A stretch of DNA of 64,000 bases from the NCBI RefSeq assembly GCF_021049245.1, contig NZ_CP088020.1, positions 2,052,001 through 2,116,000 of the forward strand, given 5' to 3'. A program made the translations under genes and the position numbers. How positions within the stretch are numbered: the first letter of the stretch is position 1; every line of letters begins with the position of its first letter. This DNA is from Radiobacillus kanasensis (GTDB taxonomy: Bacteria; Bacillota; Bacilli; Bacillales; Amphibacillaceae). The notes below the pieces were generated by a model. That model did not search any database and was not told the DNA's origin. It saw nothing but the letters and a program-made list of their open reading frames with translations. Shown piece by piece: positions 1-64,000 of this stretch.

Positions 1-489
1 TTGTAAAAGCCTCTTACTATACGCCTCCGACATGTCAGGAAATCTCGGTCCTAGCTCTTCCTCATTCTTCCCAATAAGTGGATTTGTTCCGAAGTTATTA
101 ATATGATCTTCAATTAACATTAAATGACCAGGCTTAAAGGACTCATTAATACCACCAGCCGCATTCGTAACGATTATTTGTTCAACACCTAAGGCTTTCA
201 TCACTCGAATAGGAAAGGTTACTTGTTCCATTTGATAGCCTTCATAAAAATGGAATCTTCCTTGCATCGCTACAACAAGCTGACCTTCAAGTGTTCCAAT
301 AACTAATTGCCCTTTATGCCCAGATACTGTTGAAACAGGAAAATGCGGAATGTCTTGATAAGGGATAGCTATTGGATTTTCAATATCTTCTGCTAAGACA
401 CCTAACCCTGAACCGAGAATAAGTCCAATCTTCGGTGCTTGATCTACTTGTTTTAAAATATAATCTTTTGCTTCTACTGCGTTCGTCAT
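1..489 (-). CDS. punA: purine nucleoside phosphorylase, 3' end missing
   Basis: Phosphorolysis of purine nucleosides to free base and (deoxy)ribose-1-phosphate in cytoplasmic purine salvage. The visible 163 residues include the phosphate-binding start LILGSGLG near residue 23, the SGHKG motif near 58, and VTNAAGGIN followed by [11 protein letters not shown], all typical of the trimeric PNP family. The window edge removes the C-terminal ~100 residues. The ATG at 489 follows GGGGGA at a good distance. It lies 13 bp behind deoB on the same strand, the usual drm-pupG pairing: the ribose-1-phosphate it releases is the substrate of DeoB. Confidence 0.93.
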
Positions 490-502
490 ATTACCGTTCC
501 CC

Positions 503-1678
503 CTATTTTAATTCGTCTAAAAAGCTTACACCGTGTTCTGGTTTTTTAATTTGGAAGTTATCTGCAATGGTAGCCCCAATATCAGCAAACGTTTGGCGAA
601 TCGGAAGTTCTTTTCCACCTTCGAGACCTTTCGAATACACGAGTAAAGGAACATATTCTCTCGTATGGTCCGTTCCGTGATGGACAGGATCATTTCCGTG
701 ATCTGCAGTAATAATCAACAAATCATCTTCCTTTAAATTCTCTAGAACTTCCGGAAGCTGTTTATCAAACGCTTCCAAAGCATCTCCGTATCCTTGTGGG
801 TCTCGTCTATGTCCATACTTGGCATCAAAATCAACGAGATTTAAAAAACTAATACCTTGAAAGTCTTCTTTTGTCGTGTTCACGATTTGAACCATACCAT
901 CGTCATTATCTTTCGTGCGAATGGATTTTGTAACCCCTTCTCCATCATAAATGTCAGAAATCTTTCCAATAGCAATCACATCAAGGTTTTCATCTTTTAG
1001 CTCATTCATGACCGTACGACCAAATGGCTTAAGAGCATAATCATGTCGATTAGATGTACGTTCAAATGCACCAGGGACTCCTATAAATGGTCTCGCAATC
1101 ACTCGACCTACCATATATTTTTCATCTAACGTCAACTCGCGAGCTATTTCACAAATTTTATACTGCTCTTCAATTGGAATAATCTCTTCATGGGCTGCGA
1201 TTTGTAAAACGGAATCCGCCGAAGTGTACACAATAAGTGCACCTGTTTCCATATGCTCTTTTCCTAGTTCTTTAATTATCTCAGTTCCAGAAGCTGGTTT
1301 ATTTCCAATAATTTTTCGACCAGTCTTCTCTTCTAAATCTTGCAAGAGCTCTTCTGGGAATCCATCTGGGAATGTTCGAAACGGTTGATCAATTCGTAAA
1401 CCCATGATTTCCCAGTGACCAGTCATTGTATCCTTTCCATTTGAAGCCTCCTGCATTTTCGTATATGATGCCATCGGTTTATCGGCCTTGGGGATTCCTT
1501 TGATTTCTCGAATGTTACTTAGACCAAGTCTTGCCATCGTAGGCATTGTTAACCCCTGCATATGCTCAGCGATATGTCCAAGTGTATCTGAACCAATATC
1601 ATTAAAAGCTTCAGCATCCGGTGCTTCTCCAATTCCTACCGAGTCCATAACAATAACAAATATTCTTTTGAATGACAT
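503..1678 (-). CDS. deoB: phosphopentomutase
   Basis: Converts (deoxy)ribose-1-phosphate to the 5-phosphate, linking nucleoside breakdown to the pentose phosphate pathway. The 391-aa length matches the family. The N-terminal metal-site motif [12 protein letters not shown] (residues ~11-22), KDTMTGHWE (~83-91) and the C-terminal metal ligands in ITADHGNDP and [11 protein letters not shown] place it in the alkaline-phosphatase-superfamily mutases. The ATG at 1678 is preceded by GGAGGATAC. It is followed at 13 bp by punA, with which it probably forms a salvage operon. Confidence 0.95.
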
Positions 1679-1787
1679 ACGTGTATCCTCCTATGTACGT
1701 TCTTTTCTTACTTTTCCAATCTTTCTATATAATATCACAAAATTAACGTTGTATGATGTCAGACCTCTTAAAAGAGGTATCACCCAT

Positions 1788-2675
1788 TTATGCTCTTGGG
1801 TGATATGTTTTATAAATATCCTTTATTCTTGCCTTTGATACATGTGTATAAATTTGTGTCGTCGAAATATCTGCATGGCCAAGCATCTCTTGAACAGATC
1901 TTAGGTCTGCGCCATTTTCTAGCAAGTGTGTTGCAAAGGAATGCCGCAATGTATGCGGAGTAATTTCTTTTTTTATACCTGCATCTCTAGCAATTCCCTT
2001 TAATATTTTCCAAAAGCCTTGTCTAGTTAAAGGCCTACCATGCTGATTTACAAACAATGCATCAGTTCTCGTTTTCTTTACAAGTTGAGATCGACTTGAT
2101 GTGATATAACGATCTACTGATTCCTGAGCAATTTCCCCTAACGGGACAATCCGCTCTTTCGATCCTTTTCCGAATGTACGAACGAACCCCATCGTTAAAT
2201 GTAAATCACTCACCTTCAAGGAAATAAGTTCTGATACTCGCAAACCCGTCGCATAAAGCATTTCTAGCATCGCTTTGTTCCGTATCGCAAGAGGATGATT
2301 TTCTTCGATGGTTAGTAACATCTCCACCTCTTTGGAGGAGAGCACTTTCGGTAATTTACGTTCCTTCTTCGGCGTTTCTATATGTAAGCTAGGATCGGTT
2401 GGTGCTTGGTACTCTCGAACTAGAAATTGGTGAAAAAGTCTAATCGACGATAATGCCCTTGCAATCGTTGCAGAAGACTTCCCTTCATCATGTAACTTAT
2501 ACATATATTGGGTGATATGCGATCGAGACACCTTATTCCAGTCATCTAATTGACCATGGTCCTTTAAATAGAGCTGGTAAGCTTCTAAATCTCTTCGATA
2601 GGATAACAATGTGTTATGGGAAAGCCCTCTTTCAATCTTTAAGTAATGAAAAAATTCGTCCAGCTCATGCTTCAT
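1788..2675 (-). CDS. xerD: site-specific tyrosine recombinase XerD
   Basis: Tyrosine recombinase that resolves chromosome dimers at dif with XerC. It is 295 aa, with an N-terminal SAM-like core-binding domain (residues ~1-90) and a C-terminal catalytic domain. Catalytic residues are visible: Arg in [12 protein letters not shown] (~145-156), [12 protein letters not shown] (~240-251), GH in the QEMLGHADI segment, and the nucleophile Tyr in TTQIYTHV near residue 277. Its start follows GGGGAGTAGGAAC, 4 bp after yqzK ends. The fur-yqzK-xerD(ripX)-drm order is that of Bacillus. A short inverted repeat spans the stop codon. Confidence 0.95.
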
Positions 2676-2679
2676 GTTC

Positions 2680-2898
2680 CTACTCCCCTAATCGGAAAAA
2701 TAACGATAGTCGATCCACCCATGATTGATCCTGCTGCTCAAACACTTTTACAGCCTTTCCTTCTGGAGGATCGTATTTATGATAATTTTCATATTCCGCA
2801 TGTATAGCTCTTAATCCAAAATAGAATAGCATCGTACAAATCGTAAATATAACAAATATTTTAAACGAATCTCGAACGAGTGAAATAACCGACTTCAT
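2680..2898 (-). CDS. yqzK: YqzK-like small membrane protein
   Basis: A 72-aa protein with one predicted transmembrane segment ([19 protein letters not shown], about residues 11-29), followed by a charged, tyrosine-rich stretch. It matches in size, topology and position (between fur and xerD) the YqzK proteins of Bacillaceae, whose function is not known. I chose the ATG at 2898 because AAAAGGGGAG lies at the right spacing. A longer reading to 3015 would run into the intergenic repeat at 2924-3068 and has no better ribosome site. Confidence 0.75.
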
Positions 2899-2923
2899 AG
2901 ACAAAAACTCCCCTTTTAGTACG

Positions 2924-3068
2924 TGTTCAAAAAGGAGGATGGCCACTTCTGCGAGATAACCACTTTGCTGCCTTGCGCCGAGGAATTTATCTCCATTGAA
3001 AGAACAGGAAGACACAGGTGCATAAACTACTCTAAGAAGGAAGCGATTTTACCCGGGCTTTTTGAACA
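2924..3068. repeat. intergenic repeat with 11-bp terminal inverted repeats
   Basis: The segment begins TGTTCAAAAAG (2924-2934) and ends with the exact reverse complement CTTTTTGAACA (3058-3068), enclosing ~120 bp without a credible gene. Elements bounded by TTCAAAAA-type ends recur in Bacillaceae intergenic regions. That statement is from memory and copy number cannot be tested here, since only one copy is in the window. With the fur terminator it fills the 341-bp gap between yqzK and fur; 3069-3203 holds nothing else I can name. Confidence 0.5.
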
Positions 3069-3203
3069 TCCCTAATAGTATGGACAAGAATATCTATTAT
3101 CAAGATATGCCTAAGGAAGCTTAAAATATACGTCTATATACATAAAGGTAACGGAAATTTAAACGTTTGTAAATTATTTCATGATGGTTCATTTTGCAAA
3201 ATA

Positions 3204-3228
3204 AAAAGAACCTGGTTTTCCAAGTTCC
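3204..3228 (-). terminator. fur terminator
   Basis: On the minus strand GAACTTGG, a four-A loop and CCAGGTTC form a stem with one mismatch, followed by TTTTTATTTT. It starts 12 bp after the fur stop codon. Confidence 0.7.
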
Positions 3229-3240
3229 TCAGCAAAATTG

Positions 3241-3702
3241 TTATTCAGATTCTTCTTCCTTATCTTTATCATGACATTTTCTACATATTCCGTGAAAGGT
3301 TAGTCGGTGGTCCTTTACAAGAAAGCCCCATTCTTTCTGAACGATTTTTTCTACGTCCTCCAATAAATCTTCCACAATTTCCTCAACAGAGCCACATTCC
3401 ATACAAACGAGATGATGATGGAAGTGAGCAGCCCCTTCTTTTCGTAAATCATAGCGTGAAACCCCATCACCAAAATTAATCTTATCCACGATTTTCAATT
3501 CAGACAATAATTCCAGTGTACGATATACCGTAGCGAGACCAATTTCCGGTGCTTTTTCTTTCACAAGTAGGTAAACATCTTCGGCACTAAGATGGTCTTC
3601 TTCCCGTTCCAACAGAACACGAACCGTCGCCTCTCGTTGTGGGGTTAATTTATAGCTTTGTGCGTGAAGCTGCTTTTTTATCCGATCAATCCTATGTTCC
3701 AT
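3241..3702 (-). CDS. fur: Fur-family ferric uptake regulator
   Basis: Iron-responsive DNA-binding repressor, 153 aa. The N-terminal winged helix contains LTPQREATVRVLLE (~19-32) and GLATVYRTLELLSEL (~54-68, recognition helix). The C-terminal dimerisation domain carries the HFHHHLVCMECGSVEEI metal region (~92-108) and a second CxxC (CRKC) near the C-terminus, so both structural-zinc cysteine pairs are present. I use the ATG at 3702, preceded by GGAGGG at 8 bp; a longer N-terminal reading has no ribosome site. Position next to yqzK/xerD and spoIIM supports Fur rather than Zur. PerR is less likely by position but has the same fold. Confidence 0.9.
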   Translation of the reverse strand: MEHRIDRIKKQLHAQSYKLTPQREATVRVLLEREEDHLSAEDVYLLVKEKAPEIGLATVYRTLELLSELKIVDKINFGDGVSRYDLRKEGAAHFHHHLVCMECGSVEEIVEDLLEDVEKIVQKEWGFLVKDHRLTFHGICRKCHDKDKEEESE

Positions 3703-3733
3703 ATGTCCGGTCCCTCCTACTAACTCCAATCTT

Positions 3734-3762
3734 ATTATAAGCAGACGAGGAACCACTGTCAA
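3734..3762 (-). promoter_or_regulatory. consensus sigma-A promoter of fur
   Basis: Minus strand TTGACA (3762-3757), a 17-bp spacer and TATAAT (3739-3734): a perfect -35/-10 match placed 32 bp before the fur start. So strong a core promoter implies control by a repressor. Confidence 0.85.
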
Positions 3763-3763
3763 A

Positions 3764-3801
3764 GTAAAATTATTATAAACTGTAATTTATAATCATTATT
3801 A
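3764..3801. promoter_or_regulatory. two PerR-box-like operators upstream of fur
   Basis: Site 1 (3787-3801) reads TTATAATCATTATTA, matching 13 of 14 defined positions of the PerR box TTATAATNATTATAA. It matches the Fur box 7-1-7 core at 12 of 14. Site 2 (3764-3778, minus strand TTATAATAATTTTAC) matches 12 of 14 and abuts the -35 hexamer. In B. subtilis fur is repressed by PerR, so these sites fit a peroxide-linked control of fur. Which regulator binds is inference. Confidence 0.65.
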
Positions 3802-3808
3802 TTTAATA

Positions 3809-4450
3809 TTAACTATCGTATATCCATTTAATCACAAGCTGCATTGCTTCATTGGCAACAAACGATTCAATTAAGGACGCCACACCGACTACTGCTAAGA
3901 GCGCTACAAAGAACGTTCCATATCTCATAAATAGAGGTAGTAAAGGCTGGTGTAGTTTTCTTGAAAAAAGTTTCCGTAATAGATTAATGGAAAAGATCAT
4001 CGCTAAGCTTCCTGCAATTAAATAAGCTGGTATGATTAACAGATTTTGAGGAGCAATAGAAGCTGTTGCTAATAACAATCCTTGCCAGCCCATTTGATTT
4101 ACAAAAAAACCGACAGAGAATCCAACCACAATCCCCTTTATAAACAGCAAAATCCAAATGATTGGCATCCCAATAACAGATAAACCGAGAACAAAAAGCA
4201 AAAGTAAGTATTTTATATGATAAAACAAACTACTAACAAATATATCTTTATTGTTTACATCAGGACCTTCTAGCATTTTTCCGAAGAAACGGTCCAAATA
4301 GAAAAACAAATCTTGTTTTTGAACGAAATTCATACTATTAACAATCACAGCACCAAAAATGATACCGATTAAAAATAGTATAATCATGAATAAGTACACT
4401 GCGGCATGGTCTTTTATATGATCTGTAGGTATGTAACGTTTTTTGTACAC
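3809..4450 (-). CDS. spoIIM: stage II sporulation protein M
   Basis: Polytopic membrane protein (213 aa) of the SpoIID-SpoIIM-SpoIIP machine, which thins septal peptidoglycan and drives engulfment in the mother cell. About five hydrophobic segments are visible, starting at residues ~18-40 and ~80-105, with the family-typical SVGFFVNQMGWQGL near the middle. The start is GTG at 4450, behind GGGGGATAC. It sits between yqxK and fur as in B. subtilis. A weak sigma-E-like promoter lies upstream, consistent with mother-cell expression. Confidence 0.92.
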   Translation of the reverse strand: MYKKRYIPTDHIKDHAAVYLFMIILFLIGIIFGAVIVNSMNFVQKQDLFFYLDRFFGKMLEGPDVNNKDIFVSSLFYHIKYLLLLFVLGLSVIGMPIIWILLFIKGIVVGFSVGFFVNQMGWQGLLLATASIAPQNLLIIPAYLIAGSLAMIFSINLLRKLFSRKLHQPLLPLFMRYGTFFVALLAVVGVASLIESFVANEAMQLVIKWIYDS

Positions 4451-4472
4451 GTGTATCCCCCATTCTGCTTCG

Positions 4473-4501
4473 ATTATGGCTTGTTACTAGAAATCTATGA
4501 G
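4473..4501 (-). promoter_or_regulatory. possible weak sigma-E promoter of spoIIM
   Basis: On the minus strand TCATAGA, about 15 bp, and CATAATCG precede spoIIM. This only partly matches the sigma-E pattern (-35 KMATATT, -10 CATACANT). spoIIM is sigma-E dependent in B. subtilis, which is the main reason to list it. Confidence 0.3.
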
Positions 4502-4605
4502 GGATTCACAAAAAATAGACCAGAAAATATAGAAATAAGAAATAAATTTGTGTTGTAAAAGGTCCAATTTAACGCAAAAGTTCAAACGATTTTCACCGGC
4601 TTTTG

Positions 4606-5760
4606 CTATAGATTTACCTTCCCATATATTCCGCCACCACCGGCACGTATGGATAGCTTACCGCTTCTCATTTTCATAATGGCATCGACAATTTTAGAAG
4701 AGACAACCTTTTGCAATTCCTCCTCTTTAACTCTATGAAGAATATTCATTTCCGTTCCAAATTGTTGTAGGAGCTTCTCAAGTGTTTTCTTTCCTAGTGT
4801 CGGGATATATTCTAAAGGGACTTGGTAGAGATAGTCTGGTCTTTCTGGGAACTCTTTCGCTGTCGCCAGTTCCTGAATTCGATCCGACACGCCTCTAATG
4901 ATTTTCGTTCCTCCACAGGAACAGTCACCCTGCTCTGTTGTTTCCTTGAAACAAGTTGCACACACCGTTTTATGATATTTTCCTAGTAACGGATTCAATC
5001 CATAGTTTTCTTGTACCACTCTACCTTTCACTTGATGTAAGGCCCATTCTAATTCCGTAAATGAGGGATGATCCAGAGTTAGTTTTTGATATTCTCTCGC
5101 AATTTTGGCAAGCGAGTGAGCATCTGAGTTTGAAACATAAGTATAACGATGCAATTCCGCAATGGAATCGGCCATTTTCGTATCTGCACTTAATCCAAGC
5201 TCTATAGCATCTATTAAATCCGGATCCAAGACTTCTGAAAGGGAAGCTCGTACCCCTTTTCCAAACAGACTCTTAAAAGGTGTAAACACGTGCGCTGGTA
5301 TGAACAAGCCACCTAGCGCTTTGACTTCATATTGAAATTCCTTGGCGGTACCATAAAATCTTTGAGAACTAAGGTGAATGTTCGTTATCCTTTCCGATAA
5401 CCACTTAGAAAACCTCTCCATTTCTTTCAGGGTCGGAAGAAAGGCTAAAACGTGGATTGGTCCTTTACAATTCTCATCATAGATTTCAATCTCCGAGCCA
5501 AGGATGAGTGTAACTTCTTCAAACTGAATGCCACCATCTTGTTTTTCATAGGCAATGCCTTTAGAGATCAGGTCCTCTACTTCAGCTAGAACTTCTGGGG
5601 AGTGACAATCTATCACGCCAATCATATCTAAGCCCTTGTTCCGACTCGCTTCCTTTAAAACGTTCGTGAGAGTAAGTGTCTTAGAACCAGTAATTTTGAC
5701 GGGTTTTCCATGCCAATTTCTTCCGATATGAATATGAAGGTCGGCAAAAAAGGAATTCAT
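4606..5760 (-). CDS. yqxK: PHP-domain endonuclease Q-like / YqxK family protein
   Basis: A 384-aa protein with an N-terminal PHP metallophosphoesterase-like fold: FFADLHIHIG (residues ~3-12), DMIGVIDCHSP (~46-56), GSEIEIYDENCKGPIHVLAF (~89-108) and SNSDAHSLAKIAREY (~210-224) supply His/Asp metal ligands. A CxxC...CxC zinc-binding region (CATCFKET...GDCSCGG) is at ~266-281. The C-terminus resembles a helix-hairpin-helix (IPTLGKKTLEKLL). PHP-plus-HhH proteins of this type are related to endonuclease Q and UvrD-linked families, so a DNA-repair nuclease is plausible but not shown. The start ATG overlaps the nudF stop (ATGA) and has AAAGG 9 bp upstream. Confidence 0.8.
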   Translation of the reverse strand: MNSFFADLHIHIGRNWHGKPVKITGSKTLTLTNVLKEASRNKGLDMIGVIDCHSPEVLAEVEDLISKGIAYEKQDGGIQFEEVTLILGSEIEIYDENCKGPIHVLAFLPTLKEMERFSKWLSERITNIHLSSQRFYGTAKEFQYEVKALGGLFIPAHVFTPFKSLFGKGVRASLSEVLDPDLIDAIELGLSADTKMADSIAELHRYTYVSNSDAHSLAKIAREYQKLTLDHPSFTELEWALHQVKGRVVQENYGLNPLLGKYHKTVCATCFKETTEQGDCSCGGTKIIRGVSDRIQELATAKEFPERPDYLYQVPLEYIPTLGKKTLEKLLQQFGTEMNILHRVKEEELQKVVSSKIVDAIMKMRSGKLSIRAGGGGIYGKVNL

Positions 5761-6305
5761 TTCATCCATCCTTTAGCTTTTAGATATTGAATCGCATAGG
5801 ACGTTTTTGCGTCTTGAATTTTTTGTTCTTTCTCCAACTGCTCTGCTTCCTCTTGAGTACATTCGATGAGTTCCACAAATTCATCATCATCCAAGTCTTT
5901 CTTTTCTTCTAATGGACGCAAATCACGAGCTGCGTATATATATATAAGTTCATCTGCAAAACCAGGGGACGTATAAAAAGAAGTTACAAACTCTAATCTA
6001 TCTGACGTATAACCAGTCTCTTCTTCTAACTCTCGTCTAGCGCATGTTTCTGGTTGTTCTCCTGGTTCTAGCTTTCCTGCCGGAATCTCAATAATGCTTT
6101 TTTCAAGCGGCTTACGGTACTGTTCCACGAGAACCAATCTTTTATCTTTTGTAAGAGCAATCACGGCAACAGCACCAGGATGCTTGACGATCTCTCTTTT
6201 TGACGTCTTACCATCAGGAAGCTCCACCTCATCTACTTGTAAATCAATAACCTTCCCTTTAAATATGGATGTTGTATGTATCGTTCTTTCTTCAAACTTT
6301 TTCAT
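5757..6305 (-). CDS. nudF: ADP-ribose pyrophosphatase (Nudix)
   Basis: Hydrolyses ADP-ribose to AMP and ribose-5-phosphate. In this 182-aa protein the Nudix box is visible as AGKLEPGEQ...RRELEEETGY (~80-102). KRKIVKHPGAVAVIAL-like residues precede it (VKHPGAVAVIAL, ~40-51). The start at 6305 follows GGAGGAAGTAAA. A longer reading to 6338 lacks a ribosome site. Translationally coupled to yqxK by a 4-bp overlap, and divergent from the aldo/keto reductase gene. Confidence 0.92.
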   Translation of the reverse strand: MKKFEERTIHTTSIFKGKVIDLQVDEVELPDGKTSKREIVKHPGAVAVIALTKDKRLVLVEQYRKPLEKSIIEIPAGKLEPGEQPETCARRELEEETGYTSDRLEFVTSFYTSPGFADELIYIYAARDLRPLEEKKDLDDDEFVELIECTQEEAEQLEKEQKIQDAKTSYAIQYLKAKGWMK

Positions 6306-6374
6306 TTTACTTCCTCCTGTTCCTACTAGGTTACCCATGTAATCTTAACATAGCCACCTAGGAAAACAGATATG

Positions 6375-6403
6375 TTGTGATTCAGATAAAATCTTTTTAC
6401 AAT
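6375..6403 (+). promoter_or_regulatory. sigma-A promoter of yqkF
   Basis: TTGTGA (6375-6380), a 17-bp spacer and TACAAT (6398-6403), 29 bp before the ATG at 6433. Confidence 0.7.
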
Positions 6404-6432
6404 AAGAGTAAAACGTAGGAAAGGAGCTAACT

Positions 6433-7338
6433 ATGAAGAAAAACCGATTAGGAACTTCTGATTTATATGTCTCCGAATTGGCATTAGGATGTATGACTTT
6501 AGGGACGGATGAGCGAAATGCCAAATGGATTATAGACGAGGCACTTGATCAAGGCATTAACTACTTAGATACAGCAGATTTGTATGATCAAGGGCTAAAT
6601 GAAGAAATAGTAGGAAAAGCACTGAAAGGTAGACGGGATAGTATCATCTTAGCTACAAAGGTGGGTAATCATTTAAAAGAAGATGGTTCTTGGTATTGGG
6701 ATCCCTCCAAAGGATACATAAAGGAACAAGTAAAGGAGAGCCTTCGTAGGCTCGGAACAGACTATATAGATCTCTATCAATTACATGGAGGAACGATAGA
6801 CGATCCAATTGACGATACGATAGAAGCGTTCGAAGAGCTTACGAAAGAAGGAGTAGTCCGTTATTATGGAATTTCCTCCATTCGCCCAAATGTCATTCGC
6901 ACTTATGTAGAAAAGTCAAATATCGTAAGTGTTATGATGCAGTACAGTTTATTGGATCGTCGTCCAGAAGAAGAAATTCTAGATCTTCTCCATGAACATT
7001 CGATCAGCGTAGTGGCAAGAGGTCCAATGGGAAAAGGGATGTTGTCAAATGACGGAATGTCCATCGTTCAAAAGAAGGGGCAGAAAGGGTATTTAGACTA
7101 TACTTATTCCGAGCTAGCCCAAATCGCTGAACAGCTGCAAAACTTTGATCAGTCCGTTTCATCACTAGCCCTCCATTATGTATTGAATCATCCAACGGTA
7201 GCAAGTGCTGTATTCGGGGCAAGCTCCATTGAACAATTACGTGAAAATTTAGCTTACCAAGAGAAAAATATTTCTGAAGAAAACTATAACCAGTTACAAC
7301 AAATTACGAAACCCATTACTTATCAACAGCATCGCTGA
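6433..7338 (+). CDS. yqkF: aldo/keto reductase, YqkF-like
   Basis: NADPH-dependent reductase of the AKR superfamily, 301 aa, TIM barrel. The catalytic tetrad can be read as Asp in LDTADLYDQG (~48-57) with its Tyr, Lys in ILATKVGNH (~76-84) and His in LYQLHGG (~117-123). The C-terminal cofactor-phosphate loop is VFGASSIEQLRENL (~262-275). The ATG follows AGGAAAGGAG. The natural substrate cannot be told from sequence. It is the first gene to the right of the divergent nudF promoter region and is followed by a long repeat. Confidence 0.88.
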   Translation: MKKNRLGTSDLYVSELALGCMTLGTDERNAKWIIDEALDQGINYLDTADLYDQGLNEEIVGKALKGRRDSIILATKVGNHLKEDGSWYWDPSKGYIKEQVKESLRRLGTDYIDLYQLHGGTIDDPIDDTIEAFEELTKEGVVRYYGISSIRPNVIRTYVEKSNIVSVMMQYSLLDRRPEEEILDLLHEHSISVVARGPMGKGMLSNDGMSIVQKKGQKGYLDYTYSELAQIAEQLQNFDQSVSSLALHYVLNHPTVASAVFGASSIEQLRENLAYQEKNISEENYNQLQQITKPITYQQHR

Positions 7339-7343
7339 ACAAA

Positions 7344-8098
7344 AGAAGCTGGGAAAAAACCATAACTTCCCACTCTAAAAAGGAACGTTTACAGGATAAG
7401 AAACTTAGAATGTTAAATTTCAATGGGGAATTTTCATTCGCATTTGATAGAAAATGCGACATAACTCTAATTAAAAATTTATTGAAAGAATAATGAAGTG
7501 AAGCTTGATGCCGCGCTTCGGCAGAATACTCCGCTTTCCGCGGGCACGGCCTCAGCTTCCTCAGAAGAAAACCACTTCCTTGAAAAAGAAACCCGCTTTT
7601 TCTGCGTGCGATGTCTATTCTAAGAAGCTTTCCTTTTCCTGCGGGATCTTCGGACTCGTGCTGTTCCCGCAGGAGTCTCCGCATTCTGCCTACGCTTGTA
7701 GGTGTTTTCTAATATAGTAGGTTATTAAACCTATAAAATGAATAGACCAAGAAACACCTCTGACTTGAAAAGAACTCCTTACTAAGCTGCGGAAAAATGC
7801 CAGACTCCTGTGGGAAAGGAACAGTTGAAGACCCCACAGTGAGCGTTCTTTGCGAGCGAGGAGGCTGAGGCGTTCCCCACGGAAAGCGAGTATTTTTCCG
7901 CAGCGCCGCATTAGCAGTCAACTTGATAAAGTATATACTAGTTCTTATTTCGTTACGTCGCAATCTATATCAAATTAGTAACACTATTTACAAAAACACC
8001 ATAAAAGAAAAATCCGAACTGATTCGAATTCTACTGAAAGAATTTCGAACCATAGTTCGGATTTTATTAGGATTAAAACACTTTGTCCATGCCTCTTC
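7344..8098 (+). repeat. modular hairpin repeat, copy A
   Basis: Fills the gap between yqkF and yqkE. It contains three nested inverted structures: hairpin 1 with arms GCAGAATACTCCGC (from 7521) and ATTCTGC (to 7689); hairpin 2 with arms GCTGCGGAAAAAT (from 7786) and ATTTTTCCGCAGC (to 7904); and hairpin 3 with AATCCGAACT (8011-8020) and AGTTCGGATT (8054-8063). Related copies in the same orientation lie at 30808-31400 and 58238-59111. Open frames within it lack ribosome sites and are by-products of the palindromes. Confidence 0.85.
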
Positions 8099-8327
8099 AT
8101 TTATAGTTTTGCCAATCCTGATCACTTTCTTCAAATAACTCTGCAAAACTTTTATTCGCTTCTTTTCGTCTTTTTTCTTCTAAACGTTGTTGCCTTGCTT
8201 TCTCTTTATTCGATTCTTCTTGTTCCGAAAGCTCCTTTTTCCTCTGTTGCAATTTTTGGAGCATGTCGGCATCCAAGGTATCCTTCAACGATAGATTATT
8301 TGAATCCTCTTGCTTGTTTCTTGCCAC
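8097..8327 (-). CDS. yqkE: YqkE-like DUF3886 protein
   Basis: A 76-aa, extremely charged, probably coiled-coil protein. The middle (residues ~20-58) is a run of Lys/Glu/Gln/Arg heptads such as KKELSEQEESNKEKARQQR, followed by a C-terminal FAELFEESDQDWQNYK motif characteristic of the YqkE family. Function is unknown. The start is GTG at 8327, sharing one base with the yqkB stop (TAGTG), with GGAGG ~10 bp upstream inside yqkB. The overlap implies co-translation with the Fe-S-type protein upstream. Confidence 0.75.
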   Translation of the reverse strand: MARNKQEDSNNLSLKDTLDADMLQKLQQRKKELSEQEESNKEKARQQRLEEKRRKEANKSFAELFEESDQDWQNYK

Positions 8328-8656
8328 TACATGTCAACCTCCGTTAAAAGAGAGCTTTCAGGAATAAATCCATTCAGCATTCCGTTTGGACTACTTAGTC
8401 GAAAACGATTATCTCCAAAATCTAACGTCATACTTTCTTCTAGAAATACGGATTGCTGGCGATGTACAAAAACGGGAATGCCTTCACATTCTATCGGTTG
8501 TAAATGCTCTCCATTTACTTTTGTAAGTCTTAGTGCAGGAACACCATTCACCCCACAGCCACAATCTTCTGTATCGTAGAAAATAAAGAGCACTTGATCA
8601 TTTTCGCGATTAGAATTTATTCGGTTTAAAGCGGCTTCCGTTATGGTTAATTTCAT
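8327..8656 (-). CDS. yqkB: YqkB-like HesB/IscA-fold protein
   Basis: A 109-aa member of the iron-sulfur biogenesis (HesB-like) domain family, Gram-positive YqkB subgroup. It has a short hydrophobic strand pattern (MKLTITEAALNRI) and one CGCG cysteine cluster in DTEDCGCGVNGVPALRL (~28-44). It lacks the C-terminal CxC of true A-type Fe-S carriers, so a role as Fe-S scaffold is doubtful. The ATG at 8656 starts a two-gene unit with yqkE, directly downstream of yqjQ. Confidence 0.8.
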   Translation of the reverse strand: MKLTITEAALNRINSNRENDQVLFIFYDTEDCGCGVNGVPALRLTKVNGEHLQPIECEGIPVFVHRQQSVFLEESMTLDFGDNRFRLSSPNGMLNGFIPESSLLTEVDM

Positions 8657-8663
8657 GTTATCC

Positions 8664-9452
8664 CTACTTTCTATTTAATTGTTTTCGAAGCATTTTTTCC
8701 ACCAAGCTAGGGAAAACTTGATAGATTCTACTTCCGATATCCATCCACTTTGGCATATTAATTTCACGTTTTTTCGAGAAAAGATTCGATACGACTTGCC
8801 GTGCAACCTTATCAGGATCCAGCATCAGCTTTCTTACCGATTTTTGATACGTTCCTGATGGATCTGCTTTTGTAAAAAAGTTAGTTGCAACAGGGCCAAG
8901 GTTCACACTTGTTACATGAATCCCGTACTCTTCCACCTCAAGACGGAGTGCGTTGGAAAAACCAATGACGGCATGCTTGGTTGCGGCATAAGCAGAGGAC
9001 TTCGGTGTAGAAATTTTCCCCGCTTGTGATGCAATATTTACAATATGACCACAACGATTCGATATAAAGTGTGGCAACAGTTCGTGAATCCCTTGAATTA
9101 AAGCAAAGACGTTTAAGCGGAACATATTCTCTGTATCTTCCCATTTTGAATCCTCTACTTTATCAAATATGCCGAAACCTGCATTATTGATAATTGCATC
9201 AATTTTAGGGACGTCCTGAATCATTTCTCCCAAAGTGGATTTCCATGCTGTTAAATCTAATAAATCCGCCTTATATATCTGGCACTCGATAGAATAGGTA
9301 TTGATCAGCTCTGTTTGAAGATTTTTTAATTTTTCTATGGAACGAGCTGTGAGCAAAAGATTTCCACCGCGTTGGGCAATATGATGTGCAATTCGTTCCC
9401 CTATCCCACTGGAAGCGCCGGTTACAATAATGGTTTTACCAACTAGATTCAT
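8664..9452 (-). CDS. yqjQ: short-chain dehydrogenase/reductase, YqjQ-like
   Basis: A 262-aa Rossmann-fold oxidoreductase. The cofactor motif TGASSGIG is at residues ~11-18, the NNAGFG motif at ~89-94, the catalytic Ser in VNIASQAGK (~138-146) and YxxxK as YAATK (~154-158). The Arg-rich TARS after strand 2 suggests an NADP(H) preference. The substrate is unknown. The ATG at 9452 follows GGAAGTAATACAACC. It lies 24 bp after the RocB-like peptidase gene. Confidence 0.88.
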   Translation of the reverse strand: MNLVGKTIIVTGASSGIGERIAHHIAQRGGNLLLTARSIEKLKNLQTELINTYSIECQIYKADLLDLTAWKSTLGEMIQDVPKIDAIINNAGFGIFDKVEDSKWEDTENMFRLNVFALIQGIHELLPHFISNRCGHIVNIASQAGKISTPKSSAYAATKHAVIGFSNALRLEVEEYGIHVTSVNLGPVATNFFTKADPSGTYQKSVRKLMLDPDKVARQVVSNLFSKKREINMPKWMDIGSRIYQVFPSLVEKMLRKQLNRK

Positions 9453-9476
9453 GGTTGTATTACTTCCTTTCCGCTC

Positions 9477-11099
9477 TTAACTATGCCTAAAAAGCGAGTG
9501 AATCGTCGTTTGAACGAGCGAAGGTAGCTGTCCAAAACTATAGTTTAACTCCAAACGCTCCGTCCATTGATGAGGGTCTTTCCCTAATGGCCCCACATTT
9601 AAAATAGGCATCCCTATTTCTTGCATGATTTCAACAGGAAGCTCATACCCTTTACCTTGAATAGGTAAATGATCCATGAGAGAATCCATGGATTGATCAT
9701 TCGTACTAGGCCCAATAAAACTTAGATCTGATAAGCCAGGGAAAAACTCTACGTCCTTAATATCCAAGGAATAACTTTTTTTCGCTTCCCGTTTAATATC
9801 CCTTACCACACATTCTATCAGTGAGTCTTGGTGAGAAGAAACGGACGGATAGAAAGGTGGACTATAAAATAGGATAATCATCGGCGCTAAGTCCTTACAT
9901 AAGGAAGCTACATCTTGAACGAGCAAGGTAGAAAAGTCACGGTCACCTTGACTACGCTGGCTTACAAGTAAATCATGTCTTCGATTAATTTCGGACTCTC
10001 CAAATCTAGATGTTGCGATTTCAAGAAGTTGTTTATACGTCATGACGTTGACCGAAAATGACGGATTAGAAAATTCTTTAGAATAACGAGAGAATGCTTC
10101 AACCTTTTGCTTAAAGTGGATTTCTATTCCTTTAGCCGCTTGTTTGGCGGCGTTTAACAACTTTTGATTAATATCTTCTACGGATTGCTGTAAGTAAAGT
10201 AAGTTATACATAGCAACCGCAGAGGTCGGTGTTTGTACCGAATACTCTTCTTTTAAATCTCTTTGCATTAAACTGACTGGAGGTGGTGTAACCTCATCCC
10301 CAACTACTTCAATAAACGATTCATTTAATTCTAGTTCTTGCGCCAAATAGCTTATCATTAAATTAGCATTTAGGCCGGCAAATGGTTCTCCTACGTGCGT
10401 TTCTTTTCCATAGCAAAAGAAGCCTGGTAATAGCTTTCCAATCGAACCAGTATAAATATAGTTATTCGGATCACCAGGATACTTACTGAACATCGGTTCC
10501 CCATTTAAGCAAGCGACAAACTCTAGGGATTCTTCCAATTTGATTTGTTGTAGAACGGGTAATGCTGTAATCATGCCGTGCGAGTTTACTTCTTCATCTG
10601 GAACAGTAACCAAAAGAAGATTGCCATCAAACTCACCAGACATAGCTTTCTCTAATATGGAGAGGTGAACAGCTAAGCCAGATTTCATGTCCATTGTACC
10701 ACGTCCAAACAGCCATTCTCCATCGACGAGATCCTGTTGAACGAGATCTGGAAGCTCCTCTCTGTTTTTATGAAAGGTTTTCGTTAGTTCTTCTGGATGG
10801 AATGCGAGATTTCGATACGGTCCATAATCATGAACACCTACAACATCAAAGTGACTGAGCAAAACGACCGTATCCTTTGCAGAATTCTTTTTAACGAGTG
10901 CTGTTAATAACTGACGACCATCCTTCAAAGGGTGGAGTTTAAGATGATGAGGATGTTTCTGAAAGTATGGAAAACCTTCTAATAAATTGTACACATATTC
11001 TGGTAAGACGATCTCGGCTTCAGAGCCCGTGATACTCGGATATTGTACGAGTGAACAGAGCAGCTCTGTAAGTTGTTTTTTAGACTGCCATTTCCACAT
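9477..11099 (-). CDS. rocB: RocB-like M20 peptidase/deacylase
   Basis: A 540-aa cytoplasmic metallohydrolase of the M20 family, most similar in architecture to RocB, which is linked to arginine use in Bacillus. Metal-site motifs are LLSHFDVVG (~95-103), GRGTMDMKSGLAVHL (~132-146) and PDEEVNSHG (~167-175, with the catalytic Glu). The C-terminal GNVGPLGKDPHQWTERLE-like segment (NVGPLGKDPHQW) provides the last His ligand. I use the ATG at 11099 behind GGGGACGTTTCACTT. There is no roc operon beside it, so the physiological substrate is open. It is divergent from the phosphodiesterase gene. Confidence 0.8.
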   Translation of the reverse strand: MWKWQSKKQLTELLCSLVQYPSITGSEAEIVLPEYVYNLLEGFPYFQKHPHHLKLHPLKDGRQLLTALVKKNSAKDTVVLLSHFDVVGVHDYGPYRNLAFHPEELTKTFHKNREELPDLVQQDLVDGEWLFGRGTMDMKSGLAVHLSILEKAMSGEFDGNLLLVTVPDEEVNSHGMITALPVLQQIKLEESLEFVACLNGEPMFSKYPGDPNNYIYTGSIGKLLPGFFCYGKETHVGEPFAGLNANLMISYLAQELELNESFIEVVGDEVTPPPVSLMQRDLKEEYSVQTPTSAVAMYNLLYLQQSVEDINQKLLNAAKQAAKGIEIHFKQKVEAFSRYSKEFSNPSFSVNVMTYKQLLEIATSRFGESEINRRHDLLVSQRSQGDRDFSTLLVQDVASLCKDLAPMIILFYSPPFYPSVSSHQDSLIECVVRDIKREAKKSYSLDIKDVEFFPGLSDLSFIGPSTNDQSMDSLMDHLPIQGKGYELPVEIMQEIGMPILNVGPLGKDPHQWTERLELNYSFGQLPSLVQTTIHSLFRHS

Positions 11100-11121
11100 A
11101 AGTGAAACGTCCCCTTTCAAA

Positions 11122-11150
11122 TTGACTTTTCTGTTAAAATGTACCACAAT
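11122..11150 (+). promoter_or_regulatory. possible sigma-A promoter for the 11187 gene
   Basis: TTGACT (11122-11127), 17 bp, CACAAT (11145-11150), within the short divergent region between the RocB-like and phosphodiesterase genes. Confidence 0.5.
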
Positions 11151-11186
11151 CAATGCAGGAAAGTAAGCTAAGAGGTGAAACGATTA

Positions 11187-11912
11187 ATGACTAAAATTTT
11201 TGCTCATCGAGGGGCAAGTAAAGTTGCGCCCGAAAACACGATGGCTGCTTTTAAGCTAGCCTATGAGATGCATGCTGAGGGAATAGAAACAGATGTACAA
11301 TTAACGAAAGATCAAGTCCCTGTATTAATCCATGATGAAAATGTCCGAAGAACGACAAATGGAACTGGTTTTGTACAAGATTATACGTTAGAAGAGCTTA
11401 AACAATTGGACGCCGGTTCATGGTTTTCTGACAAATACGAAGGGGAAACTATTCCTACGCTGGATGAATTTCTAACCTGGGTACAGGATAAGCCCTTGGA
11501 TTTAAACATTGAGTTAAAAAACAATGTCATTGATTACAAGGATTTGGAATCCATTGTATATGATCGACTTGTTGCCTTTGACTTAATTCCTCGTACTGTC
11601 ATTTCTAGTTTTAGTTCCGAAAGTATTAAACGTTTTAAAGACATTTCTAGTGACCTGGCCACAGCATGGCTAACTTCTAGTAAAATTCGTTTCATGATTC
11701 CTTTTACGAAAAGCTTAGGAGCAAATCGCCTTCATATTAAATATACATTATTAAACAAGCGAATCGTGAAAAAGTGTCATGCGAATGATTTCGAAGTAGC
11801 TGTTTATACCATCAACCGTCCAAGTCAAATGAATCGGTGTTTTAAATTAGGTTGTGATACAATTTTTACAGATGTTCCTGACATCGCTTTACAGGAACGA
11901 AATAACAACTAG
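11187..11912 (+). CDS. glycerophosphodiester phosphodiesterase
   Basis: Hydrolyses glycerophosphodiesters to glycerol-3-phosphate and an alcohol. The 241-aa protein has the complete GDPD signature: [14 protein letters not shown] (~5-18; His-Arg and Glu-Asn), ETDVQLTKD (~39-47; metal Glu/Asp) and [11 protein letters not shown] (~52-62; catalytic His). There is no signal peptide, so it is cytoplasmic (YqiK-like). The ATG at 11187 follows AGAGGTGAAACGATTA. A GTG 12 bp upstream would sit inside that ribosome site. It is followed by namA at 20 bp. Confidence 0.88.
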
Positions 11913-11932
11913 TATTAAAGGATGAACGATAC

Positions 11933-12952
11933 ATGACTGCAAAACTATTTAGTTCGATTACCTATAAAGATGTCACACTGAAAAACAGAATTGTGATGGC
12001 TCCGATGTGTATGTACTCTTGTGAGCCAGAGGATGGAACGGTACAACCATTCCATCTCACCCACTACGAGACAAGAGCCATTGGGCAAGCAGGTTTAGTC
12101 ATGCTGGAAGCCACAGCTGTTCAACCAGAAGGACGCATCAGCTCTTTTGACTTAGGTATATGGGATGATCAGCAATTAGAGGGACTAACACGAGTGAACG
12201 AACGAATTCATGCCCATGATGCCAAAAGTGCAATCCAATTGGCTCATGCCGGTAGAAAATCGCAGGTTCAAGGAGATATTTTTGCTCCAAGTGCGATAGC
12301 CTTTAACGAGAAATATCAAACGCCTAAAGAAATGACGAAAGAGAATATCCAAGCAACGGTCCAAGCGTTTAAAGATGCCGCTGTTCGCTCTAAAATAGCT
12401 GGTTTCGATATCATCGAGATTCACGGTGCACATGGATATTTAATCAATCAATTTCTTTCTCCGTTAACAAACCAACGAACCGATGAATACGGAGGTAATC
12501 GTGATAATAGATTTCGTTTGTTAAGAGAAGTGGTTGAAGTCGTGCAGACCGTTTGGAATGGCCCCCTATTCGTTCGATTATCTGCAAATGAATACAATCC
12601 GAACGGAAATCATATCGAGGATTTTGTTTATTTCTCCACTCGTTTAAAGGAGCTAGGAGTAGACCTTGTGGACTGTAGTTCTGGTGGAGTTATTCCTGCC
12701 CCGGTAAACGATTACCCAGGTTACCAAGTACCTTTAGCTGATACAATCAAACAGCAAGCTCGTATTGATACAGGCGCTGTAGGAATGATTACGACCGGCA
12801 TTCAAGCAGAAGAAATTTTGCAAAATAATCGTGCAGACCTTATCTTCATAGCAAGAGCCCTTTTACGCAATCCGTATTGGCCAAAACAAGCAGCAGACGA
12901 GCTTCATGTAGAGCTGGATCCACCTAAACCATACGCTCGTGGTTGGATATAA
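11933..12952 (+). CDS. namA: NADPH dehydrogenase, old yellow enzyme family
   Basis: FMN-dependent ene-reductase of the YqjM type, 339 aa. The redox-tuning Cys lies in MAPMCMYS (~22-29), a hallmark of the YqjM/thermophilic-like class. The substrate-binding HGAH is at ~162-165, followed by [21 protein letters not shown] (split here as [17 protein letters not shown]), and FMN-phosphate binding is in [13 protein letters not shown] near the C-terminus. The family reduces enals, enones and nitro compounds in oxidative and electrophile defence. It ends in TAATG, overlapping the rnz start. Confidence 0.92.
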
Positions 12953-13878
12953 TGGATATACGTTTTTTAGGAACTGGTGCCGGTCTTCCTTCTAAACAAC
13001 GAAATGTAACGTCCATTGCATTAGAGCTGCTGCAAGAAAATGGATCCATTTGGCTGTTTGATTGTGGAGAAGCGACTCAGCATCAGATTTTGCATACAAA
13101 GATTAAGCCGAGAAAAATTGATAAAATTTTTATCACTCATTTGCACGGGGATCATATTTTTGGTTTGCCCGGCTTCTTGAGCAGCCGATCCTTTCAAGAC
13201 GGACATACCCCTCTTACGATATACGGACCAAAGGGTATCAAAGAATTTGTGGAAACAAGTCTAGCTGTTAGTCAAACGAGAGTCAGCTATCCGATTCATG
13301 TTCATGAATTAACAGAAGGAGTCCTTTTTGAAGATGATCAGTTCATCGTGAACTGCCTCCTCGTTGAGCACGGTATTCCAAGCTACGGATTTACGGTTCA
13401 AGAAAAAAACAAACCTGGCCAATTACAACCAGAAAAGCTACGTGACTATGGCATTCCTCCTGGTCCTCTTTATCAAAAGATTAAGGAAAACGAAAAGGTT
13501 GGGCTCGATGATGGGGATATCATCTATCGTAAAGATTTTATAGGACCAGACATTCCTGGAAGAAAAGTGAGTATCATCGGAGATACTCGTTATGTAAAAG
13601 GTTTGACATCTTTTGTTCAAGATTCTGATGTTTTAGTCCATGAAGCTACTTTTTCGGAACAGGATGAACAAATTGCTCATGACTATTTCCATTCTACAAC
13701 CGTTCAGGCTGCCCAATTAGCTAAGGATGCGAATGTTTCTAAACTATTATTAACTCATATTTCTTCTCGATACCAGGAAACGGATCATCTCCTGCAAGAA
13801 GCAAGGACTATATTTAATGATTCCGAAATTGCTCATGATTTTTCGGTTTTTCCTATCGCTCCACACAAAAGCACCTAA
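12952..13878 (+). CDS. rnz: ribonuclease Z
   Basis: Endonuclease that trims the 3' extension of tRNA precursors lacking encoded CCA; 308 aa, metallo-beta-lactamase fold. The signature zinc motif is [13 protein letters not shown] (~62-74). Further ligands are in [10 protein letters not shown] (~139-148), IIGDTRY (~206-212) and LLTHISSRY (~262-270). The N-terminus [14 protein letters not shown] is the standard RNase Z start. The ATG overlaps the namA stop codon, so translation is probably coupled; an upstream TTG at 12943 is less likely. Confidence 0.93.
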
Positions 13879-13907
13879 ACCAATCGCCTGGTTTAGGTGC
13901 TATTTTT
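13871..13907. terminator. bidirectional terminator between rnz and polY1
   Basis: GCACCTAAACCA, a 6-nt loop and TGGTTTAGGTGC form a perfect 12-bp stem flanked by A's on the left and T's on the right. The convergent genes end within or beside it. Confidence 0.88.
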
Positions 13908-15144
13908 GATAATCATCCAAAAAGTCTTTCTGGAAGCTCGTTTTGGGCTGTTGCTCGTCCTCCATCTGAATGGATTGAAATGGGTTTTTTCCGTATTTTT
14001 CTGTTAGTGCATCTATCGCCTTATATAGACCCTCTTTGCTTGCTTCTTTTTCATAGGTAAAGAGATCCAGCTGATGAACGACTTCCTTCCGTTCTGCGAC
14101 GTCCTGAAGCGTGACCCCAAGAAGTCGAACTGCTTCTCCATTCCAATTCTTCTCAAATAGTTCCATACTAATGAGAAAAATATCGTCCTCTTTGGAAATG
14201 AAATCAGGAAGCTTAATACTCCTTGTCACGGTTTTTCGATCATGATAACGAATCGTAATTTGCACCGTTTGGCCAAGTGCTTGCTTCCGATTTAGTCGTC
14301 TTTCTACATTACGGGATAGTTGCCGAAATAAACGTTTAATTTCTCCATCATCGACGGTGTCATGTGGCAGTGTTTCAGAGCTCCCAATACTTTTGAATTC
14401 GTGAACTGCATCAGGATCAACGGGACTTGGGTCGATTCCATTGGCTCGATTCTTTAAGCGTTCCCCATTTATACCGAGTAAGCTCTTAAGTTGATACGAA
14501 TCAGCTCGAACGAGGTCGCCAATTGTATGAACATTTATTTGCTTTAATTTTTCTGCTGTCTTCGAACCTACACCGTACATCTCGCCAATGGGCAATGGCC
14601 ATAGTTTTGTCGGTAAATCTCGCTTTCTTAAAACCGTTATTCCCATTGGCTTTTTCATATCTGATGCCATTTTGGCGAGAAATTTATTTGGTGCAACTCC
14701 AATACTACAAGGCAAGTCTAATTCTTCCTTGATGCGTCGCTGGATGTTTTCTGCAATATCAAGTGGCGGACCTTGTTCCTCACATTCGGTGACATCCATA
14801 TATCCTTCATCAATAGAAACGGGCTGAATGTACGGAGTGACTTCTGAAAATATTTTAAAGATTTCCTTGGAGGCTCTACGGTAACGTTCAAAATTTGGTC
14901 TCATCACTATTAGATCTGGACAAAGTTTTCGAGCTTCCCATAAAGGCATCGTTGTTCTTACGCCTTTCTTACGAGCCTCATAACTACTCGTTACGACGAT
15001 TCCACGACGTTCTTCTGGATTTCCGGCTATAGCAAGCGGTTTTCCCCTTAGGGATGGATTGTAAGCCGCTTCCACGGATGCATAAAAACTATTCATGTCT
15101 ACATGAAAAATCACTCGTCCATTTTTAGGATACCATTTTGACAA
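13900..15144 (-). CDS. dinB: DNA polymerase IV (Y family, YqjH/PolY1-like)
   Basis: Error-prone translesion polymerase, 414 aa, the length of B. subtilis YqjH. Palm motifs are VIFHVDMNSFYASVEAAY (~10-27, first metal Asp) and VSIDEGYMDVT (~109-119, the Asp-Glu pair). A helix-hairpin-helix thumb (YGVGSKTAEKLKQINV) and the little finger follow. The C-terminal end QLDLF is a plausible beta-clamp motif. I chose TTG at 15144, with AAGGAGG 9 bp upstream; longer readings lack one. A LexA-like box lies just before the ribosome site. Confidence 0.92.
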   Translation of the reverse strand: MSKWYPKNGRVIFHVDMNSFYASVEAAYNPSLRGKPLAIAGNPEERRGIVVTSSYEARKKGVRTTMPLWEARKLCPDLIVMRPNFERYRRASKEIFKIFSEVTPYIQPVSIDEGYMDVTECEEQGPPLDIAENIQRRIKEELDLPCSIGVAPNKFLAKMASDMKKPMGITVLRKRDLPTKLWPLPIGEMYGVGSKTAEKLKQINVHTIGDLVRADSYQLKSLLGINGERLKNRANGIDPSPVDPDAVHEFKSIGSSETLPHDTVDDGEIKRLFRQLSRNVERRLNRKQALGQTVQITIRYHDRKTVTRSIKLPDFISKEDDIFLISMELFEKNWNGEAVRLLGVTLQDVAERKEVVHQLDLFTYEKEASKEGLYKAIDALTEKYGKNPFQSIQMEDEQQPKTSFQKDFLDDYQK

Positions 15145-15162
15145 CGCAGCCGCCTCCTTTCC

Positions 15163-15176
15163 AGAACATTCGTTCC
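15163..15176. promoter_or_regulatory. LexA/DinR-like operator before dinB
   Basis: Minus strand GGAACGAATGTTCT contains GAAC-N4-GTTC and fits the Bacillus pattern CGAACRNRYGTTYC at all inner positions, missing only the two outermost bases. A -10-like TATACT ends a few bases upstream, so bound LexA would cover the transcription start. Confidence 0.6.
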
Positions 15177-15267
15177 TAGTATAGCATATAATAAAACCAT
15201 TCGTCCGTCTCCGGTAATCCGCGGTAAAAAGGAAGGTGCCCTTTCCAAAAAAGAGCACCAAAGTTAA

Positions 15268-16392
15268 TTACGATTGACCAACCTCTTGAGTAATAGCAGT
15301 GATCAATTCTGCCATTTTAACTAATTCAGATATTGGCATTTTTTCATTAGTTGTATGAATTTCTTCATAACCGACAGCAAGGTTTACCGTAGGAATTCCG
15401 TGACCTGCAATGACGTTTGCATCACTACCTCCCCCACTTTTTAGAAGTTGACTTTCCCTTCCAACTTTATGGGCAGCCCTTTGTGCCACCTGGACCACAT
15501 GATCTTCCGGTCCACGTTTATATCCTGGGTACATGATCTTAATATCTAGATCGACTGATCCTCCCATTTCTTCAGCCGCTTCTTCAAACGCTTGCTTCAT
15601 TTTCTCCACTTGGGTCTCCATTTTAGATGGTTCTAAAGAACGTGCTTCAGCAAGAATTTCCACATAATCACAAACAATATTTGTTTGCGAACCGCCTTCA
15701 AACCTTCCGATATTTGCAGTCGTTTCCTCATCGATTCTACCTAAAGGCATTTTAGAAATCGCTTTGGATGCTATTGTAATGGCTGATACTCCCTTTTCAG
15801 GTGCAACACCAGCATGTGCTGTTTTTCCCTTCACCTTTGCTAGTATCTTGGATTGTGTAGGGGCTGCGACAATAATATTACCGACCTTTCCATCACTATC
15901 AATCGCATAGCCGAATTTCGCATAAAGCTTACTCACGTCTAGTTCTTTTGCCCCCACTAAACCTGACTCTTCTCCAGCTGTAATAACGAATTGAATGTCT
16001 CCATGGTCTAGGTTTTGTTCTTTTATCAAGCGGATTGCTTCGAAGATCGCTGCAATACCAGCTTTATCATCGGCTCCTAAAATCGTTGTTCCATCTGTAA
16101 CTATGTATCCATCTTGGATTGTTGGATGAATTCCTTTTCCCGGAACTACTGTATCCATATGTGATGTGAAATAAATAGGATCTACCTCTTTATTTCCTTT
16201 TAACGTACATATCAAATTACCCGCACCGTGTCCGGTTCTTTCTTTACTGTCATCTTCGAAAACTTCCAACCCCAGTGATTTGAATTTTTTTGTTAGTACT
16301 TCAGCAATCTGTTTTTCATTTTTTGTCTCTGAATCGACTTGCACAAGCTCTAAAAACTCTTTAACAATTCGATCTTCATTTACTTGATACAT
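15268..16392 (-). CDS. yqjE: M20 peptidase, YqjE / peptidase T-like
   Basis: A 374-aa zinc-dependent cytoplasmic exopeptidase of the tripeptidase (PepT-like) group. Metal and catalytic motifs are FTSHMDTVVPGKG (~75-87), ILGADDKAGIAAIFE (~109-123), TAGEESGLVGAKEL (~141-154; catalytic Glu-Glu), DSDGKVG and the final HTTNEKMPI. The lid and dimerisation domain lies at ~180-290. The start follows GGAGGAAGGGTAT. The gene is separated from polY1 by only a few bases and could be cotranscribed with it, though the LexA-like site lies between. Confidence 0.88.
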   Translation of the reverse strand: MYQVNEDRIVKEFLELVQVDSETKNEKQIAEVLTKKFKSLGLEVFEDDSKERTGHGAGNLICTLKGNKEVDPIYFTSHMDTVVPGKGIHPTIQDGYIVTDGTTILGADDKAGIAAIFEAIRLIKEQNLDHGDIQFVITAGEESGLVGAKELDVSKLYAKFGYAIDSDGKVGNIIVAAPTQSKILAKVKGKTAHAGVAPEKGVSAITIASKAISKMPLGRIDEETTANIGRFEGGSQTNIVCDYVEILAEARSLEPSKMETQVEKMKQAFEEAAEEMGGSVDLDIKIMYPGYKRGPEDHVVQVAQRAAHKVGRESQLLKSGGGSDANVIAGHGIPTVNLAVGYEEIHTTNEKMPISELVKMAELITAITQEVGQS

Positions 16393-16524
16393 ATACCCTT
16401 CCTCCTTTTATTTAACGTTAGCGAATCCCCTAAGGGTTGTCAATTTATCCACGGATGATGACTTGTCCAATTCTCGTTTTCCATGTACAATAACTTTAGC
16501 AATGGTTGAAGGAGGCGTTTCCAA

Positions 16525-16668
16525 ATGGCGAATAAAAAAAGTGTTACACATCAAAACCAACCTCGTAAGCTATCTAAGCGGGAAAGAAGAATGAAAGTTA
16601 TTATTTATATTATGATTATCGCTATGGTTTTATCTTCCTTAACTGCTGGACTAGCCTTATTCATTTAG
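16525..16668 (+). CDS. 47-aa small membrane protein, Prli42-like
   Basis: A tiny open frame with ATG at 16525, GGAGG 9 bp upstream, and a terminator directly after the stop. The N-terminal half (residues 1-23) is strongly basic (RKLSKRERRMK). The C-terminal half is a single hydrophobic segment (VIIYIMIIAMVLSSLTAGLA, ~25-44). This plan resembles Prli42, the membrane miniprotein that anchors the stressosome in Listeria, and the similar DUF4044 family. The assignment rests on topology and the IMIIAMVLSS motif remembered from that family. Reality of the gene is well supported by signals at both ends. Confidence 0.65.
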   Translation: MANKKSVTHQNQPRKLSKRERRMKVIIYIMIIAMVLSSLTAGLALFI

Positions 16669-16679
16669 AATAGCACCAC

Positions 16680-16710
16680 TAAAAAGCTGAAGCTCTTTCA
16701 GCTTTTTTTA
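16680..16710 (+). terminator. terminator after the 47-aa gene
   Basis: AAAAGCTGAA, GCTC and TTTCAGCTTTTTTT form an ~9-bp stem with a T tract on the plus strand. The A-rich left side lets it serve the convergent gene as well. Confidence 0.8.
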
Positions 16711-17213
16711 ATGGCGTTATATTCAATAGCTAACGTCCAGAAGTCTTTCCCCGTGGTTACGATAAGAACCTTTGTTCCCACTGGTACCTTCTCAAACAAT
16801 TGTTCCACCATTTCATTCTGCATTCGGATACATCCCGCAGATACATTTTTCCCAATAGAACTCGGTCTATTTGTACCATGGATTCCATAGGTTCGACCGT
16901 CCGTATCCTCTGCATCAAACCCAATCCACCTTGTACCTAGTGGATTCTTTTTATCTCCACCAGGAATATCCTTTTTTCGGTAATAAGGATTAATCGCTTT
17001 TACTAATACCGTGTGTAACCCTTCTGGTGTTAAAGAGTTCGTGGCTCCTGTTGCAACTGGGTAAATATGTTGAACTTTGTTATCATCTATATGGGCTAAT
17101 TGATTCGTTTGTTTATTGATAATGATAAAAGGTGCTCCTGGTGTTGGATTCTCTCCAAATGGCCATAACGGGCTCAAAACCATTACAAGACTTAGCAAAA
17201 TTTTCGGAACCAT
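16698..17213 (-). CDS. secreted L,D-transpeptidase (YkuD domain)
   Basis: A 171-aa exported enzyme. A hydrophobic N-terminus (MVPKILLSLVMVLSPLWPFG) acts as signal sequence or anchor. The YkuD domain follows immediately, with the catalytic region running from HGTNRPSSIGK (~115-125) to SAGCIRM (~128-134), so the His and the nucleophilic Cys are present. There is no LysM. Such enzymes make 3-3 peptidoglycan cross-links or attach proteins to the wall. In Bacillus relatives act in spore cortex or stationary-phase wall. The ATG follows AAAAAGGAGTG. It is convergent with the 47-aa gene. Confidence 0.87.
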   Translation of the reverse strand: MVPKILLSLVMVLSPLWPFGENPTPGAPFIIINKQTNQLAHIDDNKVQHIYPVATGATNSLTPEGLHTVLVKAINPYYRKKDIPGGDKKNPLGTRWIGFDAEDTDGRTYGIHGTNRPSSIGKNVSAGCIRMQNEMVEQLFEKVPVGTKVLIVTTGKDFWTLAIEYNAIKKS

Positions 17214-17303
17214 GTGAACACTCCTTTTTTACTAGTAACGTTCCCAATTAAGAGTCCTATTACCTTGAAAAAAAGGAGTTAAATAAAGGGTATGAACCCA
17301 AGT

Positions 17304-18254
17304 TTAAGCATCACTCTTCTTAAACGATCGTTTAAAGATTAGGTACTGCTCCATGTCATACATTAATCGGAATAACGTAGCTCTTGCTTCAAATTCTTCT
17401 CTCGATTTTGGCAAATCATCCTCTGAAAAGGTCTGCTTTAACTGTTTTACCGCATCTAAATGTCTGGTAGCGGTATTTCCAGGGTGTACCGATTCCGACA
17501 AGGATTCAAAAAAGTCTGCTAAGCGGTAGCATTGTTCATAGCCTACTTGAATTTGACTTACCAATAAAAGCATTCGCTTTAACAAATCAAATTGTTTGCG
17601 ACGCATCTTAAAGTAATCAGCATAAAGATGATTTCCACGAAAAATATGATTTTCCACATCTCTTGCTACCAATGTTTCGGACCGATTCAATAACTCCTCC
17701 GTATCGATAATCTCCCTACCCGACCATGTTTGTTTTCCCTCTCTCAAGTAGATGGATATCTCATAAAGAATCGATTTAAAATTTTCCTCTAATTGGTCTT
17801 GTGTCTTTTTTAAAGTATCGTCCATACTCGGCATGTACAGATTCAACAACAAGGCAATCCCCATCCCAACCCCGATAATTCCTAATTCGTTAACGATTAA
17901 TGGAAGATCAACATGACCGGCGCTATAAAGATGTAACAGGATAACAGAACTGGACGCAATTCCAGATGTAACTTTAAATTTTACCGTTACAGGGATAAAC
18001 AAAATCAGTAATAATCCGATGGATATCGGATGAAAACCTATTATATTAAAAATAATACTAGAGAAGAGAATAGCTAATAAACAAGCAGCTATTCGATGCC
18101 ACGCACTTAGAAACGACCGTTTTCTGGTCGACTGTATGCAAAGAATCGTTAGAATGCCTGCAGACACAAAATTATCCAATTGGAAAAGCTCCGCAATCCA
18201 TATGGATACAGGTGTACCTATAGCTGTTTTTAAAGTACGGTAACCGATTTTCAC
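17304..18254 (-). CDS. yqjA: aromatic acid exporter family protein, YqjA-like
   Basis: A 316-aa membrane protein with about four to five transmembrane segments in the first half (residues ~1-145) and a soluble, helix-rich C-terminal half. This is the plan of the DUF939/FUSC-like 'aromatic acid exporter' family and of B. subtilis YqjA. The start is GTG at 18254 with AAAGGAG upstream. The substrate is not known; the export role is by family name only. The C-terminal domain has regular Leu/Glu heptads. It lies between the L,D-transpeptidase and brxB genes. Confidence 0.8.
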   Translation of the reverse strand: MKIGYRTLKTAIGTPVSIWIAELFQLDNFVSAGILTILCIQSTRKRSFLSAWHRIAACLLAILFSSIIFNIIGFHPISIGLLLILFIPVTVKFKVTSGIASSSVILLHLYSAGHVDLPLIVNELGIIGVGMGIALLLNLYMPSMDDTLKKTQDQLEENFKSILYEISIYLREGKQTWSGREIIDTEELLNRSETLVARDVENHIFRGNHLYADYFKMRRKQFDLLKRMLLLVSQIQVGYEQCYRLADFFESLSESVHPGNTATRHLDAVKQLKQTFSEDDLPKSREEFEARATLFRLMYDMEQYLIFKRSFKKSDA

Positions 18255-18299
18255 GAATGGGACTCCTTTGGTTTCATCACTTTCATTATTATGGAAAAA

Positions 18300-18323
18300 C
18301 CCTTGTTACAGAAGCAACAAGGG
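18300..18323 (-). terminator. brxB terminator
   Basis: CCCTTGTT and AACAAGGG pair around an 8-nt loop, followed on the minus strand by TTTTT, 9 bp beyond the brxB stop. Confidence 0.8.
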
Positions 18324-18331
18324 TCAAACGA

Positions 18332-18769
18332 TTATACTTCTTCGCAATGTTCATCAAACAATGCTTGTAATTTTGTAACAACATCAACAGGTGAAAAGCC
18401 TTCGATATCGTGACGCTCTACCATCGAAATAATTTTACCATCTTTTAAAAGAGCGAACGATGGAGAGGAAGGTGGATATCCTTCAAAGTATTCACGAGCT
18501 CGTTCTGTTGCGTCTTTATCTTGTCCAGCAAAAACAGTGACTAAATGGTCCGGACGCTTATCATAGTGAACCGAATGGGCCGCAGCAGGTCGCGCTACAC
18601 CACCTGCACAACCACAAGTTGAATTTACCATCACCAAAGTTGTGCCTTCTTGTTTAAGTGCTTGGTCTACTTCTTCAGGACTGGTTAATTCCTTATATCC
18701 CGCTTGGGTTATATCTTCCCTAGCAGCATGTACAACATCATGCATGTACAAATTAAAATCCAATGCCAT
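18332..18769 (-). CDS. brxB: bacilliredoxin BrxB (YqiW)
   Basis: Removes bacillithiol from S-bacillithiolated proteins; 145 aa, thioredoxin-like fold. The diagnostic CGC active site is in [15 protein letters not shown] (~49-63). The family-typical N-terminus ([21 protein letters not shown]) and [19 protein letters not shown] segment are present. The ATG follows AGGAGTTGA. It sits just downstream of the bkd operon, with ~70 bp and no obvious terminator between, so read-through is possible; it has its own terminator. Confidence 0.92.
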
Positions 18770-18840
18770 TCAACTCCTCCGTATAGGTCTTTTCCCCCTA
18801 ATAGTAACAGGAAGCGGCCACGGATTCAATTTTCTTGTCC

Positions 18841-20091
18841 TTAATAAATCGGGGTATTTTCGCTATTCGTTTGTTCTAATAATTGTTTGACTCGTGCAAG
18901 GAATTGTCCACAAATTAATCCATCAAGGACTCGATGGTCTAGGGAGAGACATAGGTTCACCATATCACGAGCAGCAAACATATCATTAATAATAACCGGT
19001 CGCTTCACAATCGATTCTACTTGTAAAATCGCTGCCTGCGGATGGTTGATGACACCCATCGATTGAACAGATCCAAATGAACCAGTATTATTCACGGTAA
19101 AGGTACCGCCTTCCATGTCCTTCGCTGTTAACGATCCTGTTCGTGCTTTATCGGCCAACAAGTGAATGTCCTTCGCAATTCCTTTAATACTTTTTTCGTC
19201 TGCATTCTTAATAACAGGGACAAATAATTCTTGTCCTTTTGCAACAGCAATGGACATATTAATATCTTTACGCTGAATAATCTTATCTCCCGCCCAAGAA
19301 CTATTCAACTGTGGGAATTCCTTCAGCGCTGTGGATATCGCTTTGACAAAGAAAGCAAAGAAGGTTAAGTTAAAGCCCTCCGCTTTTTTAAACTTGTCTT
19401 TCATGCTATTCCGATAGGTAACAAGATCCGTTACATCGACTTCAATCATCATCCAAGCATGAGGTATTTCCGTTTTGGAAGTCACCATATTTTTCGCTAT
19501 CGCTTTTCGAACTCCCGTTACCGGAATTTCGATATCTCCTTGTGAAACAGAAATGGATGGCGCTGACTGAGTAGGTTCTGTCTTTTTCTCAGGTTTAGTA
19601 TTTACTGCTTCTTTTGTCGGAGAAGGAGTTACCCCACCGCTAGCAATGAGCTTTTCCATATCTTTGCGAGTAATTCTACCACCACGTCCGGTCCCGGTCA
19701 CTTGATCTAACGGGATATTATGCTCTTGAGAAAGCTTCAACACAGCTGGAGAATAACGCGTTTTCATGGATGATTCTTCTCTAGATGCTGTAGAAGTTGT
19801 CTTCTTCGTATTCTCTTCTTCTACTTGTTGTTCACCCGCTTCTTCACTACCCTCTACTTCTACATAACACATTAGCTCTCCAACAGACAGTGTATCTCCC
19901 TCTGCTGCAACAAGCTCTTTAATCGTTCCTGTAAAAGATGAAGGCACTTCGGCGTTTACTTTATCCGTCATGACCTCTGCGATGGGATCATATTTATTCA
20001 CTTGGTCTCCAACTTTTACGAGCCAAGTATTGATGGTTCCCTCTGTCACACTTTCGCCTAACTGAGGCATGTTTATTTTTTCGAGAGCCAT
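18841..20091 (-). CDS. bkdB: branched-chain 2-oxoacid dehydrogenase E2 (dihydrolipoyl transacylase)
   Basis: Core subunit of the BCKDH complex, 416 aa. Lipoyl domain ~1-80 with the lipoyl Lys in VMTDKVNAEVPS (~40-51); a Glu/Thr/Ser-rich linker; peripheral-subunit-binding domain ~113-150 (YSPAVLKLSQEHN...GTGRGGRITRKDME); second linker; catalytic acyltransferase domain from ~175, with the active site LSLDHRVLDGLICGQF (~384-399). ATG at 20091 behind AGGGG. It is the last gene of the operon, 11 bp after bkdAB. Confidence 0.96.
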   Translation of the reverse strand: MALEKINMPQLGESVTEGTINTWLVKVGDQVNKYDPIAEVMTDKVNAEVPSSFTGTIKELVAAEGDTLSVGELMCYVEVEGSEEAGEQQVEEENTKKTTSTASREESSMKTRYSPAVLKLSQEHNIPLDQVTGTGRGGRITRKDMEKLIASGGVTPSPTKEAVNTKPEKKTEPTQSAPSISVSQGDIEIPVTGVRKAIAKNMVTSKTEIPHAWMMIEVDVTDLVTYRNSMKDKFKKAEGFNLTFFAFFVKAISTALKEFPQLNSSWAGDKIIQRKDINMSIAVAKGQELFVPVIKNADEKSIKGIAKDIHLLADKARTGSLTAKDMEGGTFTVNNTGSFGSVQSMGVINHPQAAILQVESIVKRPVIINDMFAARDMVNLCLSLDHRVLDGLICGQFLARVKQLLEQTNSENTPIY

Positions 20092-20102
20092 AAAACCCCT
20101 CC

Positions 20103-21086
20103 TTAAAATTCGGCTAAATCACGAATGGATTGCTCCACTTTGTCCGGATTCACCATAAAATTCTTTTCCATTGTAGGCGCATATGGCATTGCTGGAACAT
20201 CTGGTCCAGCTAATCGCTTAATAGGCGCGTCTAAGTCAAATAAGCAGTGTTCACTTATAATGGCAGCCACCTCACCGATGATACTACCTTCTTTTGTATC
20301 CTCTGTGAGTAACAACACTTTTCCAGTTTTCGATGCAGCTTCGATAATTGCTTCTTTATCTAACGGGTAGATGGTGCGTAAATCAAGGATATGAACATCA
20401 ATGCCTTCATCAGCTAGTTTTTCAGCTGCTTGCAAGGCAAAGTGGACGCATAATCCATATGTAATAACGGTGACGTCCGATCCTTCTCGTTTTACATCTG
20501 CTTTACCGATCGGAAGCGTATAATCTTCCTCTGGTACTTCCCCTTTAATCAAGCGGTATGCACGTTTATGTTCAAAGAACAAGACGGGATCATCATCACG
20601 AATTGCCGCTTTTAGTAGTCCTTTTACATCATACGGAGTGGATGGCATCACAATTTTCAGTCCTGGTTGGTTCGCAAAAATGGCCTCAACGGATTGAGAA
20701 TGATAGAGCGCTCCGTGCACACCACCGCCATATGGAGCACGAATTGTGATTGGACAGTTCCAGTCATTATTACTTCTGTAACGAATTTTCGCCGCCTCGG
20801 AAATGATTTGATTGATTGCTGGCATAATAAAGTCTGCAAATTGCATTTCTGCTACGGGTCTCATACCATACATCGCAGCACCAATCCCTACCCCGGCAAT
20901 TGCTGATTCCGCTAAAGGTGTATCTAATACTCTTGCATCTCCAAATTGTTCATACAGGCCTTCTGTTGCACGGAATACGCCGCCTCGTTTCCCGACGTCC
21001 TCCCCAAGAACAAAAACTTTTTCATTTCTTTCCATTTCTTCTCTCATCGCTTGGGTGACCGCTTGGATATAGGATAAAACTGCCAT
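20103..21086 (-). CDS. bkdAB: branched-chain 2-oxoacid dehydrogenase E1 beta
   Basis: Forms the thiamine-diphosphate-dependent E1 heterotetramer with BkdAA. The 327-aa length is standard. The transketolase-like pyrimidine-binding domain begins LSYIQAVTQAMREEM and includes VLGEDVGKRGGVFRATEGL (~26-44) and ADFIMPAINQI. The C-terminal domain has VTVITYG and DLRTIYPLD. Starts with ATG overlapping the bkdAA stop (TAATG), so the two E1 chains are translationally coupled. Confidence 0.96.
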   Translation of the reverse strand: MAVLSYIQAVTQAMREEMERNEKVFVLGEDVGKRGGVFRATEGLYEQFGDARVLDTPLAESAIAGVGIGAAMYGMRPVAEMQFADFIMPAINQIISEAAKIRYRSNNDWNCPITIRAPYGGGVHGALYHSQSVEAIFANQPGLKIVMPSTPYDVKGLLKAAIRDDDPVLFFEHKRAYRLIKGEVPEEDYTLPIGKADVKREGSDVTVITYGLCVHFALQAAEKLADEGIDVHILDLRTIYPLDKEAIIEAASKTGKVLLLTEDTKEGSIIGEVAAIISEHCLFDLDAPIKRLAGPDVPAMPYAPTMEKNFMVNPDKVEQSIRDLAEF

Positions 21087-22093
21087 TATTTGTCTCCCCC
21101 TTGCTCACCATAGACAAAATCATACAACGTATCAGCATCCGGATAAGGTGCATGTTCAGCGTAATCGGTCGCTTCGTTAACCTGTTTCATGATCGCTTTT
21201 TCTAAGGTTTCTTGTTTCTCCTCTGTTAACAAACCAACCTCTTTCAAGTATGCAGAAAACGTACGTAAGGAATCTTTCTCCCTTGCTTCATCTACTTCTT
21301 CTTTATTTCGGTAACTGCGGTCGTCATCATCACTCGAATGTGGAGTTAATCGATAGGATACCGCTTCTATTAATGTTGGCCCTTCTCCATTTCGAGCGCG
21401 ATCCGCTGCTTCTCTTACCACACGGTACACTTCTAATGGATCATTCCCGTCCACGGTGTACCCAGGCATACCATAACCAATGGCTCTGTCTGATACTTTC
21501 TCGCAAGCTAGCTGACGATCGACCGGAACCGAAATGGCATATTTATTATTCTCCACAAGAAAAATAACCGGTAATTTATGGACTCCCGCAAAGTTTGCTC
21601 CTTCATGGAAATCTCCCTGATTAGAGGACCCTTCTCCTAATGTGACAAAGCTTACAAAATCTTTTTTCTCCATTTTGCCACCTAAAGCTACTCCCACGGC
21701 GTGAGGTACTTGTGTCGTAACAGGAGAGGAACCGGTTACGATTCGATTCTTTTTCTGCCCAAAGTGTCCAGGCATTTGACGTCCTCCAGAGTTTGGATCC
21801 TCCGCCTTAGCAAATCCGGATAACATCAGTTCTGTCGCTGTCATGCCAAACGTTAAAACGACTCCCATATCACGATAATAAGGTAGGACATAATCCTTTT
21901 CCCTATCCAACGCATACGCAGCTCCTACCTGTGTAGCTTCCTGTCCTTGACAAGAAATAACAAACGGAATCTTTCCAGCACGGTTTAAAAGCCACATGCG
22001 CTCATCAAGTTTTCTTGCAAGTAACATTGTCTCATACATGTTTAATACATCTTCGTCCGTTAACCCTAATGCTCGATGCTTGTCTTCCGTCAT
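21086..22093 (-). CDS. bkdAA: branched-chain 2-oxoacid dehydrogenase E1 alpha
   Basis: Carries the ThDP-binding fold of E1; 335 aa. The cofactor motif is visible as TLGEGSSNQGDFHEGANFAG (~163-182) with the conserved N in VENNKYAIS. The phosphorylation-loop region SDDDDRSYR appears at ~285-293. I chose the ATG at 22093, directly behind GGAGGGAGACAA. An upstream in-frame extension overlaps the end of lpdV and has no support. Lies between lpdV and bkdAB. Confidence 0.96.
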   Translation of the reverse strand: MTEDKHRALGLTDEDVLNMYETMLLARKLDERMWLLNRAGKIPFVISCQGQEATQVGAAYALDREKDYVLPYYRDMGVVLTFGMTATELMLSGFAKAEDPNSGGRQMPGHFGQKKNRIVTGSSPVTTQVPHAVGVALGGKMEKKDFVSFVTLGEGSSNQGDFHEGANFAGVHKLPVIFLVENNKYAISVPVDRQLACEKVSDRAIGYGMPGYTVDGNDPLEVYRVVREAADRARNGEGPTLIEAVSYRLTPHSSDDDDRSYRNKEEVDEAREKDSLRTFSAYLKEVGLLTEEKQETLEKAIMKQVNEATDYAEHAPYPDADTLYDFVYGEQGGDK

Positions 22094-22124
22094 TTGTCTC
22101 CCTCCTTCGTTTCGACTCTTAACC

Positions 22125-23549
22125 TTAACCATGTATTTGCTTCCCATCAACAGCCAAAGCCGCTTCTCCAAAGATTTCAGACAAAGTTGGATGAGGATGA
22201 ATGGTCTCTCCAACCTCCCAAGGGGTTGCATCTAATACTTTGGCTAATCCTGCTTCAGAAATCATGTCGGTGACATGTGGTCCAATCAGATGAATACCCA
22301 ATATGTCATTTGTTTCTTTATCGGCAATAATTTTAGCAAACCCATCTATTTCACCATATACAAGAGCTTTTCCAATCGCCTGGAATGGCATTTTTCCGAC
22401 TTTGGTATCAAAGCCTTGCTCCTTCGCCTGCTCTTCCGTCAGTCCAACACTTGCAGCTTCTGGGTGACTATAAATACAAGAAGGAACGTTATCATAATTA
22501 ATCGTGAACGGTTTTTCACCAGCAATGTGTTCAACAGCTACCATTCCCTCATGGGAGGCAACATGCGCTAATTGCATGCCACCAATAACGTCTCCAATTG
22601 CGTAGATATGAGATTCTTTTGTTTGGAAATAGTCATTGGTTTGAACAAAGCCTTGCTCTGTTTTTTGTATGTCTGTATTTTCAAGTCCTATATTCTCGGT
22701 GTTTGGTGCTCTTCCAATGGAAACGAGGATGCCTTCAGCCTCAAAGCTTTGTTTTTCTCCTTGTACGTCTACATCAACCTGTACATTGGAGTCTTTTTGT
22801 AAGGTTTCCGGTAAAAGGTTGGCGTTTGTAACAATCTTAATCCCTTTCTTCTTCAATTGCTTATGCATTTCTTTAGCAATATCATGATCCTCTGTTGGAA
22901 GGATTCGTGGTCCATATTCAAGGACTGTTACATTCACTCCAAAATCAGCTAGCATGGAAGCCCACTCTACTCCGATCACTCCTCCCCCCAACACGATAAG
23001 GGAGGTTGGCAATGCTTCCACTTGCAATATGTCATCCGAAGTCATCACCTTTTCTCCATCCACTTCTAAACCAGCTAACGTTCTAGGACGAGAACCTGTC
23101 GAAATGAGAACATTTTTTGGAATCAACATCTCGTTTTCCTCTCCATCAGCAAACTCTACAGAGATTGTGCCAGCTGTCGGAGAGAAAATAGATGGTCCTA
23201 GTATTCTTCCATATCCTTCATAAACATCTATCTTTCCTTTTTTCATTAAGCCTTGGACTCCGCGGTGAAGAGTCTCAATAATGGATGTCTTTCTTTTTTG
23301 CACTTGAGCGAAGTTCAGTGTAGGTGCTTCGGTTTCGACTCCGAAATCACTAGCTTCTTTCGTTTGCCTAAATACTTCGGCACTTCTTAATAAAGCTTTA
23401 GAAGGAATACATCCTTTATGTAAACAAGTGCCACCCAACTTTTCCTTTTCCACAATAGCAGTTTTCAATCCGAGCTGAGATGCTCGAATTGCGGCTACAT
23501 ATCCACCTGTTCCACCACCAAGTATAACGAGATCATAATCCTTTGCCAT
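22125..23549 (-). CDS. lpdV: dihydrolipoamide dehydrogenase of the BCKDH complex
   Basis: E3 flavoprotein that reoxidises the lipoyl arm of BkdB; 474 aa. FAD motif VILGGGTGGYVAA (~8-20), redox disulfide GGTCLHKGCIPSK (~39-51), NAD motif VLGGGVIGVEWAS (~183-195), second FAD motif YAIGDVIGG and the C-terminal catalytic HPHPTLSEIF (~450-459). Embedded in the bkd operon, which distinguishes it from the pyruvate dehydrogenase copy pdhD. Starts 2 bp after buk stops. Confidence 0.95.
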   Translation of the reverse strand: MAKDYDLVILGGGTGGYVAAIRASQLGLKTAIVEKEKLGGTCLHKGCIPSKALLRSAEVFRQTKEASDFGVETEAPTLNFAQVQKRKTSIIETLHRGVQGLMKKGKIDVYEGYGRILGPSIFSPTAGTISVEFADGEENEMLIPKNVLISTGSRPRTLAGLEVDGEKVMTSDDILQVEALPTSLIVLGGGVIGVEWASMLADFGVNVTVLEYGPRILPTEDHDIAKEMHKQLKKKGIKIVTNANLLPETLQKDSNVQVDVDVQGEKQSFEAEGILVSIGRAPNTENIGLENTDIQKTEQGFVQTNDYFQTKESHIYAIGDVIGGMQLAHVASHEGMVAVEHIAGEKPFTINYDNVPSCIYSHPEAASVGLTEEQAKEQGFDTKVGKMPFQAIGKALVYGEIDGFAKIIADKETNDILGIHLIGPHVTDMISEAGLAKVLDATPWEVGETIHPHPTLSEIFGEAALAVDGKQIHG

Positions 23550-23551
23550 TC

Positions 23552-24640
23552 TTACCCCTCCATTTCATTCGGGTATTGTTTCGGTTCCTCTTCCTCATTT
23601 AAAACACGTAACGTCCCTTGCGCCAACGCTTCTAATTCATTTTCCCCTGGATAGATAAATACATCGGCAATCCAGCCCACATGCTCGGATATCATGCTCA
23701 CAATTGGTTTGCTGTGTGCAATGCCTCCAGTTAAAGCGATAGCGTCTACTTGACCCTTAAGGACTGCACTCATTGCTCCGACCTCTTTGGCGATTTGATA
23801 AGCCATCGCTTCATAAATTAGACGTGCTTTTTCATCTCCGCTCAGCATCTTCTCTTCCACCTCAACGGCGTCGTTTGTTCCTAAGTAGCCGACAAGGCCA
23901 CCTTGTCCCACTAACTTCTTCATAACTTCTTCTCGGTAATATTGACCAGAGTAGCACATCGCTACTAAGTCACCGGCTGGGACTGTTCCGGCCCGTTCTG
24001 GTGAAAATGGCCCATCCCCATGCAACCCGTTGTTTACATCAATTACCCGCCCGTTCTTATGGGCACCAATCGTGATACCGCCACCCATATGGACGATAAT
24101 GAGATTACTTGATTCATAAGTAGAACCAATTTCTTGAGCTGCTCTTCTACCAACTGCTTTTTGGTTCAACGCGTGAAATATACTTTTCCTCGGAATTTCT
24201 GGGACACCAGAAAGCCGCGCAATTTCCTGTAATTCATCGACTACAACCGGATCAACAATAAATGCTGGTATATTTAAACCAGAAGCAATCTCATAAGCTA
24301 GAATCCCTCCAAGGTTAGAGGCATGCTCCCCGTTAAAGCCCATTCGTAAGTCTTGAAGCATCTCTTCATTAACCTGATACGTTCCACCTTCTATCGGGCG
24401 AAGTAATCCACCTCGCCCACAGACTGCAGCTAGTTTAGAAATATTTATTCCTTCGTGATGAAGCTCTTCTAAAATAACCTTTTTACGAAACGCATATTGA
24501 TCGATAATTCTAGGAAACTCCGATAAATCTTCCGTACGATGGCGAATCGTCTTCTCAAAGAGACAATGGTCATTGTCGAAAACACCAATTTTCGTAGAGG
24601 TGGAGCCTGGGTTAATCACTAATATTCGTTTTGTTTTCAT
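23552..24640 (-). CDS. buk: butyrate kinase / branched-chain fatty acid kinase
   Basis: Converts acyl phosphates (isobutyryl-, isovaleryl-, butyryl-P) to the acid with ATP formation; 362 aa, ASKHA fold. The phosphate-binding motif is [15 protein letters not shown] (~9-23). Further family signatures are [13 protein letters not shown] (~95-107), [12 protein letters not shown] (~180-191) and ALTGGIAHS. Works with Ptb so that acyl-CoA from BCKDH yields ATP, or in reverse supplies branched acyl-CoA primers for membrane lipids. Confidence 0.94.
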
Positions 24641-24673
24641 TATGCGGTTCCTCCATTCCCCTCATCAAAGCAA

Positions 24674-25768
24674 TTATTTATTCTGCAAAATGTGCTGACT
24701 GTTTAACAGGAACTGACTTCTGGATTGTTTAATTGTTTGGATTCTTTCCTCCGCCATTCTTTCTGCAGCAATATGAGTTCCAATGTTATCTCTTCTAGCG
24801 ATTTCAAAAACCTTCATCACATTGTCGTAGATAGTTTCTACTTTTTTCAGAGCGCGTTCTTTGTTATAGCCATTCAATTCATCGGCGATATTCATGACAC
24901 CACCAGCATTGACTACGAAATCTGGAGCATACACGATGCCTTTTTCTCGAAGAACATCTCCATGTCTAGACTCCTTTAATTGGTTATTTGCTGCACCGGC
25001 AACTACTTTTGCTTTTAACAACGGAATCGTTTCATCATTAATCGTTGCTCCTAGCGCACAAGGTGCATAAATGTCACATTTGACTTCGTAAATATCGTTC
25101 GGGTCCACTGCTTTTGCATTAAACGCTTCTACAGCACGATTAACCGACTCTTTATTTATATCTGTAACGATGAGATTCGCTCCTTCACGATGTAGGTGTT
25201 CACACAATGTGTAAGCTACATTTCCTACCCCTTGAACCGCAATCGTTTTACCCTCCAAGGAGTCTGAACCAAACGCTTCTTTCGCCGCTGCCTTGATTCC
25301 TCTGTACACCCCGAATGCTGTAACTGGAGAAGGGTTTCCGGATGAACCAAACTCTGGGGAAATTCCAGTTACAAATTTGGTTTCTTGATGGATTAAATCC
25401 ATGTCCGCTACGGTTGTTCCAACATCTTCTGCCGTAATGTAACGACCATTCATTCCTTGGATATAGCGACCAAATGCACGGAACATTGCTTCGTTTTTAT
25501 CTTTTTTTGGATCACCGATAATAACCGTCTTCCCTCCACCAAGGTTTAAGCCAGCTGCTGCGTTTTTATAGGTCATACCTTTAGCTAAACGAAGGGCGTC
25601 CTCAATAGCTGCTGCTTCCGAATCATATGTCCACATTCTTGTACCACCTAATGCTGGACCTAACGTTGTATCATGTATCGCGATGATGGCTTTTAACCCT
25701 GACGTTTTATCTTGACAGAACACCAATTGTTCGTAATCATAGTTTTCCATGTATTTAAAAATTTCCAT
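24674..25768 (-). CDS. bcd: leucine / branched-chain amino acid dehydrogenase
   Basis: Reversible NAD-dependent deamination of Leu, Ile and Val to 2-oxoacids, the substrates of the complex encoded downstream. 364 aa, the B. subtilis length. The substrate-site LGGTRMW (~40-46), catalytic Lys in [11 protein letters not shown] (~76-86) and Asp in AEDVGT are visible. The Rossmann motif is [14 protein letters not shown] (~180-193). ATG at 25768 follows GGAGGTTTCTTACA; an earlier ATG would overlap that ribosome site. Confidence 0.95.
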
Positions 25769-25781
25769 TGTAAGAAACCTC

Positions 25782-26687
25782 CTAATCAATAGTTGAAGAT
25801 ACTAATGCTAAACTAAGCGAATACAGCTTGTTTTCAGACGAATCTGATCTTGATGTAAGCACAATCGGCACTTTCGCCCCGACAATAATAGCGGCAGTTT
25901 TTGCCTGAGCAAAGTATATAAAGGATTTGTATAATGCATTTCCCACTTCAATCGTTGGTACGATTAAAATATCAGCTTCTCCTGCAACGGACGAAGAAAT
26001 TCCTTTAATCTCCGCTGCCTTTTTAGAGACAGCTATATCGAATGCGAATGGACCGTCTACTTCACAATCCTGGATTTTTCCCTTTTGATTCATTTCTACT
26101 AATGCAGCCGCATCCACAGTCGCCTGCATATTGGGATTAACCGACTCTACTGCAGCTAGTACTGCTACTTTCGGCTTATTTAATCCAATATTTCTTGCAA
26201 CTGATACAGCATTATTCGTAATTGCTACCTTATCATCAAAGGATGGCAAGATATTCATTGCTGCATCGGAAAGCATAATCAGCTTGGAATAATTCGGCAC
26301 CTCAAATAAAGCAACGTGAGAAAGGACTTGACCAGCACGAATGCCATATTCCTTGTTTAATACTGCTTTTAGTAGCAATGCAGAGGATATATTTCCTTTC
26401 ATTAATACGTGTGCTTTTCCATCCCGTACTAGCTGGACTGCTTTTTGAGCCGATTCTTCCACATTAGAAACGTGTGTGTACGTTATTCGTTCCGTCCATA
26501 CTAAATCAATTTCTCTTGCAATCGTTTCTAGCTTTGTTTGATCACCGAATAGGTGAAAGGAACAAAGCTTTTCTTCCACGGCAGCTTTAACCGCCAGAAG
26601 AACTTCTCGTTCATCTGCTTGAGCGATTGAAACTACTCGATTTTGTTGTACCTTCACTTGTTCTATAAGTGTCGCTAATTGTTGCAT
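25782..26687 (-). CDS. ptb: phosphate butyryltransferase
   Basis: Transfers acyl groups between CoA and phosphate, 301 aa, phosphate acetyl/butyryltransferase family. Visible signatures include [16 protein letters not shown] (~95-110), [10 protein letters not shown] (~147-156) and the C-terminal [14 protein letters not shown] region (~245-258). I chose the ATG at 26687 because GGGGGGG precedes it by 5 bp; a longer frame would read through the sigma-L promoter. It is the first gene of the operon. Confidence 0.94.
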
Positions 26688-26722
26688 CGAACCCCCCCTA
26701 AAAAACGCCTCATTATTTATAC

Positions 26723-26740
26723 ATGCAAATTTCATGCCAA
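26723..26740 (-). promoter_or_regulatory. sigma-L (sigma-54) -24/-12 promoter of the ptb-bkd operon
   Basis: Minus strand TTGGCATGAAATTTGCAT matches TGGCAN-N5-TTGCW with the GG and GC dinucleotides exactly 10 bp apart. It lies 36 bp before the ptb start and directly downstream of bkdR, a sigma-54-type activator. The bkd operon is sigma-L dependent in B. subtilis. Confidence 0.92.
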
Positions 26741-26790
26741 CTTTAGGGTTTGATGAAATCAGGCTTTCCACGAAAAACTCCACGCATATA

Positions 26791-26806
26791 TTTGCAATTA
26801 CGCAAA
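26791..26806. promoter_or_regulatory. candidate BkdR upstream activating site
   Basis: TTTGC-N6-GCAAA inverted repeat, about 50 bp upstream of the -24 element and overlapping the bkdR stop codon. Position fits an enhancer, but no verified BkdR consensus was used. Confidence 0.35.
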
Positions 26807-28891
26807 ATCTTGCATGCTTTTTTTATCAATTTTATATTTATCCATTTTATAGTAAAGATTTCGAATCGATATCCCTAACATTTCGGCAGTCTTCGTTTTA
26901 TTAAATTTCGTCTGAGCATAAACATCTGAGATAATTTGCTTTTCTACCATTTCCAAGGATTTGTGAAGAGGGCGTTGTGCATATTCCCCCTTATCTACAC
27001 CTATTTCTTTTTGTTGCCCCTTTTTTTGTTCAGCTTCTTCCAAGCCTAACTCCGGAATATGTTTTCTCAATATTGTTTCTTGATTCACTTCCATATAAAT
27101 CATGGCTCGTCCAATCACGTTTTCTAGCTCTCGGATGTTTCCAGGCCAATGATATTGCTTTAAGTATTGAAGTGCATCTTCCGCAATCGATGTAACATTA
27201 CGACCGTAATCTTGATTTATTTTCTCAATTAAATAACTAGTGATTGCTTCTATATCTTTTATTCTTTCTCTTAACGGCGGAATATAGATTGGAAGTCGAT
27301 TTAACCGATAATACAAGTCTTCACGGAAATTTCCATTCATAATCGCTTTCTCTAGATTCGCATTTGTCGCAGTGATGACACGAACATCGATAGGCACCGG
27401 TTTTGTTCCTCCAACACGAACCACTTCACTTTCTTGAAGGACACGTAAGAGTTTCGCTTGCATATGCAAGGACAATTCACCGATTTCATCCAAAAAAATG
27501 CTCCCGTTGTTTGCTTCTTCAAAATACCCTGTCTTTCCACCTCGTTTAGCCCCAGTAAAAGCCCCTTCTTCGTAGCCGAATAGTTCACTTTCTAATACTG
27601 ACTCTGCGATGGCCGCACAATTTACTCGGATAAATTTATTATGTCTTCTGTCACTTTTATTATGAATCGCATGGGCAAAGAGCTCTTTTCCAGTACCAGA
27701 TTCCCCACGCAGCAACACAGTGGCAGGTGTTCTTGCACCTACTTTAGCTTGCTCAATGGCCAAGGTCATTTCATTGGAGGATCCGATAATATCATCAAAG
27801 GTGTACTTGGCTTCTAAGTTCCGGATGATTTGACGAGCGCGTTTCAGTTCATTCGTCAATGTTTTAATTTCCGATACGTCGTGAAGAACCCCAACACTTC
27901 CTTTTAATTTCCCATCCACTATAATGGGAGCAACATTAACGAGGACTTCTTTTTTATTTGGTCCTACCTTCATGCGAGCTCCCCGAACAGCACGTCGCGT
28001 CTTTAGTACTTTCATATGCATACTTTCGCCTTCTGATATATCTACAGAAGCAGGTTTGCCGACAATATCTTCTTCTTTTAGCCCTGTTATTTTCGTATAA
28101 GCAGGATTTATCATAATACCAATTCCACGGTCATCTACTACACTTATGGCTTCATCAGAGGAATGGAAAATGGCTTCTAACATCTTTTGTACTTCACGTA
28201 AACCTGTCACTTGCTCTGCTAGTTCGACGACTTCTGTAATATCGCGGAAAATTGCAAATGCCCCTCTTAAATGGTCGTCTGAATCTATAATTGGAATTCG
28301 TGTCGTAATAATTTTCTTCCCATTTTCTAGGACAAGATGTTGATTTACCTCTTTTTTTCTTAGCCGTAACACTTGAGGTAAACGTGTTGTGTCAATGACT
28401 TTCCGAATCGGTCTATGGACAAATTCCCCAATAGGCACCCCTACGATTTGTTGAGCGCGTTTATTGACAAAGGTAACCGTTTCATCATCATCGATGACAA
28501 TCATTCCTTCATGAAGGTTGTTCATAATCAGTTCCTGAATGGATGTTTGATTTTGCAATTGATGTACCAGTGTTTCTTTTTCATTCAATAGTTCGGAAAT
28601 GATATTCGCAACCGTCCCTGGAATAACAACAGTATTCCGATGCCTTTTCGCTAAAATTTGTTGCAGTATGTATTCATCACCAGTAGCCTCAATAATAATA
28701 TCTATGTCTTGCTCCAACCAGCTTGTCCAATCGGAATCAGTCCTAATACCGTGTATTCTGGCAAGGTGTAAGCCGGGAGCGTCCTTATTAACATCTGCAA
28801 TCGCTACTACTTCCATTTTTTCCGTTTCAAGGAGCAATTCCAATAAAGCAGTTCCACCTTTACCAGCTCCAATGATCAGAACTCTTTTCAT
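26798..28891 (-). CDS. bkdR: sigma-54-dependent transcriptional activator BkdR
   Basis: Activator of the branched-chain 2-oxoacid operon, 697 aa. Order of domains: N-terminal dinucleotide-binding-like region ([17 protein letters not shown], ~3-19); two PAS domains (~115-225 and ~240-345); AAA+ domain from ~370 with Walker [18 protein letters not shown] (~395-411), the sigma-54-contacting loop [11 protein letters not shown] (~446-456) and Walker B FLDEIGEL; Fis-type HTH at the C-terminus ([21 protein letters not shown]). The N-terminal Rossmann-like segment suggests direct sensing of a nucleotide or metabolite. Confidence 0.93.
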
Positions 28892-29025
28892 GCTTGATCC
28901 CTACTTTGCATTTTTTTGCACACTCCTATCTTATCGTTTTGTGCATGTTTTAGCAAGAAAGCATTCGTTTTCAAGAACAGGAGGCTTTGCTATACTAAAG
29001 ATGCAGAAAAGAAAGGAGTCAACAC

Positions 29026-29262
29026 ATGAGAGTCATTGCATTACTCATTTTAGTCGTACCTGGAATCCTTGCTACATACGGGATTAAGCTAATGCGGGAT
29101 TCCATTTTTGGAGATTATTATCCGATATTTTTTCATATAGGCATTCAATTTGTTGCGGGACTGATTTTTTTCCTAGTCGGATTATCCTTTATCGCCGGCT
29201 TTATCTTTTACCGTGATCGAAAAAGAAACCTTACAAAAGGAAGAAACAAAAGGAAGACGTAA
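29026..29262 (+). CDS. yqzF: YqzF-like DUF2627 membrane protein
   Basis: A 78-aa protein with two hydrophobic segments (residues ~3-20 and ~38-62), a short loop containing DSIFGDYYPIFF, and a basic C-terminal tail (RDRKRNLTKGRNKRK). Length and motifs are those of the YqzF family in Bacillaceae, of unknown function. GAAAGGAG precedes the ATG. Divergent from bkdR and followed immediately by a terminator. Confidence 0.8.
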   Translation: MRVIALLILVVPGILATYGIKLMRDSIFGDYYPIFFHIGIQFVAGLIFFLVGLSFIAGFIFYRDRKRNLTKGRNKRKT

Positions 29263-29294
29263 AAAAGGCTAGTCCGAGGACTAGCCTTTTCCAA
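29263..29294. terminator. bidirectional terminator between yqzF and the aspartokinase gene
   Basis: AAAAGGCTAGTCC, GA and GGACTAGCCTTTT form a 13-bp inverted repeat with A's and T's on both sides. Confidence 0.88.
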
Positions 29295-29298
29295 TATC

Positions 29299-30645
29299 TT
29301 AAAAAAATGAATGATATAAAGCTTTTACAGCATCATCTAGACGAGATGCTTTAATTCCGAACATCATAGAAACTTCAGAAGACCCTTGGTTAATCATTTC
29401 CAAGTTAATATTAGCACAAGCAAATGCATCCGTTGCTTTCTTCGCAATACCTACTGCGCTATCCATTCCTTCCCCAACAATCATAACTAGAGCCAAATCC
29501 CGTTCAATGGAAACCATATCAGCATGAAGTTCTTCATGAATCCGATTGATGACACGATCTTCTTTGTCCGGTGTCAGCTGACTTGATCTAATTATCACAG
29601 ACATATCATCGATTCCAGATGGGGTATGTTCGAATGAAATGTTTTCATCTTCTAAGATATTTAACAGTCTTCGACCAAAACCTAATTCCCTGTTCATTAA
29701 ATATTTGCTAACGTACAAGCTAAGAAATCCACTATCACCAGCAATTCCGACGACAGGTGACTCACTAGCCTTCTTCTCTGAAACAATCATGGTACCAGGA
29801 CTAGAAGGATTGTTCGTGTTTTTAATGCAGACTGGGATTTTTGCTTTAAAAGCAGGAATCAAAGCTTCATCATGAAATACAGAAAAGCCTGCATAGGACA
29901 GTTCGCGCATTTCCTTATAGGTTAATTCTGTAATTTTTTTCGGATTTTCTACGATATTTGGATTTACGCTATATACAGAATCAACGTCCGTAAAATTCTC
30001 ATATAATTCTGCTTGGATACCGGCTGCAATGATGGAGCCTGTTATATCCGAACCTCCTCTTGGGAACGTCATGAGTTTCCCTTCTTTTGTGTACCCATAG
30101 AAACCTGGAATGACAAAGATTCCCTCTTTTTCTCTAAGTTTATAAATTTCTTGAAAGCTTTCGTCTAAAATTTGCGCACTACCCGGTTCATCACTAACAA
30201 TAATTCCAGCATCTTTCGGATTTAGATATGTAGCATTCATCCCTAAAGACTGGAGATAAGTACTGAGCACCTTTGCTAACGTGTCTTCCCCGATTGCTTT
30301 TAGTCCGTCCCGTTTTAATACTTCTTCACGATTATCATTTAACACAAAGAATATATCTTCTCTGATTTGATGTACGATTTCGTCTGACTCTAGCTCTAAC
30401 TCTTCTGTTATTTCACGAAAACGTTGAAGGACTTCATTTAACTCCTGTTCTATTCCTTCAGCTTGGAAATAAGCGTCCCCTAACTCAATTAACATATCTG
30501 TTACTTTTTTGTCTTCTTTGGAACGCTTTCCTGGCGCCGATACAACAATTGCTCGTCGTTCGTCATCACTTTTTATAATATTAGCCACTTTTCTAAGTTG
30601 TGTTGCAGAAGCAACCGAACTACCCCCAAATTTAGCTACCTTCAT
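29299..30645 (-). CDS. aspartate kinase (single-chain, aspartokinase III type)
   Basis: Phosphorylates aspartate at the head of the Lys/Thr/Met and diaminopimelate pathways. 448 aa: kinase domain begins with KFGGSSVA (~4-11), RGGSDITGSIIAAG (~196-209) marks the substrate/ATP region; two C-terminal ACT domains (GIAGDSGFLSLYVSKYL from ~300 and LALVMIVGEGM from ~378). Monofunctional, without an internal-start beta subunit region, so closer to B. subtilis YclM/ThrD than to LysC. No lysine riboswitch was recognised upstream; a hairpin repeat begins ~160 bp upstream. Confidence 0.9.
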   Translation of the reverse strand: MKVAKFGGSSVASATQLRKVANIIKSDDERRAIVVSAPGKRSKEDKKVTDMLIELGDAYFQAEGIEQELNEVLQRFREITEELELESDEIVHQIREDIFFVLNDNREEVLKRDGLKAIGEDTLAKVLSTYLQSLGMNATYLNPKDAGIIVSDEPGSAQILDESFQEIYKLREKEGIFVIPGFYGYTKEGKLMTFPRGGSDITGSIIAAGIQAELYENFTDVDSVYSVNPNIVENPKKITELTYKEMRELSYAGFSVFHDEALIPAFKAKIPVCIKNTNNPSSPGTMIVSEKKASESPVVGIAGDSGFLSLYVSKYLMNRELGFGRRLLNILEDENISFEHTPSGIDDMSVIIRSSQLTPDKEDRVINRIHEELHADMVSIERDLALVMIVGEGMDSAVGIAKKATDAFACANINLEMINQGSSEVSMMFGIKASRLDDAVKALYHSFF

Positions 30646-30807
30646 TTCTACCTCTCCATTATCTTTGTTTTTTGTTCATGAACACTCTCGCGAAAATTTC
30701 AAAGGTTCAGACAGTATAAATCAAATAGTACCACACTTTTCATCTAATTTCCTTAAGTAAAGCTGTCTAAACCACAATTTTATTAAATATTCTGCTAAAT
30801 GAAAAGA

Positions 30808-31400
30808 GGCTGGGGAAAAATTAGACGGTTACAGGATTAGAAGCTTGAAATTTCTCAATGGCCTGAGCTTCATTCATAGTTGATATAAAATGCGACGTAA
30901 CTTTATTTATTGAAAAAATAATGAAGTGAAGCTTGATGCCGCGCTTCGGCAGAATACTCCGCTTGTAGGTGTTTTCTTATTAAACCTATAAAATGAATAG
31001 ACCAAGAAACACCTCTGACTTGAAAAGAACTCCGTACTAAGCTGCGGAAAAATGCCAGACTCCTTGAAAATAAACCCCAATTTTCTGCGTGCGAGGTTAA
31101 GCTTCCGCAGTATTCCTTGTCCTGTGGGAAAGGAACAGTTGAAGACCCCACAGTGAGCGTTCTTTGCGAGCGAGGAGGCTGAGGCGTTCCCCACGGAAAG
31201 CGAGTATTTTTCCGCAGCGCCGCATTAGCAGTCAACTTGATAAAGTATATACGAGTCCTTATTTCGTTACGTCGCAATCTATATAAAATTAGCACTAATA
31301 TTCATAGCGTCCAAAAGAAAAATCCGAACTGATTCGAATTCTAATGAAAGAATTTCGAGCCATAGTTCGGATTACGATAAAACATTTTTTGTCCCAGCTT
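30808..31400 (+). repeat. modular hairpin repeat, copy B (internally deleted)
   Basis: Same orientation as copy A. Hairpin 1 is lost: the sequence jumps from ACTCCGCTT to GTAGGTGTTTTC, as if ~170 bp had been deleted between two CGCTT direct repeats present in copy A. Hairpin 2 is retained but carries ~60 extra bp after CCAGACTCCT. Hairpin 3 is present (31321-31330 with 31364-31373). With the short 5' region of the aspartokinase gene it fills 30646-31410; it contains no credible gene. Confidence 0.85.
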
Positions 31401-31410
31401 TGATCTGCGT

Positions 31411-32010
31411 TTATTTTTGAATAAACATTTGTGTCCAGTAGTTACCGTCTGCTACGTAGCCGACTCCAATATGAGTAAATTTGGCCGTTAGGATATTTTT
31501 TCGATGACCAGCACTGTTCATCCAAGCATTTACAACCTCTTGCGCAGTACGTTGTCCTCGCGCGATATTTTCTGCCGCACTCCGATAGTGAATGCCGAAG
31601 TTTTGCATCATAGTAAATGGGGATCCATAAGTAGGGCTTGTATGGTCAAAATAGCCACGATCGTGCATATCTTGAGATTTATATCTAGCAACCCTTGATA
31701 GCTCCCAATCCCCTTTTAACGGACTTAATCCGTTTTTTGCCCTTTGTTGATTCGTTAAATCAATGACCTGTTGCTCGATGCTCTTTGTCGCATTAATATT
31801 CGGAATATTTAGCACTTGATTCGGATAAATCAGGCTTGGATTTTTGACTTGGGGGTTTGCTTGAATAATTTCAGATAGACCAATCTGATATTTTACCGCA
31901 ATTTTCCACATACTGTCTCCTGGCTGAACCGTGTATTTATCAGCTGCTGATACAGTTAGTGGAACCGCCAAGAAAAAAATGAATAGAGCTGTTAATAAGA
32001 TCTTTTTCAA
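31411..32010 (-). CDS. secreted LysM-CAP (SCP-like) domain protein
   Basis: A 199-aa exported protein: signal peptide ~1-23 ending VSA-AD, one LysM domain (YTVQPGDSMWKIAVKYQ...LIYPNQVLNIP, ~26-69) for peptidoglycan binding, then a CAP/SCP domain (~80-199) with HTSPTYGSPFTMM, AAENIARGQ and WMNSAGHRKNILTAKFTHIGVGY. Similar LysM- or SafA-linked CAP proteins (YkwD, YlbC types) appear in spore coats and walls; the role is unknown. I chose TTG at 32010, 7 bp behind AGGAGGAGTTTTCA, since the ATG at 32028 lies on that ribosome site. Confidence 0.82.
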   Translation of the reverse strand: MKKILLTALFIFFLAVPLTVSAADKYTVQPGDSMWKIAVKYQIGLSEIIQANPQVKNPSLIYPNQVLNIPNINATKSIEQQVIDLTNQQRAKNGLSPLKGDWELSRVARYKSQDMHDRGYFDHTSPTYGSPFTMMQNFGIHYRSAAENIARGQRTAQEVVNAWMNSAGHRKNILTAKFTHIGVGYVADGNYWTQMFIQK

Positions 32011-32024
32011 TGAAAACTCCTCCT

Positions 32025-32837
32025 TCAAAGAATACTTTTCGCTATTGCGATTGGAAATATTCGAGAAATCAGAGATTTCATAGATAATTTTTTTTTACTC
32101 ATGATGGAACTGGAATGGCAGATGACCAAGTAATGCAAATCTGTGTTGTAGAAAGGAAGATAATTATGAGGATTAAGAGGGTTTATATTTCTTGCAATTT
32201 GTTTGACAGTCACACCAATGTACTTTTCGAGTAACTTTTCTGCTTCATAAAAATTAATGCTTATTTCTTTTACAGGTTCTGAACTTATCTTTTCATCTAT
32301 TTCAACTAAATCTATAAATTCATCTATTTCATGCTGTGAAAGAGGACGATGAAAAGTGAAATTTCCACATTCAATTAATAAGTAATAGGAGTCAAACATT
32401 TTGTGGTAACCTTTTATCGCAGCTTTGTTCTCTTCTAATAATTTTTCTAATACTAATTCCTTTAAGTCATAGTATTTCAATTGCTTCGTTTTAGCTGCAC
32501 CAACAATTTTGTGATTTCCCTCATAATAGTTCTCTTGTTTTGTATCCCTATGTTTCTTTGCGTGTTTATTAATTCTATACAGTGCTTCACTAAGATGTTG
32601 AATAGAAAACTCAAACTTACTAATATCTACCTTTCTAGGTTTGATCGGAACTGTATGATCAATGTGATATAAAACAAAATGTCTCCATTTACCGCCTGCC
32701 ATAGCCTTTAATGTTGCATCATACTTTTTTACATCAAGTGGTTTACGTCCCATTTCGTTCTTTAGTTTGGTTTTGGTATAGTAATTCTTTGGAATATTTG
32801 ACCATCCATGAAAATGTGGAATTTCTTTGTGCATCAT
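32025..32837 (-). CDS. YkyB-like protein with an N-terminal extension
   Basis: A 270-aa cytoplasmic protein, Lys/His/Tyr-rich and AT-rich in codon use. Residues ~1-65 contain WSNIPKNYYTKTKLKNEMGRKP, resembling a short domain found at the start of diverse Bacillus proteins that anchors a 'tool-kit' of accessory nucleases. Residues ~78-95 (SIQHLSEALYRINKHAKKH) and ~150-225 (LIECGNFTFHRPLS...EAEKLLEKYIG) resemble B. subtilis YkyB. No catalytic motif is evident. It lies next to the LysM-CAP gene in a stretch that does not belong to the conserved spo0A neighbourhood. Confidence 0.5.
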   Translation of the reverse strand: MMHKEIPHFHGWSNIPKNYYTKTKLKNEMGRKPLDVKKYDATLKAMAGGKWRHFVLYHIDHTVPIKPRKVDISKFEFSIQHLSEALYRINKHAKKHRDTKQENYYEGNHKIVGAAKTKQLKYYDLKELVLEKLLEENKAAIKGYHKMFDSYYLLIECGNFTFHRPLSQHEIDEFIDLVEIDEKISSEPVKEISINFYEAEKLLEKYIGVTVKQIARNINPLNPHNYLPFYNTDLHYLVICHSSSIMSKKKLSMKSLISRIFPIAIAKSIL

Positions 32838-33012
32838 GTATCCCCTTTAGTAACTTTGTTACCCATACTCTACATTAAATCAGGTGCATACCCACTCTTA
32901 AATTATTTGTATTAACGTGAATGAAATCGCAATTTTTTGTCTTTTCCTCCTTAGAATTTTACAGTTCTGTAAATGACTCACTGGATGTTTTTTATATTTT
33001 GGACGAACAGAA

Positions 33013-33130
33013 TCGTGGGGCGCCTTGTTCACCCCCTGCAAGCTTAAGACAAGCCACGACTTGGTGTACTTGCCACATAGTGAATAGACTTAAAACCCTG
33101 ATGGGGTAGGCGCTGGAGCTGGACATGGCT
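33013..33130. repeat. Bacillaceae REP-like stem-loop element
   Basis: A ~118-bp GC-richer block in an AT-rich gap. GCGCCT near 33021 pairs with AGGCGC near 33109-33114, and ACCCC with GGGGT just inside, giving a long imperfect hairpin. The minus strand end TGTCCAGCTCCAGCGCCTA is the start of a repeat I recognise from many Bacillaceae genomes (from memory; not searched). Only one copy is in this window. The rest of 32838-33284 holds the spo0A terminator and nothing else I can name. Confidence 0.6.
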
Positions 33131-33178
33131 GTTCCTGTAAACACACAGAAGTTAGCAAAAAATTTTTCCTATTCCATA

Positions 33179-33230
33179 AAAAAACCTCTTATTCATTGTG
33201 TACGTCACACACACAACAAACAAGAGGTTC
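33179..33230 (-). terminator. spo0A terminator
   Basis: AACCTCTTGTTTG and a matching AATAAGAGGTT close a stem over a ~25-nt loop on the minus strand, followed by TTTTTTT. Confidence 0.8.
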
Positions 33231-33284
33231 ATCCTACTAATGTATTTTAATACCTGGTTATTATCGAATATCCCTTAACCAATA

Positions 33285-34076
33285 TTAACTTGCACGATGC
33301 TCTAATCGTAAACGATCTGCCACCATTGCAATAAATTCGGAATTCGTCGGTTTCGCTTTAGAAATACTCACTGTGTAACCGAATAAAGAAGAAATGGATT
33401 CCATATTTCCTCGACTCCAAGCCACTTCAATCGCATGACGAATGGCTCTTTCTACTCTTGAAGCCGTAGTATTATATTTTTTCGCGATATCTGGATAAAG
33501 AACTTTTGTAATAGAACCTAATAATTCGATGTCTTTGTATACCATCGTAATCGCTTCCCTTAAGTACATGTACCCTTTAATGTGAGCAGGGACACCAATT
33601 TCATGTATGATATGAGTAATGCTTGCTTCAAGATCTGGTCGTTTTGCTTCTTTTGTCAAAGAACCCTTAAACTTTGCTCCTGTATTTCCAAGTACAGGTG
33701 ATTTCCCTCCAACTTGTCTGATTTGCTCTGCAAGATTTTCTAAATCAAACGGTTTGAGAATGAAATAAGAAGCACCTAAATCCACCGCTTTTTTCGTCAC
33801 TTCCTCCTGACCAAATGCAGTCAGCATAATAACGTTTGGATAAGAGTCTTTTTCTAACTCCCTTATTTTTCCTAACACCGCTAATCCATCTAAGTGCGGC
33901 ATAATAATATCAAGAACCAGTACATCTGGTTCGAGCTCATCAATCATTTCTAAGCATTCTTTTCCATTAAACGCTGTCCCAATAACTTCAATATCCTCTT
34001 GACTACTGAAGTAATCCTCCATTAAATGAATTAGTTCCCGGTTGTCATCGACTAAACATACTTTGATTTTTTCCAC
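33285..34076 (-). CDS. spo0A: Spo0A, master sporulation response regulator
   Basis: 263 aa. Receiver domain ~1-125: acidic pocket VCLVDDN (~5-11), phospho-acceptor Asp in [13 protein letters not shown] (~52-64), and the Lys of FILKPF (~108). A linker follows. The C-terminal effector domain (~150-263) has the near-invariant recognition helix [18 protein letters not shown] and the sigma-contact end [13 protein letters not shown]. Starts with GTG at 34076, preceded by AAGGAGGAACTTTTA. Phosphorelay output; it activates or represses genes at 0A boxes, two of which lie in its own upstream region. Confidence 0.97.
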
Positions 34077-34123
34077 TAAAAGTTCCTCCTTAATGTAATT
34101 CGCCTCTTGCTCCACGTTACAGT

Positions 34124-34241
34124 TTCGACATAAGGATTAAAAATCCTTCTTTTCCGGAAAAAACATTGGATTTTTTTTGATTTACTTAAAATATCTCTTG
34201 TTTTCTTCGTATTTCGATTATTTATGACACTGGTTGTCGAA
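34124..34241 (-). promoter_or_regulatory. spo0A control region with two perfect 0A boxes
   Basis: TGTCGAA occurs on the minus strand at 34130-34124 and on the plus strand at 34235-34241, both exact matches to the Spo0A~P core box. Just upstream of the first box AGGATTT, ~12 bp and a GAAA-containing segment resemble a sigma-H promoter. The arrangement resembles the autoregulated spo0A region of B. subtilis. Confidence 0.6.
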
Positions 34242-34269
34242 AAATCTTTACAATTTTATTATACCACAA

Positions 34270-34300
34270 AAAAAGCCGATGCCAATCGTTGGCATCGACA
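34270..34300 (-). terminator. spoIVB terminator
   Basis: Minus strand CGATGCCAA, CGA and TTGGCATCG form a perfect 9-bp stem followed by GCTTTTTTT, 6 bp after the spoIVB stop codon. Confidence 0.9.
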
Positions 34301-34305
34301 AAATA

Positions 34306-35589
34306 TTAGCTTGCTTTCTTCTCTTCTTTATAAATATCGATTCCTGCCTCGTGTAACATCCATTCTATATGAACACCATACCCAGAAGTAGGATCGTTCA
34401 CAAAGACATGAGTGACTGCACCAATAACTTTTCCATTTTGAATAATCGGACTGCCGCTCATTCCTTGAACGATACCACCTGTTCTCTCTAATAATTCTTC
34501 GTCCGTTACTTTCACAATCATCCCTTTTGTAGAAGGGTAATCTTGCTTAATGGAATTAACAATTTTCACGTCATATTCTTCCACTTTCTGTCCTTCGACT
34601 ACGGTTAAAATTTTAGCTGGACCCTCTTCCACTTCTCCTTGCAAACCAATCGGCATTGGTTTGTTGTATTTACCACCTGAAAGCCCATCTTTTAATTCAC
34701 CGAATACACCAAATGGCGTGTTCTCCTGAATATTTCCGAGTACATCCTCCCCCGGAGAAAATTCTGCCTGCTTTTCACCAGGTGTACCGTTCTTACCCTT
34801 TGATATTGATTTGACATCGGAACTAACAATAGTACCATTATGAACCTGAATCGGTTCTTTCGTATCCATATCTGATATCACATGCCCTAAAGCCCCATAT
34901 TTTTTTGTCTTAGGGTGATAAAAGGTCATTGTACCAATACCAGATGCCGAATCTCTAATATAGAGACCAATACGATACTTGTCATCATTACTGTCTAGTG
35001 TAGGGGTTAATTCTGTTTCGAAGGTCTTGTCTCCTCTTTTCACTGTAACTGTTAATGACTCGTTATTCTCCCCAGCAGTTTTTACATAAGGAGTAACTTC
35101 TTTCATTTTATTTATTTTATCACCATTAATCTTTAGAAGGATATCCCCTACCTTTATATCAGCTTCTTCACCTGGAGATACTTGGCCATCTTTCGTTGTA
35201 ACTTGATGATGGCCAACAACAAGGACACCCAATGTGTGAAGGTTAACCCCTATCGATTGTCCACCTGGAATTACCTTCATGTCTTTTAACACATTTACGT
35301 CTACTTGTTTAATCGGTAGACCAGCCATCTCGTATACAATTTTACTGGAACCAGATTTCAGTGCTTGAAACTCAGATGAATCAATTGCTGTAATGACTTC
35401 ATCCGTATTGTCTTCTTTTATATCCACTCCATCACCCATTGTTGGAACCGCAATGGGCGAATTACTGTGTACCGTTGTTATTTCATTTGGTATAGAAAGA
35501 TATTTCTGTATTGGTGTAATAAATGGAATCGACAGGAAAGTCACAAGGAGTAAAATTCCTATGCCATTTCGGATTTTACGATTGTTCAT
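34306..35589 (-). CDS. spoIVB: SpoIVB signalling serine peptidase (S55)
   Basis: Made in the forespore and secreted into the intermembrane space, where it cleaves SpoIVFA to release pro-sigma-K processing. 427 aa: N-terminal membrane anchor ([16 protein letters not shown], ~9-24); PDZ domain (~105-185, with [10 protein letters not shown] and [12 protein letters not shown]); S55 peptidase domain with His in [12 protein letters not shown] (~238-249) and the catalytic Ser in [14 protein letters not shown] (~377-390). ATG at 35589 follows GGAGAGTGATGAT. It stands between recN and spo0A as in other Bacilli. Confidence 0.95.
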
Positions 35590-35823
35590 ATCATCACTCT
35601 CCTCATTCCTAACCCATACTTTATAACTTTTTTCTGTAATCATAATTTGACCGTAAAGGAAGGTTTTTAAACCCTGCAAAGATGAGAAATTGGGGGTATC
35701 ATTTCCTGCAATGGAAAGGTTGAAATATGTATAAAATGAAGGTTTCCCTTTTGAAAGGAATATTTGGTGAAATAAAAAGCCCAAAAGACCTCATGTTCGT
35801 TTAAAAATAACGGACTATGTCAA

Positions 35824-35850
35824 TTTTCGCTGCGGTAGTCGCTTTTCGGA
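35824..35850 (-). repeat. degenerate fragment of the hairpin repeat family
   Basis: TTTTCGCTGCGGTAGTCGC and the following CTTTTCGG closely resemble the inverted right arm of hairpin 2 of copy C (58.9 kb), but in the opposite orientation and without the rest of the element. It lies in the 395-bp gap between spoIVB and recN, which otherwise holds only the recN terminator. Confidence 0.45.
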
Positions 35851-35956
35851 GCCGTCATTTTACTTCCTATTCTTGGGTTAAATATTATATTCTTCAAAAA
35901 GGATTCGTCGTACGGTTTTCTTCATGAATCTACCTGATCTTAATAAATTCAAATAT

Positions 35957-35985
35957 TATAAAAAAATCACCCGATTGGGTGATTT
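35957..35985 (-). terminator. recN terminator
   Basis: AATCACCC, AAT(C) and GGGTGATT form a hairpin followed by TTTTTT on the minus strand, directly at the recN stop codon. Confidence 0.85.
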
Positions 35986-37724
35986 TAGTATTGATGGGAT
36001 TCCTTAAACTTATGTGCCAGACTCAATAATTCTTTCGCGTGTTGCTTGGTAGTTTCTGTCATTTCGGTACCTGTAATCATTCGGCCGATTTCTTCTACTT
36101 TCATATCATGGGATAATTCTGTTAATTCGGTACTCGTACGATCATTGTCTACTCGTTTTTCGATGAGTAAATGCGTATCCGCCATTGAAGCCACTTGAGG
36201 CAAGTGAGTAATACAAAGAACTTGGGAACCAGCTGAAATACCATGAATTTTCTCTGCAATAGCCTGTGCTACTCGTCCACTAACTCCCGTATCCACTTCA
36301 TCAAAAATGACACTTGTAACGCCCTGGTGCTTGGAAAAGATCTTCTTAAGTGCAAGCATAATACGAGAAAGTTCTCCTCCAGAAGCTACCTTTCCGATTT
36401 CCTTTAATGGTTCTCCAGGATTTGTCGTAATTAAAAACTTCACCATATCAAATCCATGAGCATTTAAATGAACTGGAATGTCCAAGTCTACAACATCTGC
36501 TTCTTTTGCTTGCCGTTTTTGAATATCGACTGCAAATGAAGCCTTTTCTAAATAAAGGTCCTTCAACTCTTGAAGAATGGCTTCTGTTAACTGAGTTGCA
36601 GCTTCTTTCCTGAGATCGTGGAGCTGTTCCGCCTCCAAATACGTATCATGAGCAAGCTCTTTTATCTCTTTCTTTAAACGAGATAGATGAGAATCCCTAT
36701 TTTCTATTTGATCGATTTCCTCTTCGATATCTACTGCATAATCCACAATTTCCGAAACCGACTGACCATACTTCTTCTTTAGCTTTTGAATCTCATTTAA
36801 TCTTGATTCAATCATGTTAAGTCGTTCTGGATCAAATTCTAATTGATCTAATTGGTTACGGATTTCATAGGTCATTTCTTCGATTAAATAGTAATGATTC
36901 GAGAATTCCTCATGTTTATTCTTCACATCTTCATCATGTTCTCCTGCAGTTTCTAAACCATTTAAGGCCATAGACAACCAATCTAAAGCTTTTTGCTCGC
37001 CGTAGAGAGCTTGATAAGCATCTTGTAATCCTTGAAAAATTCGCTCAAAATTATTAAGCTTGTTTCTTTCCTCCACGAGCTGTTCATCTTCACTCGGATT
37101 CAGTTCCGCTGTCTGAATTTCATTCAATTGGAACTTTAGTAAATCTAATCGTTGGGCCATTTCCTTTTCATTTTCACTAAAGGAAGTATATCGTTTTTTT
37201 AACGACTCCAATTTAGAATATAATTCATTATATTCGTCTAACACCGGAAGAAACTGTACTCGGTTGTACAAATCTAATAATTCAATATGTCGCTCAGAAT
37301 CCATAAGGGATTGTGTTTCATGTTGACTATGTATGTCAATTAGGGATTTCCCAAGCTCCCTTAGTATCGCCAAGGTAACTAGTTTTCCGTTTACTCTACA
37401 GATGCTCTTTCCAGATGACGTTATTGTTCGGCTAAGAATAATCATCCCATCTTCATTTTCTACATCAATTCCTAATTGACTCCCTTTTTTAAAAATAGGG
37501 TGTTGTAGATCTTCAATCGTAAACAACCCTTCAATTTCTGCTTTGCTTGATCCATAACGGACAAATTCAACAGAACCTCTTCCACCAGTTAAAAGCTCGA
37601 CAGCATCAATGATGATTGACTTACCTGCTCCAGTTTCCCCTGTCATTACGGTTAGCCCTTCCTTAAAGGTTATGGATAATGAATCAATAATCGCAAAGTC
37701 TTTTATCGATAGTTCTGTTAACAC
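35985..37724 (-). CDS. recN: DNA repair protein RecN
   Basis: SMC-like ATPase that gathers DNA ends at double-strand breaks; 579 aa. Walker A MTGETGAGKSIIIDAVELL (~27-45), long coiled coil from ~150 to ~370, ABC signature ASGGELSRIMLALKKI (~452-467) and Walker B VIFDEVDTGVSG (~475-486). ATG at 37724 follows AGAGGTG. Last gene of the dxs-tlyA-ahrC-recN series, 70 bp after ahrC, in the order conserved in Bacilli. Confidence 0.96.
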   Translation of the reverse strand: MLTELSIKDFAIIDSLSITFKEGLTVMTGETGAGKSIIIDAVELLTGGRGSVEFVRYGSSKAEIEGLFTIEDLQHPIFKKGSQLGIDVENEDGMIILSRTITSSGKSICRVNGKLVTLAILRELGKSLIDIHSQHETQSLMDSERHIELLDLYNRVQFLPVLDEYNELYSKLESLKKRYTSFSENEKEMAQRLDLLKFQLNEIQTAELNPSEDEQLVEERNKLNNFERIFQGLQDAYQALYGEQKALDWLSMALNGLETAGEHDEDVKNKHEEFSNHYYLIEEMTYEIRNQLDQLEFDPERLNMIESRLNEIQKLKKKYGQSVSEIVDYAVDIEEEIDQIENRDSHLSRLKKEIKELAHDTYLEAEQLHDLRKEAATQLTEAILQELKDLYLEKASFAVDIQKRQAKEADVVDLDIPVHLNAHGFDMVKFLITTNPGEPLKEIGKVASGGELSRIMLALKKIFSKHQGVTSVIFDEVDTGVSGRVAQAIAEKIHGISAGSQVLCITHLPQVASMADTHLLIEKRVDNDRTSTELTELSHDMKVEEIGRMITGTEMTETTKQHAKELLSLAHKFKESHQY

Positions 37725-37794
37725 GAAAGAACACCTCTCCTATTTGCCCTACTTGTCTGGACGAAAGACGTAATGAATAAAACGTTTCTGTTAA

Positions 37795-38244
37795 TTAAAG
37801 CATGTCCAACAACTGGTCTTTCATTTTTTCTGCTTCCTCTTCCGTACGACAGATAATTAAAATGGTGTCATCCCCACATATCGTACCAAGAATTTCGTCC
37901 CAGTCTAGATGGTCAATTAAAGCGCCTACTGCATTCGCATTTCCAGGTAACGTTTTCAAAACAATGAAATGGCTAGCGATATCAATTCGTATGAAGGCGT
38001 CCATAATTAGTCTTCGTAGCTTTTCTAATGGATTGAAGCGTTGGTCTGCTGGCAAGCTGTATTTATATCGCCCATCTGCCATAGGGACCTTTACGAGATG
38101 TAACTCTTTAATGTCCCGAGACACTGTCGCTTGTGTGACATTATAACCAAGGTTGCGCAACTCATCGACGAGATCGTCCTGTGTTTCGATATTGTTTTGT
38201 GTAATTAATTCTCTAATCTTGATATGGCGTTGTGCTTTGCTCAT
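37795..38244 (-). CDS. ahrC: arginine repressor AhrC/ArgR
   Basis: Hexameric arginine-responsive regulator, 149 aa, identical in length to B. subtilis AhrC. Winged helix ~1-70 with [20 protein letters not shown] (~39-58). C-terminal oligomerisation and arginine-binding domain with [15 protein letters not shown] (~105-119) and [14 protein letters not shown] (~123-136). ATG at 38244 behind GGAGGGAAAC; an upstream ATG would add a non-conserved extension. A hairpin lies between it and the preceding tlyA gene. Confidence 0.95.
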
Positions 38245-38286
38245 GGTTTCCCTCCGTTCCACCTGTCCATCTGAACCATGCAAGAA

Positions 38287-38310
38287 AATGGCTACCTATT
38301 AGTAGCCATT
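38287..38310 (-). terminator. hairpin between tlyA-family gene and ahrC
   Basis: AATGGCTAC, CTATTA (loop) and GTAGCCATT pair perfectly, followed on the minus strand by TTCTTG rather than a clean T tract, and the stem overlaps the stop codon region. It may be a weak terminator or attenuator. Confidence 0.55.
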
Positions 38311-39133
38311 AACCTCTTTTATGAAGTGTTTCATGTGCTAGATGGACTACATCGTCCATTTCGACATCTGACACGGTTTTTCCTTCTTTTTTTTCTCCCC
38401 AAATCAAATGAACGAGAAATTCAATATTTCCATCGCCACCAGTAATGGGCGAAAACGTTAAATCACGAACCTGGAACCCTTTTTGTTCAGCAAAAGAAAG
38501 AACGGACGTAAGTACTTCTTTGTGCACCCTAGCATCTCTTACGATTCCTTTTCTTCCGACTTGTTCTTTACCTGCTTCGAACTGTGGCTTAATTAATGCA
38601 ACCACATCACTATCAACCTCTAAAAGGCTTGCTAAGACAGGTAAGATTAAACGAAGAGATATAAACGATACATCAATGGAAGCAAAATTCGGTCTACCCG
38701 CTGTAAGTTGATCTGAAGTCACATAACGGAAATTCGTTCTTTCCATTACGACCACTCTTGGGTCATTTCTCAACTTCCAATCGAGTTGATTATAGCCCAC
38801 ATCAATGGCATAACAAATCTTAACCCCATTTTGCAAGGCACAATCTGTAAATCCTCCTGTAGAAGAACCAATATCCACCATTACTTTATCTTGGATATGT
38901 AAGTCAAAAACATCTAAAGCTTTCTCTAACTTTAGACCTCCACGTCCAACATAGGGAATCAGATTCCCCTTAACGGTTATTGGGATTTCCTCATCAACTT
39001 TCATCCCCGGTTTATCTAAGCGTTCTGTTTCGGAATAGACCAAACCAGCCATGATGGACCGTTTTGCTTTTTCTCTCGTATCGATTAATTGCCTTTCAAC
39101 GAGCAATACATCCAACCTTACTTTTTTACCCAT
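38309..39133 (-). CDS. yqxC: TlyA-family rRNA methyltransferase / haemolysin-like YqxC
   Basis: 274 aa. N-terminal S4 RNA-binding domain (RLDVLLVERQLIDTREKAKRSIMAGLV, split at ~5-31) and an FtsJ-like methyltransferase domain with the SAM motif MVDIGSSTGGFTDCAL (~84-99) and a K-D-K-E-type pair in VALIKPQFEAG (~178-188). Homologues methylate 2'-O of 16S and 23S rRNA or show haemolytic activity; which applies here is open. Starts 4 bp after the dxs stop, so co-expression is likely. Confidence 0.9.
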   Translation of the reverse strand: MGKKVRLDVLLVERQLIDTREKAKRSIMAGLVYSETERLDKPGMKVDEEIPITVKGNLIPYVGRGGLKLEKALDVFDLHIQDKVMVDIGSSTGGFTDCALQNGVKICYAIDVGYNQLDWKLRNDPRVVVMERTNFRYVTSDQLTAGRPNFASIDVSFISLRLILPVLASLLEVDSDVVALIKPQFEAGKEQVGRKGIVRDARVHKEVLTSVLSFAEQKGFQVRDLTFSPITGGDGNIEFLVHLIWGEKKEGKTVSDVEMDDVVHLAHETLHKRG

Positions 39134-39137
39134 ACCA

Positions 39138-41030
39138 TCAGGCCCTTTGCTGTTTACTTGGAAGCATGTTTATCACTTCAGCTTGGATCGCTTCTTTCGT
39201 CATGTTAATCTCGTTTAATAAAGCTTTTACCGAACCATGTTCAATATATTTATCTGGAATACCGATTCTTTTTATACGTTGATCTTTGTAATCGTGTTCT
39301 TCCGCAAATTCAAGGACTGCACTACCAAACCCGCCTTTAAGAATGGATTCTTCAACGGTCAAGATAGGCATCCTTTCTGTCATGATATGATGAAGCATTA
39401 GGTCATCAAGTGGCTTAATGAACCTAGCATTAACAACCCGCACCGAGACCCCTTTTTTCTCTAGCTCTTGACTTGCTTGAAGAGACATCTCTATTGTCGT
39501 TCCAAAAGTCAAAATAACTAGGTCGGTTCCTTCCTTCAATACCTCCCACGTTCCAAGCGGAATTTCCTTTAAATCGGTATCCATCGGAACACCTAGTCCA
39601 TTTCCTCTTGGGTAGCGAACCGCGATTGGTCCATCGTCATATTGAAGTGCGGTGTACACCATGTGCTGCCCTTCGTTCTCATCCTTCGGCATCATTAAAA
39701 CAAGATTTGGTAGATGTCGTAAAAAAGAAATATCAAATACACCATGATGTGTCTCTCCATCTGCACCTACTAATCCAGATCGATCAATACCAAATGCTAC
39801 ATTTAGGTTTTGACGACAGACATCATGTACGAGCTGATCATAAGCACGTTGTAAAAAAGTAGAATATATTGCTAAAAACGGCTTCATACCTTGAGTCGCT
39901 AATCCTGCTGCTAATGTCGTAGCATGTTGCTCCGCAATCCCAACATCAAATAGTCGATCAGGAAAGGCTTTTTGGAAGTTTTCTAATTTCGACCCTAGTA
40001 TCATAGCGGGAGTAATAACAGACACCCGTTTATCTTTTTCCGCTACTTTTACAAGGGTATCGCTAACTACTTGGCTCCATGCCGGTGGTGCATCGGCTTG
40101 TTTAATTTTCTCTCCTGATTCAATTTTGTAAGGGCCGACACCGTGCCACTTGTCCTTCTTATCCGTTTCAGCGTGTACGTAGCCTTTCCCTTTTTGCGTG
40201 ATAACATGAACTAGAACAGGGCCATCTGTTTTCTTCGCATATTGAAGATTTTCTTGTAAATCATTAAAATCATGTCCGTCTACTGGACCGTAATAAGTGA
40301 AACCAAATTCCTCAAATAGCATTCCTGGAACCATAAAATACTTCATACTATCTTTAACCCGCTCGGCAGTGTTTGCGAGCTTTCCACCAACTGCAGGAAT
40401 CTTTTTCAATAATAATTCGAACTCATCTTTTACTTTTTTATATTTTCCTGCACTTCTCATACGTCCAAGTGCATTGTGTAAGGCTCCCACATTTGCTGCA
40501 ATCGACATTTCATTATCATTTAGAATGACAATTATATTTTTCTTTTCATGTCCTATATGGTTTAAGGCCTCTAATGCCATACCGCCTGTCAAAGCACCAT
40601 CGCCGATAATTGGGACAACGTAGTGACTTTCTCCTTTTAAATCCCGTGCAATAGCCATACCCATCGCTGCAGATAAAGAAGTAGAACTATGTCCGGTTTC
40701 CCAGGCATCATGCTCACTTTCTGCTCTTTTCGGAAATCCACTTAGCCCCTTATACTGACGAAGGGTATCAAAATCATTGGTTCTACCTGTAAGGATTTTA
40801 TGAATGTAGGACTGATGACCTACATCAAATACAAATTTATCGGTAGGGCTTTCAAAGTGTTTATGTAGTGCAATCGATAACTCCACAACCCCTAAATTTG
40901 CCCCTAAATGACCGCCTGTTACCGAAAGTTTCTGAATTAAAAATTCTCTTATCGACGAAGCCAATTCTTCTAATTCGTGCGTGGAAAGTTTTTTTAGGAA
41001 TGATGGGTCTTTAATATTGGTCAGATCCAT
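39138..41030 (-). CDS. dxs: 1-deoxy-D-xylulose-5-phosphate synthase
   Basis: First enzyme of the MEP isoprenoid pathway: pyruvate plus glyceraldehyde-3-phosphate to DXP; ThDP-dependent, 630 aa. [16 protein letters not shown] (~150-165) with [10 protein letters not shown] is the cofactor site; [16 protein letters not shown] (~67-82) is the substrate region; [18 protein letters not shown] (~420-437) belongs to the pyrimidine domain. Clustered with ispA, which uses the pathway's product. Separated from oapA by 37 bp. Confidence 0.96.
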
Positions 41031-41067
41031 GTGTGGGATTCCTCCCCTTTTGTTAGGATTTTCTTCC

Positions 41068-41652
41068 TTATTTTTTCTTCTCAGAAGGCAATACCTTTAT
41101 TTTAAATTTTTCCTCTATAAAAGCAACTATTTTACCAGCAAAAAAAATGATATTTGTAGAAGAATGTATGGCAAAGTATTTCCCCATCGCTTTTCCGCCT
41201 ACTGTTAATGCTGCTACTAGGCTTGTTAGTATTACCGATATGAATAGATGCACAGATGAACCTTCTGAATAACCAAAACCATTTGCTAACTGTAGCACTA
41301 CAATGGCTGAAGCGGTTCCACTAATGATACCAGATATGTCCCCAATTACATCATTACAAAAGCTTGCTACTCGCTCTGCATTTCGGACAATTGCAATGGC
41401 CTGTTTTGCACCAAACACCTTTTCTGCAGCCATAGCGTGGAAAGGTGGTTCGTCTGCAGCTGCAGAAGCTGTCCCAAGCATATCAAAGAAAACACCCATT
41501 AGTACAATAAGCAATACAATAAATAGTCCCAATATCCAAACCAAGCCACTAAGCACGGAGGATGAGATAACTGAAAAAATAGCCGCTAGCACAAACGTGA
41601 TAACGGCGATACTGACGCTAAATTTAAACGATCTTTTTATCTGACTTTTCAT
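41068..41652 (-). CDS. oapA: OLE-associated membrane protein OapA
   Basis: A 194-aa integral membrane protein with about four hydrophobic segments (residues ~12-32, ~35-56, ~105-125, ~130-150). Between the second and third lies the strongly conserved polar stretch [21 protein letters not shown] and [20 protein letters not shown]. It resembles a DUF21-like fold. In Bacillus halodurans the protein at this position binds OLE RNA and brings it to the membrane; here too the gene lies 37 bp downstream of the RNA. ATG follows GAGGGTATAA. Known OLE phenotypes concern cold, ethanol and Mg2+ stress (family knowledge). Confidence 0.88.
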
Positions 41653-41689
41653 TTATACCCTCTATATCAAAAATTTTATTTATGTAGTG

Positions 41690-42308
41690 AAAGGAATGGT
41701 CATTACACAGGTGAAAATTACGGCTTAGGTCCAGTAGGTTTTCCCAATCAAGTACCGAACGTCACCATTCTGGCGGTTCCCCTTTAAACCTGATTCAACT
41801 CCGTCTCCGAAAGTTGGACTGGATTACCACTTAGTCCGTACTATAATCCCTGTACAATGTCCACTCAAGAACAGTCTAGGAGATTTCCTCAACAGCCTTC
41901 GACCGTTTCTTAGCCTCTTTTGCAGAACAGATTTCATATGGTAAAGAAAAATGCGTGAATTAGTGGCCATCTAATTTCGCATTTAATGCCATAATCCCCT
42001 CTGTTCCACTCAAGGCAGGCTACGCTGCGGATAGAGTTGCGCTTTTTGAAGCTTTTCCCAATCACACAGGTTCATACCCCATTCCATGGGAAATCTAGGC
42101 TTAGATTTCCCACAGAGATGGGCCTCCGCGGAAGCAGGGTCTTCGCCCACATGCCTTTGTGGATCGCCCCACAACCTTAACTCCCAGCACTAACCCAAGG
42201 CTGGGCGCCTCAAGCCAGCACAAGGAACTTCATCGATGTGCCCTTTGGCGGATTTTTAGGCCCGCCTTCAGAAACGGAGGACCGACTAGAATACTGCACC
42301 ATTCCTTT
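41690..42308 (-). ncRNA. ole: OLE RNA (ornate large extremophilic RNA)
   Basis: A 619-nt GC-richer, gene-free segment between ispA and oapA, exactly where OLE RNA lies in Bacillus halodurans. The minus-strand ends pair perfectly: AAAGGAATGGT at the 5' end (42308-42298) with ACCATTCCTTT at the 3' end (41700-41690), an 11-bp closing helix. Internally there are many local stems, for example GGCGGGCC... with CCGCC near the 5' end and the CCCAGCC/GGCTGGG-like pair at ~42190-42210. Length matches the ~610 nt known for OLE. The assignment rests on position, size and partner gene rather than a covariance search. Confidence 0.88.
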
Positions 42309-42364
42309 TGTATAACATAATATATCACACTAGCGTTAAATCCTCAATGAAAACTGCCTTTCAC

Positions 42365-43246
42365 CTAATAGTCTCTATTCCCTAAATAGTCGGTTAATTC
42401 ACGCAAAGTAGATCCTTCTACACCAGCTGTTTCTAAAGCATTTATCGCAAGTTGATGGTAATGATCTTTTTGCCTTTTTGCACCATCTAATCCGAGTAGT
42501 TTTGGATAGGTGCTCTTAAAATTCGTTTCGTCACTACCGACTGGCTTTCCTATTCTTGCTTCATCTCCCGTCACATCTAAAATATCATCTTGCACTTGAA
42601 AGATTAACCCTAAATAATAGCCAAACTTTTTCATTTGTCGAAGCTGTTCCTCATCAGCTCCACCTAAGTAAGCACCAATTTTGACAGCAAATTGAAGGAG
42701 TTTACCTGTTTTTAAACTATGGATTTGTTCGAGCTCTTCCAGTGTGGATTCCTTGTTTTCTGCTTCCATGTCCAATAGCTGCCCTGCTACCATTCCGTTT
42801 GGTCCACTCGCGTTGGAAAGTTCTCGAATGACGTAAACTTTCTGCTCATTGGTTAAGCCTGAATCATTCGCAATCAGTTCAAAGCTATAGGTTAAAAGTC
42901 CATCCCCAGCAAGGATCGCAGTTGCTTCCCCATACACTTTATGGTTGGTCGGCTCTCCCCTCCGGAAATCATCGTTATCCATGGCAGGAAGGTCATCATG
43001 GATTAAGGAATACGTGTGAATCATTTCTAATGCTGCAGCCACTTGGAGGGCAGAGTCAACTTTTCCACCGAACGCTTCATAACTAGCTAACAAGAGAATA
43101 GGGCGTAATCTTTTACCACCTACCGTAATGGAATACGCCATCGCTTGCTTTAATGTATCGGAAGACGTAGCGGACTCTACTTGTTGAGTAACATGATCAT
43201 TAAAGAGTGTTTGTCTCTTAGATAAATAGACCTTTAAGTCATCCAC
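42365..43246 (-). CDS. ispA: farnesyl diphosphate synthase (geranyltranstransferase)
   Basis: Condenses IPP with DMAPP and GPP to give FPP; 293 aa. First Asp-rich motif HDDLPAMDNDDFRRG (~83-97, bacterial DDxxxxD type), second motif QVDDILD region (VQDDILDVTGD, ~222-232), and GGKRLRPIL (~44-52) for IPP binding. Starts with GTG sharing a base with the xseB stop (TAGTG). Downstream lies OLE RNA, then dxs. Confidence 0.95.
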   Translation of the reverse strand: MDDLKVYLSKRQTLFNDHVTQQVESATSSDTLKQAMAYSITVGGKRLRPILLLASYEAFGGKVDSALQVAAALEMIHTYSLIHDDLPAMDNDDFRRGEPTNHKVYGEATAILAGDGLLTYSFELIANDSGLTNEQKVYVIRELSNASGPNGMVAGQLLDMEAENKESTLEELEQIHSLKTGKLLQFAVKIGAYLGGADEEQLRQMKKFGYYLGLIFQVQDDILDVTGDEARIGKPVGSDETNFKSTYPKLLGLDGAKRQKDHYHQLAINALETAGVEGSTLRELTDYLGNRDY

Positions 43247-43479
43247 TACTCTTCCTCCTGTGCTGTAAACGGTTCAAACTCACCATGTTCGTTCATAATT
43301 TGTTCCATTTGTTGTTCTACCTTGGTCAGCTTTTCACTACATAGCTTAGAAAGCATCATTCCATCTTGGTAATATTCAATGGCCTTTTCTAAAGGAACGT
43401 CCCCCTCTTCTAACTTCTCTACGATTTCTTCTAGTTCAGTCATCGCTTCTTCAAAGGATCGTTCATTTTTCTCTTCCAT
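43246..43479 (-). CDS. xseB: exonuclease VII small subunit
   Basis: 77-aa helical protein. [20 protein letters not shown] (~8-27), with the family motif [19 protein letters not shown]. Binds XseA to form the single-strand-specific exonuclease. Acidic, two-helix coiled coil. Its first 17 bases overlap the xseA 3' end and its stop overlaps the ispA start, showing tight translational coupling. Confidence 0.95.
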
Positions 43480-44824
43480 CTTCTGTTTCCTCCTCTAAAC
43501 CCCATACTTGACAATCTAAAACCCCATCGCGCAGTCGTACATGAATATGTTCTCCAGGGTTTACTTGTTTTGTTGTGCTAAGCACACTTCCATCTTCTTT
43601 ATAAGAAATCGAATAGCCCCTTTTCATCGTGTTTAAAGGATTAAGAATGGATAACTTATCAAGGAGCGATGTAAATTCCACTTGTTTAGCCACTTGGATT
43701 CTTTGGAACGCACGATTCGTTCGGTTTATCATTTCGTCCAATTGCTTTTGACGATCTAGTACTCGTTTTCGGGGATCAAGCTGGATAAACCGTTTTTGTA
43801 GGTGATTATGGTCAAACCGCTTTCTCTCAGTTGTATCTTTCAGTGCTTTCCCTAATGCATCTACTGTTCGATCTAACTCTTGTTCTTTTTGTTTCAACAA
43901 TTGTTCCGGATAGCGAAACGCATAAGATTTATTCGCTCTTGAAAGTTTTTCCTGAGCTTGATTCAGTTGATTTCGTAACAATCTTATTAACGTTTTTTGG
44001 GAAGACGTTATCTTTTCTTTCAACTCTTCTTGAGATGGTACAGCTATTTCTGCTGCACCTGTTGGGGTTGGAGCACGCATATCCGCGACAAAATCACTAA
44101 TGGTGAAATCGGTTTCGTGTCCTACTGCTGATATAATCGGAATAGTGGAAGCAGCAATCGCCCTAGCCACCCTTTCTTCGTTAAAGCTCCAAAGTTCTTC
44201 AATTGAACCCCCACCACGACCTACAATAAGGACATCGAAATCCCCAATCTCATTCGCTTTGTAGATTGCCTTTTCAATGGATGGTGCAGCAGAATCACCT
44301 TGTACCATAACAGGCAAGATTATAAGCTTTGCAATCGGATACCTTCTTCTAACAGTGGTGATAATATCTCGAATAGCGGCCCCTGTTGGCGAGGTAATCA
44401 CACCTATTTGTTTAGGAAAACTAGGAATAGCCTTCTTTCTACTAGGATCGAATAGCCCCTCCCTACTAAGTTTTTCCTTTAACTGCTCATACGCCATGTA
44501 GAGGGCTCCAATTCCGTCGGGCTCCATACTATGAATGTACAACTGGTATTGACCTTGTGGCTCATAAATAGATACTTCACCTACAATAAGAACATTCATG
44601 CCATTCTCTGGCTTGAATTTTAAAAAACGGTTTTGACTTGCAAACATGACCGCTTGAATCCGTGATTTATCATCTTTTAAGGTGAGATACATATGACCTC
44701 TACTATGTAGAGTGAAATTCGAAATTTCTGCCTTTATGTACACTTTTTTCAAGTGCTTGTCCATTTCGAACTTTCGTTTCAAATATTTTGTTAAAGCGCT
44801 CACCGTTAAGTACTGATCATTCAT
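43463..44824 (-). CDS. xseA: exonuclease VII large subunit
   Basis: 453 aa. N-terminal OB fold (~1-100: [30 protein letters not shown]) and catalytic domain ~120-320 with [14 protein letters not shown] (~141-154), [18 protein letters not shown] (~196-213) and [17 protein letters not shown] (~227-243). The remainder is coiled coil followed by a C-terminal GYSI segment. Degrades single-stranded DNA in repair. Located 53 bp after folD. Confidence 0.95.
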
Positions 44825-44877
44825 CTATCCCAACCCCTTTCTTAGCCGACATTTTTTGCAAGGAATGTCTACAAAAC

Positions 44878-45735
44878 TTAAGAAAGTTGTTTCGCTGCTT
44901 TGACCGTATTATGTAGTAGCATTGTAATCGTCATTGGGCCTACTCCTTTTGGAACAGGAGTTAAGAAGGTTGCTTTTTCTTTCACAGATTCGAAGTCGAC
45001 ATCACCTGTAAGCTTTCCATTTTCCATTCGGTTTACCCCTACGTCAATAACAACGGCGCCTTCTTTTACATAGTCAGCTGATACGAAATGCTCTTTTCCA
45101 ACAGCTACAATTAAAATATCAGCGCTTAAAGTGAAGTCTTTCATGTTTTTGGTTCGTGAATGACAATACGTAACCGTCGCGTTTTCATTCAGTAATAATT
45201 GTCCAACTGGTTTTCCGACAATGTTGCTTCGTCCAATAACAACCGCATGCTTTCCAGCAATTTCAATATTTCGAGATTTTAAAATCGTAATAATTCCAAA
45301 TGGAGTACATGGTAAAAATGTATCTTTCCCTGCCATCATTCTTCCGATATTAATCGGATGAAAACCATCCACGTCCTTGGAAGGATCAATGGCTTCAATA
45401 ATGACTTGTTCGTTAATTTGTTCTGGAAGCGGCAATTGCACGAGAATGCCATGAACTTCTTCATCCGTATTTAAACGATCAATTAATTGTAGGAGTTCTT
45501 CCTGAGTAGTAGATGATGGCAGTTCAATCAAATCTGAATTTACGCCCACTTGTGCTGCAGCTTTTTGTTTTCCACGAACATACGATTGGGAGGCTGGATT
45601 ATCCCCAATCAATACAACGGTAAGACTAGGATAAATTCCTTTCTCGTGAAGCTCATTTACTTCCTTTTTCATGTTATCTTTTAGTTCTGTAGAAAGTTCA
45701 CTACCATAAATGATTTCTGCTGACAAAGTCCTCAT
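44878..45735 (-). CDS. folD: methylenetetrahydrofolate dehydrogenase/cyclohydrolase
   Basis: Bifunctional one-carbon enzyme, 285 aa. Active-site Lys in [14 protein letters not shown] (~51-64), substrate motif VQLPLPEQI (~97-105), and NADP-binding [14 protein letters not shown] (~166-179). The C-terminal [15 protein letters not shown] is canonical. Starts 3 bp after the nusB stop and is followed by xseA. Confidence 0.96.
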
Positions 45736-45738
45736 CCC

Positions 45739-46122
45739 CTATTGAATAATTTTAGACAGTACACCATTAATGAATTTTCCAGATTTATCATCGCCATATT
45801 CATGAGCGATCTCCACTGCTTCGTTAATAATGACTCCTTGTGGTGTTTCTTCTTCCCCATGAAAAAGCTCGTACGTGGCAATCCTAAGTAATGTTCGTTC
45901 CACAGATGCAAGACGCTGAATGGTCCACTTTTCTAAGTGTTCGGAAATTCTACTATCGATGTCTTCTTTATGCTCGACCACACCAAATACTAAGTCAGAC
46001 AAAAATTCGTCTGGCTTTTCATTTTCTAGCACATGATCCAACGCTTCTTTCGGATCCACATCATTTATATCCATTTGAAAAAGTACTTGGAATGCTTTTT
46101 CTCTGGCTGCTCGACGTTTCAT
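45739..46122 (-). CDS. nusB: transcription antitermination factor NusB
   Basis: 127-aa all-helical protein of the rRNA antitermination complex, binding boxA RNA with NusE. Signature RRAAREKAFQVLFQMD (~3-18), a central VVEHKEDIDSRISEHLEKW and the C-terminal VIINEAVEIAHEYGDDKSGKFINGVL split over ~95-122. I place the start at the second ATG (46122), since AAAGGAG lies 7 bp before it but only 1 bp before the ATG at 46128. First gene of the nusB-folD-xse-ispA-OLE-dxs series. Confidence 0.94.
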   Translation of the reverse strand: MKRRAAREKAFQVLFQMDINDVDPKEALDHVLENEKPDEFLSDLVFGVVEHKEDIDSRISEHLEKWTIQRLASVERTLLRIATYELFHGEEETPQGVIINEAVEIAHEYGDDKSGKFINGVLSKIIQ

Positions 46123-46279
46123 GTTCATTCTCCTTTAAATGGTATCTGTTTCAAATGATAACACGTTCTTGTCCTATTATCTATTAATTCCCTAGTTCGC
46201 TCTTCTATTCCAGGAGCTCTTTTTTAGTATGTACGATTCCTTTGGCATTCCATACGTAGTTGCCAACAAGGAGAGCTTT

Positions 46280-46322
46280 AGACAAAAGAAAAACCGGATA
46301 AGACTTCGCCTCATCCGGTAAC
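46280..46322 (-). terminator. terminator after yqhY
   Basis: ACCGGATGAGGC and a partly complementary TTATCCGGT close over GAAGTC, followed by TTTTTCTTTT on the minus strand. Separates the accB-accC-yqhY unit from nusB. Confidence 0.85.
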
Positions 46323-46326
46323 CCTT

Positions 46327-46716
46327 TTATTCTGATGGCTCTTCTTTCTGTTCCATTTGAATGCCCACAACATGAACGTTGATTTCTTTGATTTTTAGTC
46401 CTGTCATATTCTTCAAAGCTTGTCGAACATTTGATTGTATCTTTTGAGCAACCTCATGAATGATGGAACCGAAATCTAATACAGCGTACACGTCAATGAG
46501 AACGCCATCCTCGGTTAATTCCACTTTTATCCCTTTACCGTGAGATTTTTTCCCAAAACGTTCGGCAACTCCTGTAACAAACGTTCCTCTTGTTGCCGCT
46601 ACACCAGCAACTTCCGTCGTTGCGATTCCCGCAATAACTTCAATCACTTCAGGAGCAATCTCAACATTTCCAAGACTGGAGTCTTCACTTACATTAATTA
46701 ATGTATTGTCGCTCAT
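46327..46716 (-). CDS. yqhY: Asp23/Gls24-family protein YqhY
   Basis: 129-aa alkaline-shock-type protein. Asp23 core with LGNVEIAPEVIEVIAGIATTEVAGV (split at ~15-39), a DVYAVLDFGSIIHEVAQ segment and an acidic C-terminus. In B. subtilis YqhY is linked to acetyl-CoA carboxylase and its loss selects for acc mutations; its position directly after accC supports the same role. Start at ATG 46716 behind AGGGAGTGAAACGG rather than the upstream GTG. Confidence 0.92.
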   Translation of the reverse strand: MSDNTLINVSEDSSLGNVEIAPEVIEVIAGIATTEVAGVAATRGTFVTGVAERFGKKSHGKGIKVELTEDGVLIDVYAVLDFGSIIHEVAQKIQSNVRQALKNMTGLKIKEINVHVVGIQMEQKEEPSE

Positions 46717-46735
46717 CCGTTTCACTCCCTAACTT

Positions 46736-48091
46736 TTATTCACTATCCATTATAGTATAGTTCTCTAAAAATTTGGTATTAAAATCCCCATCTATAAATA
46801 CCGGGTGTGTTAATACTCTTCGATGAAATGGAATCGTAGTCGAAATTCCCTCGATGACGAATTCATCTAATGCTCGTTTCATTCGTTTAACTGCCTCTTC
46901 CCTCGTTGGTGCATAGGTGATGAGTTTGGCAATCATGGAATCATAATAAGGCGGGATAGTATAACCAGGGTAGGCAGCTGAATCGACTCGAACCCCAAAA
47001 CCACCTGGTGGTAGGTACATATCAATTTTCCCAGCGGAAGGCATGAAATCCTTAAATGGATTTTCTGCATTTATCCGACATTCTATTGCCCAACCATCAA
47101 ATGTAATTTCATCTTGTGTAAAAGATAGGACTTCATTATTGGCTACATTAATTTGTTCTTTGATCAAATCAATACCAGTTACCATTTCGGTAACAGGATG
47201 TTCTACTTGGATTCTCGTATTCATTTCCATAAAGTAAAAGGATTGTTTCTTTTGATCAAAAATAAACTCAATCGTTCCGGCACCTGAATATTGAACAGCT
47301 TGTGCTGCCTTGACAGCCGCATCTCCCATTTGTTCGCGAATCTCTGGGTTGATTGCAGGAGAAGGAGTTTCTTCAATTAACTTTTGTAGCCTTCTTTGAA
47401 TCGTACAATCACGTTCTCCAAGATGAACAACGTTACCATGATTATCCGCCAATACTTGAATTTCAATATGTCTAAAATCTTCGATAAATCTTTCTAGATA
47501 AACACCAGGATTACCAAAGGCTGTTTCCGCTTCTTTTTGGGTAACGCGAATTCCTTTTTCCAGTTCTTCTTCTGTGCGTGCAATACGAATACCTTTTCCG
47601 CCACCGCCTGCAGTTGCCTTAATAATAACTGGATAGCCGATTTCTTTTGCGATGCGTTTCCCTTCTTCCACATTCTCTATGATTCCTTGGGAGCCAGGTA
47701 CAATAGGCACACCTGCTTCTCGCATCGTTTCACGCGCGACATCCTTCGTTCCCATTTTTTGAATCGCATAAGAACTAGGACCAATAAAAGTAATGTTACA
47801 TTCTTTACAGATTTCTGCAAAATCAGCATTTTCTGCAAGGAACCCATAACCTGGGTGAATCGCATCTACCTCTGTTAAAGTTGCTACACTCATAATATTT
47901 GTGAAGTTTAAATAACTTTCCTTACTTAGTTTCGGACCGATACAATACGCTTCGTCTGCCAACTGAACGTGTAAGGAATCCTGATCCGCTTCTGAATAAA
48001 CAGCCACCGTTTCTAAGCCTAGCTCTTTACAGGCACGGATAATACGAACCGCGATTTCCCCACGATTGGCTATTAATACTTTCTTAATCAA
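46736..48091 (-). CDS. accC: biotin carboxylase subunit of acetyl-CoA carboxylase
   Basis: ATP-dependent carboxylation of BCCP-biotin, 451 aa. N-terminal [22 protein letters not shown] (split ~3-24), ATP-grasp glycine loop [15 protein letters not shown] (~157-171), catalytic [18 protein letters not shown] (~287-304; Glu, Asn and Arg). Standard length. Lies 15 bp after accB. Confidence 0.97.
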
Positions 48092-48106
48092 GTTGTCATC
48101 CCCTTA

Positions 48107-48592
48107 CTACCCTTTTACTCGGAATAACGGCTGGCCATATTCCACAAGCTCACCATTTCCAACCAAAATTTCTACTATTTCTCCAGAAACCTCTGCCTCA
48201 ATTTCATTAAATAGTTTCATTGCTTCTACAATACAGACAACTGTATCGGAAGAAACTTTGTCCCCTTTTTTCACAAATACATCACTTTCAGGATTTGGAG
48301 AACTATAGAAGGTCCCTACCATTGGAGATACAATTTCATGATCAAAGTCTACTTTTGCTTGTCCAGACTCTTCGGTAGCAACTGCTTGTGAAGCTGGCTG
48401 TTGTTCCACTGCTGAAGCAACTGGTTGTGGAGTAGCCACGTTATGTACTACTGGTTCAGTTACTACGGTCTGAGTAGGTTGACTATTTTTCTTAAGAGAC
48501 ACCTTTGCCTCATTTGTTTCATAAGTAAACTCATCAATCGATGAATGATCAATTAAATGGATAAGTTCCTGAATCTCTTTTACATTTAGCAT
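48107..48592 (-). CDS. accB: biotin carboxyl carrier protein
   Basis: 161 aa. N-terminal helix region (~1-30), a Pro/Ala/Gln/Val-rich flexible linker (~35-80) and the biotinyl domain with the modified Lys in [16 protein letters not shown] (~125-140). The ATG follows a weak GAAGGGGTG ribosome site. First gene of accB-accC-yqhY, supplying malonyl-CoA for fatty acid synthesis. Confidence 0.96.
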
Positions 48593-48811
48593 TTTTTCTG
48601 CACCCCTTCAAAAATTTAATAACAGGTACTAATAACTCCTAATAACATTTTACGAGAAGGAAAAGAAAACTGCAACTGTTCACCCTATGAATCAATCGAA
48701 ACTAGGGCTTTTGTAACACAAAAGCAGAAGCGCTCGTTCCACGGAATTAATTGTCCGCCAAAGAAAGGTCTGCTCATCCGTTCATTATTATTTTACCCTT
48801 TAAACCGAGAA

Positions 48812-48847
48812 AAATGTCTCAGGAAGCCGTAACCTCCTGAGACATTG
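48812..48847 (-). terminator. spoIIIAH terminator
   Basis: AATGTCTCAGGA and TCCTGAGACATT form a 12-bp stem followed by TTTCTCGG on the minus strand, 11 bp after the spoIIIAH stop. Ends the spoIIIA operon. The rest of the 265-bp gap before accB shows nothing recognisable. Confidence 0.85.
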
Positions 48848-48857
48848 AGACGTTCCT

Positions 48858-49415
48858 TTATGATACAGAATGATATTTGACTTCAACTGGCACGCGGCCG
48901 AATTCATCTTCTACCATTTTGATGATGTTATTTGCTTCTGTTTTGCTCATCTCTTCTGCTTTTACTTGAACGATAACTTCCCCTTCGTTAGAACGGACAA
49001 GCACATCTTGATACCCTTTTTCCGCTAGGATAGTATCTTCGAGGATTTTTTCTTTCGATTGTACAGCTTCAAGCTTTTCTTTTTCTTCCAATGCCTTATT
49101 TTTTTCTTCTGTTGTTGCTGAACTAGAGGCTACGACTTCTTCCAACTGGGCAATCTTGGCACTTCTTTGATCCGTTAGTTCCATTCGAATTGTTGTAAAC
49201 AACTCAGCATCAGTTGTTTCTGTTCCTGCTGTTTCACCAGTTGCTTCACTTTCCGCCGCATCTTCCGAACTAGGATCTGCTATAGCTGTTTCCCCATTGT
49301 CATTACCCGTAAGCAGTGCGAGCTGATCTCCAGATGGCGAGCTCATATAGTAGACACTCAATACAATCATTAGACTTAACATTGTTAATAACCAAATCGT
49401 TTGTTTTTTTAGCAT
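48858..49415 (-). CDS. spoIIIAH: SpoIIIAH, mother-cell ring protein of the feeding-tube channel
   Basis: 185 aa. Single transmembrane segment (IWLLTMLSLMIVLSVYYM, ~7-24), a long acidic, Ala/Thr/Glu-rich linker (~30-75), then a YscJ/FliF-like ring-building domain. The conserved C-terminal end EAEKIIKMVEDEFGR-like (NNIIKMVEDEFGRVPVEVKYH) partners with forespore SpoIIQ. Acidic linker is longer than in B. subtilis. ATG at 49415 behind AGGAGGAATTTAAC. Confidence 0.93.
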   Translation of the reverse strand: MLKKQTIWLLTMLSLMIVLSVYYMSSPSGDQLALLTGNDNGETAIADPSSEDAAESEATGETAGTETTDAELFTTIRMELTDQRSAKIAQLEEVVASSSATTEEKNKALEEKEKLEAVQSKEKILEDTILAEKGYQDVLVRSNEGEVIVQVKAEEMSKTEANNIIKMVEDEFGRVPVEVKYHSVS

Positions 49416-49431
49416 GTTAAATTCCTCCTCA

Positions 49432-50067
49432 TTAGTTTTTCGGCATGACTGAAATAATATGGGATGGGGCATCGAGCACTCTAGACACTGCTTCAACCAC
49501 CCACTTTTTCAATTCAATATTTTCAACACCTTTAGCGACTACCAATACCCCTCTTACATCCGGCTTTTTGGTTTGCACTAAAAGTGGAACTTCCTTATCT
49601 CCTTGTCTTACGATGACGGTTTGCTCTTCTCTAGTCTGATCTTCAATGTTGCGTTCCCCGCCATTTTGATCGACTTCTTCTGTCGTTTGAGTACCGATTA
49701 CTAGATTCGTCTCAAACACCTTCTTCTTCGTGGAATCCAGGTTCACCATCACCTCGGCATCGGAAATGCCTTGAATTTTGTTTAACAATTCTTCTAAATC
49801 CTTTTCATAACCGCCCTCTAGCTCCGATACAATACTACTTTTGGAAGAATCATCCTTTTGTAAAAGTGTTTCACTATCGGTCTGATTAGGCGGATCAGAA
49901 ATCTCAGGTATCTCATTTGTATTTTGCGTGTCTTGTTGAAACAAATTGCTGACAATGAGAAGTAATAACCCAAATAGTGCAATAACCATGACATACCCTA
50001 GCTTATTGGGCTTTCCACCATCTTCTTTTTTCAATGAAGAAAGAAGTCTATCTAAATATTTTTTCAT
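49432..50067 (-). CDS. spoIIIAG: SpoIIIAG
   Basis: 211-aa single-pass membrane protein (VMVIALFGLLLLIVSNLF, ~26-43). The periplasmic-like domain has a ring-building fold: LEELLNKIQGISDAEVMVNLD (split at ~93-113) and VVAKGVENIELKKWVVEAVSRVLD (~172-195). It forms the large ring of the SpoIIIA-SpoIIQ channel. Start ATG overlaps nothing; the spoIIIAF stop lies 1 bp before it. Confidence 0.93.
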   Translation of the reverse strand: MKKYLDRLLSSLKKEDGGKPNKLGYVMVIALFGLLLLIVSNLFQQDTQNTNEIPEISDPPNQTDSETLLQKDDSSKSSIVSELEGGYEKDLEELLNKIQGISDAEVMVNLDSTKKKVFETNLVIGTQTTEEVDQNGGERNIEDQTREEQTVIVRQGDKEVPLLVQTKKPDVRGVLVVAKGVENIELKKWVVEAVSRVLDAPSHIISVMPKN

Positions 50068-50697
50068 TTATACCCCTCCCTCCCGTGAAAGAATTAGCTT
50101 ACTTTCTTGAAGCTCCCACTTCTCTGTTAAGAAGTTCTTGATGTCCTCAGATGGTAGTTCTGCCCGCTCAGACGGATGTTCTTCCTTTTCCCCAAAGTCT
50201 ATAACGACTTCCTCTATGGATTCTTGCTGTCCAGTAGAAGCGCTATCCTGCTCAGTCAGTTTTACTTCTACTTGTTTTAGTGTTTCTTGATTTAGTTCTG
50301 AAGCTTCTTCATCCATGACAAGTTTGATCTCAGAAATAGCTACACCATAGTCTTTTTTCAACTCCTCTTCTACACTGTTTTCCATTTGGACAGCCATCTT
50401 ATCTAAAATATATGCACGTTGAGAGGCTTGTATTTCATTTTTCTTTAATTCTATGGAATTTTTCATATTTTCTTCTTCTATTGATGTATCCATAGTCGGC
50501 ATCACCTCACTAAGCAGCTGATTTGTATCAATTTCAAATAGGTGAAAGACAGGCTTTAGAAAAATCAAGATTAAAAGGAGACCGACCACTACTCGTATGT
50601 ACTTTCTCATTGATGAATTAGGTAATAGTAGATCAATGACCATCGCAATTAATAGAAACAAAATAATTTGAGTAACCCAATCCATGATATACTGCAA
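50068..50697 (-). CDS. spoIIIAF: SpoIIIAF
   Basis: 209 aa: two N-terminal transmembrane helices (~10-28 and ~37-52: VVVGLLLILIFLKPV), then a helical, Glu-rich extracytoplasmic domain with a small ring-building-like fold at ~110-150. The conserved LLPNSSMRKYIRVVVGL lies between the helices. I accept TTG at 50697 because AGGTG lies 8 bp upstream; the ATG 12 bp later (MDWVTQ) is an alternative. Confidence 0.9.
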   Translation of the reverse strand: MQYIMDWVTQIILFLLIAMVIDLLLPNSSMRKYIRVVVGLLLILIFLKPVFHLFEIDTNQLLSEVMPTMDTSIEEENMKNSIELKKNEIQASQRAYILDKMAVQMENSVEEELKKDYGVAISEIKLVMDEEASELNQETLKQVEVKLTEQDSASTGQQESIEEVVIDFGEKEEHPSERAELPSEDIKNFLTEKWELQESKLILSREGGV

Positions 50698-50707
50698 AAT
50701 TTTTCAC

Positions 50708-51886
50708 CTACCTAAGCATTAACGTTAAATTACTAGAAGCAACCATAATGACTATAGCTAAGAAAAACATAAATGTTACGACTAGCAAGCCGGCTAATAT
50801 ATAGAGAATGTGCTTACTAATGATATCCAAGCACGTTATAATCGGACCATTTCCAATTGGTTGTAACAAAGCAGACGACACCTTGTAGATAAATGCCACG
50901 GAAAAGACTTTTAGTGCTGGAAACAGGGCGAGTCCAGCAATAATAATTACCCCAACAATTCCAACCGCATTTTTCAATAAAAGAGAGGCGGTTAAGGCAG
51001 TATCGGCGGCATCGGTAAACATTCGCCCAACGACAGGAATGAAATTACCGGTAACAAATTTAGCTGTCTTCATGGCTACACCATCTTGAACGGCACTAGC
51101 TGCACCTTGAACCGAAATGACACCTAGGAAAATCGTTAAAAAAAGTCCAAGTAATCCCAATCCAATATTTTTAAAAAGATTAGCAAGCTGAGTGACTTTG
51201 TACTGTTCATTTATCGTGCTAACGATGTTTAAAAGTGCAGATAAGAAAAATAATGGGATCACAACATTGGAGACGAGAACCACACTTATATGGATTAGAA
51301 ACACGATGACAGGATGAAAAAAGGAAACCGCAATTACATTGCCAAAAGTAGCCATCAACCCTAACATTAGAGGGAGAAGCGCAATCATAAAACTACTCAT
51401 CGTATCAATCGCATCTTTCGCATAATCGGCGGCTAGGTGAAAGCTATTCAAGGCAATAGCTATTAGAACAAGATAGACAATGGCGTATGCGACCTTACTT
51501 ACATTTTGATTATCAAAAGCTGATTGCAAGGTTTGTAATAATACACTAAACAGAGTAAGCATGATCAAAATACCAAGTAGCTTCCCATTGACAATAATTT
51601 CATGAAACAAGTACTGGACCATTCCTTTTAGCCAATCTTTAACAGATATTTGATCCTTACTTTCGAGTACCTCTAGCAGGCTTGATTTTTGTAAGCCTGG
51701 CAGGTATCCCCCATATTCATTCACTACATGATCCCAATACGTTCGGACTTCATCAAAGGAGATTTTGTCGAGCTCTTCCATAGCGGGTACTTCCTCGGAA
51801 GTAGTCGCCATGACTGATGTATGGTTTATCTGAAACAAAAAACATGCTACAACGAGTACTAGTAGTCCTTTTATGATTCCTTTCAT
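50708..51886 (-). CDS. spoIIIAE: SpoIIIAE
   Basis: 392-aa polytopic membrane protein, with about eight hydrophobic segments and a predicted N-terminal signal (~1-27 ending VMA). Contains LLPLMLGLMATFGN, FTDAADTALTASLLLKNAVG and GLALFPALKVFSVAFIYK, typical of SpoIIIAE, a possible permease-like component of the channel. The start is uncertain: ATG 51886 gives a clean signal peptide; TTG 51910 is nearer the spoIIIAD stop and would lengthen it by 8 residues. Confidence 0.92.
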   Translation of the reverse strand: MKGIIKGLLVLVVACFLFQINHTSVMATTSEEVPAMEELDKISFDEVRTYWDHVVNEYGGYLPGLQKSSLLEVLESKDQISVKDWLKGMVQYLFHEIIVNGKLLGILIMLTLFSVLLQTLQSAFDNQNVSKVAYAIVYLVLIAIALNSFHLAADYAKDAIDTMSSFMIALLPLMLGLMATFGNVIAVSFFHPVIVFLIHISVVLVSNVVIPLFFLSALLNIVSTINEQYKVTQLANLFKNIGLGLLGLFLTIFLGVISVQGAASAVQDGVAMKTAKFVTGNFIPVVGRMFTDAADTALTASLLLKNAVGIVGVIIIAGLALFPALKVFSVAFIYKVSSALLQPIGNGPIITCLDIISKHILYILAGLLVVTFMFFLAIVIMVASSNLTLMLR

Positions 51887-51912
51887 GCACGTATTCCTGC
51901 TCCCTTCCAAGT

Positions 51913-52302
51913 CTAGGCAGGTAAAAATCCTAAGATCGTTTCAATCACAGCTGTTAAGATAGGTACTGCTAGAACTAGAATAAATACTTTTCCGGCCAAT
52001 TCTATTTTTGCTGCTATCGAGCTTAATCCAGCGTCTCTCGTTAAGTGGGCACCAAATTCGGCTATATAGGCAATGCCAATAATCTTTAAAATCGTTTCAA
52101 TATACATTCCGTCGACATGTGCTTTTTGTCCTAGATGTTGAATCAAATCAAAAATGTGAGCAATCTGTTCAACAACTATGATGAAAATAAAAATGCCTGT
52201 TAATAAAATAAGGAAAAAAGCCATGCTAGACTTCTGTTCCTTCAAAATAATGACAAGCAAGCTTGCAACTATTGCTACTGTGACAATTTGAAATATTTCC
52301 AT
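51913..52302 (-). CDS. spoIIIAD: SpoIIIAD
   Basis: 129-aa membrane protein with four hydrophobic segments, family-typical MEIFQIVTVAIVASLL start and a YIAEFGAHLTRDAGLSSIAAK segment (~77-96). Homologous to SpoIIIAC. ATG at 52302 is 4 bp after the spoIIIAC stop, with AGGGGTAATAGC upstream. Longer readings overlap spoIIIAC. Confidence 0.93.
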   Translation of the reverse strand: MEIFQIVTVAIVASLLVIILKEQKSSMAFFLILLTGIFIFIIVVEQIAHIFDLIQHLGQKAHVDGMYIETILKIIGIAYIAEFGAHLTRDAGLSSIAAKIELAGKVFILVLAVPILTAVIETILGFLPA

Positions 52303-52306
52303 GCTA

Positions 52307-52513
52307 TTACCCCTGGAATAAGAAAACAGACTTGATTTGCTGGAATAAATCCGAAATACCATCGATGACAATAACTAACACAATGATAAATCCGACTAAC
52401 GTAGCAAACTGTGCGATTTCTTCTTTCCCCATCTGTTTCAGTATCGTATGAATCATCGCGACGATAATCCCTATTCCTGCTATTTGAAATAAGATTGAAG
52501 CATCACCGAGCAT
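52307..52513 (-). CDS. spoIIIAC: SpoIIIAC
   Basis: 68-aa protein with two transmembrane segments (~8-25 and ~33-60), the exact length of the B. subtilis protein. Includes IIVAMIHTILKQMGKEE. AAAGGAG precedes the ATG. Confidence 0.93.
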   Translation of the reverse strand: MLGDASILFQIAGIGIIVAMIHTILKQMGKEEIAQFATLVGFIIVLVIVIDGISDLFQQIKSVFLFQG

Positions 52514-52534
52514 TCAACTCTACTCCTTTCCTTT

Positions 52535-53047
52535 CTAAATCAAGAGTAGTATGACAAGCAATCCAGTTAGAACGCCTAAACTTTTTGCCATCTTGCTATA
52601 ACGATATTGATAATCTATTGCTTCCTGCAACTCCCGATCTAAATGAGTTAAAGCCAAGTGGATGTGCTTCTGTTGTTGTGTGAAATCATGTTGGCCTAAC
52701 GTACGACCGAATTGTTCCAATATCTCTTTTTCATTTTTTCCTAAAGAAGATAATGGCCAGAATCGATTCATGTTCTTTTCCCAAATGTCATATAAATCTC
52801 CAGGGCGCTTTCCCAAATCCTTGCTAAATCCAGCAAAAAACCAAGAAACCGGCTTTGGTAATTGCTTCGAAACGGTTGCACACGCTTCGATAATAGGAGT
52901 CTGGCCATATAAAATTTCTGCTTCTAATATTTGCAATGCATTCTTTAATTGTCTGATTTGCTTTGGTCTTTCATTTAATTTCCGGGCAAATTCAAATCCC
53001 ACCCATGTCGTAGCGCTTAAAAGAAGAAGTGCTCCAATCCATTTCAT
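52535..53047 (-). CDS. spoIIIAB: SpoIIIAB
   Basis: 170 aa. N-terminal membrane segment (WIGALLLLSATTWVGFEFA, ~3-21), a cytoplasmic/periplasmic helical bundle with RPKQIRQLKNALQILEAEI, and a C-terminal membrane segment (SLGVLTGLLVILLLI, ~156-170). Binds SpoIIIAA; resembles type II secretion GspF-like parts. The ATG is preceded by GAGGTG and lies 56 bp inside the 3' end of spoIIIAA. Confidence 0.92.
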   Translation of the reverse strand: MKWIGALLLLSATTWVGFEFARKLNERPKQIRQLKNALQILEAEILYGQTPIIEACATVSKQLPKPVSWFFAGFSKDLGKRPGDLYDIWEKNMNRFWPLSSLGKNEKEILEQFGRTLGQHDFTQQQKHIHLALTHLDRELQEAIDYQYRYSKMAKSLGVLTGLLVILLLI

Positions 53048-53978
53048 GTTGACTGCACCTCATTTTCGTTAAAATATTTTCGCCTTTTGGATTCAAAATG
53101 GTTTCCACAGAACCTGGCTTCTGTTTCGCATTTAAAAGAACAAAACGGTCAAAAGCACCCTGTTCAAATAACGGCGCAAGTGAAGGTCGCTTCTGAACCT
53201 CTTTCATGTCTTGTCCATGTACACTACAAAAGATTTTCACTCCAGCAAATACAGCCTCCATTAACGCTTGTACATCTTTTTCGCTCCCAATCTCATCCAC
53301 AACTAAGACATCTGGAGACATGGAACGAATCATCATCATCATTCCCTCAGCTTTTGGGCAGGCATCCATCACATCCGTACGAAGCCCAAGCTGATGTTGG
53401 GGTACACCTTTTATACTGCCTGCTATTTCTGACCGTTCATCAATTACAGCTGTTTTCGCTGGACGCTGATTGGCCCATCCTGTAGAGATTAGTCTTGTGA
53501 TATCGCGTAAAAGAGTGGTTTTTCCAGTTTGCGGTGGACCAATTAATAGTGTGCTTCTATACTGATTGATCACAGTATTAAACAAATAAGGGATGTATGG
53601 TTTGGCAACCCCTATCTTTTCCTTTGCAATTCGAATATTAAAAGAAGCAATGTGACGAATAGCATGAACAGAACCATTAGACGTATTTACCTTCCCAGCA
53701 AGTCCAACACGATGACCACCTTCGATTGTAATGAAACCTTGTCTCAATTCTTCCTCGATTCTATATAGGGAGAACTGACTTAATTGATTAAGGACAAAAA
53801 TGGCATCCTGCTCACTTGGGCGGAACGCGGTCATCCATTCTTCCATTCCATCAAAGACTAATTCAATAGGTTGTCCAATGCGAAAGCGTATTTCCTGAAG
53901 ACTTGTCCATCTTTTGCCAATTCGGTCCGCTAATTTCTCTTTTATATTCGCTGGAAACAGTCGCAAAATTTCATCCAT
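52992..53978 (-). CDS. spoIIIAA: SpoIIIAA ATPase
   Basis: 328-aa secretion-type ATPase that powers the SpoIIIA-SpoIIQ channel in the mother cell. Walker A TLLIGPPQTGKTTLLRDI (~142-159), Walker B DVLVVDEIGSEKD (~222-234), and a preceding VIDERSEIAG motif. About 20 residues longer than B. subtilis SpoIIIAA at the C-terminus, where it overlaps spoIIIAB by 56 bp. First gene of the operon; a sigma-E promoter lies ~50 bp upstream. Confidence 0.93.
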   Translation of the reverse strand: MDEILRLFPANIKEKLADRIGKRWTSLQEIRFRIGQPIELVFDGMEEWMTAFRPSEQDAIFVLNQLSQFSLYRIEEELRQGFITIEGGHRVGLAGKVNTSNGSVHAIRHIASFNIRIAKEKIGVAKPYIPYLFNTVINQYRSTLLIGPPQTGKTTLLRDITRLISTGWANQRPAKTAVIDERSEIAGSIKGVPQHQLGLRTDVMDACPKAEGMMMMIRSMSPDVLVVDEIGSEKDVQALMEAVFAGVKIFCSVHGQDMKEVQKRPSLAPLFEQGAFDRFVLLNAKQKPGSVETILNPKGENILTKMRCSQHEMDWSTSSFKRYDMGGI

Positions 53979-54029
53979 ATCTTACCCTCAATTCTTTTTG
54001 CACTTAGTCCTCTACTAGGTTTTACTTCC

Positions 54030-54057
54030 AATATATGCGCGCTCTCTATTTATATGA
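54030..54057 (-). promoter_or_regulatory. sigma-E promoter of the spoIIIA operon
   Basis: Minus strand TCATATA (54057-54051), 13 bp, CATATATT (54037-54030), close to the sigma-E pattern KMATATT-N13/14-CATACANT and ~50 bp before spoIIIAA. spoIIIA is sigma-E dependent in B. subtilis. Confidence 0.7.
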
Positions 54058-54097
54058 CTGTTCCTAGTGAATCACATAAAGAATAGAAGCCCATTCC

Positions 54098-54144
54098 AAA
54101 AACACAAAGAACAGCTCCCCTCATTTGGAAAGCTGTTCTTTGTG
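54098..54144 (-). terminator. second hairpin between efp and spoIIIAA
   Basis: CACAAAGAACAGCT (54103-54116) and AGCTGTTCTTTGTG (54131-54144) form a perfect 14-bp stem around a 14-nt loop, followed on the minus strand by TTTTTGG. Insulates the sigma-E promoter from efp read-through. Confidence 0.75.
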
Positions 54145-54202
54145 ACTTCATCCATTTAATCTATTCTATAGTATGGAAAATACATTCTGTTTAGCCTTTT
54201 AA

Positions 54203-54246
54203 AAATAAAAAACACCAGCTGCTGAACATTTCAACAACTGGTGTTG
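54203..54246 (-). terminator. efp terminator
   Basis: AACACCAGTTGTTGAA and TTCAGCAGCTGGTGTT pair with two mismatches on the minus strand, followed by TTTTTATTTTT, 15 bp after the efp stop. Confidence 0.88.
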
Positions 54247-54260
54247 GGTGGTATTCGTGA

Positions 54261-54818
54261 CTATGCTCTAGATACGTATTTCCCGTCACTTGTATTTACG
54301 ACTAATACGTCCCCTACGTTTACAAAGAAAGGAACTTGTACCGATAAGCCTGTTTCTAGGGTCGCCGGCTTTGTTCCACCACTAGCTGTATCCCCTTTAA
54401 TACCCGGTTCCGTCTCTGTTACTTCTAGTTCCACGTTATTTGGAAGATCTACCCCTAATGTTTCCCCTTGATAGGTAATCACGTTCACTTCCATATTTTC
54501 CTTAAGGAATTTGAGTTCGTACTCAATTTGTCCTGTTTGTAGTTCAAGCTGTTCATAAGAAGTATTGTCCATAAACGTATGAGTATCTCCAGAAGCATAT
54601 AAATATTGCATTTTTCTATTTTCAATATGCGCGCGGCCTACTTTCTCACCAGCGCGGAATGTTTTTTCTTGAATGCTTCCGTTACGAAGGTTTCTTAATT
54701 TAGAACGTACAAATGCTGCACCTTTACCCGGCTTTACGTGTTGGAAGTCAATAACTTGCCAAATCGATCCGTCCACTTCAATCGTTAATCCTGTTTTAAA
54801 ATCGTTAACTGAAATCAT
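54261..54818 (-). CDS. efp: translation elongation factor P
   Basis: Relieves ribosome stalling at polyproline. 185 aa, three beta-barrel domains. The tip of domain I carries [14 protein letters not shown] (~29-42), with the Lys expected to be modified by 5-aminopentanol in Bacilli. C-terminal [20 protein letters not shown] is the conserved domain III region. The ATG follows AGGGGGAAATCGAAC; 24 bp after yqhT, so probably cotranscribed with it. Confidence 0.96.
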
Positions 54819-54842
54819 TGTTCGATTTCCCCCTACTAAAAA

Positions 54843-55907
54843 TTATAATGTTATTAATTGCTTTGGTGAATGCGTCAAGACTTCATTTCCGTCTTTGGTT
54901 ACAACTGTGTCGTCTTCTATACGACACCCACCAACATCCGCCACGTAAATTCCAGGCTCCACCGTTACAACCATACCTGGTTCTAATGCTTGCTCGAAAC
55001 GGAAAGACAATCCTGGGCCTTCATGAACATCTAAACCAATACCATGTCCAGTCGAGTGACCGAAATAACTTCCGTAGCCTTTTTCCTCTATGTAGTCTCT
55101 CGTTAAAGCATCCGCTTGCTTCCCGCTAATTCCCGCTTTTATTCCTTCCATACCCTTGATTTGTGCTTCTAATACAATGTGATAGATTTCTTTTAACTTA
55201 TCATGGATAGAACCTACCGCCACTGTACGAGTTATGTCCGAACAGTAGCCTTTGTATAAAGCTCCAAAATCAAGCGTCACGAGCTCACCAGATTCAATTC
55301 TTTTTTCTGAGGCGACCCCATGTGGAAGCGCAGATCTTTTTCCTGACGCTACAATAATGTCAAAGCTAGAGGAAGTTGCTCCCTGCTTTCTCATGAAAAA
55401 TTCTAATTCATTAGAAACATCGATTTCTTTCACACCGGGTTTAATGAAGGTTAAAATGTGATCAAAAGCAGCGTCGGCAATCTCAGCAGCTGACTTTAAT
55501 ATCTTAATCTCATCCTCTGTCTTAATCAAGCGCAACGTTTCTACTAAACCACTTGTCGGAACAAGCTCTACTCCTAATTTTTCGCGATAGTTTTCATATA
55601 CCGCATAAGTAAGGTCATCTTTTTCAAAGCCGACCTGTTTTAATCCAAGCTTTTGGATCTGTTCAGCAATTTCTAAAACAACCGGCTGTTTGTGTTCCAC
55701 AATTTCAAAATCCACCGCTTGTTCAGTCGCTTGTTCTATGTAACGAAAATCAGTAATCAAGAGGGCCGCTTCTTTCGTAATCAAGACCACACCCGCTGTA
55801 CCTGTGAACCCAGTCATATACCTTCTATTTTTATCGTTCGTAACTAAAAGTCCGTCCAAATTTTTTTCGTTTAAACGTTTTCTCAATTTGTCTAGTTTCC
55901 CCAACAC
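54843..55907 (-). CDS. yqhT: Xaa-Pro aminopeptidase family protein YqhT
   Basis: 354-aa M24 (pita-bread) metallopeptidase; removes residues N-terminal to proline. N-terminal creatinase-like domain ~1-125. Metal ligands: VTLDFGALYKGYCSDITRT (~212-230, two Asp), HSTGHGIGLDVHEGPGL (~284-300, His), VTVEPGIYV (~317-325, Glu) and CRIEDDTVV (~331-339, Glu). Starts GTG at 55907 after AAAGGGTGAGCT, only 3 bp after aroQ. The aroQ-yqhT-efp order is conserved in Bacilli. Confidence 0.92.
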   Translation of the reverse strand: MLGKLDKLRKRLNEKNLDGLLVTNDKNRRYMTGFTGTAGVVLITKEAALLITDFRYIEQATEQAVDFEIVEHKQPVVLEIAEQIQKLGLKQVGFEKDDLTYAVYENYREKLGVELVPTSGLVETLRLIKTEDEIKILKSAAEIADAAFDHILTFIKPGVKEIDVSNELEFFMRKQGATSSSFDIIVASGKRSALPHGVASEKRIESGELVTLDFGALYKGYCSDITRTVAVGSIHDKLKEIYHIVLEAQIKGMEGIKAGISGKQADALTRDYIEEKGYGSYFGHSTGHGIGLDVHEGPGLSFRFEQALEPGMVVTVEPGIYVADVGGCRIEDDTVVTKDGNEVLTHSPKQLITL

Positions 55908-55910
55908 AGC

Positions 55911-56351
55911 TCACCCTTTCTGTTTTTCTTCCAATAATGCACGTGCAGCCAGCTCATATCCACGTACCCCAAGCCCAACGACTTGACCTAAGCATACTGG
56001 TGCTAAAAGGGACGTATGTCGGAACGTTTCCCTTTGATGCACATTAGAAATATGAACCTCAATAACCGGAATGGATATGGAACTAATAGCGTCGCGAAGC
56101 GCAATACTGGTATGAGTATATGCTCCTGGATTAAAGACAACTCCGATAAAGCTATCATCTAAACTATGAAGTTGATCGATTAGTTCTCCCTCATGATTGG
56201 ATTGAAAATTTCTAACCTCTACATGAAAGGGACTCGCAATCGTTTCCACCCGCTTTACCACATCAGTAATCGTCTCGCTTCCATAAATATCTGGTTCTCT
56301 TTTTCCTAATCTATTTAAGTTAGGACCATTTAGTACTAGCAAGCGTTCCAT
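55911..56351 (-). CDS. aroQ: 3-dehydroquinate dehydratase, type II
   Basis: Third step of the shikimate pathway. 146 aa, dodecameric flavodoxin-like family. LNGPNLNRLGKREPDIYG (~7-24; catalytic Tyr), FNPGAYTHTSIALRDA (~73-88; Asn) and EVHISNVHQRETFRHTS (~99-115; His). The ATG follows AAAGGGGGATGGGGAGT. Equivalent to B. subtilis YqhS. Confidence 0.95.
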   Translation of the reverse strand: MERLLVLNGPNLNRLGKREPDIYGSETITDVVKRVETIASPFHVEVRNFQSNHEGELIDQLHSLDDSFIGVVFNPGAYTHTSIALRDAISSISIPVIEVHISNVHQRETFRHTSLLAPVCLGQVVGLGVRGYELAARALLEEKQKG

Positions 56352-56429
56352 ATACTCCCCATCCCCCTTTCAAACTGCAAATGATTCCTTTACTAGTTTA
56401 TCATAAGTTTCTTTTTTTTCGAACTTTTC

Positions 56430-56921
56430 TTAAGAAGATTGCGCTTGTGAATCGTTGTATTCGTATGAAATCGAATATCCAATAAACGTACCGTATAACA
56501 AGTATAGACAAATCGTTGTAACAATCGTATTACTAGACAACTCAGTCATACTTTCGACATTGCGGAACACTGGATTTAACAAATAAAACACAACAAACCA
56601 CAACGCTACTCCAAACATGGCACTTTGCCAAATATTCTCCATTTTTTTAAATAGGAAGTAATAAACCAATGCCACTAGGATGGAGATAATCCCGATGACT
56701 AGAATGGAAATGGCTTCTCCAACCCATCCATCTGACCATGAAGTGTCTAACCACCAATGAAGGACAAAGGTTGCAGGGGAAACCGTTGTAAAATTAAAAT
56801 AGGCTGCTATAGCTCCGAGAAAACTCCAAAGAACCCCTCCAACAAATCCCGTTAACAGCGATTTTGTTAGTAAAGATTTCGGTTTTTCGCGTTTATTTTG
56901 TTCTAACTGTTTATTCTCCAT
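56430..56921 (-). CDS. yqhR: YqhR-like membrane protein
   Basis: 163-aa protein with four transmembrane segments (~25-48, ~66-90, ~92-112, ~125-150) and a polar N-terminus rich in Lys/Glu/Gln. Contains TTVSPATFVLHWWL and GTFIGYSISYEY, typical of YqhR. Function unknown; in Bacilli it lies between yqhQ/yqhS and yqhP and is associated with sporulation regulons. ATG 56921 behind GGTGGAGGTGTTTGT. The upstream gap 56922-57297 is AT-rich and contains only the promoter side of yqhP. Confidence 0.78.
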   Translation of the reverse strand: MENKQLEQNKREKPKSLLTKSLLTGFVGGVLWSFLGAIAAYFNFTTVSPATFVLHWWLDTSWSDGWVGEAISILVIGIISILVALVYYFLFKKMENIWQSAMFGVALWFVVFYLLNPVFRNVESMTELSSNTIVTTICLYLLYGTFIGYSISYEYNDSQAQSS

Positions 56922-57297
56922 ACAAACACCTCCACCCTTATCATGACCAATAGAACGCTGTTTCATCCAGTAGCCCCTCATTTCATAAAACTGATTCGAA
57001 CATTTGCTCACAATATCCTTTTCACGATCTGCGTCATTTAGTAAAATAAAAGAAATAAAGAGTCAACATTTTATTTCTTTTTTTACGGGGTTATGGTGAA
57101 TATTTTTCCTTCTAAAGGCAATCCTATGAAAAGGATTTTCGAAAACTTTTTCTACATACTGCTATCAGAATCAGCAATACGAAAAGATCATACAATCTTA
57201 TAAAAATAGTAGTGAAATTATGATATTTTTGTGGAATTAGTGGTATACAAATAAAAAGGATTATATCCGGAACCGTTAATGGAAAGGAGGATTTAAG

Positions 57298-57675
57298 ATG
57301 TCTCGTAATAAACTATCACTTTTTATATATGCCATTATCGGCTTGGCCGTTTTGGGCTTTGCATCACAGCTTATAACGGACACCGCTTCTCTTGTACGAG
57401 GCTTACTTACTATGGTCGTCGTTGGTGCCATTATGTATGGAGTTGTGTACTATTTCTTTCTTAGAAATCGCACCTCCAACGAGTTGAAGAAATATAAGAA
57501 AGCTGCCAAGCAGTCCAAAGCAAAGCACAAAAAAGACGGCAAAAAAGCGTATGCTCAAGCTACCAAAAAATCCTCAAACCAGCTCATTAAGCGAAAAAGT
57601 TTGAAACCGAAGGCTACCCACCTTCGAGTCATTGAGGGCAATAAACAAAAACGTAAAAATCGAGCTTCTTTTTAA
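57298..57675 (+). CDS. yqhP: SA1362/YqhP-family membrane protein
   Basis: 125 aa: two transmembrane segments (LFIYAIIGLAVLGFA, ~8-22; GLLTMVVVGAIMYGVVYYF, ~35-53) and a very basic tail (about 30 Lys/Arg between residues 58 and 125, KKYKKAAKQSKAKHKKDGKK). Matches the SA1362 family in layout; no known function. A strong GGAAAGGAGG precedes the ATG. Convergent with mntR. Confidence 0.8.
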   Translation: MSRNKLSLFIYAIIGLAVLGFASQLITDTASLVRGLLTMVVVGAIMYGVVYYFFLRNRTSNELKKYKKAAKQSKAKHKKDGKKAYAQATKKSSNQLIKRKSLKPKATHLRVIEGNKQKRKNRASF

Positions 57676-57695
57676 AAAAGAGCTCGATTTCTTTA
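57653..57695. terminator. bidirectional terminator between yqhP and mntR
   Basis: AAATCGAGCT and AGCTCGATTT pair around a loop of T's and A's (TCTTTTTAAAAA), with A's and T's on both flanks. Confidence 0.85.
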
Positions 57696-57702
57696 TGGAT
57701 AA

Positions 57703-58125
57703 TTATTTATTTTCGCTATTTTGGTGATAGACCTCAAGTTCTTTCACTCTATCTGGTTTTTCCTGTAGATACTGTACTAAATCCCCTATACGATCAATGG
57801 AATTCCAACTTAAATGATGTTCGATCCCTTCTACATCTTCGTAGATGTTTTCCTTGTCCACTCCAATTAATTCTAAGAATTGCTCTAGCAATTCATGACG
57901 ATAGACAAGTCTTTTCCCAATTTTCGTTCCTTTTGTAGTTAAAATTAATCCTCTATATTTTTCGTAGTTCAAATATTCATCTTTATCCAGCTTTTGCACC
58001 ATTTTCGTAACGGAGGATGGGTGTACTTGTAACGCTTCTGCTATGTCCGATACCCGGGCGTATCCCTTTGATTCGATTAACATGTAAATTTGCTCTATAT
58101 AGTCTTCCATACTTGGAGTTGGCAT
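57703..58125 (-). CDS. mntR: manganese transport regulator MntR (DtxR family)
   Basis: 140-aa Mn(II)-dependent repressor of Mn uptake genes. N-terminal HTH with [19 protein letters not shown] (~27-45). All MntR metal ligands are in place: Asp8 and Glu11 in [14 protein letters not shown], His near 77 in [10 protein letters not shown], and EGIEHHLSW (~99-107). No SH3 domain, so it is MntR, not DtxR/IdeR. A sigma-A promoter TTGTTT-N17-TATCAT lies upstream. Confidence 0.93.
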
Positions 58126-58160
58126 GACAATCCTCCATTCATCGTTTTATGCTCATAAAA

Positions 58161-58189
58161 ATGATACACTAGATTATTCATACAAACAA
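58161..58189 (-). promoter_or_regulatory. sigma-A promoter of mntR
   Basis: Minus strand TTGTTT, 17 bp, TATCAT, about 35 bp before the mntR ATG. Confidence 0.6.
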
Positions 58190-58237
58190 GGAAACGTTCC
58201 ATAATAGTCATTCTCTTTATGGGGTTACTTGGAACAA

Positions 58238-59111
58238 AGAGGCTGATCTAAAACTATAGCTTCCCACTCTTGGACAAGAAGCTTAGAGCTGTATATTTTC
58301 AATGGTTGGATTTTCATTCAAATTTGATATAAAATGCGAAGTAACTTTAATTTAAAATTTTATTGAAAGAATGAAAAGTGAAGCTTGATGCCACGCTTCG
58401 GCAGAACACTCCGCTTTCCACGGGCACGGCCTCAATCTCCTCAGAAGAAACCCACTTCCTGCGGGGCTTTCACCTCGTGCTGTTCCCGTAGGAGTCTCCG
58501 TATTCTGCCTACGCTTATGGGATTTCATTAGATGGCAAGTTGATTTTTTAAAACTTGTTATGTCATTATACTTACTAAGAACGATTCATTGAACATACTT
58601 TTTACTCGATTCACTCTTTTTAGTTTTGTCGAAGTTCTATTATCGCATCCTTTATTTTGATTGACCTTCATTTCAGTGATAAATCTCTTTGTGAAAATTT
58701 TTTCTAGTCCTCTCATTATGGCATGTTGATTGGAGTGGAGGGCAGTCGACTCCTGCGGGAAAAGCAACAGTCGAAGACCCCGAAAGATGCACCTGCGTCT
58801 TTTAGTAACGCTTCGAAGTAAGCTTCCTCGGTGCAAGGCAGCAAAGATGATTATTCGATGTAGTAGCCTGGCTGAGGCGTTGCCCGCGGAAAGCGACTGC
58901 CCGCAGCGGAAATCAACATAGCGTCTATATCGAGCAGTTATTAAATGGATGACTTTTGTTTAACTTTTTTATGTCGCATTCTATATATATTTAGCAACAA
59001 TATTTACAAAAAGTATTATAGAAAAATCCGAACTGGTTGGAATTCTAATGAAAGAATTCCAACCATAGTTCGGATTTTATTAGGATTAACCTTATTTTGC
59101 CCGTGCCTCTA
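58238..59111 (+). repeat. modular hairpin repeat, copy C (longest)
   Basis: Same orientation as copies A and B. Starts AAGAGGCTG and ends near GCCCGTGCCTCT, imperfectly inverted ends. Hairpin 1 (GCAGAACACTCCGC from 58400, ATTCTGCC to ~58509) and hairpin 2 are present; hairpin 2 carries extra sequence after GATGCACCTGCG. Hairpin 3: AATCCGAACT (59025-59034) and AGTTCGGATT (59067-59076), with an inner stem GGTTGGAATTCT/AGAATTCCAACC that differs from A and B by compensatory changes. Accounts for the ~1-kb gap between mntR and nrdJ. Confidence 0.85.
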
Positions 59112-59116
59112 CCTTC

Positions 59117-60877
59117 TTATAATCCACATTTTAATTGAGCATTACAATTCGTGCAGGTATTGCAGCCTCCGATGTCTTCCACTGTTCCTTTTCGGCAAAC
59201 TGGGCAAGTATCCCCTACTTCAGAACCGATCGTCACTTGTGTCTTCTCTAGTTCATGGACGGTATCTACCAGTACAACATGTGGTTTGTTAGAAACTGTT
59301 TCTTCTTTTTCTTCAAAGCTGTTTTCTTCTGCTTTTAGAGTCAATACTTGTGTATCACGGCTTCCATCTACATAAACCGTTCCACCTTTTGCTCCTCCAT
59401 TGTACAGACGACGGTAAACACTTTCTACCTGTTCAACGGAGTAACCTCTAGGAGCGTTAACTGTTTTGGAAATAGAGCTATCTACCCAATTTTGAATGAC
59501 ACACTGAGTGTCAGCGTGTGCTTCAGAAGAAAGTTCCATCGCTGTTACAAACCAGTGTGGAAGCTTGTCCGGATCTTGTCCGGGATTGTTATCTAAAAAT
59601 TCTTGTACGATATCAGCTTTTACTTCAATGAACTTTCCAAGACGACCGCTTCGGTAATAAGAGAATGAGAAGTATGGTTCTAATCCAGTACTTACCCCAA
59701 CCATCGTGCCAGTGCTTCCTGTAGGAGCAACGGTTAAGAGGTGAGAGTTACGAATTCCATACGATAAAATATCCTGACGAATATCTTCCGGCATTTTTTT
59801 CATATAACCAGTTTGGATGAAATTTTCTCTTAATTGTTGTGTTTCTTCTTCTGTTTCTCCGATTAAAAATGGGAAGCTGCCCTTTTCTTTGGCAAGCTCT
59901 ATAGACTCACGATAAGCAGTAGTTGCAATCGTTTCAAAGATTTCGTCCACAAGCTTGTTTCCTTCCGTGGAACCATATTCTGTTTCACAATAGATTAACA
60001 GATCGTGAAGTCCCATTACACCAAGTCCTACACGACGTTCTCCAAGGGCTTGCTTTTTATTTTCTTCTAAGAAATATGGAGTCGCATCAATGACATTGTC
60101 CTGCATGCGCACACCCGTTTTCACGGTTTGAATTAACTTATCGAAGTTTACAGATTTGTTTTCTTTGTCAGCAACCGAAGCAAGGTTAACGGCAGCCAAA
60201 TTACATACAGAGAATGGAGCCAATGGTTGCTCTCCACAAGGGTTTGTTGCCACTACTTGTTGTCCGTATGCTTTTGCATTGGTCATATCGTTCGCATTGT
60301 CAATAAAGAAAATTCCCGGTTCAGCCGAATACGTTGCGCAAATATTGATAAGGTTCCATAGCTCTTTCGCCTTTACTTTGCGATAAACACGTACAGGGTA
60401 TCCCATTTCTTCCCATTTACGGACATCGCCAACTTCATGCCATTTTTCGTTATAGTCTTTCATTTGTTCCTCTGTGTAGCTCTCTACATAAGGGAATCTT
60501 AGTTCATATTCAGCGTCATTCTCTACCGCTTCCATGAAATCTTTGGTTAAACAAACAGAGATGTTTGCACCTGTTAAAAATTCAGAATTATGAACGCTAT
60601 AAGTTCCTCCTGTTTGAAGCTTTTCTTCTGATTCCTTAATCGCTTGTTCTGGGAAACCACCTAAGCCAGGCATCGCTTTATAATTGACTACACCTTGATA
60701 GATATCTTGTTCAGTCGGTGTCAGCGGCGTAAATTTCAACTTGTCTTTCGCGAGCTGTTTAATTAATTCTTCTTCGGAGTTTTCAATAAGGAATCTAAGT
60801 ATTCTCGGATTTTGCATTTTGGAAATGATAAATTCCATTATGTCTGGGTGCCAATCCGCTAACATGATCATTTGGGC
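59117..60877 (-). CDS. nrdJ: B12-dependent ribonucleotide reductase NrdJ, exon 2
   Basis: C-terminal 586 residues of the class II reductase; the reading frame continues from exon 1 (62114-62908) once the intron is removed, restoring RRG-AQMIMLADWHPDIMEFI. Visible features: NPCGEQPLAPFSVCNLAAVNL (split at ~192-212), the radical-site loop and IDATPYFLEENKK; the GTIMVG-like APTGSTGTMVG motif at ~378-388; redox-active C-terminal cysteines and the zinc-like CPVCRKGTVEDIGGCNTC (~562-579). A TTG at 60880, 3 bp before the exon, could give a spurious start but is intron sequence. Confidence 0.93.
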   Translation of the reverse strand, partial: AQMIMLADWHPDIMEFIISKMQNPRILRFLIENSEEELIKQLAKDKLKFTPLTPTEQDIYQGVVNYKAMPGLGGFPEQAIKESEEKLQTGGTYSVHNSEFLTGANISVCLTKDFMEAVENDAEYELRFPYVESYTEEQMKDYNEKWHEVGDVRKWEEMGYPVRVYRKVKAKELWNLINICATYSAEPGIFFIDNANDMTNAKAYGQQVVATNPCGEQPLAPFSVCNLAAVNLASVADKENKSVNFDKLIQTVKTGVRMQDNVIDATPYFLEENKKQALGERRVGLGVMGLHDLLIYCETEYGSTEGNKLVDEIFETIATTAYRESIELAKEKGSFPFLIGETEEETQQLRENFIQTGYMKKMPEDIRQDILSYGIRNSHLLTVAPTGSTGTMVGVSTGLEPYFSFSYYRSGRLGKFIEVKADIVQEFLDNNPGQDPDKLPHWFVTAMELSSEAHADTQCVIQNWVDSSISKTVNAPRGYSVEQVESVYRRLYNGGAKGGTVYVDGSRDTQVLTLKAEENSFEEKEETVSNKPHVVLVDTVHELEKTQVTIGSEVGDTCPVCRKGTVEDIGGCNTCTNCNAQLKCGL

Positions 60878-62113
60878 CAAAATGTTTCGTTGATTCGTTA
60901 CATCAACTCTCTAAGTCACCCTAGAGTTCAGACCATATCTTCCACTCACCTAGAGTGTCCTCGCACTTCGAAATCACTTGATTTCTACTCTACTCACTTC
61001 CGCTAAAAAAGCGTGTTTTCGATGGTCGTTGAACCTTCCCCTTTTAAGGGGCTTGGCTGCTGATTGTCTTTTTCCACTTGTTGTTTTTAAGCATTCACGC
61101 GTACCGTTTCCAGTTACGTTGTAGCCAACAAGTCATTTATGATGCATTTTATCGATTCAAAATTATTTAAAATGTCATCTTCCCAAAACCGTATAATTTT
61201 GTAATCATTTCTCAGAGCTATCTCATTTTTATCCCGATCAATTTTAATACGACCTAATTGCCATTCAGCTGGATCCGGGTAAAATTTGGGGTTTGCATGC
61301 CAGTAGTCACCATCACACTCAATAATTACTTCTTGATTAGGAAGTAGAAAATCAAACTGCCTGTTTTCAAGAATAAACGAATATATATAGCGAATGTTCC
61401 GTTTAATAAGATAGGCTTCTACAATTTTCTCTATTCGTGTTTTCTTAAACTCTTTTCTTTCCATCTGTTTTAGAGTAGCTTGTCTGATCTTATTAATGGT
61501 ATCTTCACTGTAAATTCCTTTTTTACCACTATTCCAAGAAGGAGTTTTATTTTTCCTTCTAGTTTGTGCAGTTTGTGTAATAATTTTTTTAAAATGTTTT
61601 TCCTTTTCATTTTCATCCATGGATTGATGCCATAACTTAGTAGATTTTGACCTTTGAATACTTTCACAATTGTCACTACATGTTTTTGTTTTCCTGTGGG
61701 GTCTTGTATCTGTGTCAAATCTTTTCCCACATGTGATACATGTCATCGGGTCACTTTTTGCACTACATGACCTAGAACAATATTGTTTCGGTCTTCCCCT
61801 ATATAAATCAACTAAGTTATAACAAAGTTCATAGGAACATTTTAAATCTTTGTCGGAATAGTAATATGTTTTAAGGTATTCGTTGAGCATAATTGTATGT
61901 TTTTTTAAGTGTGTAGTAAACCGACCCTGTTTGTTATGAGAAAACTGATATCCACAAATTTTACATTTTTGCGGTAACTTTGCATCATATGGTTTCATGT
62001 TTTCACCTCAAGTTAAAAGAAATTTTATACTTGGTGTTATTACATGAATTACCAATAAAGAGTTTCCAGCAATTCACGAGGTTTTTTTAGAGACGAGGCA
62101 CTTAAGCTGATTT
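60878..62113 (-). mobile_element. group I intron in nrdJ with homing endonuclease gene
   Basis: 1236-nt intron on the minus strand. Exon 1 ends in U (CGTGGT) and the intron ends in G before GCCCAA, as group I introns require. P1: exon GACGUGGU pairs with the guide GCCUCGUC (62099-62092), giving a U-G wobble at the splice site. AATTGCTGGAAA (P/Q region) lies near the 5' end. R element GGTTCAACGACCATC (61035-61021) and S element GAAGATATGGTCT (60942-60930) pair as P7 (GACCAU/AUGGUC). ATCAGCAGCCAAGC precedes R as P6/J. The open frame sits in a peripheral loop between the Q and R elements. Confidence 0.92.
61114..61998 (-). CDS. intron-encoded EDxHD/Vsr-like homing endonuclease
   Basis: 294-aa, Lys-rich DNA-binding protein. 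Residues ~10-110 hold three Cys/His clusters (CKICGYQFSH...HLKKH; CSYELC...CSRSC; CITCGKRF...CSDNC) that look like zinc fingers; ~165-180 a NUMOD-like IYSEDTINKIRQATLKQ segment; ~195-285 a nuclease domain with FDFLLPNQEVIIECDGDYWHA (split), RIKIDRDKNEIA and IIRFWEDDIL. The last resembles the EDxHD family related to very-short-patch repair nucleases (e.g. I-Bth0305I), with Asp in the place I expect His. ATG behind AGGTGAAAAC. Confidence 0.82.
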   Translation of the reverse strand: MKPYDAKLPQKCKICGYQFSHNKQGRFTTHLKKHTIMLNEYLKTYYYSDKDLKCSYELCYNLVDLYRGRPKQYCSRSCSAKSDPMTCITCGKRFDTDTRPHRKTKTCSDNCESIQRSKSTKLWHQSMDENEKEKHFKKIITQTAQTRRKNKTPSWNSGKKGIYSEDTINKIRQATLKQMERKEFKKTRIEKIVEAYLIKRNIRYIYSFILENRQFDFLLPNQEVIIECDGDYWHANPKFYPDPAEWQLGRIKIDRDKNEIALRNDYKIIRFWEDDILNNFESIKCIINDLLATT

Positions 62114-62908
62114 ACCACGTCTTGATCCACCTTGTTCAACAAGGTGAGTTAGTTTTGCAATATCATCTAACCATGAAACAGATCCTGAAGATTTCCCATT
62201 TACGCCTCTAGCTAACGTATTTCTTGGACGCAGGGTTGAACCGTTTGTTCCAACTCCCCCACCACGACTCATAATTTCCATCACTTGCTTTCGGTGATCC
62301 GAAATACCTTCACGGGAATCTTTCACGAAAGGCATGACATAACAGTTAAAATAAGTAACATCTGTATCCGAACCAGCACCATATAGAACTCGTCCAGCAG
62401 GAATGAAATTCATATTAGATAATTCATGATAAAAGGAATCGAACCATTCTTTTTGTTTCTCTTCTGTTCCTTCCACGTTCGAAAGACCAGTCGCATTTCT
62501 CATCGCGATTTGTTCATAGAATATTTCAAGTGGCTTATCGATCACATCCAACGACCGTGTTACAACACCCGTTTCTATTTCTTTCTCATTATCCAAGACA
62601 GACACAAACTCTTTATCCACTTGGATATCAGCTTGTTTATTTTCCCAGTCAATAGATTTTACAAATCCAAGACCTCTTGCGGGAAATTTAGGATCTGCTT
62701 TTACCGTTAAGACAACAAAATCCCCTGTCGTTAAGGTTAGCTTTTCCGTATCTTTAAATGCATACCGATCTAACATAACTAGACGAGAAACACCCTTGTG
62801 GGTCAGTTTCATATCGCTCGTAATCGGATGCACTTGTGGAAATAGACTAATATCTTTATTCAACCTTTCGACATTAATCTCCATAGAAACATCAGTAACA
62901 GCGCTCAT
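62114..62908 (-). CDS. nrdJ: B12-dependent ribonucleotide reductase NrdJ, exon 1
   Basis: N-terminal 265 residues of a class II (adenosylcobalamin) ribonucleotide reductase, reducing ribonucleotides to deoxyribonucleotides with or without oxygen. Motifs: NMNFIPAGRVLYGAGSD near ~200, FNCYVMPFVKDSREGISDH (~215-233), EIMSRGGGVGTNGSTLRPR (~240-258) and the exon end VEQGGSRRG. Together with exon 2 the protein is 851 aa, normal for the family. ATG at 62908 with AGGGGAG ~9 bp upstream; longer frames to 63028 lack a site. Read without splicing it stops 3 codons into the intron. Confidence 0.92.
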
Positions 62909-62999
62909 TTGCACATCTCCCCTCAATCCAAATATATTCATTTCGTTATTCTTGGGTGTTGATTCTTTACTACTTAATTTAACACACCCTTGACTAAAG

Positions 63000-63046
63000 A
63001 AACAATATATAGTGTCTGAAAAAACCAAAATTACTATATGTTGATT
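63000..63046. promoter_or_regulatory. tandem NrdR boxes upstream of nrdJ
   Basis: Box 1 AAACAATATATAGTGT (63000-63015) matches the NrdR consensus acaCwAtATaTwGtgt at all core positions. Box 2 at 63031-63046 (core CTATATGTTG) has one core mismatch. The boxes are 31 bp apart start to start, three helical turns, as is typical for NrdR pairs. No cobalamin riboswitch was recognised in the 428-bp gap (62909-63336). Confidence 0.75.
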
Positions 63047-63274
63047 TCCAGAACGAGTGCATACGATTTTGTCAAAAACAAAAACTTCTAATTTTAATAG
63101 ATATTATTAGATAAACGAAGAAAACCTAGTAAAAAACATAACTTTTAACTTTTTTCTAAGTTTGCATAACCATTTCTATTCAGTCTTTATTTTGCATCAT
63201 TCGACAATCTTGGTAATTTTCTGTTCATAGAAATACCATTTCATTCATATAGTATAAGGAACTAGAAAAAATCT

Positions 63275-63304
63275 TTGAAATAAGAGAGAAAGAATGTATA
63301 TAAT
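63275..63304 (+). promoter_or_regulatory. sigma-A promoter of yqhL
   Basis: TTGAAA (63275-63280), 18 bp, TATAAT (63299-63304), 32 bp before the yqhL start. Confidence 0.65.
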
Positions 63305-63336
63305 AAAGACGAATAAATGGTAAATGGGGGAACATC

Positions 63337-63723
63337 ATGGAAATATTAATTGCAGCCGTTGTTGCTTTTATCGTATTTACGCTCTATCGGTTTTTTAGAC
63401 AAAGAAAAATTATCAAGACATTAACAGAAGAAGAATTTATTAGTGGGTATAGAAAAGCACAACTCATCGATGTTCGTGAACCTAAGGAATTTGATGCTGG
63501 TCACATACTCGGTGCAAGAAACATTCCTATGTCTCAGCTTAGTCAAAGAATGCCTGAGGTTCGGAAAGATCAACCAGTGTACCTATATTGCCAAAGTGGT
63601 GCTCGTTCTGCCCGAGCAGCGTTCATGCTTCACAAGAAAGGCTACCGCGACTTGTATCAACTACAAAACGGATTCAAAAAATGGAACGGTAAAATCAAAA
63701 AAACCAAAAAAGCTTCTTACTAA
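63337..63723 (+). CDS. yqhL: rhodanese-like protein YqhL
   Basis: 128 aa: N-terminal membrane anchor (EILIAAVVAFIVFTLYRFF, ~2-20), a basic hinge and a single rhodanese domain (~30-120) with DVREPKEFDAGHILGARNIP (~45-64) and the active-site loop YCQSGARSARAAFML (~86-100; catalytic Cys). Suggests membrane-attached sulfur transfer. A terminator follows. In Bacilli it lies beside gcvPB, as here. Confidence 0.9.
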   Translation: MEILIAAVVAFIVFTLYRFFRQRKIIKTLTEEEFISGYRKAQLIDVREPKEFDAGHILGARNIPMSQLSQRMPEVRKDQPVYLYCQSGARSARAAFMLHKKGYRDLYQLQNGFKKWNGKIKKTKKASY

Positions 63724-63724
63724 A

Positions 63725-63757
63725 CAAAGCTGCATCTTATCGATGCAGCTTTTTCTA
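63725..63757 (+). terminator. yqhL terminator
   Basis: AAAGCTGCATC, TTATC and GATGCAGCTTT form an 11-bp stem followed by TTTCT. Confidence 0.88.
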
Positions 63758-63877
63758 GTTTTACTTCAAAAGATACCATTCCTTAAAATCATCCAAATAA
63801 AACGTAGGGGACAAATCACGTTGTGACTCATCCCCCTGTTTTTTTTCTATTTTACTTCCCTTTCAAACTCTCTATCT

Positions 63878-64000
63878 CTATTCTTTTATATAACGTAAAA
63901 TTGGTTTTCTGGCTGCTGTCGTTTCGTCCATCCGTTTCACAACCGTTGTGTAAGGAGCTTCTTGGACAATTTCCGGATTATCTTTTGCCTCTTGAGCAAT
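63878..64000 (-). CDS. gcvPB: glycine dehydrogenase (decarboxylating) subunit 2, C-terminal end only
   Basis: The last 40 codons of a minus-strand gene that enters from the right edge. The sequence ...[21 protein letters not shown] and [11 protein letters not shown] matches the C-terminus of the P-protein beta subunit of the glycine cleavage system (EAPHTTxVxRxDExxAARxPxLR pattern). The stop TAG is at 63878-63880. The neighbour yqhL supports this. Nothing else of the gene is in the window. Confidence 0.85.

Follow-up and report, generated by a model that had tools for sequence, protein, structure and literature searches.

A probable OLE ribonucleoprotein locus in Radiobacillus kanasensis, with a conserved UACAUA tail and a putative charge swap in OapA

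Radiobacillus kanasensis carries an ordinary member of the known family of OLE, a large membrane-bound RNA of many Gram-positive bacteria, and we consider it highly probable that a complete OLE ribonucleoprotein of the usual Bacilli type is encoded here. In this reading the RNA would be made within the ispA-dxs cluster, probably with a promoter of its own as well. An 11-bp helix joins its two ends and a conserved UACAUA tail comes after the helix. OapA, the product of the adjoining gene, would bind the RNA at the membrane, with OapB, OapC and bS21 supplied from elsewhere in the genome.

A full-length OLE RNA and its gene cluster

The initial annotation of the window (the whole 64,000-nt stretch of DNA analysed) had described a 619-nt gene-free block on the minus strand between ispA and a 194-aa open reading frame, richer in GC than its flanks, and had identified the pair as OLE and oapA, proposing a search with the Rfam OLE covariance model as its own refuting check. 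With RF01071 that search returned a full-length covariance match on the minus strand (42318-41680, model positions 1-616) at 523 bits (E 1.6e-150; curated threshold 50 bits). The genome has no other RF01071 match, and all 14 named control genomes were negative when searched in this way. From end helix to end helix the block spans 41690-42308 (619 nt), exactly as first described, and no listed ORF of at least 60 aa overlaps it on either strand. Its GC content is 0.481, against 0.385 in oapA, 0.416 in ispA, 0.405 in dxs and 0.393 in the window, and oapA is the next gene downstream of ole, as in the known arrangement. The original observation is confirmed and its interpretation supported.

The likeness to RF01071 extends over the whole model, the downstream oapA and the two dimer-contact loops, and one difference from the consensus is a 16-nt insertion in a loop. 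Both loops retain their letters in the RF01071 alignment: an A-rich AAAAA loop (42253-42257, minus strand) and a palindromic GGCC loop (41965-41968, minus strand), which we read as the L4 dimer contact and the L9.3 kissing loop whose roles are described in PMC12286853. Directly upstream of the RNA lies a promoter-like TTGAGG-17-TATATT element with an upstream TG (42319-42347, minus strand), found by a consensus scan that gave 4 hits at the locus against a shuffle mean of 4.8 and is thus not above chance alone. Similar elements precede OLE at 23 of 31 family loci (counted without a shuffle control), and we consider the element a probable promoter of ole.

Along the minus strand the cluster reads folD, xseA, xseB, ispA, ole, oapA, dxs, an S4/FtsJ gene, argR and recN, with some names taken from gene order, and Pfam assigns the neighbours to the THF dehydrogenase, exonuclease VII subunit, polyprenyl synthetase, DXP synthase, S4/FtsJ, arginine repressor and RecF/RecN/SMC-type families. 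All on this strand, the upstream genes include xseB and xseA (43246-44824; PF02609, PF02601) and the polyprenyl synthetase gene ispA (42365-43246; PF00348, 217 bits), and downstream of oapA lie dxs (39138-41030; PF13292, 402 bits), the S4/FtsJ methyltransferase-type gene (38309-39133; PF01728, PF01479), the arginine repressor gene argR (37795-38283; PF01316, PF02863) and a gene matching PF02463 RecF/RecN/SMC and AAA_23 (35985-37724), which we take to be recN from gene order and general knowledge. PMC12265935 cites unpublished work in which ArgR appears among the partners of OLE.

The initial annotation had also suggested looking for oapB and oapC, and both are encoded elsewhere in the genome, OapB as a KOW protein between what we read as map and infA (22.8 bits; cut-off 22.3) and OapC as a YbxF-type L7Ae protein between what we read as rpoC and rpsL (60.6 bits; cut-off 22.1). 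With bS21, likewise encoded elsewhere, all five components of the H. halodurans OLE-OapA-OapB-OapC-bS21 complex are encoded in R. kanasensis. One MpfA-type CNNM transporter (CNNM, CBS and CorC domains) is present as well, so OapA is not the sole CNNM-fold protein of this genome. Such co-occurrence is common (52/107 OLE carriers). H. halodurans is reported to have no MpfA gene (PMC11332333).

As a separate observation, the window contains a group I intron at 60909-61178 on the minus strand (54.4 bits; threshold 50) with a 294-aa ORF (61114-61998, minus strand) that reads as homing endonuclease-like, the two lying between what appear to be two ribonucleotide-reductase-like gene pieces (62102-63028 and 59117-60880).

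OapA and the CNNM ion site

From the ORF list, homologue alignment and a predicted model, oapA (41068-41652, minus strand) encodes a small 194-aa membrane protein with a predicted CNNM-like fold. The model is helical, with residues 37-179 in the CNNM-like fold and one helix N-terminal to this core; the match to the Pfam CNNM family scored 18.4 bits, below the curated cut-off of 28.4. Among named OapA proteins the nearest comes from Radiobacillus deserti, at 92% identity. The residues invariant among 37 chosen homologues include D57, the DxxxD motif (D101-x3-D105), K154 and K158, and R. kanasensis OapA retains the whole invariant set. The DxxxD residues, D100/D104 in H. halodurans OapA, were those changed in the PM1 mutant (PMC9723947), and the motif is described as absent from CNNM proteins (PMC11332333). 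Compared with the CNNM/CorB proteins MtCorB and MpfA, OapA shares the fold but has no CBS and CorC domains, has the extra N-terminal helix and, judging by alignment, would place a lysine where these have glutamate.

This last difference comes from three hhalign runs that paired the Mg2+-coordinating CNNM glutamate (Glu111 of MtCorB; PMC8242095) with OapA Lys154, and the conserved CNNM proline with Gly157, at probabilities below 2% and in a register that differs in pairwise alignment. Because of these low probabilities, the Glu111/Lys154 register rests on a shared G-x-x-x-x-K spacing together with the fold match. Asp57 aligns at the place of CNNM Ser25 and could be a substitute ion-site residue. 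We had also suspected from spacing that DxxxD occupies the CNNM Ser71/Asn position, an idea dropped as hhalign puts Ser71 near OapA residues 111-114, with DxxxD in or beside the gap before this match region.

These data bear on whether OapA itself moves Mg2+. The published view takes it for a CNNM-kind Mg2+ transporter with OLE standing in, as its regulatory domain, for the CBS and CorC domains found in MpfA (PMC11332333, PMC12265935), which fits the fold, the reported Mg2+ sensitivity of knock-outs (PMC11332333) and the smaller number of CNNM genes in OLE carriers among 146 sampled family genomes (median 1, n = 107, versus 3 in OLE-less genomes, n = 39; Mann-Whitney p 5.6e-8, uncorrected for kinship). 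At most one CNNM gene occurs in 61 of 107 carriers versus 3 of 39 OLE-less genomes, a contrast that agrees with the published anticorrelation (PMC11332333) but appears weak within genera having both kinds of genome, and that would be weaker still if, as may be so, some OapA are counted among the carriers' CNNM genes. Our doubt stems from the lysine, invariant in all 37 OapA sequences, that would sit at the glutamate position, and the CNNM proline is missing too, as published; we regard the published view as a serious possibility that falls a little short of probable.

Alternatively, OapA could be, instead of a CNNM-type transporter, a CNNM-fold RNA anchor or sensor whose canonical Mg2+ site has been altered from Glu to Lys, with any transport running through another site or other proteins, a proposal that we find credible but somewhat improbable. 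The invariance of Lys154 and Lys158 and the presence of the same lysines in an OapA paralogue (see below) agree with it, as does the disease-causing human CNNM2 variant E357K, a Glu-to-Lys change at the matching residue (PMC8242095). The alignment register, however, is unproved, Asp57 may compensate, and PMC12265935 reports, from unpublished work, that certain members of the MpfA family rescue OLE phenotypes, as well as the converse.

A covarying terminal helix and a conserved tail

The ends of the OLE block pair in the perfect 11-bp helix that had been noticed at the outset, with the 5' arm AAAGGAATGGT at 42298-42308 and the 3' arm ACCATTCCTTT at 41690-41700 (both minus strand). In RF01071 both ends are unpaired and the helix is thus not in the model; we assume it to be the same element as the P1 that published OLE models place in domain 2 (PMC12265935). 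Across 120 OLE loci (the R. kanasensis locus, 30 from the family and 89 from the phylum; one of 121 dropped) in a sequence-only alignment with 12 pairs counted, standard pairs filled 86% of cells and both-side changes occurred in 396 cells, against maxima of 69% and 181 in 500 column shuffles that carry no kinship correction. Two weaker measures were barely above the shuffles (11 double-change pairs, maximum 11; 40 further pair types, maximum 39), and sliding the partner by 1-2 columns left 33-43% paired. The helix therefore covaries among OLE loci and closes the block as one unit.

That closure argues against reading the block as a mere cis-regulatory leader of oapA and dxs with no separate RNA, as does the H. 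halodurans homologue, a separate abundant RNA of ~630 nt (PMC9723947); we consider such a leader very unlikely, even with the block lying inside a gene cluster, 37 nt separating the terminal helix from oapA downstream, and no terminator-like site found at 40950-43300.

Directly 3' of the helix stands the hexamer UACAUA (41681-41686, minus strand), present in R. kanasensis OLE and missing from the RF01071 3' end. Counting at OLE loci with oapA, in the span 8-36 nt beyond the point where the 3' helix arm starts, we found it at 31/31 family loci, 8/30 phylum loci and 20/59 loci of a second phylum set fetched only after the motif was noticed, compared with dinucleotide-shuffle means of 2.4, 0.6 and 1.2 (maxima 8, 3 and 5). 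Control spans in the same three sets held it at 0, 0 and 2 loci farther downstream and at none upstream, and the OLE body held it at 2 of 120 loci. Its spacing is tighter to the helix than to oapA both at the 31 family loci (sd 2.3 versus 14.5) and at the 28 phylum loci having it (4.8 versus 29.8), and it is found within 80 nt in none of seven OapA-paralogue leaders, on which grounds we rejected its being part of the oapA leader.

The exact hexamer is missing from the counting span in 61 of the 89 phylum loci, and the idea that an intrinsic terminator substitutes for it there was unsupported: hairpins within 75 nt occur at 17/61 loci without UACAUA versus 5/28 with it (Fisher p 0.43), and hairpins with a T-rich tail at 11/61 versus 3/28 (p 0.53). 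Pairing of UACAUA with a TRTG stretch upstream of OLE, possible in 15 of 26 family loci having TRTGN, was dropped as well, the listed variants containing no compensating changes. The reverse primer KH014 for H. halodurans OLE1-637 includes the UACAUA complement (PMC12054373), so that UACAUA belongs to the OLE RNA already studied, and 3'-end processing of OLE is stated for H. halodurans (PMC11332333). Most likely, we infer, the hexamer is a 3'-end signal or a protein-binding tail.

Distribution and OapA paralogues

OLE occurs in 107 of the 146 sampled family genomes and OapA likewise in 107, the carriers being the same genomes among the matches listed, with 19 genomes in neither listing; among those matches OapA occurs only with OLE. 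In a phylum sample, 217 of 299 genomes have OLE. Seven family genomes (G096, G111, G139, G104, G018, G059 and G079; loci L076-L082) also contain an OapA paralogue with no OLE adjoining, all of them having OLE-oapA besides. Five copies have an unbroken frame and show 46-48% identity, those in G059 and G079 being interrupted, and DxxxD is present where read. A further genome (G071) has an additional 59-residue partial match. Once each in ten of the 146 genomes (L145-L154) we observed a terminator-like RNA element whose hairpin contains CCGGGGTGGTAGCCGG (one mismatch allowed), upstream of the paralogue in six and without a paralogue in four (G088, G025, G044, G113); one example (L080) gave no Rfam match over threshold.

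At one locus of a relative (L083 in G061, 1036-1621) the oapA frame is split into two overlapping ORFs beside a 508.6-bit OLE, which is either real decay or a sequencing error. That R. kanasensis itself has a decaying, inactive copy is extremely unlikely, as nothing at its own locus suggests it, the split frame being that of a relative, and the 523-bit full-length OLE match, the intact set of invariant OapA residues and the only sampled genome of the same genus (OLE 524 bits, OapA 92% identical) speak against it.

Discussion

In the published mechanism OLE dimerises, OapA brings the RNA to the membrane and OapB, OapC and bS21 bind (PMC9723947, PMC12265935, PMC11332333, PMC12286853, PMC12054373), and the reported effects of loss in H. 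halodurans are poor growth on some carbon sources and sensitivity to cold, ethanol and Mg2+ (PMC9723947 and PMC11332333, among others). Since the known parts are present and apparently intact, the same device very likely operates in R. kanasensis, which would use the OLE system as H. halodurans does. By analogy with H. halodurans and clostridial OLE, we infer that the RNA is expressed, dimerises via its L4 and L9.3 loops, binds the membrane and serves in stress and Mg2+ homeostasis, and the role we favour for it is that of a membrane device sensing or adjusting divalent ions and stress. More tentatively, and as a combined proposal that we ourselves rate as unlikely, UACAUA may set or protect the 3' end of many Bacilli OLE RNAs, as a processing site or protein-binding tail, and the CNNM-fold OapA may carry, at its ion site, an invariant lysine where the Mg2+-binding glutamate would be, which would keep the RNA-protein device from working as a plain CNNM transporter.

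Few conserved bacterial RNAs that lack a known biochemical activity are as large as OLE, which may also be the first RNA to span a membrane (PMC12265935). Another intact copy alone adds little, and the interest lies in the by-products of the analysis: a tail motif missing from the Rfam model, a putative OapA charge swap at the CNNM ion site, relevant to whether OapA transports Mg2+, and OapA duplicates with no RNA beside them, through which the roles of the protein and of OLE RNA could be told apart.
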